From Actinomycetota bacterium (GTDB lineage: Bacteria; Actinomycetota; Actinomycetes; S36-B12; UBA10799): DNA of 35,891 bases. The notes under the pieces are model-generated. The model was not told the origin of the DNA. It ran no database searches and saw only the letters and a program-made list of their open reading frames with translations. A program made the position numbers and the translations under genes. Below are positions 1 through 35,891 of the stretch, piece by piece. The number at the start of each line of letters is the position of its first letter. The stretch's first letter is position 1. The DNA lies in the NCBI GenBank assembly GCA_963169225.1, contig CAUJDH010000089.1, forward strand, positions 1 through 35,891, written 5' to 3'.

Positions 1-87
1 ATCGTGCAGGTTTAATTCAGGCAATTCTGCAAATGGGTTGTGAATCTCGCTAGCTTTCAAGGGTTAGTTAATCAGTAGGAGGTTCCC

Positions 88-900
88 ATGTTCGGCATTG
101 CAGATCGCGCGCGCCCTCAAGGCGGTACGCGGGCATTCGCCCTCAAGAAATCTGCAGCAGTCGTACTTGTAGGTGCACTTGCTGCTAGCGGCACAATCAT
201 GACCGGTGCTGGATCGGCATCGGCAGCCCCCACTCCTCGTGCCAGCTATACGACTACCGGGTTCCCGATTTTGCGCGAAGGTTCACAGAGTGCAGCGGTG
301 AAGAACATTCAAGCCAAGCTCAAAGTGAAACCACGTACGGGATACTTCGGTCCGCTTACTTTGGCAGCTGTCAAGAAGTTCCAACGTTCGCGTGGAATCC
401 CTACCACTGGCGTTGTTGCCGAACTCACATGGGCGGCTCTGAACCGACTTGGTAAGGCATATAGGCCGGCGGCTGTCACTAAGGCAAAAGCACCAGCCAA
501 GAAGGTCACAGTCTCTTCTTCTACTCGTCAAGCACGTGTCAACAAGGTGCTGGCGTTTGCGGCCAAGCTGAAAGGCATCCCCTATAAGTCAGCGGGCTAC
601 AGCCCATCTACTGGATTCAACTGTAGTAGCTACACGCAGTACGTGTTCCAAAATGCCATCGGGCACAACCTCGGCGGTGCCTACACGGTGACCCAGTACA
701 GCCTTGCTAAGCAAAAGATTACGCGTGCACAGGCCAAGCCGGGTGACCTCGTGTTCTTCCACGATTACCCGAACAACTTCCTCGGTCACGTCGGAATTTA
801 CGCAGGCAATAACAAGTACTGGCATGCGCCGCGTCCAGGTCGTGTTGTTTCTATCGACACGTTCCCAACCAATAAACTGAAGTTCGCTCGGGTCATCTAG
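88..900 (+). CDS. Secreted NlpC/P60 peptidoglycan endopeptidase with PG-binding domain
   Basis: Predicted cell-wall hydrolase of 270 aa. Residues 1-47 form a long signal peptide (basic start, hydrophobic core about 22-40, cleavage after SASA-A). Residues about 58-122 are a PG_binding_1 domain (LREGSQSAAVKNIQ, YFGPLT, VKKFQ, GVV..LTW). A basic Ala/Lys linker follows. Residues about 150-270 are the NlpC/P60 domain with catalytic Cys179 in FNCSSY, His234 in GHVGIY and a third polar residue, His246, in WHAPRPG. The family cleaves peptide cross-links, usually D-Glu-mDAP or similar bonds, outside the membrane. The start is well supported by AGGAGG at 77-82, five nt before ATG. The Cys motif is FNCSS rather than the usual FDCSG, a mild deviation. 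It stands alone; the next gene is 89 nt downstream with its own probable promoter. Confidence 0.93.
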   Translation: MFGIADRARPQGGTRAFALKKSAAVVLVGALAASGTIMTGAGSASAAPTPRASYTTTGFPILREGSQSAAVKNIQAKLKVKPRTGYFGPLTLAAVKKFQRSRGIPTTGVVAELTWAALNRLGKAYRPAAVTKAKAPAKKVTVSSSTRQARVNKVLAFAAKLKGIPYKSAGYSPSTGFNCSSYTQYVFQNAIGHNLGGAYTVTQYSLAKQKITRAQAKPGDLVFFHDYPNNFLGHVGIYAGNNKYWHAPRPGRVVSIDTFPTNKLKFARVI

Positions 901-977
901 CCGCTGGCTTGTTGACTGGTTCGACTTAGCGGTTGTCAAAATTGCGCTGTAGCGCGACGTGCGGATAACCCGACCGC

Positions 978-983
978 TAGGCT
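978..983 (+). promoter_or_regulatory. Probable -10 element of a leaderless tmsA promoter
   Basis: TAGGCT, a common actinobacterial -10 form, ends six nt before the tmsA ATG at 990, and no Shine-Dalgarno sequence lies between. This spacing puts the transcription start at or next to the A of the ATG, so the message is probably leaderless. No convincing -35 is visible. Confidence 0.5.
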
Positions 984-989
984 AATCGA

Positions 990-2405
990 ATGACTGCAAG
1001 CTTATCGGTGCAGGAAGTGACTCCCGCCCGCTACGAGGAACTAGTCGCGACGTTGCAAGATCAATACCGCGCGATCCCTCCCGGTAAAACTGTTCGGCTA
1101 GCTAAGAAGACATCCAACCTTTTTCGGCGACGCGCAGAATCCGAAACTCCTGGATTGGACGTTGCTTCGTTCGACGGAGTTTTGTCTGTCGATGCTGAGA
1201 CGCGAACAGCTGATGTTCTGGGCATGACGACATACGAACACCTCGTTGACGCCACCTTGCCGTACGGCCTAATGCCTTTTGTTGTTCCGCAACTCAAGAC
1301 GATCACCTTGGGTGGTGCGGTCACGGGGTTGGGTATCGAGGCCACCTCGTTCCGTTTGGGTTTGCCGCACGAATCGGTACTCGAGATGGACATCCTGACC
1401 GGCGCTGGCGAAGTGATTACCGTGACCAACTCTCCAGATGATCCCAATCGCGACCTGTACCTAGGGTTTCCCAATTCCTATGGGTCGCTTGGCTATGCGC
1501 TTCGGATCAAGATTGAACTCTTGCCAGTCAAGCCGTTTGTCGCGTTCCAGCACGTCAAGTTTGACTCGGCGGCGGCCATGGCCGAGGCGATCGAATCGAT
1601 CACGGCGAGCAAAACCTATGACTCGAAGCCAGTGGACTTCCTGGACGGCACCGTGTTCACTCCCGAGGAGCAGTACTTGACTGTGGGAACGTTTGTGGAC
1701 GAACTTCCGACAGGATTCAACGAGCCCAGTGATTACACCGGTATGGACATCTATTACAAGTCGATCCAGAATCGTCACGAGGACGTTCTCACCGTGCGGG
1801 ACTTTATCTGGCGTTGGGACACTGACTGGTTTTGGTGCTCTCGCGCTGTTGGGGCGCAAAATCCGACGATCCGCAAGTTTTGGCCCAAGTCCAAACTGCG
1901 GTCGGATTTCTACTGGAAGATCATCGCCGTTGACCGCAAGTACAGCTTGCATCGCCGGCAGCTCAAATTGCAGGGCAAGCCAGTCAAAGAGAGCGTCGTC
2001 CAGGACATCGAGATCCCGGTCGACCGGCTTGCAGAATTCCTCGACTTCTTCCACCGTGAAGTGGGGATCGAGCCAATTTGGGTGTGCCCGCTCAAGCTGC
2101 GCAATGGTGACAATCGCTGGCCGCTCTATGACATGGACCCGGAGGCTGTGTACGTCAATGTAGGGTTCTGGTCACTCGTGGAACTGGCGGATGGAATGGA
2201 TCCCGATGCCGGTGTAGTTAACCGCAAGATCGAGGCTGAGGTGACTCGTCTTGGTGGACATAAGTCCCTCTATTCAAGTGCTTATTACGAACGTGAAGAG
2301 TTTGCCAAGTTATATGGCGGTGATGCATACGTGCAGCTCAAACAGACTTACGATCCAGAATCTCGTTTACTGGAATTGTTCGACAAAGTAGTTAAGGAGA
2401 AGTGA
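990..2405 (+). CDS. tmsA: FAD-binding oxidoreductase, 10-methylene fatty-acyl reductase (TmsA/BfaA type)
   Basis: 471-aa FAD-dependent enzyme of the PCMH/DHCR24-like class. The FAD-binding core is visible at about residues 100-145, with the LGGAV..G.G.E..SFR..G signature at 107-122 followed by VLEMDILTGAGEVI. The C-terminal half carries conserved substrate-cap motifs (WVCPL, YVNVGFW, GGHKSLYS). Family knowledge: in several actinobacteria this gene sits beside a CFA-synthase-like methyltransferase, and the two convert oleoyl chains in phospholipids to 10-methylstearoyl (tuberculostearic) chains, this enzyme reducing the 10-methylene intermediate. The neighbour at 2410 is that methyltransferase, only 4 nt away, which supports the assignment strongly. 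Without the neighbour it could be called only a general FAD oxidase. Expected to act at the cytoplasmic membrane face. Confidence 0.82.
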   Translation: MTASLSVQEVTPARYEELVATLQDQYRAIPPGKTVRLAKKTSNLFRRRAESETPGLDVASFDGVLSVDAETRTADVLGMTTYEHLVDATLPYGLMPFVVPQLKTITLGGAVTGLGIEATSFRLGLPHESVLEMDILTGAGEVITVTNSPDDPNRDLYLGFPNSYGSLGYALRIKIELLPVKPFVAFQHVKFDSAAAMAEAIESITASKTYDSKPVDFLDGTVFTPEEQYLTVGTFVDELPTGFNEPSDYTGMDIYYKSIQNRHEDVLTVRDFIWRWDTDWFWCSRAVGAQNPTIRKFWPKSKLRSDFYWKIIAVDRKYSLHRRQLKLQGKPVKESVVQDIEIPVDRLAEFLDFFHREVGIEPIWVCPLKLRNGDNRWPLYDMDPEAVYVNVGFWSLVELADGMDPDAGVVNRKIEAEVTRLGGHKSLYSSAYYEREEFAKLYGGDAYVQLKQTYDPESRLLELFDKVVKEK

Positions 2406-2409
2406 CACG

Positions 2410-3669
2410 ATGAAGCTTGGCGAAATTGTAGATCAAGCACTCGGCTCTGATGTTCCAGTCGAGTTCGTTGCATTCGATGGCAGTAAAGCCGGACAGATCG
2501 GTGCGCCCATCCGACTCGAGGTTAAATCGCAGCGCGCGATTGATCTGTTTATGTCGCATCCCGGACAGATTGGTTTGGTGCGTGCCTACGCCGAAGGCGA
2601 GCTAGAGATCTACGGCGATCTTGTTGAAACGCTTAGTGTTCTGTCGAATGCCCGATACACCAAGATGGGGCTCGCCGACAAGCTCAAACTTGGAGCTGGA
2701 CTCGCACCCGAAGCCGTCAAACGTGTAAACCTCAAGCGTGCCTTCCAACTCAACGCCGATGAGAAAATTCAGCGTGGTCGTCGTCATTCGAAGAAGCGCG
2801 ATGCCGAGGCGATTTCGCATCACTATGACGTTTCCAACACCTTCTACGAAATGTTGCTCGGACCATCAATGGCTTACACCTGTGCAGCGTTCCCGACCGA
2901 GGGCGCCACACTCGAACAGGCACAAGAAGAGAAGTTTGATCTTGTCTGCCGAAAACTCGATCTACAGCCAGGTATGAAGCTTCTTGATGTTGGTTGTGGT
3001 TGGGGTGGGATGGTGACTCACGCCGTCGAAAACTACGGAGTTGAGGCGATCGGTGTCACTCTGTCCGAACAGCAGGCCGGGTGGGCGCAGCAATCGATTG
3101 TTGATCGTGGACTAACCGAGAAAGCAGAGGTTCGATTCCTTGACTATCGAGATGTTCCCGAAGGGGAATTCGATGCGATCTCGTCGATTGGTTTGACCGA
3201 ACACATTGGCGAGGACAACTACCGTTCGTACTTTGATTTCTTGCGTTCCAAGATCAAGCCTGGGGCACGGATGCTGAACCACTCGATCACACGCCCGAAC
3301 GACCTGGGTAAAGCGAGCTACAAGAACAGCTTCGTGAATCGTTATATCTTCCCTGATGGCGAACTGACCGGCCCGGCCAAGATCGTCTCTGGAGCCACTG
3401 CCGCAGGATGGGAGATGCAGCACGAAGAGAATCTGCGTCGCCACTACGCCTTGACTTTGAATGCCTGGAGCAAGAACCTGGCTGACAACTGGCACAAGGC
3501 GGTCGAAGAGGTCGGCGAGCGTAAGGCTCGGATCTGGAAGCTGTACCTTGCCGCCTCCGAGTTTGGGTTCATCTCCAACCGGATTCAGTTGCATCAGTTC
3601 TTGTTGACCAATACGACTTCCGACGGTTTCGCAGATATTCAAATGCGCCCCGACTTCTCAAAGAAGTAG
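2410..3669 (+). CDS. tmsB: SAM-dependent fatty-acyl methyltransferase, CFA-synthase family (TmsB/BfaB type)
   Basis: 419-aa member of the cyclopropane-fatty-acid synthase family. An N-terminal lipid-binding region (about 1-115) precedes HYDVSN at 138-143, the SAM motif I LDVGCGWGG at 192-200, and the family motif GLTEHIGEDNYRSYF. Family knowledge: it transfers a methyl group from S-adenosylmethionine to C10 of the oleoyl double bond. Paired with a TmsA-like reductase the product is a 10-methyl chain rather than a cyclopropane. It is co-transcribed with tmsA (4-nt gap; AAGGAG near 2395-2400 serves as ribosome site). Length fits the family. A plain cyclopropane synthase is the alternative, less likely given the operon. 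Confidence 0.85.
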   Translation: MKLGEIVDQALGSDVPVEFVAFDGSKAGQIGAPIRLEVKSQRAIDLFMSHPGQIGLVRAYAEGELEIYGDLVETLSVLSNARYTKMGLADKLKLGAGLAPEAVKRVNLKRAFQLNADEKIQRGRRHSKKRDAEAISHHYDVSNTFYEMLLGPSMAYTCAAFPTEGATLEQAQEEKFDLVCRKLDLQPGMKLLDVGCGWGGMVTHAVENYGVEAIGVTLSEQQAGWAQQSIVDRGLTEKAEVRFLDYRDVPEGEFDAISSIGLTEHIGEDNYRSYFDFLRSKIKPGARMLNHSITRPNDLGKASYKNSFVNRYIFPDGELTGPAKIVSGATAAGWEMQHEENLRRHYALTLNAWSKNLADNWHKAVEEVGERKARIWKLYLAASEFGFISNRIQLHQFLLTNTTSDGFADIQMRPDFSKK

Positions 3670-3685
3670 GGGAAAATTCGTTCCG

Positions 3686-3759
3686 TGCCCTGAGCAGGAA
3701 TCGAACCTGCGGCCTACCGCTTAGGAGGCGGTCGCTCTATCCGACTGAGCTATCAGGGC
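3686..3759 (-). tRNA. tRNA-Arg (anticodon CCT)
   Basis: Folded by hand on the minus strand. The seven-base-pair acceptor stem is GCCCTGA with TCAGGGC and discriminator A. The D arm has TAGCTCAGTCGG, the anticodon stem is ACCGC/GCGGT with loop CTCCTAA (anticodon CCT, reading AGG), and the T arm has GGTTCGATTCC. No CCA is encoded. It lies convergent to tmsB, 16 nt past its stop codon. Confidence 0.95.
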
Positions 3760-3942
3760 CTTCGAGGTTGACCTAGTAGGCGTCGCTACTTGGAGAACCT
3801 CTAGGGCAAGCCTAAAGCATGATCAATGCTTGTCGGTCATCCAGTTTTGGTTGTGATCTCGCCGCGCAATTTTGAGGCCAAAGGACTACCCTCAGACTAG
3901 CTAGTTAGTCATTCTGGGGGTACACACTCGAAAGGGCAAAAC

Positions 3943-4935
3943 ATGGCATCCACGTCTGCTAAAAAGCGGGGGCTTGTCCTCGGCGGTGGCGGAACGCTGG
4001 GTGCGGCGTGGGCAGTTGGGGCCCTGTGCGCTTTGGAGGAAACTCACGGCTTTAACCCGGGCGATTCCGACTACATTGTCGGAACTTCAGCAGGCTCTGT
4101 TTTGGGAACGCTGCTTGCGGCTGGAGTCACTCCCGAACAGCTGCGTGACCATCAGTTTGGCAAGCAGATCGCGGAGGGTCCGCTTGCGGGTTATTCGTGG
4201 AATTATGAGACGGCGGTCAACAAACGACCAGGTCGTCCCAAGTTTCTCGGCGGAAAGCAGCGTGAGTTCCTGTTTAACAGTGTCAAGAACATTGGCAAGC
4301 TTCCGCCGACTGCGGTGCTTACCGGCCTGCTTCCTGAAGGGTCTCAACCCCTTGATCGAATTGCCCACTTGGTTCATGCCGTGACGCCGACTGGTGAATG
4401 GTCTCCGCATCAGAATCTTTGGATTTGTGCGATGAACTATGCGACGGGCACTCGTGTCCCGTTCGGACGCCCAGGTGCACCGCCAGCCGAACTAGCCGAG
4501 GCAGTTAGGGCGTCATGTGCGATTCCGGCCTGGTTCAAGCCGGTCGAGATTGATGGCGTGCCTTATGTAGACGGTGGTGCCTGTTCCAATACTTCTGTTG
4601 ACCTGCTGGCCAATCTAGGGCTGGATGAGGTTTTCGTGATCGCACCGATGGTGTCGTTTGCTATGGATCGCCCTGACAACATGATGGCTAAGCTGGAACG
4701 CCGCTGGCGAGTGCAAGTAACTAAGCGATGTTTGCGCGAGGTCGAGAAGGTTCGTGCCAGTGGAACAGATGTCACAGTCTTGGGTCCTGGTCCGGCAGAT
4801 CTCGAAGCTATCGGCGCCAATCTCATGGATGTCAGTCGTCGCTTGGAGGTGCTGAGCACGAGCTTGCGTACCAGCGCTGATGCATTGCGTGATCCAGATT
4901 CAGTGGGACCCGACCATATGGCTGAGGTCGGCTGA
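3943..4935 (+). CDS. Patatin-like phospholipase family protein (RssA-like)
   Basis: 330-aa cytosolic or membrane-peripheral esterase of the patatin fold. The oxyanion-hole loop GGGGTLG is at 14-20, the nucleophile elbow GTSAGS at 47-52 (Ser49), and the dyad Asp210 is in DGGACSNT. All catalytic elements are present. The family hydrolyses acyl esters of lipids; the substrate here is unknown. It starts at ATG 3943 after a weak purine stretch (GAAAGGG). It stands alone, convergent with the DUF2505 gene across a shared terminator. A lipid role would fit the nearby tmsAB genes, but that is only proximity. Confidence 0.88.
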   Translation: MASTSAKKRGLVLGGGGTLGAAWAVGALCALEETHGFNPGDSDYIVGTSAGSVLGTLLAAGVTPEQLRDHQFGKQIAEGPLAGYSWNYETAVNKRPGRPKFLGGKQREFLFNSVKNIGKLPPTAVLTGLLPEGSQPLDRIAHLVHAVTPTGEWSPHQNLWICAMNYATGTRVPFGRPGAPPAELAEAVRASCAIPAWFKPVEIDGVPYVDGGACSNTSVDLLANLGLDEVFVIAPMVSFAMDRPDNMMAKLERRWRVQVTKRCLREVEKVRASGTDVTVLGPGPADLEAIGANLMDVSRRLEVLSTSLRTSADALRDPDSVGPDHMAEVG

Positions 4936-4962
4936 CCTACAGAACAGAGCAAGGATAATAAG

Positions 4963-4999
4963 AAGCCTGGTCTACCCCTAGATGGGACAGACCAGGCTT
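4963..4999. terminator. Bidirectional intrinsic terminator between convergent genes
   Basis: Perfect 11-bp inverted repeat: AAGCCTGGTCT at 4963-4973 and AGACCAGGCTT at 4989-4999, with a 15-nt loop. T-rich sequence follows on the plus strand (5005-5011). It sits between the stop codons of the patatin gene (4935) and the DUF2505 gene (5020). Confidence 0.85.
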
Positions 5000-5019
5000 T
5001 CTGAATTTTTGAATGTTTA

Positions 5020-5511
5020 TTAGAGCTTTGAGTCGATGATCTTTTGCTCTGCCTCGACCGAACGGTTTGTCTGTTCAACAACAACCTTCTCGATCTTGCC
5101 GCCGATCAACGGAACAGAAGCTTTGGCTTCGAAGTTCATGGTCATCTTGCTGCCTGAACCGTCGTTGGCAATCTTGTAGGTACCAGTCACGCTCATCGGG
5201 CTACCTTTGAATTCGATCTCGGTGCGACCGTTGCGGCTGCCGTCTTCGTTTGCGGCATCCCAAGTGTCGGTTTGGGTGGTCTCGATTGTCTCGCCGACCA
5301 GTTTCTTGGCGAAGGATGGAACCTCGGCTGGAAGGGTGCGGGTAACGACTAGCTGTACGCCGCCATTGTCTAGGTCAGTGCGAGTGGCTTCGACGTCAGA
5401 TCCGCCAGTCTTCTCGTTTTTCTCTTTTTGGTAGGCGGCATCCGAAATAAGGCCGAATGCGGTCTCTGCATCGGCGTTGAATGTGAACTCGCCATTGAAC
5501 TTGGTGCCCAT
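5020..5511 (-). CDS. DUF2505 family protein
   Basis: 163-aa protein of the actinobacterial DUF2505 family, which has the size and pattern of an SRPBCC/START-like hydrophobic-cavity fold. Visible features are the start MGTKFNGEFTFNADAETAFG, a middle strand-rich section, and a closing section (IGGKIEKVVVEQTNRSVEAEQK) expected to be an amphipathic C-terminal helix. The reading frame is open further upstream to 5568, but AAGGAG (minus strand, about 5517-5522) six nt before ATG 5511 sets the start there. Biochemical function is unknown. The gene is monocistronic and ends at the shared terminator. Confidence 0.85.
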   Translation of the reverse strand: MGTKFNGEFTFNADAETAFGLISDAAYQKEKNEKTGGSDVEATRTDLDNGGVQLVVTRTLPAEVPSFAKKLVGETIETTQTDTWDAANEDGSRNGRTEIEFKGSPMSVTGTYKIANDGSGSKMTMNFEAKASVPLIGGKIEKVVVEQTNRSVEAEQKIIDSKL

Positions 5512-5997
5512 TATTTCTCCTTTTACTTGCAAAATTGAGGAAGCTTCTTGGATGCTTTTCCTTGCCAAGCATGTCGCATTTTTTGAGTGATTTCATTTCG
5601 ACAATCACTTAGGGTGTATTCGGCCGTTACGGGGTGATGATCATTTTCTTTTGAGAATCAGGGCAGTCCAGAAATCTTGAAAAATTTTCTTGGAGAAGCG
5701 TTGTCACCTAGAGCAACTATCGAGGCTAGTTCGTCCGGCGTGCCGTCACTCAAAGTGAATGGTCACGAAAAGTTGATCAACGGTCGGTGCTGGCTTCTAT
5801 ACGCACAGTGCGGACTTATCCACAGGTTCGAAGATTAGGTCTTGACGAGTTTCGTACTCGTCATTTACCTTTTTATCGCTGAAGTTGATCATGGTCCACA
5901 ATTCAAGATCAACATCTCGGCATGGATACGAGCTCCATCGGGGGAAGTTCGTGTTACGGGGAGAAGCGCTTAGTTGCGCTTCGAAATAGGGGGAAGT
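5512..5997. promoter_or_regulatory. Palindrome-rich intergenic region upstream of the Tad operon
   Basis: No convincing gene. It holds the palindrome GTTGATCAAC (5772-5781). A hairpin or operator follows with 8-bp perfect arms TGACGAGT (5843-5850) and ACTCGTCA (5856-5863), overlapping a possible -35 TTGACG (5842-5847). Split arms GTTGATC (5884-5890) and GATCAAC (5907-5913) repeat the first motif. The Tad operon is the only forward gene set that could use these. AGGGGG (about 5988-5993) is the ribosome site of tadA. Confidence 0.5.
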
Positions 5998-7308
5998 ATG
6001 GAGTCGCTAGTCCTTGACGAGCGGGAGACGCCGGTAGAGCATCCGGGCGCACGCTCAGAAGGAATGCCGAGCATCGCTCAAGTTGAGCGAGAAGCGCGCC
6101 GAGTTCTCGGCGAGCGTGGCATTGACCCATACGCTGATCCCCAGGGCGTTCGTGCCGTCGTCAACCAAGTGGTCGACGATTTTTCGGGGGATGGCGCGAA
6201 CGCCCTGGGCGATCCCGACAGCAGAGTATTCGACGAACTTGAACATAGTGTGACCGAACTGATCTCGGGGTTCGGTCCGATCCAGCGCTACCTGGCTGAC
6301 GATCAAGTCGAAGAAATCTGGATCAACTCACCAGGCCGCGTGTTTGTTGCCCGTCGCGGACGAAGCGAATTAACCTCAACTGTTCTCACTGAGCGCAAGG
6401 TTCGTGAGCTGGTGGAACGCATGCTCAATGTGTCGGGCCGCAGACTCGATATGAGCAACCCATTCGTTGATGCACCTTTGCCCGATGGAAGCCGACTGCA
6501 TGTGGTGATCCCGGACATCACCAAGCGCCATTGGGCCGTCAACATTCGCAAATTTGTGGTGCGAGCGAACAAGGTGCAGGACCTTGTGGAACTAGGTTCA
6601 ATCACTGAACAGGCTGGCTCATTTTTGTCTGCCGCGGTCATCAGCGGACTTAACATCGTGGTGGCTGGCGGAACTCAGGCAGGAAAAACCACGATGCTCA
6701 ATGCACTTCTGGGTGAAGTGCCCGGGCGCGAACGAATCATTACCTGTGAAGAAACCTTCGAGCTGCAAGTGCCGACGCATCCTGACTGGGTGGGTATGCA
6801 AACTCGCCAGGCGAGCCTTGAAGGAACCGGCGAGGTGACCTTGCGCAACTTGGTTAAAGAGGCTTTGCGGATGCGACCCACTCGTCTGGTCGTGGGTGAA
6901 GTTCGACAGCAAGAGGCGCTCGACCTATTGATCGCCATGAACTCTGGAATGCCATCGATGGCATCAATTCACGCGAACTCTGCGCGCGAAGCCGTAACTA
7001 AACTGTGCACCTTGCCTCTTCTGGCTGGTACCAACATCGCAGCGGACTTCGTTGTCCCCACGGTTGCAGGTTCCGTCGATTTGGTAGTTCATTTGGCTAC
7101 TGACGCTAGTGGCAAGCGCGGTGCCACTGAGATTTCGTCACTCTCCGGTCGCGTCGAACAGGGCGTGATTGAGCTTGCCCCACTCTTCGTGAGGCGGAAC
7201 GGGGAGCTTGAACGCGCAGAAGGGTTCCCACCACATAAGGAACGGTTTGAAGCTGCCGGCTTCGATGTCGTGCAGTTGCTGGCATCGACTGGTCGGAGGC
7301 TTGGCTAG
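5998..7308 (+). CDS. tadA: Tad/Flp pilus assembly ATPase TadA (CpaF family)
   Basis: 436-aa hexameric secretion ATPase of the type II/IV secretion family that powers assembly of Flp-type pili at the inner membrane face. Visible are the N-terminal domain up to about residue 200 (ISGFGPIQRYL, VEEIWINSP, DMSNPFVDAPLPDGSRLH), Walker A GGTQAGKTT at 224-232, an Asp/Glu box CEETFEL, Walker B LVVGEV at 297-302, and a His box MASIHANSA. Start chosen at ATG 5998 because AGGGGG lies just before it; the frame is also open to a TTG at 5974. It is the first gene of the operon; tadZ/cpaE, cpaB and a prepilin peptidase are not upstream. Confidence 0.92.
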   Translation: MESLVLDERETPVEHPGARSEGMPSIAQVEREARRVLGERGIDPYADPQGVRAVVNQVVDDFSGDGANALGDPDSRVFDELEHSVTELISGFGPIQRYLADDQVEEIWINSPGRVFVARRGRSELTSTVLTERKVRELVERMLNVSGRRLDMSNPFVDAPLPDGSRLHVVIPDITKRHWAVNIRKFVVRANKVQDLVELGSITEQAGSFLSAAVISGLNIVVAGGTQAGKTTMLNALLGEVPGRERIITCEETFELQVPTHPDWVGMQTRQASLEGTGEVTLRNLVKEALRMRPTRLVVGEVRQQEALDLLIAMNSGMPSMASIHANSAREAVTKLCTLPLLAGTNIAADFVVPTVAGSVDLVVHLATDASGKRGATEISSLSGRVEQGVIELAPLFVRRNGELERAEGFPPHKERFEAAGFDVVQLLASTGRRLG

Positions 7309-8150
7309 TGGGTGCGTTAGTTGGGTTACTTTTCGCAATTGGAGTCGCCACGGTGCTTTTGGTGTGGCATCGACACGGGCAGGGTGAAGTAGCAACCGGG
7401 AGTGTCGTTGAGATAGCAACGGCAGCGAGGCAGCGCCGACGTACCGTCAACGTGTGGCTTAAACGAATCGGTATCGCAATTTTGGCGGCGATCGCCACCG
7501 CGGGAATCACCGGCCTGCTTTCTCTTGCCCTACTTGCAGCAGGTGTTAGTGCGATGGTGCCGGCCTTATTGGCCAAGCGTCGTGCGAACGCTATTGCTTT
7601 ACAAGTGGAAGCCGCATGGCCTGATGTGATCGACTCGATCATTTCGTCGGTGCGTGCAGGCATGTCCTTGCCGGAGAGTCTGTGCGCCTTGGCTAGTCAG
7701 GGCCCCGAGCCGTTACGAGCCTCATTCAGCAAGTTTACTAGCCGGTACCGCACGACTGCGAACTTTGAGGAATCCGTGGCTAATCTCAAGGCTGAGTTGA
7801 GCGATCCGGTGGGTGATCGTGTGTGCGAGGCATTACTGGCTGCGCGTGATGTTGGTGGTACAGATCTCGGTCGCACCATGCGTTCGCTTGGCGACTTCAT
7901 TCGTCAAGACTTGCGCTTCCGGGGCGAAGCGAGGGCCAGACAATCTTGGACGATCAACGGGGCCAGGCTCGCAGTCGGTGCTCCTTGGGTGGTGTTGATT
8001 TTGCTGTGCACGCGGCCTGGCACAACTGCCGCCTATGCAACGTGGACGGGCACCATGATCATTCTCATTAGTGCAGCCGTGACAGTACTTGCTTATTGGC
8101 TCATGATGCGGCTGGGTAGCTTGCCCAAGCAGCCCAGGTTTGTGGCGTAG
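7308..8150 (+). CDS. tadB: TadB, inner-membrane platform protein of the Flp pilus
   Basis: 280-aa membrane protein with one T2SSF domain. Membrane segments are visible near the N-terminus (about 1-20), around 47-75, and at the C-terminus (about 222-268). The T2SSF core has the pattern SIISSVRAGMSLPESL and DVGGTDLGRTMRSLGDFIRQD. It forms the membrane base of the pilus with TadC. The GTG start overlaps the tadA stop by one base, and GGAGG (about 7295-7299) provides the ribosome site, so the two are translationally coupled. Confidence 0.85.
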   Translation: MGALVGLLFAIGVATVLLVWHRHGQGEVATGSVVEIATAARQRRRTVNVWLKRIGIAILAAIATAGITGLLSLALLAAGVSAMVPALLAKRRANAIALQVEAAWPDVIDSIISSVRAGMSLPESLCALASQGPEPLRASFSKFTSRYRTTANFEESVANLKAELSDPVGDRVCEALLAARDVGGTDLGRTMRSLGDFIRQDLRFRGEARARQSWTINGARLAVGAPWVVLILLCTRPGTTAAYATWTGTMIILISAAVTVLAYWLMMRLGSLPKQPRFVA

Positions 8151-8158
8151 GCGACGTA

Positions 8159-9082
8159 ATGAGGGGGATTGCAGGAGGGCTGCTATTAGGCATCATGTTC
8201 GCATTTGGTGTGCTGGCTTTGTTTTTCGCGCTGCGGCCGACTGCCTTTATCACCAGACTTCGAACGCTAACCGCGCGACAAGGTTCGCAATCGTCGCTAG
8301 AAGTCTGGATGCAGACCAACACCCGGTCGATAGCTCCCGGGTTTGTGTCGCATTTTGCCGATTGGTTGGGTCAAGGTTTGAGACAGCTCTGGTCAGACAA
8401 CAGCGTTCGTGAGCGTCTTTCTCGTGCTGGGAATCCAACGGATCTGACTGGGTTTCGAATCGCGCAATTGCGAGCGATCGCAATCGGCGCAGCTGTCGCT
8501 GTCGGTTTTGGTGTCTTGCGAACGCTCAGTGGAGAGGCTCCTCCGGCACCGCTGTGGCTCATATTCACTGGAGTGTGTGGTCTCGCAGGTGCCTCGTGGG
8601 TTGACCTCCGCTTGACCATGGCTGCAGCCAAACGATGCCGTGGCATCGAAACTCAATTGCCGGATGTTGCCGAGCTACTTGCCTTCACGGTAACGGCGGG
8701 TGTCTCGCCTGCGGCAGGTTTACTCCGGCTGACCAATCGGATGCAAGGGCCATTGATTGATGAGCTTCGAATCGCGACCAGGGAGATCGCGAACGGTGCT
8801 TTGGTCGCTGATGCTTTGGGTGAGATGGCTGACCGAATCTCATCGCGACCGCTTCAGCGATTTGTCGACGGAATCGTGATCGCGATCGAGCGAGGCACAC
8901 CGATCGCTGAGGTACTTAGGGCGCAGGCCATGGATGCACGAAGTGAACAGCATCGGCGACTAATGGAGAGCGCGGGCAAAAGAGAAATCATGGCGATGGT
9001 TCCGGTGGTCTTCTTGATTTTGCCGGTAGTAATTGTTGTTGCCGTTTATCCGGGCATTTACGGATTGACACTGATGGTGTGA
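8159..9082 (+). CDS. tadC: TadC, second inner-membrane platform protein of the Flp pilus
   Basis: 307-aa membrane protein of the T2SSF family. It has an N-terminal helix (about 5-27), a helix pair around 100-145, the core PDVAELLAFTVTAGVSPAAGLLRL, IANGALVADALGEMA and RFVDGIVIAIERGTPIAEVL, and a C-terminal helix (about 281-307). Positioned directly after tadB with an 8-nt gap, as in other actinobacterial Tad loci. Partner of TadB in the platform. Confidence 0.85.
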   Translation: MRGIAGGLLLGIMFAFGVLALFFALRPTAFITRLRTLTARQGSQSSLEVWMQTNTRSIAPGFVSHFADWLGQGLRQLWSDNSVRERLSRAGNPTDLTGFRIAQLRAIAIGAAVAVGFGVLRTLSGEAPPAPLWLIFTGVCGLAGASWVDLRLTMAAAKRCRGIETQLPDVAELLAFTVTAGVSPAAGLLRLTNRMQGPLIDELRIATREIANGALVADALGEMADRISSRPLQRFVDGIVIAIERGTPIAEVLRAQAMDARSEQHRRLMESAGKREIMAMVPVVFLILPVVIVVAVYPGIYGLTLMV

Positions 9083-9120
9083 ATCGCACCAACGAATTCC
9101 AAATAGATAGGGGAAACAAA

Positions 9121-9318
9121 ATGGGGGAACGAATGATTGAAAAGTTGATCACAATGATCGCGCGCATGGCGGATCGAGTGCAAGAAGAACGCGGCGATGT
9201 ACCTGGTTGGGTTTTGGTGGCAGTTATGACAGCGGGCCTCGTGACCGCAATCTGGATGGTGGCTGACTCGCAACTCACCAGTATTTTGACTCGGGCCATC
9301 GAGTCAGTCTCCAGGTGA
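9121..9318 (+). CDS. Small pilin-like membrane protein of the Tad locus
   Basis: 65-aa protein with a charged N-terminus, the motif ERGDVPGW, one membrane helix (about 29-49) and a short polar tail. By size and position (between platform and TadE genes) it is the likely Flp-type major pilin. Classic Flp pilins have Gly-cleavage followed by Glu at +5. Here cleavage after ERG would give DVPGW, with Trp at +5, so processing is uncertain. Start chosen at ATG 9121 behind AGGGGAAAC; the frame is open to 9079, which would overlap tadC by 4 nt. The stop overlaps the next gene by 4 nt. Confidence 0.7.
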   Translation: MGERMIEKLITMIARMADRVQEERGDVPGWVLVAVMTAGLVTAIWMVADSQLTSILTRAIESVSR

Positions 9319-9737
9319 TTGCCCGTTGTCGAGCAGGGGCCGTTCGGCTGCGGCTTGCTCGCCTTGGGGTTAAGCGTGACACTGGTTCGGCTTTGGTCGA
9401 GTTTGTCCTTGTGGCACCGCTGATTCTTCTGTGCTTTGCAGCTGTTGCTCAAGTCATTTTATTTGCGCACGTCAAAGCGACTTTGGTGTCAGCGGCTTCA
9501 GAAGGCGCCAGGGCAGGTGCTAATGCTGGGGTCGCGACCTCGGTGGCGGTGCGTCGAACCCAAACTGCGCTTGACTCGAGTGCGGTCGGATCCAGTGCGC
9601 AGTCGATCACTGCCGTGCGTAGCACCGTAAATGGAAACCGAGTGGTCGAAGTTCGTGTACGTGCCCGAGTTCCACTATTCGGCCTTTTGGGTCCGACTTC
9701 TATGGAGGTGAAAGGTCATGCGCTTCGCGAAGGGTAG
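9315..9737 (+). CDS. tadE: TadE-family pseudopilin
   Basis: 140-aa protein with a basic N-terminus, the TadE signature TGSALVEFVLVAPLILL starting one membrane helix (about 22-50), then an extracytoplasmic domain with ASEGARAGA. Family knowledge: TadE-like minor pilins are processed by a prepilin peptidase and help pilus assembly. The GTG start overlaps the stop of the pilin-like gene by 4 nt (GTGA). The C-terminus overlaps the next gene by 20 nt. Confidence 0.82.
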   Translation: MIARCRAGAVRLRLARLGVKRDTGSALVEFVLVAPLILLCFAAVAQVILFAHVKATLVSAASEGARAGANAGVATSVAVRRTQTALDSSAVGSSAQSITAVRSTVNGNRVVEVRVRARVPLFGLLGPTSMEVKGHALREG

Positions 9738-10182
9738 GTGGGTGACCACCTTGACTCGTCGTCTGGTTGGCGTTGAGTCCGGTAGTGCCGTTGTCGAATT
9801 CGTGATCCTCAGTCTCTTAGTCATGGTTCCTCTTGGGCTTGGCGCAGTCGTTGTGGTCAAGGTGCAAGCTGCAACTTTTGGTGTGGTGACAGCGGCGCGA
9901 GAAGCAACCCGCGCCTATGTGACTGCCGACAATGTGACTCAGGCTCGACAGCGAGCGCAGGCTGCGGCTCAGTTAGCCATGCAGGATCAAAGCTTGGGCA
10001 ATCCGCAGATCGCGATCCAATGTTTGGGTGGCTCGTGTCTTTCTCCTGGCTCAAGTGTGCGTATTGAGGTGACTTCACGAGTGACGTTGCCGTTCATACC
10101 TACTCGGTCAGGAAAGCCAAATGGGACGATTCCAGTGTCGGCTGTTCACGAGTCGGTCATTGACAGCTATCGGAGTTCGTGA
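9718..10182 (+). CDS. TadE/TadF-like pseudopilin
   Basis: 154-aa second TadE-like protein. SGSAVVEFVILSLLVMVPL begins its single membrane helix (about 22-48). AAREATRAYVTADN follows, and an extracytoplasmic domain with two Cys (IQCLGGSCL) could form a small disulfide loop. It starts with ATG 9718 inside the previous gene and overlaps the next, so the Tad genes are tightly packed. Its role is as a minor pilin by family resemblance. Confidence 0.78.
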   Translation: MRFAKGRWVTTLTRRLVGVESGSAVVEFVILSLLVMVPLGLGAVVVVKVQAATFGVVTAAREATRAYVTADNVTQARQRAQAAAQLAMQDQSLGNPQIAIQCLGGSCLSPGSSVRIEVTSRVTLPFIPTRSGKPNGTIPVSAVHESVIDSYRSS

Positions 10183-10619
10183 TGATGCGAGGGTTACGAC
10201 AAGAGCAGGGCAGTGTGACGACTTTGGTGATCGGCATGGTTCCGGTGCTTTTGGGGTTGGTCGTGGTGCTGACCGACTTATCGGTGCTCTACATCCACAA
10301 GCGGTCGCTTGCTGCTGCGGCCGACAATGCGGCAGTTGCCGGTGCTCAGTCGGTCGATCTGGAAACGTTCTACACGACTAGCCCGTCAAGGCTGCCTTTG
10401 AACTGTTCAGCCTCGCGTCGAGCGATAAGTCGGCAAGTCGGCGCCAGTAAAGTCGACAAGCGCACTCCGCGCATCACCGTGGTCTCGACAACGTGTGACG
10501 GTTCGACGGTTGGCGTACAGCTACGCAGCCAAGTAATCCTGCCATTTTCGCAACATTTCGGAGTCAAACCGCAAGTGCAGGTTGCCGGTTCTGCGAGGGC
10601 CAGAAGTCCATTGAGTTAG
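10182..10619 (+). CDS. TadG-like Flp pilus assembly protein
   Basis: 145-aa protein of the TadE/G-like type: N-terminal RQEQGSVTTLVIGMVPVLLG membrane helix, then AAAADNAAVAGAQSVD, the typical TadG continuation, and an extracytoplasmic part with two Cys (LNCSAS, TTCDGS). It is short compared with full TadG proteins that carry a von Willebrand A domain; that domain is absent. Start: ATG 10182 shares its A with the upstream TGA and lies six nt after CGGAG; GTG 10179 is the alternative. Last gene of the Tad operon. Confidence 0.75.
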   Translation: MMRGLRQEQGSVTTLVIGMVPVLLGLVVVLTDLSVLYIHKRSLAAAADNAAVAGAQSVDLETFYTTSPSRLPLNCSASRRAISRQVGASKVDKRTPRITVVSTTCDGSTVGVQLRSQVILPFSQHFGVKPQVQVAGSARARSPLS

Positions 10620-10650
10620 ACCTTGACAGCCGTTAGGTTAAGGTAGACAG

Positions 10651-11760
10651 ATGCCATCGCTGGAGCAGCAAGAAGAACTGCGCGTGCTCGACACCACTCT
10701 CGGGAGTATCGAGTCAGTCGTTGACTTGCCCAAAATGCGCGACGAACTCCAGCAGCTTGAGCAGGATGCCTCTGCGCCGGATTTGTGGGATGACCAAGAG
10801 AATGCGCAGAAGGTGACCAGTCGTCTCTCGTTTGTGCAAGGTGAGATTCGACGAGTAGAGGAGCTTCGAGGTCGGGTTGATGACCTGCCGGTCATGTTCG
10901 AATTAGCTGAGGCAGAAGATGATCAAGGTGCGCTCGAGGATGCCGCTGCCGAACTGACAGCCCTCCAAGAAGCGGTCGCTGAGCTTGAGGTTCGCACGCT
11001 GCTCTCAGGCGAATACGATTCGCGTGCGGCCCTCATGACGATCCGCTCAGAGGCCGGCGGTGTCGATGCTGCCGACTGGGCCGAGATGCTGCTGCGCATG
11101 TATGTGCGCTACTGCGAACGTCACGGTTACCCGGTCGAGATCTACGACACCTCTTATGCGGAAGAAGCGGGAATCAAGTCGGCCACCTTTGCAATCAATG
11201 CTCCTTACGCCTACGGCACGCTTTCAGTTGAGCAGGGCACCCACCGGCTCGTGCGTATCAGTCCATTCGACAACCAAGCCAGACGCCAAACGTCGTTCGC
11301 CGGTGTTGAAGTGATTCCTGTGACCGAACAGACCGATCACATCGAGATCCCTGAAGATGAACTCCGCGTGGACGTATATCGCGCATCTGGCCCGGGTGGT
11401 CAGGGTGTAAACACGACTGACTCGGCGGTACGCCTAACACACATCCCGACCGGGATAGTGGTCTCGTGTCAGAACGAACGCTCGCAGTTGCAGAACAAGG
11501 CCAGCGCTATGGCAGTGCTTCAGGCCAAATTGCTTGAGGCTCGTCGTCAAGAGGAGCAAGCCAAGATCGATGCACTCAAGGGCGACTCATCTGGTTCGTG
11601 GGGTAACCAAATGCGTTCCTATGTATTGCACCCATACCAAATGGTCAAAGACCTGCGTACCGAGTACGAAACAGGAAACACGAGTGCTGTGCTCGACGGC
11701 GAAATCGATGGTCTGATCGAAGCAGGTATCCGTTGGCGAAATCGGGAAACCGCCAGTTAG
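10651..11760 (+). CDS. prfB: Peptide chain release factor 2 (RF2)
   Basis: 369-aa class I release factor. An N-terminal coiled-coil domain (about 1-110) is followed by the PCRF domain, the stop-codon-recognition tripeptide SPF (in RISPFDNQ, typical of RF2, which reads TGA and TAA), and the catalytic GGQ in GPGGQGVN that triggers peptidyl-tRNA hydrolysis. The frame is continuous from ATG 10651, so there is no autoregulatory frameshift like that of E. coli prfB. In many actinobacteria ftsE and ftsX follow prfB; here the next gene is a protease. Confidence 0.97.
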
Positions 11761-11931
11761 TGGTGTGACTGACGCTTGTGGAATACCGCTAGTGCCGTAT
11801 GTGACGACTGTCATCGGCGTAAGTTGGGTCACATTGGTTCCGACCATTTTGGGCAAATTTGCCAGAGTCGGGAACATCACAGGGTGTGTGGCTCTATATC
11901 TTTTAGGGCTATTTAGCCATATGCTGAAAGC

Positions 11932-12861
11932 ATGGTCACGGGGAATGCAAAGCGAGAGAATCAGGTGAATCGCATCAGCGATCATTCGCCTGTAGTTCGC
12001 CGCACCCGCAGCTTTCGTCGTCAGTTGTTGGCAAGTGCGTCTGTGTTGGCAGTGTTGGCTGGTTCATTGATGGGATTAGCCTCTGCAAATGCCGCGCCAA
12101 ATGCGGCCCAGAAGAACTCTCAATCCGTACCGCAGACCCGCGTTTACGGAGGCAAGACTGCTAGCGCCCACTCCACCCGCGGATTCGTAGCTTTGGATCT
12201 GGGTTTCGGTAAAAGTCAGAATGCCCGGCCCGAATGGATTTGCGGCGGTACAGCGATCAGTAAACGGTGGATCTTAACTGCCACGCACTGTTTACAAGAG
12301 CGCGGGAAAGTCATCAGCTTCACTGCAAGCTTTGCTACTACTCAGCCAGGAACGAAAGCTAAGAAGCATTACAAGCTGGATCGAGTAGTCATGTATCGGC
12401 CTAAGAGCTACTTCCATGACATTGCGCTTTTGCGAACCACTGAAGATATGGATGTCGTTCCCGTCAAATACGACGGAAACAAAAAATTCCTCAAGAAGGG
12501 GCGCAAACTAAGCGTTTTCGGGGTCGGCCTCAATCGCGGGCAACGGGTTCCTACACGAGTTCAAGTTGGAAACGTTAGTGATCGGTCGGGCAGCTCAAAA
12601 TACTGTGGCCGCTACGGTGGCGAATACGACCGCCGCACGATGTTGTGTGCCGGATCGGCCAACGGCAAGATCGATTCGTGTCAAGGTGATTCCGGTGGCC
12701 CACTGATCACTCGCAGCGGTACGAAGGTTGTCGTAGGAATCGTGTCGTTCGGCTACGAATGTGGATCCAAGAACTACCCGGGTGTTTATGTTCGCGTGTC
12801 CAACTACGCAAAGTGGATCCACAAGGTCTCGGGAGTGAAGCCAGGCAAGCTCAGGAAGTAA
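11932..12861 (+). CDS. Secreted trypsin-like serine protease (S1 family)
   Basis: 309-aa zymogen-like chymotrypsin-fold protease. A signal peptide ends near ANA-AP (about 54). A short propeptide ends at Arg70, followed by VYGG, the equivalent of the IVGG mature N-terminus. Catalytic residues are His119 (TATHC), Asp163 (HDIALL) and Ser254 (GDSGGP). Asp248, six residues before Ser254, predicts cleavage after Arg/Lys. Six Cys match the classic pairs C104-C120, C225-C239 and C250-C277. The start is uncertain: ATG 11932 lies in a small hairpin (ATGCT/AGCAT, 11921-11933) with a poor ribosome site, and GTG 11965 is an alternative that keeps the signal peptide. It stands alone; substrate unknown. Confidence 0.9.
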   Translation: MVTGNAKRENQVNRISDHSPVVRRTRSFRRQLLASASVLAVLAGSLMGLASANAAPNAAQKNSQSVPQTRVYGGKTASAHSTRGFVALDLGFGKSQNARPEWICGGTAISKRWILTATHCLQERGKVISFTASFATTQPGTKAKKHYKLDRVVMYRPKSYFHDIALLRTTEDMDVVPVKYDGNKKFLKKGRKLSVFGVGLNRGQRVPTRVQVGNVSDRSGSSKYCGRYGGEYDRRTMLCAGSANGKIDSCQGDSGGPLITRSGTKVVVGIVSFGYECGSKNYPGVYVRVSNYAKWIHKVSGVKPGKLRK

Positions 12862-12933
12862 CGGTCACCTGGCTGGGTCTTTGTTGATTACTCCCGTTGT
12901 GCGTTGGACGTGCACAACTGGTGAGATAGAAAA

Positions 12934-14427
12934 ATGACACCTGATGAGTACATCGAATGTGACGGACTTGAGCTTGCAGACTTGGTTCGTAGGAAGCAGC
13001 TCAAACCTGTCGAACTAGTCGACCTAGCCTTTGAGCGAATCAACACGCTCAATCCAGAACTCAATGCCGTGGTTGAGCGTCGTGAATCGCGCGCACGAGC
13101 TGAGGCACTTCAAGCTCCAAAAGGGCCGTTCTATGGTGTTCCATTCCTTGTGAAAGACATGGATGGTGTCTTGGGTGGAGAGCCGAATACTTCGTCTAGT
13201 CGCGCCCTTGTTGATTGGCGACCAAGTCAAGATTCGGAGCTCTTCACTCGGTTTAAGCAAGCAGGTGCAGTGATTGTAGGTAAGACCAATGCGCCGGAGT
13301 TTGGGATCAAGGCAGTGACAGAATCAGCGCTACGTGGCCCGTGTCGGAATCCTTGGAACCTTGACCATGTGCCCGGAGGATCTTCTGGTGGTTCGGCTGC
13401 CGCAGTCGCAGCTCGCATCGTGCCAGTTGCGCACGCGGGCGACGGCGGTGGCTCAATCCGGATCCCCGCCTCATCTTGCGGAATCTTTGGCCTAAAGCCA
13501 ACCCGCGGTCGCCAGCCACTAGGGCCTTATGTCGGTGAGGGGTGGAGCGGGCTGGTACAACCTGGCGTCGTAAGCGTTTCCGTACGTGACAGTGCTGCCA
13601 TGCTGGATGCCACACACGGTGCCGATCTTGGAGCACCTTATGCTGAGCCATCAGCGCCAAAGTCATACTTGCTGTCGACTTTGCGTAAACCGAAGAAACT
13701 ACGCGTCGGTTACACCACTCAGGCTTTCTTAGGCCAAGAGAATCACTCGGATTGTGTGGCAGCGGTCGAGGATGCAGCGGAACTCCTCGAAGAGTTGGGC
13801 CATGAAGTCGTTGAGGTCGACTTCGGTTTGGATCGCGTCGCTTTGTCTCAGGCTTACATGATCATTGTCGCTGCTGGGGTTGGCGCAGCGGTGGAGGCAA
13901 CAAAAGGGCAAACCGGTCGACCAATTAGTGCGTCTGACTATGAGCCTGAGACTTGGTTCCTCAAACAGGCTGGCGATGCCTTCTCTGCTCGCGATCTGTA
14001 TGAGGCTCGTGCCATCTGTGATCAACTTGGGCGGGACTTGGCTCAGATCTATGTGGATGAGGAACTCGACGTGCATTTGTCGTCCACAACAGCGGCACCG
14101 CCTGTTCGAATCGGTGAACTCTCGATGTCACCTATCGAAGCGGCGGCATTGGCGACTATCCGTCGGGCATCTAGTGGTTTTGTGATTCGTAAGGCGATTA
14201 TGGGTTTGGCAGAGAGTTCTCTGGCCAAAACTCCCAACACTCAGATCTACAACATGTCGGGTCAACCTGCGATGAGCGTTCCGCTGTACTGGAATGATCA
14301 AGGACTGCCAATCGGTGCCCAGTTCGCAGGTCGTTTTGGAGATGAGAAGACGCTGTTTCAGTTAGCAGCTCAGTTGGAACAAGCGCGCCCATGGGCTCAA
14401 AAGATGCCTACGATTGCTCGCCTATAA
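12934..14427 (+). CDS. Amidase signature family enzyme
   Basis: 497-aa amidase. The Ser-cisSer-Lys triad is intact: Lys74 (FLVKDMDG), Ser150 ([10 protein letters not shown]) and Ser174 ([12 protein letters not shown]). Other family motifs are GKTNAPEFG and GLKPTRGR. The C-terminal half has [11 protein letters not shown] and [14 protein letters not shown], typical of general amidases and of 6-aminohexanoate-cyclic-dimer-hydrolase-like enzymes. Substrate cannot be told from sequence. It is not obviously GatA, because no gatB or gatC is nearby. No signal peptide, so cytosolic. It starts at ATG 12934 with a poor ribosome site. Confidence 0.9.
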
Positions 14428-14489
14428 CTTGTTCAGAGGTAGCGCAAGCCTTGATCAGGTAGACTAGGTTGAGTAACTTCCCATGAAGT

Positions 14490-14632
14490 TATATCGCTGC
14501 ACAATTTGGGGAAGCCGGTCCAAATCCGGCGCTGACCCGCAACCGTAGGTGCTTGAGAGCTAAGCACGAGCCGGAATACCAAGTCGTATGGCGACTCCTT
14601 TTCAAATCCGTCGAGGAATGCGGGTGGGGTCT
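14490..14632 (+). promoter_or_regulatory. Cobalamin riboswitch 1
   Basis: The aptamer holds the B12-box core GCCGGTCCAAATCCGGC, then GCTGACCCGCAACCGTAGG, and closes with GAGCCGGAATACC at 14568-14580. The expression platform has GACTCC (about 14593-14598) able to pair with GGGGTC (14626-14631). GCGGGT in between is complementary to ACCCGC of the aptamer, the expected kissing-loop pseudoknot. This would bury the GTG codon at 14624, so B12 should switch off translation of the following surface protein. A 7-bp hairpin (TAACTTC/GAAGTTA, 14474-14491) precedes it, and TAGACT at 14460-14465 is a possible -10. Confidence 0.92.
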
Positions 14633-15505
14633 ATGACTTCTTCAACTATTGCGCGCAGTGCTCTTGCTGCCGTCTTAGCTGCGACTCTCGCGGCAGTTCT
14701 TATACTTGTTCCAGTTCCTAAAGTCGAGGCTTGGTCCAGTGGTGCATGCACTACGACCAACGGTGTAACTGTGATCGTGGACTATGCCGGACTTGGTGGG
14801 GGCACGGTCGTTCGATGTGCGTCAGGTAGTCAATCGTCTGGTGTCACGGCTCTGCGCAATGCAGGCTTCTCGGTGAGCTTCGTGCAACAGAACATGTCGC
14901 AAGGCTTGTTTGTTTGCCGCATTGATGGCAAGCCCGTGCCTTCTGCTGAATCATGCGCCAACACTCCACCAGCTAACGCATCGTGGTCTTATTGGCATGC
15001 TGATCGAGGTGGGTCTTGGCGTTACAGCAGTGCAGGTGCAGGTAATCGTCGGCCGCCTGCTGGATCAGTCGAGGGTTGGCGGTTCACAAATGGACGTCCG
15101 GCTCAGCCTTCGGTAGTTCCACCAGCTCCGATACCGGCCAAGCCGACGACTAAACCGACGGTGAAGCCAACGACAAAGCCGACTCATGATTCGAATGGTT
15201 CCTCAGGCTCGTCGTTGGGGTCAGGAAGTTCTGGATCGAAATCAAACGGATCCAGTGCGGGTAAAGCCCAAGGCGCTGCCAGTGCCAAAGGTGCATCGGT
15301 GAATCCCTCCTCCTCGCAGTCCGCTTCTCCGACAACTCACCCCAGCGAAGATTCGGTCCAGGCTGCCGATACTCAAGCTGTGGGCACTGCCGGTGAAGAT
15401 GGTCAGCCGTCCAGTCCTGTCGGGACTCTAATTGCGATTGCGGCACTACTACTGCTCGGTATTGGCGGAGCTATTGCATGGGCTCGGAGGTCGCGTGACG
15501 GCTAG
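14624..15505 (+). CDS. B12-regulated surface protein with a DUF4430/transcobalamin-beta-like domain (SCO2322-like)
   Basis: 293-aa exported, anchored protein. Signal peptide about 1-36. Residues about 40-158 form a compact domain whose motif order follows DUF4430, the beta domain of transcobalamin: VTVIVDY, then VTALRNAGF, GLFVCRIDGKP, WSYWHAD at 121-127 and SVEGWRF at 148-154. Cys42, Cys65, Cys98 and Cys111 could form two disulfides. A Pro/Thr/Ser/Gly linker (about 160-265) and a C-terminal helix (267-286) followed by RRSRDG anchor it. It resembles actinobacterial proteins labelled SCO2322 family. Proposed role: surface capture of cobalamin for the ECF importer encoded next. The start follows GAGG (14613-14616) and is placed at GTG 14624, matching a GTG at the same place in riboswitch 2; ATG 14618 and 14633 are alternatives. 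Confidence 0.7.
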   Translation: MGSMTSSTIARSALAAVLAATLAAVLILVPVPKVEAWSSGACTTTNGVTVIVDYAGLGGGTVVRCASGSQSSGVTALRNAGFSVSFVQQNMSQGLFVCRIDGKPVPSAESCANTPPANASWSYWHADRGGSWRYSSAGAGNRRPPAGSVEGWRFTNGRPAQPSVVPPAPIPAKPTTKPTVKPTTKPTHDSNGSSGSSLGSGSSGSKSNGSSAGKAQGAASAKGASVNPSSSQSASPTTHPSEDSVQAADTQAVGTAGEDGQPSSPVGTLIAIAALLLLGIGGAIAWARRSRDG

Positions 15506-16762
15506 TTCATGGTTCTCTAGGCGAGTACCCAGACCCTTGCATCCAGTGGCCTGGTGGGTGTGGGCGATCGGGGTGGTCGTCGCAGCCTCTCGTACGACAA
15601 ACCCGCTTGTGCTTGCACTTTTGCTGGCCGTAACAACCATCGTCGTGGTTGCGCGTGCACCTGGCGAGAGCCAGCTGAAGTTGTTCCGGCTTTATCTCGT
15701 GGTCGGTCTGGTAATCATTTGCATTCGCATGGTCTTTGCCATGATCTTTGGCCTGAACGTAGATGGCACAACTTTGTTCACGCTGCCAAGTGTCGATTTG
15801 CCTGACTGGACGACTGGACTCAGGTTTGGCGGAGACGTTACGGCGGAATCGCTGTTGTCTGCGTTTATCGACGGACTGCGACTCGCGACTTTGATCATCG
15901 TGCTCGGCGCTGCCAATTGTCTGGCTGATCCTCGCCGAATGTTGCGAGTCGTTCCTGGTGCACTGTACGAACTCGGAACCGCTGTCGTCGTCGCGCTGAC
16001 GATCGCACCGCAACTTGTCGCTAGCGGAGTCAAGATCCGCCGGGCACAAAAGTTGAGGTTGAGTAGTGCCAGCGACGGACGTACACCCAGGTTGCTTCGT
16101 GGTCTTGTGATCCCTGTTTTAGAGGACTCGCTTGACCGTTCGCTGGCTTTAGCGTCATCGATGGATGCCCGCGGTTACGGTCGATGGGGAACCACCCGAG
16201 CGAGCTACCAGCGAGTGACCTCGTTCTTGGTGCTGTTGGCATTGCTGGGTGTCTGCGTGGGTGCTTACGGTGTGCTCGACCCCACGAGCCCAACCTGGCT
16301 CGGTTTACCGATGCTTGTTGGTGGGGCGGTGCTGGCCGTAATTGGTGTTCTACTGGGACGGTCTCGCTCGCGCCCGACTGTGTACCGGCCAGATCCGTGG
16401 CTGCTGCCCGAATGGATCGTCAGCTTGTCGGGAGTTGGTGCTGCACTGGTCATGTTCTTCTCGAGTCAGATCGATCCGCTCAATATGTATCCGTCCGCTT
16501 ATCCGCTGACGTGGCCAAACTTGCCGCTAGGTGCATTGGTCGCCTGTGCTTTGGCGCTGATTCCGGCTGTTGCTGCGCCGCCAGTTGTGACCCACAAGAT
16601 CAAACCGCATGTAGCGGAGCCTGTTCCGGTTGTGGAGCCGCCAGCTAGTGAGCGGATATCTCCGCTGGAGGACTCGGTTATCGATTCCTCTGGAGTGACC
16701 GTGGCTGAACAAACTGCCGAGACGGAAGAGTCTGCTTCTGTTCCTTCAACCTTGGAGGCCAA

Positions 16763-16766
<4 letters not shown>
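15495..16766 (+). CDS. ECF transporter T component (EcfT/CbiQ family)
   Basis: 423-aa membrane scaffold of an energy-coupling-factor importer. Several hydrophobic helices lie between about 12 and 350 (for example VWAIGVVVAA, LVVGLVIICIRMVF). The cytosolic coupling region carries RRAQKLR and the hallmark SMDARGYGR, the Ala-Arg-Gly motif that docks on the ATPases. The C-terminal tail of about 80 residues is acidic and Pro-rich, longer than usual. The open frame extends to 15432, but GGAGG (15486-15490) before GTG 15495 sets the start, overlapping the surface-protein gene by 11 nt. The next gene overlaps by 4 nt. Confidence 0.87.
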
Positions 16767-18437
<1,671 letters not shown>

Positions 18438-18445
<8 letters not shown>

Positions 18446-19241
18446 TAACTCTGTTGTCGCAATGCGGCATTCATCCAAGATCATTTTGATCTTGATTTCG
18501 TTGGTATCTCTGGCTGCTTTCGCCTGGCCGCTACTAGTGCAAGTTAACCCCGATGCGGGCGGTCAAAATGCGCAAGCGCCGCTTGTGTTTGTAGCGATCC
18601 TCCCGTTGCTGATCATTGTCATGCTGGCCGAACTCTCTCGCGGTGGATGGGATTCTAAAGCGTTGGCCATGTTGGCTGTGCTTACTGGGATCGGTGCAGT
18701 TTTGCGGCCTTTGGGGGCTGGAATCGCTGGGGTCGAAACGGTGTTCTTCCTCCTTGTCTTGGCTGGCCGAGTGTTCGGACCCGGGTTTGGATTCGTGTTG
18801 GGTAACCTCACCCTGTTTGCCTCCGCGCTACTCACTGGCGGTGTAGGTCCCTGGCTTCCGTTCCAGATGATCGCTGCCGGATGGGTAGGACTCGGCGCTG
18901 GTCTCTTACCCAAACTTTCGGGTAAGAAGGAAATCTTCATGCTCATGGGCTACGGAGTGGTTGCGTCGTTCTTGTTCGGTTTCCTTATGAATATGTGGTT
19001 CTGGCCATTCACGCTGGGAGCAGACACTCAACTGTCGTACGTGCCAGGGGCACCGGCACTAGAGAACTTGCACCGCTTGATCATCTTCACTTTTGTAACG
19101 TCGTTCTTGTGGGACGTTGGTCGTGCTCTCACCAACGCAATCCTCATTGGCCTGCTTGGCCCAGCCGTCTTGGCTACTTTGCGTCGCGCCTCTCACAAAG
19201 CTGCCTTTGAGGCTCCCGTCGAATTCGCTCCTAAGGTCTGA
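18438..19241 (+). CDS. ECF transporter substrate-binding S component, probably for cobalamin
   Basis: 267-aa integral membrane protein with about six helices (for example IILILISLVSLAAFAW, LVFVAILPLLIIVMLAEL, FGFVLGNLTLFASALLTGG, SFLFGFLMNMWFWPF, and VGRALTNAILIGLLGPAVLATL). The patterns RPLGAGIAGVE, GPWLPFQMIAAGW and DVGRALTNA are those of actinobacterial ECF S components found with B12 riboswitches (CbrT type). Specificity for cobalamin or a corrinoid is inferred from the two flanking riboswitches. Start set at ATG 18438, overlapping the ATPase gene by 8 nt; the frame is open to 18393. Confidence 0.8.
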
Positions 19242-19264
19242 CGTACGATTGATCTTGCAACTCA

Positions 19265-19405
19265 ATTTCACATGCTTGGTAAGTCGGTCTAAATCCGGCA
19301 CTGACCCGCAACCGTAGTTCGTTAGCCCGCTTGGGCCATCGATAAGTCGGAAAACCTGAATGTGAAGAGCGGCTCCTAAGAAATCCGTCGAGGTCTACGG
19401 GTGGA
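19265..19405 (+). promoter_or_regulatory. Cobalamin riboswitch 2
   Basis: Second cobalamin aptamer, 25 nt after the S-component stop. Visible are a P1 stem TTCACAT (19267-19273) with ATGTGAA (19360-19366), the core GTAAGTCGGTCTAAATCCGGC, ACTGACCCGCAACCGTAG, and AAGTCGGAAAACCTG. The downstream platform is nearly the same as in riboswitch 1 (ATCCGTCGAGG, then CGGGTGGAGTC). GGCTCC can pair with GGAGTC, with base changes on both sides relative to riboswitch 1, and CGGGT can pair with ACCCG of the aptamer. It should control the toroid-protein gene at 19521 in response to B12. Confidence 0.92.
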
Positions 19406-19475
19406 GTCCGGATCACTCTCGATCCGTTCTTTCACCCTTGTACGCGTTTGTGTGCAGGGGTGTTGTGCGTTCTGA
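19401..19475 (+). CDS. Possible 24-codon leader ORF of riboswitch 2
   Basis: GTG 19401 lies seven nt after GAGG (19390-19393), at the same place as the proposed start codon in riboswitch 1. It opens a 24-codon frame (VESGSLSIRSF..., ending GCCAF) that stops at TGA 19473. Its only support is the conserved initiation site. It may be a true leader peptide, translation of which links the riboswitch to the gene at 19521, or simply a relic of the platform. Codon use alone cannot settle it. Confidence 0.25.
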   Translation: MESGSLSIRSFTLVRVCVQGCCAF

Positions 19476-19520
19476 AGTGATGCGGTCCCACCATGGATCG
19501 CTCATGAAAGGTAATTCAGA

Positions 19521-20960
19521 ATGTTACGCAAAACAATCAGTGTCGGTGCTTGTATCGGGCTCGCGGCATCTGTCCTCATAGCCGGGGGTACATCGCCCAT
19601 ACAAGCGGCGACGCCATCGCCGAATAGTCGTGCAGATATCGCAGCTGGATGGCTTGCCAACCAGAATCCAGGGACGGCGGGTGGTCCGCTAACCAGCAGC
19701 ATCATTGCTCTCACCACCTCCGGAGTTGGCAAGACCAAATCGCAACAGTGGTTAAGTATTCTTGAATCGAACATTGGAGCTTTTGTCGCCGATGGCCCAG
19801 GTCAAGCTGGAGCACTCGCCAAATCCATCTACACTGTTCAAGCGCAAGGCAGCAATGCCTCAGCGTTCGGTGGCAATGACATGCCGGCTGATCTGAACGC
19901 ACTTATGGTCAGTAGCGGAGCTAATCAAGGTCGTTTTCAAGTTAATTCGACTGACTACTCCAGCGGACTAACTCAAGCATGGGCTGTGCTCGGCTTGGCA
20001 CGAACTCCAAGTGGAGCCCCTGCTGATGCGGTCACTTACTTGATTGGCTTGCAATGTCCCAATGGTGGATTTGCGGCTGCCTACAATTCGGATGAGAATT
20101 GGACTCCTGGCCAGTATCACGGAACATGCCAATCGAACGATGAAGTCGATAACGACACCACTTCGATGGCTTTGCTGGCTTTACTAGCGCCTGGCGTTGC
20201 ATCCGCATCTGGGGCTTCGGCAGCAGTGACCAAGGCTGCCGATTACTTAGCAGGTGTCCAGAATTCCGACGGTTCGGTATCGGATCCGTGGTTCGGGCCA
20301 AACTCCAACACCACGGGTCTTGCGGGTCAAGCTTTGCGAGCTGCGGGAAAAACTACTCAAGCCAATAAAGCAACCAACTGGTTGAACTCAATGCAGCTCA
20401 CATGCGCCAACGTCACGTCTGCGGCCGCATTCAAGCAAGTCGGCGCAGTTGCCTACAACACTGAGGCTCTTGCCAAGGGAAAGAAGTCGGGGATCTCGGG
20501 TGGCGACTTCACTCAGTGGACGATGTCGGCACAGCAGGCTATCGGTGGAATGGTTGGCGCCAAGCCATTGGGAACTGCTAGCGCTACTAGCCAAGTGGCG
20601 GGCTTGCCGGCAGTTAAGTGTGATCCATTAAAGGTCAAGGTAACCAAGATCAAGAAGTATAAGAATGCCAAAGCTCGTGTGTACTTCACTTCACCAAGTG
20701 CCACTGTAAGTGTGGGGAAGGCGACCAGCTTCAAGTACCGTGTTCGCTACTCGGGCAAGAAGTGGGGTAAGTCGTGGAAGACATTGAAGGCCAGTTCCAA
20801 GTCTGTAACTCTCACTAAAGCTCATGCCAAGAAGAAAAAAGGATCCAATGCTAAGCACCGCACCGTCACGCGTTGGGTGCAGATCCGCGCGGCGAACGCA
20901 GCGGGGCATTCTCAGGTCGTGCAAGTGAAAGTGCGCCAAAAGGTTCGTGTGCACCGATAA
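19521..20960 (+). CDS. Secreted alpha/alpha-toroid (prenyltransferase/squalene-oxidase-repeat) protein, candidate B12 binder
   Basis: 479-aa exported protein. Signal peptide about 1-29 (ending IQA). Residues about 35-370 form repeated helical hairpins of the alpha/alpha-toroid class, with QCPNGGFAAAY, DNDTTSMALLALLAP and QNSDGSVSDPWF as QW-like repeat motifs. The same fold class forms the alpha domain of transcobalamin and intrinsic factor. Four Cys in the mature chain (LQCPNG, GTCQSN, LTCANV, VKCDPL) could pair. Residues about 374-479 are a strongly basic Fn3-like domain ending KVRQKVRVHR, suited to binding anionic cell wall. No prenyltransferase catalytic role is expected. AAAGG (about 19506-19510) precedes ATG 19521. 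Its own B12 riboswitch and the ECF genes upstream point to cobalamin capture. Confidence 0.75.
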   Translation: MLRKTISVGACIGLAASVLIAGGTSPIQAATPSPNSRADIAAGWLANQNPGTAGGPLTSSIIALTTSGVGKTKSQQWLSILESNIGAFVADGPGQAGALAKSIYTVQAQGSNASAFGGNDMPADLNALMVSSGANQGRFQVNSTDYSSGLTQAWAVLGLARTPSGAPADAVTYLIGLQCPNGGFAAAYNSDENWTPGQYHGTCQSNDEVDNDTTSMALLALLAPGVASASGASAAVTKAADYLAGVQNSDGSVSDPWFGPNSNTTGLAGQALRAAGKTTQANKATNWLNSMQLTCANVTSAAAFKQVGAVAYNTEALAKGKKSGISGGDFTQWTMSAQQAIGGMVGAKPLGTASATSQVAGLPAVKCDPLKVKVTKIKKYKNAKARVYFTSPSATVSVGKATSFKYRVRYSGKKWGKSWKTLKASSKSVTLTKAHAKKKKGSNAKHRTVTRWVQIRAANAAGHSQVVQVKVRQKVRVHR

Positions 20961-20982
20961 ATAATCACGGTCTCAAGCACAA

Positions 20983-21034
20983 AATCAGGACACCCCATCT
21001 AGCCAATAATATGGCCAGGTGGGGTGTCCTGATT
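20983..21034. terminator. Long hairpin terminator between convergent genes
   Basis: 18-bp arms: 20983-21000 (AATCAGGACACCCCATCT) and 21017-21034, paired throughout as RNA on the plus strand with one G-U. The 16-nt loop contains a further GCCA/TGGC pair. On the minus strand the stem is followed by TTTT, so it should end transcripts of the acyltransferase gene. It also lies 22 nt past the toroid gene. Its right arm falls inside the repeated tgt-start sequence (see repeat at 21000-21064). Confidence 0.8.
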
Positions 21035-21064
21035 CGCGCCAACTATCTGATGTTCTGGTGAACC
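21000..21064 (+). repeat. Diverged copy of the tgt promoter and start region (copy A)
   Basis: This stretch aligns with 23011-23076, which spans the tgt -10 element, start codon and first 15 codons. By hand, 51 of 66 aligned columns match, including an uninterrupted 15-nt identity TAATATGGCCAGGTG. There is a 1-nt gap and no open frame, so it is not a gene. It forms the left flank of the acyltransferase segment. Confidence 0.65.
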
Positions 21065-21096
21065 GCATTCCGGCTGTGTCGATGCCTCAATGTTGG

Positions 21097-22779
21097 TCAG
21101 ACGCAGTCAGCGCTACTTTTATCCGAAGCCCTAATCTTTGATTCAAAAGGCAGTGTTGGCGACAACCGGTCTCGCAAGATCGACTTCGTTGAGAGTGCGT
21201 ACGTGTTTGTAATGTGGGTGGTCTGTCGGTATACGAGAACATTGCCAATGACTGGTGGGCATACTTTCTCATCACAGAACACATCCGTCATGCTGACCAC
21301 ATCTACTCCGGGGAGGCTCTCGGCCACGTCCGTCATGATGGGAATGCCTGATTTTTCGATGGCTGGGACTGCATTGAACACGCACGGTGCGAAGTCCTCT
21401 GGATTCGCCCCTACGCAGCGATAAACCTGTCCATCGAAGGCTGGCAATATCGGGCCCGGGTTGTCGAGAAGTGGGATAACTTGAATGTCATTGTCCAGGA
21501 GCGTACTCCACGTTTTTGTCATTCCTTCTTCCATTACATCCCGCGTCATCTTGCCATCCGGTGCGATGGCCTGACTTGCCCGTTGTGACAAGATCACTGC
21601 GTCGGGCTTGTCTTTCAAGAGCTGATCCATGAGTGTGGTGTTGAAGTCCTTGCACGCGGTATATGGGTTAGTTGTCACGTTGAGATAGCGCACGGTATCG
21701 ACGACAAAGGGGCAACGCGACTTCGTGGCAGTGTCGAGGCGCCATCCTTGGCGTGACCCAATTTTTGCTAACGTTTCACTCCACTGCATGGCTTTAGAGT
21801 CACCGGCAAGCACCACCCGTTTTTTGCTAGTGGCATCGCCGAATGTGCACCAAATGGGTTCGGTATCTGTCTCAGACAATGCGGGGGCGGCGCCGGTAGC
21901 GCCAGCGATGATGATGGCTGCTGTTCCCAGCACGGGTGCCAAGGCAAGATATCCCGGCCACGCGAGTGCTGAGGTGTAGAACAAAGCGCTCGCAATCACG
22001 ACTACGAAGCCGGTCCAACCGATAATCCGTGCATAAGTTTTTGGAATTTTGGTCCATAAGCTAGCCCCGACTGCGATTAAGCCGCCTACGCCGAGTTCCC
22101 AAAGGCGTGTTGTGGTGACGAAGTAGGCGCTTGCTGCGTCTTGTTGGGTGAAGACAACTGACCAAACGAACGAAGGAATGACGATCAGGAACAGTCCGAT
22201 GGCCATGGTTTGTCGTGCATTGCGATGGTATTTACGGATGATGAGCGCGACAACTATGAGTACGAGTGGCCAAACAATATAGAACTGCTCTTCGACAGCG
22301 AGCGACCATAATTGTTGAACGGGTGAAGCGCCCACATCTTCGGCCAAGTAGTCGACCGATCGCCAAGCCAATACCCAGTTCACAACGTAGGTGGCGGCAG
22401 CTGCAATATCGATTCCGAATGCTGGTCGGTCTATGGGGTCGGCAAACCACCAAGTCAGTATCGCGGTGAAGACAAGAACCACGGTTGCTGCAGGTAGAAG
22501 ACGGCGAATTCGTCGGGCATAGAAACCTGAGAGCGAAATTCGTTTAGTGGATTCAAGCTCTCGAACTAGCAAGCCTGTGATGAGGAAGCCAGAGATCACA
22601 AAGAATAGATCGATGAAGGCGAATGAACCAGGGAAGACTTTAATCCCAGCATGGTAAGTCATCACTGCCAGAATTCCGATTGCCCGCAAGCCCTCAAGCT
22701 CAGGACGGAATACACCTTTATGGCGTTTTTGGGCAGCATTGTCGGCATCTTTTAGTCCGACTCCGCTGTGTGAAACCAT
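21097..22779 (-). CDS. Acyltransferase_3-SGNH membrane protein, internally shortened (OafA/OatA-like)
   Basis: 560-aa membrane protein. Residues about 25-292 are the acyltransferase_3 domain: RPELEGLRAIG, His43 in TYHAG, FFVISGF at 59-65, WSLAVEEQFY at 158-167, and about eight helices. Residues about 318-545 are an SGNH domain with Ser328 in GDSKAMQW. Such proteins move acyl groups across the membrane onto envelope sugars. Two oddities: the part that normally follows PVLGT, with the last helices (SYSLYLWHWP-type) and linker, is missing, so the chain passes within about 30 residues into the SGNH domain; and the usual catalytic DxxH reads QTTH (Gln519, His522). It may be inactive or altered. 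It lies between two copies of the tgt start, suggesting later arrival. Confidence 0.85.
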   Translation of the reverse strand: MVSHSGVGLKDADNAAQKRHKGVFRPELEGLRAIGILAVMTYHAGIKVFPGSFAFIDLFFVISGFLITGLLVRELESTKRISLSGFYARRIRRLLPAATVVLVFTAILTWWFADPIDRPAFGIDIAAAATYVVNWVLAWRSVDYLAEDVGASPVQQLWSLAVEEQFYIVWPLVLIVVALIIRKYHRNARQTMAIGLFLIVIPSFVWSVVFTQQDAASAYFVTTTRLWELGVGGLIAVGASLWTKIPKTYARIIGWTGFVVVIASALFYTSALAWPGYLALAPVLGTAAIIIAGATGAAPALSETDTEPIWCTFGDATSKKRVVLAGDSKAMQWSETLAKIGSRQGWRLDTATKSRCPFVVDTVRYLNVTTNPYTACKDFNTTLMDQLLKDKPDAVILSQRASQAIAPDGKMTRDVMEEGMTKTWSTLLDNDIQVIPLLDNPGPILPAFDGQVYRCVGANPEDFAPCVFNAVPAIEKSGIPIMTDVAESLPGVDVVSMTDVFCDEKVCPPVIGNVLVYRQTTHITNTYALSTKSILRDRLSPTLPFESKIRASDKSSADCV

Positions 22780-23010
22780 GTCTCGATTCAGATGTAGTGG
22801 ATGAATAGTGGTTAGATCCCTCTGGCATCTTTACTAGAGTGACTGCTCTCGTTCAGCGGAGTTTGGCGTCAATTGTCATGCCTAATGAACGCTTTACACA
22901 ATGTGTGATTCGTGTTGCATCTAAATGTCCGGCTTTCCGGGATCGTCGCTTAAGTCGTTCTTTTATAGGCGAGGAACAAGTTTCAAGTACGAAGTTAGGT
23001 GCGTCCCAGT

Positions 23011-23076
23011 TAGCCAGTAATATGGCCAGGTGAGTTTCACTGTTTCGCACCAACTACTCGATGACTCAGGCGAACC
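23011..23076 (+). repeat. tgt promoter/start region matching copy A (copy B)
   Basis: Functional counterpart of the repeat at 21000-21064: contains TAATAT (23018-23023), GTG 23030 and the first codons of tgt. Similarity may extend weakly about 20 nt further upstream (TTAGG..CCCA against TCAGG..CCCA). The two copies are in direct orientation, about 2 kb apart, with only the acyltransferase gene and non-coding DNA between. Confidence 0.65.
23018..23023 (+). promoter_or_regulatory. -10 element of a leaderless tgt promoter
   Basis: TAATAT ends six nt before the GTG start at 23030, with no ribosome site between. TTAGGT at 22995-23000 would be a weak -35 at 17-nt spacing. The spacing predicts transcription starting at the GTG. 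Confidence 0.6.
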
Positions 23077-24235
23077 ACGTCTTGGTCGGGTTGGTGTTAT
23101 CGATACTCCGCACGGTCCGATCCAGACCCCTGCCTTTATCCCGGTTGGAACGCAAGCAACCGTTAAGGCAGTTTTGCCGGAGGCTGTTAAAGCCTTAGGT
23201 GCGCAGGCCGTTTTGGCTAATGCGTATCACTTGTATTTGCGCCCTGGTCCCGATTTAGTCGACGATGCCGGCGGACTGGGTAAATTCATGAACTGGTCCG
23301 GACCCACCTTCACCGATAGTGGTGGATTCCAGGTGCTCTCTTTGGGTGCTGGGTTCAAGAAGGTTCTCTCGATGGACTCGCATTTGCTCAATGCTGACGA
23401 AGTAATCGCTCCCGGCAAAGAGCGGCTCGCTTTGGTGGACGATGACGGTGTGACGTTCAAGTCGCACCTAGACGGTTCATCGCACCGGTTTACCCCCGAG
23501 GTGTCGATGCAGGTGCAACACCAAATCGGTGCAGACATTATTTTCGCTTTCGATGAGTGCACGACTTTGCTCAACACTCGCTCCTACCAGGAGGCGTCAC
23601 TTGACCGCACTTACACTTGGGCGCTGCGATGTATCGCCGAACACAAGCGTTTAACCGAGGAGCGTGCCTATAAGCCGTACCAGCAGTTGTTCGGTGTGAT
23701 CCAAGGTGCGCAGTACGAGGATCTACGCCGCAAAGCTGCCCGCGATTTGGGTGCGCTCGATTTCGACGGTTACGGAATCGGTGGTGCACTCGAGAAAGAT
23801 CAACTCGGCACTATTGTTCGCTGGGTCAACGAGGAGCTGCCGGACGACAAGCCGCGTCACTTGCTCGGTATTAGCGAACCCGAAGACCTGTTCGTCGCTA
23901 TCGAAGCTGGCGCTGACACCTTCGACTGTGTGGCACCGTCTCGTGTGGCGCGGAACGCTGCGATCTACTCGCAGACCGGTCGCTACAACTTGGGTGCTAA
24001 GTACCGTCGTGATTTCACTGCGTTGGATGAGGGGTGTGACTGCTACACCTGTCAGAACTACACCAAGGCGTACGTGCACCACTTGTTCCGGGCTAAAGAG
24101 ATGCTGGCGTCAACCTTGGCGACGATCCACAATGAGCGGTTCATCGTGCGACTGGTTGACCAGATCCGGGACTCAATCGTGACTGGGACTTTCGATGAAT
24201 TCCGCGACGAATTCTTAGGTAAGTATCAGAGCTAG
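23030..24235 (+). CDS. tgt: Queuine/preQ1 tRNA-ribosyltransferase (tRNA-guanine transglycosylase)
   Basis: 401-aa TIM-barrel enzyme that swaps guanine-34 for a queuosine precursor in tRNAs with GUN anticodons. Asp96 lies in TDSGGFQ, GVIQGAQY and GYGIGG line the base pocket, and the nucleophile is Asp299 in FDCVAPSR. The zinc site is C336, C338, C341 and H367. Length is at the upper end for bacterial Tgt. The zinc and catalytic residues are complete, so it should be active. Translation starts at GTG 23030, probably leaderless. The only other queuosine gene visible is the precursor transporter at the 3' side; no queA or queG is in the window. Confidence 0.95.
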   Translation: MSFTVSHQLLDDSGEPRLGRVGVIDTPHGPIQTPAFIPVGTQATVKAVLPEAVKALGAQAVLANAYHLYLRPGPDLVDDAGGLGKFMNWSGPTFTDSGGFQVLSLGAGFKKVLSMDSHLLNADEVIAPGKERLALVDDDGVTFKSHLDGSSHRFTPEVSMQVQHQIGADIIFAFDECTTLLNTRSYQEASLDRTYTWALRCIAEHKRLTEERAYKPYQQLFGVIQGAQYEDLRRKAARDLGALDFDGYGIGGALEKDQLGTIVRWVNEELPDDKPRHLLGISEPEDLFVAIEAGADTFDCVAPSRVARNAAIYSQTGRYNLGAKYRRDFTALDEGCDCYTCQNYTKAYVHHLFRAKEMLASTLATIHNERFIVRLVDQIRDSIVTGTFDEFRDEFLGKYQS

Positions 24236-24948
24236 TTGATCTCGGCGTCGACTGCGGGAGTAACCGGACCGTAGCTAGGCTCATTGCGTTTGATGAATCC
24301 GATCACCGCGTAAGTAACGGGCAAGAAGATCACTTCGACTGCCACCTTGTAGGCAAATCCGAACAGCACGTACACCATGAACTCGTGGCCGGTGATGATG
24401 CCGTAGAACGCAATTGTGCAGAACACAATTGTGTCGGCAATCTGCCCCAAGACGCTGGAACCAAGCAGTCTTGCCCACAGTCCCTTCTCTTTGGTACGTT
24501 CTTTGATTTTGACGAGAACGTATGAGTTGATCAATTGACCAACAAGGAATGCGCAGAGGCTAGCGATCACGATCCGAGGTACGAATCCGAGCACGGCTTC
24601 GAATGCCTCTTGGTTAGGCCAGTCCGCCGCTGGTGGTGAAACTTGCACTACGAGGAAGGTGATGGCGGCCAGGGCAGACATGGCGAATCCGAGGAAGATT
24701 GCTTTGCGCGCGGCCTTGAATCCGTAGACCTCCGCAATCACATCTCCTGTGATGTAAACCAGTGGGAACAAGAATGCACCACCGTCAGTGATGATCGGTC
24801 CGAACTCAATGAGCTTGACTGCGCCGATGTTCGAGATGATCAACAAACTGCAGAAAATCGCCAAGATTGCGGGATAGTAGCTCTGAGTTACTCGGGCGTA
24901 GGAGGGCTCACTTGTCAGCTGTGCTTCCGCCTGGGTGGGTGTGCGCAT
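24232..24948 (-). CDS. yhhQ: Queuosine precursor transporter (YhhQ/QPTR family)
   Basis: 238-aa membrane protein with about six helices. Family motifs: NIGAVKLIEFG, FPLVYITGDVIAEVYGFKAARKAIFLGF, SLCAFLVGQLINSYVLVKIK, GSSVLGQIADTIVFCTIAFYG. The family imports preQ0, preQ1 or queuine, which fits its position opposite tgt. The stop codons of the two genes overlap on opposite strands in one CTAG. TAGACT at 24956-24961 (minus) ends seven nt before ATG 24948, so the mRNA is probably leaderless. Confidence 0.9.
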   Translation of the reverse strand: MRTPTQAEAQLTSEPSYARVTQSYYPAILAIFCSLLIISNIGAVKLIEFGPIITDGGAFLFPLVYITGDVIAEVYGFKAARKAIFLGFAMSALAAITFLVVQVSPPAADWPNQEAFEAVLGFVPRIVIASLCAFLVGQLINSYVLVKIKERTKEKGLWARLLGSSVLGQIADTIVFCTIAFYGIITGHEFMVYVLFGFAYKVAVEVIFLPVTYAVIGFIKRNEPSYGPVTPAVDAEIN

Positions 24949-24955
24949 CGTTTAA

Positions 24956-24961
24956 GTCTAA
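24956..24961 (-). promoter_or_regulatory. -10 element of a leaderless yhhQ promoter
   Basis: TAGACT on the minus strand, seven nt before ATG 24948; no ribosome site between. It lies in the 29-nt gap downstream of the DUF167 gene on the same strand, so yhhQ can be transcribed on its own. Confidence 0.55.
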
Positions 24962-24977
24962 GGTCGCGATTGATCAC

Positions 24978-25256
24978 TTATTCGTCCGGTAGTAGTGCCC
25001 CATGTATTTGAGCTTCGTTGAGGCCGTTGATAGTGATCGTCTTAAGTCGTGAGGTCTGGCCTTTGGTAATGCTGATGTCTTGTTTGGCTACTCCAAGTTT
25101 TTTGGTGAGAAACTTGATGAGGTGTTGGTTCGCTTTGCCATCAACCGCTGGGGCAGTGATCTTTATTTTGATGGCTCCATCGTGGAGGCCGACTACTTGA
25201 TCTTTGCTACTTGCCGGTTGAGTGCGTACGCGGATTGTTCCGTTGACCGAGCTCAT
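24978..25256 (-). CDS. DUF167 family protein (YggU-like)
   Basis: 92-aa protein of the DUF167 family: VRTQPASSKDQVVG, IKIKITAPAVDGKANQHLIKFL, LGVAKQDISITKGQTSRLKTI. The family is widespread and structurally known but has no settled function. TAAAAT at 25263-25268 (minus) ends six nt before ATG 25256, again a leaderless arrangement. It is divergent from the imuA' operon across a 66-nt gap. Confidence 0.9.
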   Translation of the reverse strand: MSSVNGTIRVRTQPASSKDQVVGLHDGAIKIKITAPAVDGKANQHLIKFLTKKLGVAKQDISITKGQTSRLKTITINGLNEAQIHGALLPDE

Positions 25257-25294
25257 TATTGAATTTTAGCTAATTTCAGAGTTTTACTTGCTAT

Positions 25295-25310
25295 TCGAAC
25301 ACATGTTCGA
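25295..25310. promoter_or_regulatory. LexA-type SOS box upstream of the mutasome operon
   Basis: TCGAACACATGTTCGA: perfect half-sites TCGAAC and GTTCGA separated by four bases, matching the actinobacterial/Gram-positive SOS box. It directly abuts TAATGT (25311-25316), a -10 ending six nt before the imuA' ATG, so bound LexA would block RNA polymerase. It is also close to the DUF167 promoter on the other strand. Confidence 0.92.
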
Positions 25311-25322
25311 TAATGTCTATTT

Positions 25323-26105
25323 ATGACGGATCAAGCCACACCATTTTCAGCTGTGAGGTCGACTAGCTCGGTTGCTTCGACTCGCTCAGCTGGAGCAAAC
25401 TCGCAAATTTCCCCCTCCGTGGAGATTGCTCTTGTTGGTGGGGCTGTCCAGGTTCGAAAGGCATCGGATCTGGGCGAGGTTGCTGACTCTCTGATTCCAG
25501 TTACTCCCCAGCTCAAGCCGCTCTTCCCCCGAGGCGGTCTTGAGCGGGGGGTGACTTGTTCGATCCGTGCAGATCTAGGGGCCATGTCGCTATTGGTGAA
25601 TCTGTTGGCGTATCCCTTGGCTCAAGAGAAGTGGGTCAGCATGGTTGGCTTCTCAGGCTGTGTTCCGTTGGCTTTCGAAGAGGCTTGTGCCGGATTCGAG
25701 CTGAGCGAGAGTGCTGGTTCCTTGTCGAGCTTATTACGCAGGCTTGTCATGGTTCCAAGTCCAGTCGGTGACGCGGGTGAGGTCATAGGTGCCGCCATCG
25801 AAAGCATGGACATAGTTGTCATCAATTCCTCTGTGCTCAAACTAGCCCCGAGGGTTTGGAGTCGACTCGCTGCGAAACTGCGTTCTTCTGGGGCGGCGCT
25901 TATCGTGTTGGGCGCAGCGCAAGGTCGTGCGGAGCTTGAGTGTCGGGTCGTTGAACAGCGCTGGTTTGGTTTAGGTCGGGGTCAAGGACGGTTGCGGGCG
26001 CAAGAGTTGCAGGTGCGATCGCGTACTAAGCGAGACGCTCAATTTCGTGAATGTGTGGTGGAGGTGGGCCAGCATGCGAGTTATGGCATTGAAATGGCAA
26101 GATGA
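25323..26105 (+). CDS. imuA': ImuA', RecA-like mutasome accessory protein
   Basis: 260-aa RecA-fold protein first in the SOS mutasome operon. It shows the ImuA' pattern LKPLFPRGGLERGVTCSI, then MDIVVINSS and a C-terminal basic part. No Walker A lysine is visible, consistent with an adaptor rather than an ATPase. Family knowledge: it binds ImuB and RecA and helps DnaE2 copy damaged DNA. The Ala/Ser-rich N-terminus is probably disordered. The start at ATG 25323 appears leaderless. It overlaps imuB by 32 nt. Confidence 0.85.
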   Translation: MTDQATPFSAVRSTSSVASTRSAGANSQISPSVEIALVGGAVQVRKASDLGEVADSLIPVTPQLKPLFPRGGLERGVTCSIRADLGAMSLLVNLLAYPLAQEKWVSMVGFSGCVPLAFEEACAGFELSESAGSLSSLLRRLVMVPSPVGDAGEVIGAAIESMDIVVINSSVLKLAPRVWSRLAAKLRSSGAALIVLGAAQGRAELECRVVEQRWFGLGRGQGRLRAQELQVRSRTKRDAQFRECVVEVGQHASYGIEMAR

Positions 26106-27420
26106 GCAACTTGTTCCTGAACAGGTGATGGGCGACCTTATGCAGGTAGTTGCCGATATCGAGGTGCATAGTTCTGCGCAGTGCTTTATTCCTGCGGGAG
26201 CGCCCTCTCGTTTTTACGGGAGTGAACTAAAGGCTGCCCGCGCGATCGTTCGGTCGACGACGTCGAAGGTGACATTAGGGTGTGCCAACGACCGGTTTGC
26301 TGCGCAATGTGCGGCGCAAGTGGCAGGTGCTCGTAAGGGGAGGTTGTGCATCGTTCCACCTGAACAGAATGCGACTTTTGTGGGTGAGCTACCGATTGGG
26401 CTACTTGATAATCCTGAGGTCTGTGAGGTGCTCGTTGGTTTAGGTGTATACACCTTGGGTAAGTTCGCAGAACTGAGTCCAGCTGCTGTGCGAACTCGTT
26501 TTGGTGCAGAGGCTGCTTTTATGCACGAGTTGGTTCGAGGGCGTGATCGACGTCCAATGCAGTTGTTTCGGCCGCATTCTGTGCTTGCAGTAGTGCGAGA
26601 ATTTGAGAGTCCAAGTGTCGATATAGACGGAGTTGTTTACGGTTCGCGATTGTTGGCGGGGCAATTGTGCTTGGAGGTTGAACATGCCGGTGTCGCTTGC
26701 CTTGAGGTTGAACTGACTCTTGAGACGGAACACGATGAGGTTCATGTTCGCCGATGGCGTGCAGTCACGATCTTCGATCAAGATTCACTCGTTGAACGAG
26801 TGAGATGGCAGCTCGAACATTGGTTGCGAGACTCCCATTCACGACCAAGCGCTGGGATATCAAAGATCAAAATCGAGGCAATCCATGTGGTATCTCTCAA
26901 GGAACTTCAATCCGGTCTATGGGGGGAACTCTCCGAATCTGATCAACGGGCGCATCGTGGTCTCGATCGCATGCGCGGGCTTGTGGGGGTTGATCAAGTT
27001 CTTGAAGTCGGTGTTCAAGGGGGTAGAGATCCGCGTGATCGCACGGTACTAGTTCCACATACAGAGGCGTCGGGCAGAGAGCGTCAACCGAAGAATCGGC
27101 CTTGGCCAGGGCAGATTCCGGCTCCCTCGCCAGTGACGATTCATACGCCACCGGTAGTGATCGACTTGCTCGATCGTGAAGGGCGTGCGGTAGAGATCAC
27201 AAGTCGTGGAAATCTGAGTGGATCACCTACTGTGCTTCGAAAATCAGGTAAGCAAATGCCGCTCACAGGTTGGGCGGGGCCGTGGCTGGCGGATGCTAGA
27301 TGGTGGTCGGAGCAAGACCAACAACGCTGTGCGTGGTTTCAGATGTTGACGGCAGACGGTCACGCTTATCTTTGTCGACTAGATGCTGACGGCGCGGTAA
27401 TCGAGGCTAGCTATGACTAG
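26074..27420 (+). CDS. imuB: ImuB, Y-family-like clamp-binding mutasome protein, N-terminally shortened
   Basis: 448-aa catalytically inactive Y-family polymerase relative that bridges ImuA', DnaE2 and the beta clamp. Recognisable parts: RFYGSELKAARAI, ANDRFAAQCAAQVAGA, LLDNPEVCEVLVGLGVYTLGKFAELS, RFGAEA, LVRGRDRRP, and the clamp motif QSGLWG within LKELQSGLWGEL. After MRVMALKW the usual block of about 70 residues (CPDWP, then NRVVACS..A...GVRRGM) is absent and the chain resumes at the equivalent of the DRDA..FEPV region. GGAGG at 26060-26064 sets ATG 26074; the frame is open to 26047. It overlaps dnaE2 by 8 nt. Confidence 0.85.
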   Translation: MRVMALKWQDEQLVPEQVMGDLMQVVADIEVHSSAQCFIPAGAPSRFYGSELKAARAIVRSTTSKVTLGCANDRFAAQCAAQVAGARKGRLCIVPPEQNATFVGELPIGLLDNPEVCEVLVGLGVYTLGKFAELSPAAVRTRFGAEAAFMHELVRGRDRRPMQLFRPHSVLAVVREFESPSVDIDGVVYGSRLLAGQLCLEVEHAGVACLEVELTLETEHDEVHVRRWRAVTIFDQDSLVERVRWQLEHWLRDSHSRPSAGISKIKIEAIHVVSLKELQSGLWGELSESDQRAHRGLDRMRGLVGVDQVLEVGVQGGRDPRDRTVLVPHTEASGRERQPKNRPWPGQIPAPSPVTIHTPPVVIDLLDREGRAVEITSRGNLSGSPTVLRKSGKQMPLTGWAGPWLADARWWSEQDQQRCAWFQMLTADGHAYLCRLDADGAVIEASYD

Positions 27421-30400
27421 AGCGAGTGCGCGAACTCGATATGCCGAGTTACATGCGCACTCGCACTACAGCTTTCTCGATGGAGCCTGTTCGCCAGAAG
27501 AGATGGTCAAGGTAGCTACAGATTTAGAGCTAGAGGCTCTGGCGCTTATTGACCACGATGGTCTTTATGGTCTCGTTCGGTTCACTGAGGCGGCTAGAGA
27601 GTTTGGATTGCCGACAGTGATCGGTGCTGAGTTGAGTATTAATCAGCTTCAGCGAGGTAATGGCGTGCCGGATCCTTCGGCAGAACATCTAGTCGTTCAT
27701 GCTCGAAATCCTTCAGGGTACGCACAGCTATCTCGCACGATCTCGCGTGCCAATCTGGCTGGCTCGAAAGGTTTCCCTAATTTTTCGTGGCAAGACTTTG
27801 GGGAGGCGGCGCAGGGGAGTGATTGGGCAGTTCTAACTGGTTGTCGCAAGGGTCCAGTTGTACAAGCGCTCGAACAAAACGGGGTGAGTGAAGCGGAACG
27901 CGCTCTAGCAAGACTCATCGAAATTTGTGGGCGAGACAATCTTTTCGTTGAACTGTGGCATCATCACGATCCGCGAGATGACGACAGGAACGAGGTGCTC
28001 TACCAACTTGCCCGCAAGCTCAAAGTGCAAGCAGTGGCGACAATGAATGCCCATTCCTGTTCGCCTGAGCACATTCGGTTGGCCCAGCAATTAGCCGCGA
28101 TCCGTGCGAGTTCGTCCCTTGATGAACTCGATGGCTGGCTGCCATCGGCTCCGGCGTCTCATTTGCGTAGTGGGGCAGAGCAGCAAGCCCGATTCCACTA
28201 CTACCCAGGAGTGGTCGAGGAGGCGGCAGAGCTAGCTGCTGATCTAGCTTTCGACCTTAAGCTCACCGCGCCGGAGTTGCCGCTATGTAGAACTGAGTCA
28301 GGTTTGACAGAGATTCAGTACCTGCGTAAATCGGTAGAGCAGGAGGCGGTGAAATATTACGGCACGCGGAAGGCCGAGAAGATCGCTGGCGCATGGGCTC
28401 GAATCGACTTCGAGCTAGACATCATCGAGCGCCTGAATTTTGCGGGCTACTTCCTCATCGTGTGGGAGATCGTTCAGTTCTGCAAAGAACAGAACATCTA
28501 TTGCCAGGGGCGAGGATCGGCGGCGAGTTCCGCGGTTTGCTACGTGTTGGGTATTACCGTCGTCGATGCAGTGAAGTTCGATCTACTCTTTGATCGGTTC
28601 CTCTCGCCTGCCAGAGAGGGCGCGCCGGATATCGACATTGACATCGAGTCGGGCCGCAGAGAAGAAGTGATCCAACACGTCTATGAGAAATACGGTCGCG
28701 AACATTGCGCCCAGGTGAGCAATGTCATCAGTTATCGCTCTCGCTCAGCAATTCGTGATGCAGCTAAAGTCTATGGTCACGACCCTGACAGTTTCACATT
28801 GGGCGGCCGGAGGAAGGGCCTCACCACGATCCGCGAGGAAGGGCGCATACCGGAGGAAGTGGGCGAACTGGCACAGCAGATCAAGGGTAAACCGCGACAT
28901 CTCGGAGTTCATAGTGGCGGCCTGGTGATGTGTGATCGTCCGGTCATTGAGGTATGTCCGGTGGAGTGGGCCACAGCCGAGAATCGCAGCGTGCTCCAGT
29001 GGGATAAAGACGATTGCGCTGAGGCGGGTCTGGTCAAGTTCGACCTACTTGGCCTGGGCATGCTTGAGGCATTGCATCGTGCCGTTGACCTCATTGCCGA
29101 GCACTATGGCAAACATGTCGATCTATCCTTGTTGCCACAAGAGGACGAGGTTTACGACCGGCTCTGTGCTGCCGATACCGTCGGCGTATTTCAGGTTGAA
29201 TCTCGCGCTCAAATGTCCACCTTGCCAAGAATGCAGCCACGCGAATTCAAAGACCTCGTGGTGGAGATCGCCTTGATTCGGCCAGGGCCAATTCAAGGTG
29301 GTTCAGTGCACCCGTACCTACGTCGGCGTAAGGGGGTAGAAGCTTCCATATCGTTACATCCGTTGATGGCGGATATCCTAAAAGACACTTGTGGTGTACC
29401 GCTGTTCCAGGAGCAGATTATGCGGATCGCTGTTGAAGTTGGCGGATTTGGCGCAGGAGAAGCCGATCAGCTACGCAGGGCGATGGGTTCTAAAAGATTC
29501 GAAGAAAAGTCGGCATTGCTCAAGGGCAAACTTTATGCCGGAATGGCAAGCAAGGGTGTTGATCGAACGACCTCAGACAGGTTGTGGGAGATGGTCAAAG
29601 GCTTTGCGCATTTTGGTTTTCCCGAATCGCATGCGGCCTCATTCGCGGGATTGGTGTACGCCTCGTCTTGGATCAAACTTCACTACCCGGAAGTGTTCTT
29701 GGTGGCACTTCTCAATTCGCAGCCGGTGGGTTTCTGGTCACCGGCGACTTTGGTTGCTGATGCTCGCAGGCATGGCGTTACGGTTGTGCGGGCTGACGTC
29801 AATGTCTCTGGAGTTGAAGCAAAGTTAGAACGTGCCGAAGCTGATAAAGGTGATTCTGCGGCGGAGCATCCCTTTGTGGTGCGCTTAGGGCTAGCCGGGA
29901 TCAACAAAATTGGTACGAAGACTGCTGAGCGAATCGTGGCAAATGCACCCTATGTGAGTGTTGCTGAGCTCGCTAAATTGGCGGCGCTCAAAGAACCACA
30001 ACTCGAGCAGCTTGCCACAGCAGGTGCGCTAGAGAGTCTCGACAAGGGAGATCGCCGTCAGAGTTTATGGTTGGCAGCTCCTGCCGTGCGATGGAATGGG
30101 CAAATAAATCGCACTCGTGCCAAACAAGTGGAGACAATCCCAGGTTTGGAAATACCCGTACCGCAAGTGGAGCTCGCGGCGATGACTCCTCATGAAGAGA
30201 TAGCGCATGACATTAGGGCAACCAAACTCACTGCGGACGCTTCGGTTGCTGATCTGTTGCGGCCAGCGTTGGCGGGGCGACACGTGGTTCCGGCCAACCA
30301 GTTGATGCAAGTATCTGACGGTAATCGAGTGCAGGTGGCTGGTGTCATAACCCACCGCCAGCGCCCGGGTACAGGTAAAGGAGTGGTGTTCGTGAGTCTG

Positions 30401-30595
30401 GAAGATCCGACTGGCCTTATCAACGTGGTGTGTTCGCCCGGCCTAGTGATGCGTTATGACGAAGTGTTTGACGAAGCTGACGCATTGTTGGTGTCGGGCA
30501 AAGTTGAGCAGAGTGACGGAGTCGTCAATGTAGTGGCGAGGAAGCTCGAACTGCTCAAGGTGTCGGTAGCGCCACCTTCGCGCAATTACTGTTAG
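27413..30595 (+). CDS. dnaE2: Error-prone DNA polymerase DnaE2
   Basis: 1060-aa C-family polymerase for damage-induced mutagenesis. The order is: PHP domain starting AELHAHSHYSFLDG, polymerase core with RGSAASSAVCYVLGIT, catalytic PDIDIDIESGRREEV, GRRKGLTTIREEGR, HLGVHSGGLV, VKFDLLGLGMLEAL, RPGPIQGG, FPESHAASFAGLVYASSW, helix-hairpin region GLAGINKIGTKTAERI, and a C-terminal OB fold (VAGVITHRQRPGTGKGVVFVSLED). The third acidic position is DIE rather than the common DFE or DTDF, with the catalytic Asp residues kept. Placement after imuA'-imuB identifies DnaE2 rather than the replicative DnaE1. SOS-inducible through the box at 25295. Confidence 0.96.
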   Translation: MTRASARTRYAELHAHSHYSFLDGACSPEEMVKVATDLELEALALIDHDGLYGLVRFTEAAREFGLPTVIGAELSINQLQRGNGVPDPSAEHLVVHARNPSGYAQLSRTISRANLAGSKGFPNFSWQDFGEAAQGSDWAVLTGCRKGPVVQALEQNGVSEAERALARLIEICGRDNLFVELWHHHDPRDDDRNEVLYQLARKLKVQAVATMNAHSCSPEHIRLAQQLAAIRASSSLDELDGWLPSAPASHLRSGAEQQARFHYYPGVVEEAAELAADLAFDLKLTAPELPLCRTESGLTEIQYLRKSVEQEAVKYYGTRKAEKIAGAWARIDFELDIIERLNFAGYFLIVWEIVQFCKEQNIYCQGRGSAASSAVCYVLGITVVDAVKFDLLFDRFLSPAREGAPDIDIDIESGRREEVIQHVYEKYGREHCAQVSNVISYRSRSAIRDAAKVYGHDPDSFTLGGRRKGLTTIREEGRIPEEVGELAQQIKGKPRHLGVHSGGLVMCDRPVIEVCPVEWATAENRSVLQWDKDDCAEAGLVKFDLLGLGMLEALHRAVDLIAEHYGKHVDLSLLPQEDEVYDRLCAADTVGVFQVESRAQMSTLPRMQPREFKDLVVEIALIRPGPIQGGSVHPYLRRRKGVEASISLHPLMADILKDTCGVPLFQEQIMRIAVEVGGFGAGEADQLRRAMGSKRFEEKSALLKGKLYAGMASKGVDRTTSDRLWEMVKGFAHFGFPESHAASFAGLVYASSWIKLHYPEVFLVALLNSQPVGFWSPATLVADARRHGVTVVRADVNVSGVEAKLERAEADKGDSAAEHPFVVRLGLAGINKIGTKTAERIVANAPYVSVAELAKLAALKEPQLEQLATAGALESLDKGDRRQSLWLAAPAVRWNGQINRTRAKQVETIPGLEIPVPQVELAAMTPHEEIAHDIRATKLTADASVADLLRPALAGRHVVPANQLMQVSDGNRVQVAGVITHRQRPGTGKGVVFVSLEDPTGLINVVCSPGLVMRYDEVFDEADALLVSGKVEQSDGVVNVVARKLELLKVSVAPPSRNYC

Positions 30596-30606
30596 CTGAC
30601 TCTGAT

Positions 30607-31212
30607 CTACGAGATAAACGGCAGGAGTTTGCGACCGTTCTCGGCTAAGCCGCTGGTCTTCGAATCCTTGTCATCGATCGAGCGAACTTGTTTGATCTCT
30701 GGGTAGTTCTCCCGAAGTTGATCTTCGATCCCTTGTTTCAGGGTAGCTCCGGCGCTCGCGCAACCCTTGCAGGCGCCGATCAGGCGGACCGTCACAACGG
30801 AATCAACGACGGAATCCAGGGTGATCTTGCCGCCATGTGATGCCACATATGACGCTAGTGGCCCATCGAGCAGATTTTGGACCGCGGTGGCTAGCTCCTC
30901 GTCGCTTCGTGCATCGGTCTTGACTGCGATCACGTGACCCTCATTCAGATGCTTCGACAGCGACCCTTGTAGGTTGCCCGCGATATCACGCCATTGTCGT
31001 TGCTCCGGGATCCGAACTCGCAACTCACCATCAGTGACGATCACTTGTTCGATTTCGCCAGCAGTGAGAGCCGAGTTCCATTCAGGTGGGAGCGCAGCAT
31101 CTTCCTGCCCGCTGTTGATTACCCCAGGGCCAGTGACGACATCTCCACGCACAACCCATCGCATCACTGCTGGATCAGCAGTCTGCTCAGCATGCATAGG
31201 GATCGCGGTCAT
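30607..31212 (-). CDS. nfu: NifU C-terminal-domain (Nfu-type) iron-sulfur carrier
   Basis: 201-aa protein. Residues about 10-95 resemble the Nfu N-terminal domain. Residues about 105-180 are the NifU C-terminal domain with the cluster-binding CKGC (Cys148, Cys151) in LIGACKGCASAGATL. The family carries 4Fe-4S clusters to target proteins. It follows feoB by 3 nt on the same strand, so iron import and cluster delivery appear co-transcribed. The tail after about 182 is poorly conserved. It converges with dnaE2 with 11 nt between stop codons and no obvious terminator. Confidence 0.88.
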   Translation of the reverse strand: MTAIPMHAEQTADPAVMRWVVRGDVVTGPGVINSGQEDAALPPEWNSALTAGEIEQVIVTDGELRVRIPEQRQWRDIAGNLQGSLSKHLNEGHVIAVKTDARSDEELATAVQNLLDGPLASYVASHGGKITLDSVVDSVVTVRLIGACKGCASAGATLKQGIEDQLRENYPEIKQVRSIDDKDSKTSGLAENGRKLLPFIS

Positions 31213-31215
31213 GAG

Positions 31216-33147
31216 CTAACTTCCGTTGATCGCCGTGATGATTGTGTGGGCTATGAAGCCACCTATCCAGGCGAGTACAAACATATAAGTGAACGCGAAG
31301 GCAGGCCATCTTCGAGAGTTAGTTTCTCTTCGCATAACCGCCACCGTCGACATGCATTGCAGGGCAAACACGAAGAACACCAGGATTGCGCCGACAGTTG
31401 CCGGTGGGTACATAGGTGATCCGTCTGGATTTGTCTGAGCCTGCAGTGCCTCTCCGACACTACTGACATCGTCATCGCTTTCGGCCGAGGCAATCTGACC
31501 CAATGTCGCGACAAAGGTCTCACGAGCCGTGAGTGAGCCGATTAGGGCAACATTGATTTCCCAGTTGAAGCCAAGAGGCTCAAACACTGGTTCGACGGTT
31601 CGTCCGATCGTGCCAGCCACCGAATGCTCTAGCTGATAGCTGACAGCTTGTTGGTCGGTCAGGTTCTCGGGGGGAGTAACAACAGGGACGTGGAGCAAGA
31701 TCCAGATGGCGATCGAGGCACCGAGGATGATTGTTCCCGCCTTGCGCAGGAAGTACTTCGATGAGTCCCAGCATTGGGTAAAGACGAGGCGAATACCTGG
31801 AATGCGGTACGGAGGCATCTCCATATAGAAGGGGAGCTTGTCACTCTTGAGTGAGGTGCGCTTGAGGATCGCAGCAACGATCATTGCGCTCACTGCGCCT
31901 AAGAAGTACAGGCCGAATAGTACGAGACCTTGTGCGCGTAGTGGTCCCCACACGCTTTCGTTGGGAATGAACGTTGCAATAAACAAGGTGTAAACCGGCA
32001 AGCGAGCCGAGCACGTCATAAGTGGAGCGACCATGATTGTTGCGATGCGGTCGCGCGACGAAGGAATCGTTCGAGTCGACATGATTCCTGGTACGGCACA
32101 GGCGTAAGACGAGAACAGTGAGACGAAGCAGCGTCCTTCAAGGCCCACAACACCCATTGCACGGTCCATCACAAGGGCAGCTCGCGACATGTAGCCGATA
32201 TTTTCGAGGAACGACACCACGAGGAACAACAAGATGATCTGTGGCAAGAACTGGATCACAGTTCCGACACCGGCAAACACGCCGTCGGCCAACAAACTCG
32301 CGAGCCAATCGATTTGGATGTTCTCGGTACACCAGTCGCCAGCGGCATCGAACAGCCCGGATATATAGTCCTGCAGCGGAGTCGCCAGTGTAAAGATGAT
32401 CTGGAAGAAGATGATCAAGACCAGGAAGAAGAACAGCACACCCAAAATCGGGTTGAGTAGGATCCGGTCAAACCAGGCGGTGCGCTTGTGGCCGGCTGGC
32501 GGGTTGTGTGAAATAGCTTCGAGGACTGAGTCGATCCAGGCGGCTTGCTCGGCCGGTTCTGATGGAGGAGTGACGACAGGCTTTGGCCATGCCATTGGAT
32601 CGCGCAGCAATCCTTTGACGTCATCTACGCCAGTGCCTTTGGTTCCGACAATTTCGACGACCGGAACTCCGAGGATGTTTTCCATTTTTTCTTTGTCGAT
32701 GAATCCACCGCGATGTGCCAATTCGTCGACCATTGTGATTACCACGATCGTCGGCAGACCGAGATCAAGAACTTGCCCCACCAAGATCAGGGAACGTTCG
32801 ATTGTCGTTGCGTCGCACACGACAATCGCGGCGTCTGGCGGCTCAACGCCGTCCATTTTTCCTTCGAGTAGATCCGACACGACTTGTTCGTCGGGACTCA
32901 CCGGGGTGAGGCTATAGGTTCCAGGTAGATCCTCGATCGACACGGTGCCGCCAGGCACTGAGGCCTGTCCGACACTGCGGGTGACTGTCACACCCGGGTA
33001 GTTACCTGTCTTGGCGCGAAGACCTGTTAGTCGGTTGAACAAGGTTGTCTTGCCGGCGTTAGGGCTTCCGATCAGTGCGATCCGTGCTTGACGGGTCGCT
33101 AGACTGCCGCTTGGTTCAGCTTGCCCAGCCGGTTCATGGCAACTCAT
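31216..33147 (-). CDS. feoB: Ferrous iron transporter FeoB
   Basis: 643-aa Fe(II) importer with an N-terminal GTPase domain: G1 GSPNAGKT (27-34), YPGVTV switch region, G3 DLPG (73-76). G4 reads TMVD (138-141), with Thr where Asn is usual. A membrane domain with two Gate regions follows (MTCSARLPVYTLFIATFIP, and LTARETFVATLGQ). The C-terminus ends in two more helices with no C-terminal Cys cluster. It overlaps feoA by 4 nt (ATGA) and is followed by nfu. Control by the iron box upstream of feoA is likely. Confidence 0.95.
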   Translation of the reverse strand: MSCHEPAGQAEPSGSLATRQARIALIGSPNAGKTTLFNRLTGLRAKTGNYPGVTVTRSVGQASVPGGTVSIEDLPGTYSLTPVSPDEQVVSDLLEGKMDGVEPPDAAIVVCDATTIERSLILVGQVLDLGLPTIVVITMVDELAHRGGFIDKEKMENILGVPVVEIVGTKGTGVDDVKGLLRDPMAWPKPVVTPPSEPAEQAAWIDSVLEAISHNPPAGHKRTAWFDRILLNPILGVLFFFLVLIIFFQIIFTLATPLQDYISGLFDAAGDWCTENIQIDWLASLLADGVFAGVGTVIQFLPQIILLFLVVSFLENIGYMSRAALVMDRAMGVVGLEGRCFVSLFSSYACAVPGIMSTRTIPSSRDRIATIMVAPLMTCSARLPVYTLFIATFIPNESVWGPLRAQGLVLFGLYFLGAVSAMIVAAILKRTSLKSDKLPFYMEMPPYRIPGIRLVFTQCWDSSKYFLRKAGTIILGASIAIWILLHVPVVTPPENLTDQQAVSYQLEHSVAGTIGRTVEPVFEPLGFNWEINVALIGSLTARETFVATLGQIASAESDDDVSSVGEALQAQTNPDGSPMYPPATVGAILVFFVFALQCMSTVAVMRRETNSRRWPAFAFTYMFVLAWIGGFIAHTIITAINGS

Positions 33148-33392
33148 GCCACTTCCTCCACTGTGACTTTGATGGTGGACGATTCGCGTTTACGCAAACT
33201 CATTTGATTGCCGCGGAGTTCAAAGACAGTGGGGTCACCCAAAGGTGCTCGTCTAACGACTTTGATTCGGGTTCCTGGCAAGAAGCCTAAGTGCGAGAGT
33301 CGGGCGACAACGGAATCGTCGGGGCCGTCGACTTGGACGATGACAGCAACTGATCCCTTTTCCACCTCGGTAAGCGTGACGATGTCGGACAT
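33144..33392 (-). CDS. feoA: FeoA, SH3-like partner of FeoB
   Basis: 82-aa protein of the FeoA family: VEKGSVAVIVQVDGPD, RLSHLGFLPGTRIKVVRRAPLGDPTVFELRGNQMSLRK. It binds or supports FeoB at the cytosolic side. The frame is open to a TTG at 33407, but AAGGAG six nt before ATG 33392 gives the start. First gene of feoA-feoB-nfu. Confidence 0.94.
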   Translation of the reverse strand: MSDIVTLTEVEKGSVAVIVQVDGPDDSVVARLSHLGFLPGTRIKVVRRAPLGDPTVFELRGNQMSLRKRESSTIKVTVEEVA

Positions 33393-33453
33393 CGAGTACT
33401 CCTTCAATCCTGAACAGCGGCGCCCACAATGGGTGCACGGATAAGCTATGGAT

Positions 33454-33472
33454 CAAAGTAAGGCAAACCTAA
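33454..33472 (-). promoter_or_regulatory. DtxR/IdeR-type iron box upstream of feoA
   Basis: Minus-strand TTAGGTTTGCCTTACTTTG matches 14 of 19 positions of the DtxR/IdeR consensus by hand, with TTAGGTT and GCCT best conserved. It overlaps the gap between a possible -35 (TAGGTT) and a possible -10 (TAGCTT, about 33444-33449 on the minus strand). This predicts iron-dependent repression of feoAB-nfu, and perhaps of the divergent gene at 33650. Confidence 0.65.
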
Positions 33473-33574
33473 CCTACATTGCAAGATATAAATGTCCGGG
33501 GTGAATTTCGGGCGTTTATCCCCTTACATAAATAACCCCACTGGGTTACTGTGACCTAGGTAATACTATTGGGA

Positions 33575-33594
33575 GTCAACCCTAGATGGTTGAC
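33575..33594. promoter_or_regulatory. Inverted repeat, possible operator
   Basis: Perfect 7-bp arms GTCAACC (33575-33581) and GGTTGAC (33588-33594) with a 6-nt spacer, about 60 nt upstream of the ApbE-like gene and next to a possible -10 (TAATACTAT). No known regulator is recognised. Confidence 0.35.
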
Positions 33595-33649
33595 ATTCAT
33601 GTTGCGCACAGGCAACAGAGGCAGAGAAACCTGAATGACTTAATTCAAG

Positions 33650-34483
33650 ATGTCACGTGCAGTCACTACAGCGGTAGTGGTGGGTGCGGACACAACTTTG
33701 GTGCTGGCCAGATGCAGATCAAGCTCAAATTCTTCTGATGATGCCTCAGCCACAGCAGGAACACCAACAGCAACAAATACTGGCTCGACAACCACAATTG
33801 GTCCGCGGAGTGGAACAACGCAGCTCAGTAATCAAGCAGTCGGTGACGCTACCTACACGCGATACAGCACCTCTAAGACTCCAAAAGACGTTGTTTCCTT
33901 TGCAGCTCCACGGGCACGTTTTCGCGCTATAGGTGTCGACTCTGGTGGGCTATTTGATCCTTTTATGGGTCAGGCCATCGTTGATCTTGGCTACGACAAG
34001 GATTTTGAATTTCTGGCCAGGCCCGACTCCACCAAGACAAATGAAGGTCACGCCAATTGGGTTCAGTCGTCGGCAACCCAAGAGGGTGATGATTTGGAGG
34101 TGGGTTCCCGGGGCCGCACCGATATTCCAATTACAATCGACCCTGATGCGGGCGGTGCCTGTATTCGTCCGGGCATCGAACCGCTCACAGTTACCCTTCG
34201 CTCTGGTTCGGTGTGTTCAAGTGGAACTCTCAAACGTGTCTGGCAGCACCAGGGTCGTACGGTTCATCATCTTTTGGACCCTGTGAAAGCTGAACCGGTA
34301 AGGGGCGAGTTCATTGCCGTGAGTGCTATTGCAGAAGTCGGCTGGCAGGCCGAAGTGCTGACCAAAGTCGCGCTCCTGGGAGGTCCAGGCGCGATCAAAT
34401 CGATACTTGAGAAGTGGCCGCAATCTCATGTGATGGCTTGGACTGAATCGGGCGAGATGAAACAGTTCTCGGTGGCTACCTAG
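33650..34483 (+). CDS. Degraded ApbE-like (FAD:protein FMN transferase) protein with lipoprotein-like N-terminus
   Basis: 277-aa open frame. Residues about 1-60 look like a damaged lipoprotein leader (hydrophobic stretch, Cys22 in LARC, then a Ser/Thr-rich linker). SGGLFDPFMGQAIVDLGYD (about 97-115) and SGTLKRVWQHQGRTVHHLLDP (about 189-209) are clear ApbE motifs. Between them the usual DLGGI.KG and NaGGD segments are missing, as is the N-terminal MGT region, and the late D..aT metal-site motif reads EVLTK. Catalysis is therefore unlikely. The N-terminal part could come from an FMN-binding lipoprotein, often ApbE's neighbour. No other frame restores the missing parts. The start has a poor ribosome site. 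Probably a decaying or chimeric gene. Confidence 0.6.
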   Translation: MSRAVTTAVVVGADTTLVLARCRSSSNSSDDASATAGTPTATNTGSTTTIGPRSGTTQLSNQAVGDATYTRYSTSKTPKDVVSFAAPRARFRAIGVDSGGLFDPFMGQAIVDLGYDKDFEFLARPDSTKTNEGHANWVQSSATQEGDDLEVGSRGRTDIPITIDPDAGGACIRPGIEPLTVTLRSGSVCSSGTLKRVWQHQGRTVHHLLDPVKAEPVRGEFIAVSAIAEVGWQAEVLTKVALLGGPGAIKSILEKWPQSHVMAWTESGEMKQFSVAT

Positions 34484-34525
34484 TTGACTGACATTTGTTG
34501 ACGACCGTACTCATTCAGATGAGGT

Positions 34526-35008
34526 CTACTCTGGCCCTTGCTTTGCAACGTTGATATCGGTTTCCCAAGACTCGGCTAGTTCTTTGAGCTTGACGAGGGC
34601 CTTGGGCCATAGGTCGTTCATCATCTCTTCGTACTCGTCCGGTAAACCGATGATGTCGATCGATAGATGAGTGCCGTCACTGACATCTTCAAACGTGTAG
34701 TTTTCAAGAACAGGAGTGTCGCCTGGATAGGGAACCCGTTCGTTACCTCGGATTTCGCCTAGGTGTTCGACTGATACGTATTCGTGTTGTCGGTTCTCTG
34801 CGACTCGTGAATACATGCCGCCGCTTTCACCGGTTTCAGATTCTGATCCAAGGAACTCAATATTGCTTCCTTGATCCCAACTACCTTCGTAGTGGGAACT
34901 AGGTTCGAAGATCGCCGTCCACTTTTGGTATGTGTCAGGCGAGAGCATGACGTCCCAAACCATAGGTCGAGGCGACTGGATGATGATGGAGTAATGAAGG
35001 TCAGCCAT
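34526..35008 (-). CDS. SRPBCC family protein (AHSA1-like)
   Basis: 160-aa protein of the START/Bet v1-like fold: MVWDVMLSPDTYQKWTAIFEPSS, GSWDQGSNIEFLG, EYVSVEHLGEIRG, and a C-terminal helix (EMMNDLWPKALVKLKELAE). Members bind hydrophobic ligands or assist other proteins; no specific role can be given. AAGGA lies eight nt before ATG 35008. It stands alone. Confidence 0.85.
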   Translation of the reverse strand: MADLHYSIIIQSPRPMVWDVMLSPDTYQKWTAIFEPSSHYEGSWDQGSNIEFLGSESETGESGGMYSRVAENRQHEYVSVEHLGEIRGNERVPYPGDTPVLENYTFEDVSDGTHLSIDIIGLPDEYEEMMNDLWPKALVKLKELAESWETDINVAKQGPE

Positions 35009-35086
35009 AACTAAATCCTTGCGGACTGTTTGGCAGGTGTCCCTTTAAGTAACCCTGTGGGTGAATGAAACCCCAGCCTGTTTCGC

Positions 35087-35165
35087 TACGTGCCCCCGGG
35101 GTGACTCGACGTGCTGAATGGTTCGATTCGCTTGGGAGCACTTACGTGCCCCCGGCGTGACTCGA
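35087..35165. repeat. Duplicated 3' end of tRNA-Arg(CCG)
   Basis: A 23-bp direct repeat: 35087-35109 matches 35143-35165 with one mismatch. The second copy is the acceptor and T-arm 3' half of the tRNA gene; the first lies 56 bp beyond its 3' end. The spacer holds no gene. This is the pattern left by a tRNA-targeting element or an old tRNA duplication. Confidence 0.7.
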
Positions 35166-35218
35166 ACACGCGCACATGGCTTCGGAGGCCAATGCTCTAT
35201 CCTCTGAGCTACGGGGGC
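35147..35218 (-). tRNA. tRNA-Arg (anticodon CCG)
   Basis: Folded by hand on the minus strand: acceptor GCCCCCG with CGGGGGC and discriminator A, D arm TAGCTCAGAGG, anticodon stem TGGC/GCCA with loop CTCCGAA (anticodon CCG, reading CGG), T loop TTCGAGT. No CCA is encoded. It is the second tRNA-Arg gene of the window. Confidence 0.94.
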
Positions 35219-35267
35219 TCAGTTGCTTGGCCACTCTACCAAGTGGATCTGCGTGCAGAGTCGATGC

Positions 35268-35891
35268 TTAGCTCATGAAGATGCCAGCGATGCCTGAGTA
35301 AACGCCCAGGCCGGCGGTGGCAATAGACACGATGCAAATGAGCCAGGCGTACCAACCTTTGAGTCGGTACTTGTCGGGCAGGGCTTTGAGCGCAAGCAAT
35401 ACGAGAAATCCGAGCACGATTGGTAGTAGCAGTGCATTCATCACTTGGATGCCGATGTTGAAATCCACGATGTTGACGCCGGAGACCACGATGATGATGC
35501 CAGCCAGCAGCACAGCAACGAAAACAATGTAGAACCATGGAGCTTCTTTGGGGCTCGATTCGAGGGTGCGCTTGTAACCGGTGAGTTCGCCTAGTCCCCA
35601 GGCGGCAGTGAGGCAAGCTACGATTGCGGCCACCAGGGCGGCGCCTGACATGCCGATTGAGAACAACACCCGGCCGCCAAAGTCACCGAGCCATGGCGTG
35701 ATGGCTTCAGAAATCTGTTCGACTGTGTTGAGATCGGTAGTGCCTTGGTGGGCCCACAGCGTTGCAGCGCAGGTGATGATCATGGCAATCATGACCATTT
35801 GCGTCACCACCGAGCCAATGGCAGTGTCCCAGCGAGATCCTCGAATGTCATGGATCGTGAGACCCTTATCGACCACAGCTGATTGTTGGTA
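35268..35891 (-). CDS. NRAMP family divalent metal transporter, C-terminal part (cut by window edge)
   Basis: The frame is open to the window edge and the gene continues beyond. The visible 207 residues read YQQSAVVDKGL at the start, then about six helices, including VVTQMVMIAMIITCAATLWA, VLFSIGMSGAALVAAIVACLTAAW, and VDFNIGIQVMNALLLPIVLGFLVLLAL. This is the C-terminal half of a proton-coupled Mn(II)/Fe(II) importer. The internal GTG at 35876 is not the true start. With feoAB nearby it adds to metal uptake in this region, though it is separated by other genes. Confidence 0.85.
   Translation of the reverse strand, partial: YQQSAVVDKGLTIHDIRGSRWDTAIGSVVTQMVMIAMIITCAATLWAHQGTTDLNTVEQISEAITPWLGDFGGRVLFSIGMSGAALVAAIVACLTAAWGLGELTGYKRTLESSPKEAPWFYIVFVAVLLAGIIIVVSGVNIVDFNIGIQVMNALLLPIVLGFLVLLALKALPDKYRLKGWYAWLICIVSIATAGLGVYSGIAGIFMS

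What the first reader, a model, noticed from the sequence alone, without database searches (positions are those of the whole stretch)
33650..34483. Chimeric or decaying ApbE-like gene next to the iron operon
Clear ApbE segments (GGLFDP, HHLLDP) flank a gap where the metal- and flavin-binding core should be, and the N-terminus resembles a damaged lipoprotein. It may be a deletion fusion of an FMN-binding lipoprotein and ApbE, a pair that often occurs together in extracellular electron-transfer or iron-reduction loci.
Basis: partly seen in the sequence, partly recalled or inferred. Interest (0 to 1): 0.5.

Follow-up and report, generated by a model that had tools for sequence, protein, structure and literature searches.

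The report
Decaying remnant of lipoprotein–ApbE gene pair
An actinobacterium carries the shrunken, probably dead remains of two neighbouring genes, a small lipoprotein and a flavin-attaching enzyme (ApbE), joined into one reading frame by deletions; relatives still have both genes intact, so this looks like ordinary gene decay.

Summary
ORF 33650-34483 (277 aa) is an in-frame fusion of two neighbouring genes that relatives keep separate. Residues 6-84 are the N-terminal half of a small lipoprotein with a broken lipobox (LARC instead of LAGC). Residues 98-176 and 180-272 are two pieces of ApbE. The ApbE N-terminus and about 58 residues holding DSGGIGKG...GGDV...GWRIGI are gone. The layout occurs in 1 of 166 genomes of the order, the window's own. 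They lie beside ApbE in several families of the order and in Solirubrobacterales. In G006 and G008, where feoB was located, it is not beside the pair. The genome has no other ApbE and no FMN_bind protein, so ApbE-dependent flavinylation has probably been lost. Against simple old decay: both clear deletions are in frame, there is no stop, and conserved ApbE positions are intact. Decay must be recent, or a stub is still expressed. No same-genus genome was held, so dN/dS could not be tested. Ordinary finding; low interest.

The parts
33650..34483 (+). Whole ORF, 277 aa: in-frame fusion of lipoprotein remnant and ApbE remnants
   Evidence: layout found in 1 of 166 genomes of the order
33665..33901 (+). 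Remnant of the N-terminal half of a Mog1/PsbP-like lipoprotein (aa 6-84 = profile 11-96 of 179)
   Evidence: 37.0 bits; E 9.7e-11, 41.9 bits with A1
33704..33715 (+). Broken lipobox, LARC (aa 19-22), where most homologues read AGC or AAC
   Evidence: alignment, position
33902..33940 (+). Junction 1 (aa 85-97): lipoprotein C-terminal half and ApbE N-terminus deleted; RFRAIG (aa 90-95, 33917-33934) may be a scrap of the ApbE N-terminus (RFRAMG)
   Evidence: the scrap is weak: 24 of 2000 random 14-mers score as well in the first 60 columns
33941..34177 (+). ApbE piece 1 (aa 98-176, begins SGGLFDPFMG; strong only to about aa 127, then a variable linker)
   Evidence: 34.5 bits; aa 86-130 alone 31.4 bits
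34178..34186 (+). Junction 2 (aa 177-179): about 58 aa of the ApbE core (DSGGIGKG...GGDV...GWRIGIDDP) deleted in frame
34187..34465 (+). ApbE piece 2 (aa 180-272) with HHLLDP (aa 206-211) and AEVLTK (aa 234-239)
   Evidence: (85.7 bits)
31216..33407 (-). Neighbouring feoB-like (31216-33147) and feoA-like (33144-33407) genes, divergent from the ORF
   Evidence: ORFs; FeoA/FeoB names recalled from sequence; feoB homologues
34526..35876 (-). Neighbours on the other side: AHSA1-domain gene (34526-35008) and an Nramp gene at the window's end (35268-35876, may run off the window)
   Evidence: Pfam

Best explanation
The ORF is the remnant of a two-gene unit, lipoprotein then apbE, that is losing or has lost its function. 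One deletion joined the middle of the lipoprotein gene to the apbE gene (possibly in two steps), and another removed the flavin-binding part of ApbE; the lipobox was lost by substitution. The product, if made, cannot be a normal lipoprotein or a working FMN transferase. As this is the only ApbE found in the genome and there is no FMN_bind protein, the species has probably given up ApbE-dependent flavinylation. Shown: the homology of the pieces, what is missing, the intact pair in relatives, the absence of other copies in a 96%-complete assembly. Inferred: loss of function, recent timing, order of events.
For: Pieces of both genes, in the same order and orientation as the intact pair. Missing ApbE profile positions 1-88 and 156-218 and missing lipoprotein positions 97-179. 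The lipoprotein piece breaks conserved positions more often than any of 14 intact rows: 3 of 6 invariant, 5 of 14 at 85%, 9 of 19 at 75% (one in each set is the junction residue); other rows at most 2 of 8, 4 of 12, 6 of 20. Layout seen in 1 of 166 genomes. No second ApbE, no FMN_bind. Predicted structure of the ORF: mean pLDDT 48.4; residues 1-38 and 40-172 under 50. No sigma-70-like promoter by a simple scan, which covers few promoter types.
Against: No stop or frameshift in 277 codons, and both clear deletions keep the frame (1 in 9 by chance; 1 in 27 if the RFRAIG scrap is real). The ApbE pieces are not eroded: 0 of 14 invariant, 1 of 20 at 90% and 3 of 28 at 80% conserved positions changed, the same as in 18 intact homologues (0-2, 0-3 and 0-7 changes). 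Codon usage of aa 85-277 looks like that of a normal gene (0.19-0.22 against 0.10-0.34 bits per codon). By simulation, neutral drift of more than about 0.05-0.1 substitutions per site is unlikely (no stop and no change at the 14 positions in 7.3% of runs at 0.05 and 0.7% at 0.10), so decay must be recent.
Confidence: 0.76

Rival explanations
1. The fused, shortened gene is kept: a 277-aa protein with a degenerate export signal and the ApbE C-terminal subdomain does something other than FMN transfer (for example binding a partner or nucleotide).
For: In-frame deletions, no stop, intact conserved positions in the ApbE pieces, normal codon usage there, last 90 or so residues modelled with block-mean pLDDT of 68-87.
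Against: Only this genome has it (1 of 166); lipoprotein part eroded and lipobox lost; 184 of 277 residues of the model below pLDDT 50; flavin-binding loop and ApbE N-terminus missing.
Confidence: 0.13
2. The deletions are assembly errors of this contig and the real genome holds an intact pair at this place.
For: The genome is in 109 contigs and is probably a metagenome assembly; reads were not available.
Against: Both junctions keep the frame; the lipobox and proline substitutions are not explained by misassembly; no other ApbE and no match to the lipoprotein's C-terminal half was found elsewhere in the assembly, apart from weak paralogues.
Confidence: 0.09
3. The N-terminal part comes from a classical FMN-binding lipoprotein of an iron-reduction or electron-transfer locus.
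For: ApbE and FMN-binding genes often co-occur, and flavinylation genes co-locate with iron transporters in some bacteria (PMC8238504, passages read); feoAB and Nramp flank the ORF.
Against: Two intact homologues of the N-terminal part have no FMN_bind match; the model of the intact domain resembles Mog1/PsbP-like proteins; among 17 pair- or lipoprotein-bearing genomes, 9 have FMN_bind proteins but none in the pair itself; the pair is not beside feoB in G006 or G008.
Confidence: 0.02

Closest known systems
ApbE, FAD:protein FMN transferase (PF02424)
   Same: Two pieces with ApbE sequence, including GGLFDPF, the SSG and HHLLDP motifs and the AEVLTK helix start
   Different: Lacks the ApbE N-terminal third and about 58 residues with DSGGIGKG/GGDV; cannot be expected to bind FAD
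Mog1/PsbP-like bacterial lipoproteins (by predicted fold: DcrB, SciW/EagT6, LpqN, MTC28, PsbP among Foldseek rows; fold name recalled)
   Same: N-terminal half of the intact relatives' lipoprotein is recognisable
   Different: C-terminal half (GGGGWGQYGG, TYFEVC) deleted, lipobox broken; two intact members have no Pfam match above cut-off
FMN_bind lipoproteins (PF04205) paired with ApbE
   Same: Also exported proteins encoded next to apbE
   Different: No sequence match; different predicted fold; no D-x-x-[ST]-G-A-[ST] motif in 14 of 14 intact sequences

Membership tests
ApbE FMN transferase | Full-length PF02424 domain | tested here: not met
   Only profile 183-258 of 266 matched; 1-88 and 156-218 of the 313-position clade profile missing
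ApbE FMN transferase | Catalytic Ser/His/Asp positions (Vc_ApbE Ser241, His257, Asp285; PMC12052999, passages) | tested here: inconclusive
   SSG, HHLLDP and AEVLTK are present; the Asp position is Glu in the window and in the intact rows of this clade, so equivalence rests on alignment only
ApbE FMN transferase | Flavin-binding loop region (DSGGIGKG ... GGD) | tested here: not met
   Deleted in the window, present in 18 of 18 intact homologues aligned, with Ser replaced by Thr, Ala or Pro in some
Bacterial lipoprotein | Lipobox [LVI][ASTVI][GAS]C (consensus recalled) | tested here: not met
   LARC at aa 19-22
FMN_bind (PF04205) protein | PF04205 match | tested here: not met
   None in the ORF, none in two intact lipoproteins, none in the genome
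Pseudogene | Truncation or loss of essential parts relative to intact orthologues | tested here: met
Pseudogene | Loss of purifying selection | tested here: inconclusive
   Lipoprotein piece eroded, ApbE pieces not; no close relatives for dN/dS
Pseudogene | No functional product | not testable with these tools
   needs expression or proteomic data

The most novel reading that the evidence does not exclude
The intact unit that decayed here, a Mog1/PsbP-like lipoprotein encoded directly before ApbE in several families of this order (probably Nanopelagicales) and in Solirubrobacterales, is an undescribed ApbE partner or substrate without the FMN_bind domain and without the usual D-x-x-[ST]-G-A-[ST] motif; at least one near-complete genome (G006) has the pair but no FMN_bind protein.
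Probability: 0.25. Interest if true: 0.5.

Novelty: new member of a known kind. Interest (0 to 1): 0.2.

Why it matters
By itself little: one more lineage-specific gene loss. It shows how a species may lose ApbE-dependent flavinylation, and it pointed to a conserved lipoprotein-ApbE gene pair whose partnership is untested. ApbE genes without a known substrate are a recognised open point (PMC8238504, passages read: 17% of genomes in that dataset encoded ApbE but no FMN-binding protein, 4% after adding DUF2271 and DUF3570).

Tried and rejected
FMN_bind origin of the N-terminus: rejected. Same locus in relatives: the pair does not sit beside feo in G006 or G008, and the place where genus g7 has the pair (between DUF2017 and the JAMM gene) is empty in the window's genome, with a 75-bp gap, so the pair is found at different places in different lineages.

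Pairwise dN/dS against the nearest relatives was not computed: the retained ApbE pieces differ at about half of their residues (p-distance 0.48-0.57 to the closest rows), so synonymous sites would be saturated. Relative-rate look from the same distances, by hand: window branch about 0.30, against 0.26 for G010 and 0.19 for G039. The RFRAIG scrap as proof of a third deletion is too weak (24 of 2000 random peptides in the first 60 columns; 42 of 600 anywhere). Flavinylation motif in the intact lipoproteins: the full motif is in 0 of 14; SGAT or SGAS occurs in 4 of 14, at positions that are not conserved. Literature: 'Nanopelagicales' with 'ApbE' 0 papers; 'pseudogene', 'ApbE', 'in-frame deletion' 0 papers; one paper, seven papers with six listed. 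Only passages of PMC12052999 and PMC8238504 were read; the others were seen as listings with the start of the abstract.

Full report
What was checked. The ORF at 33650-34483 is real: 277 codons, ATG start, no internal stop. Pfam gives ApbE at residues 179-256 only, E 1.3e-11; the best PDB sequence matches are ApbE-type proteins over the same stretch.

Where the pieces come from. A search of 40 relatives gave two kinds of match in some of the same genomes: the C-terminal part of the ORF to ApbE frames (312-345 aa in the closest ones), and the first 85-88 residues to a separate small gene just upstream. Reading those loci showed a pair: a lipoprotein of about 175 aa, then apbE, same strand. In G006, G008, G009, G010 (same family) and G027, G039 (another family) the two are 6-28 bp apart. 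Profiles built from 18 intact ApbE and 14 intact lipoprotein sequences place the ORF as follows: aa 6-84 on lipoprotein positions 11-96 of 179; aa 98-176 on ApbE positions 89-155 of 313; aa 180-272 on 219-311. The order is that of the intact pair, so the ORF is the pair with the lipoprotein's C-terminal half plus the ApbE N-terminus removed, and about 58 residues of the ApbE core removed. In G039 terms the two ApbE pieces start at residues 83 and 213.

What is lost. The second gap takes out DSGGIGKG, GGDV and GWRIGI (alignment). The SSG, HHLLDP and AEVLTK stretches stay; they hold the positions of the Ser-His-Asp triad described for the Vibrio and Listeria enzymes (PMC12052999, passages), although the Asp position is Glu in this clade. 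The lipobox reads LARC. AlphaFold2 gives the ORF mean pLDDT 48.4, with confidence only over the last 90 or so residues.

Is the partner FMN-binding? No evidence. Two intact lipoproteins have no Pfam match above the cut-off. The AlphaFold2 model of the intact domain (12 sequences, pLDDT 83.0, pTM 0.77) has its best Foldseek rows among MTC28, SciW/EagT6, DcrB, PsbP and LpqN, none better than E 5.4e-3, so the fold call is tentative; I recognise these as the Mog1/PsbP-like fold (recalled). FMN_bind occurs in 9 of 17 genomes that carry the pair or its lipoprotein, but never as part of the pair; in G007 one lies on the same contig beside a second ApbE-like gene.

Spread of the pair. Of 32 loci given to, 17 hold the lipoprotein by BLAST after dropping 3 duplicates; 14 of the 17 also hold ApbE, 13 of these within 30 bp or overlapping, 11 of the 13 on the same strand with the lipoprotein first, 2 convergent. 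Three more Solirubrobacterales loci (L071, L072, L074) show it by motif. The neighbourhood changes: between DUF2017 and JAMM genes in genus g7, in the dcw cluster by ftsZ-like and ftsQ-like genes in family f3 (names read from sequence), elsewhere in f7. The window's genome keeps DUF2017 and JAMM next to each other with nothing between. The iron neighbourhood of the window therefore looks local: feoB is found in G006 and G008, but away from the pair.

Dead or alive? For decay: the parts missing are needed for transfer, the lipobox is lost, the lipoprotein piece is the most eroded of 15 rows, the layout is in 1 of 166 genomes, and there is no other ApbE or FMN_bind protein in the 96%-complete assembly. 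Against old decay: no stop, both clear deletions in frame, and the ApbE pieces keep conserved positions as well as intact homologues do (0 of 14, 1 of 20, 3 of 28 changed). Codon usage in aa 85-277 is like that of neighbouring genes, while aa 1-84 scores near zero (-0.014), which may only reflect its Ser/Thr-rich make-up. A simulation puts an upper limit of about 0.05-0.1 neutral substitutions per site since loss of constraint. I therefore favour recent decay (0.76) over a kept stub (0.13) or assembly error (0.09). The genus has no second genome here, so dN/dS is untested.

Identity of the organism. Not given.

Verdict. The explanation is most likely ordinary decay of a conserved gene pair; the FMN-binding and iron-reduction parts of the interpretation are not supported.

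Noticed in passing
L022 5349-7034, L024 7651-9290, L027 4622-6121, L073 616-2166 and others: Conserved adjacent pair of a Mog1/PsbP-like lipoprotein and an ApbE without obvious signal peptide (by eye), across families of the order and in Solirubrobacterales; G006 has the pair but no FMN_bind protein.
   Followed up: partly
L077 795-3184, L082 1-5144, L080 56-3529: In family f3 the pair lies in the dcw cluster, near ftsQ-like, murC-like and ftsZ-like genes (names read from sequence).
   Followed up: no
window 33457-33478: Sequence between feoA and the ORF (AAGTAAGGCAAACCTAACCTAC) resembles an IdeR/DtxR iron box; consensus recalled, not scored.
   Followed up: no
window 25323-30595: Three consecutive genes resembling the imuA-imuB-dnaE2 mutagenic repair cassette (recognised by eye).
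   Followed up: no
L127 7029-9837: A ferric-reductase-like gene, an FMN_bind gene and a second ApbE-like gene in a row, 2-4 kb from the lipoprotein-ApbE pair in G007.
   Followed up: partly
L083 2214-3187: Two tandem copies of the lipoprotein-like gene, convergent with ApbE, in G029; both lack an evident lipobox Cys.
   Followed up: no
L085 (G000:C73): Two ORFs in the window's own genome match the lipoprotein profile weakly (about 24 bits each), probably distant paralogues.
   Followed up: partly
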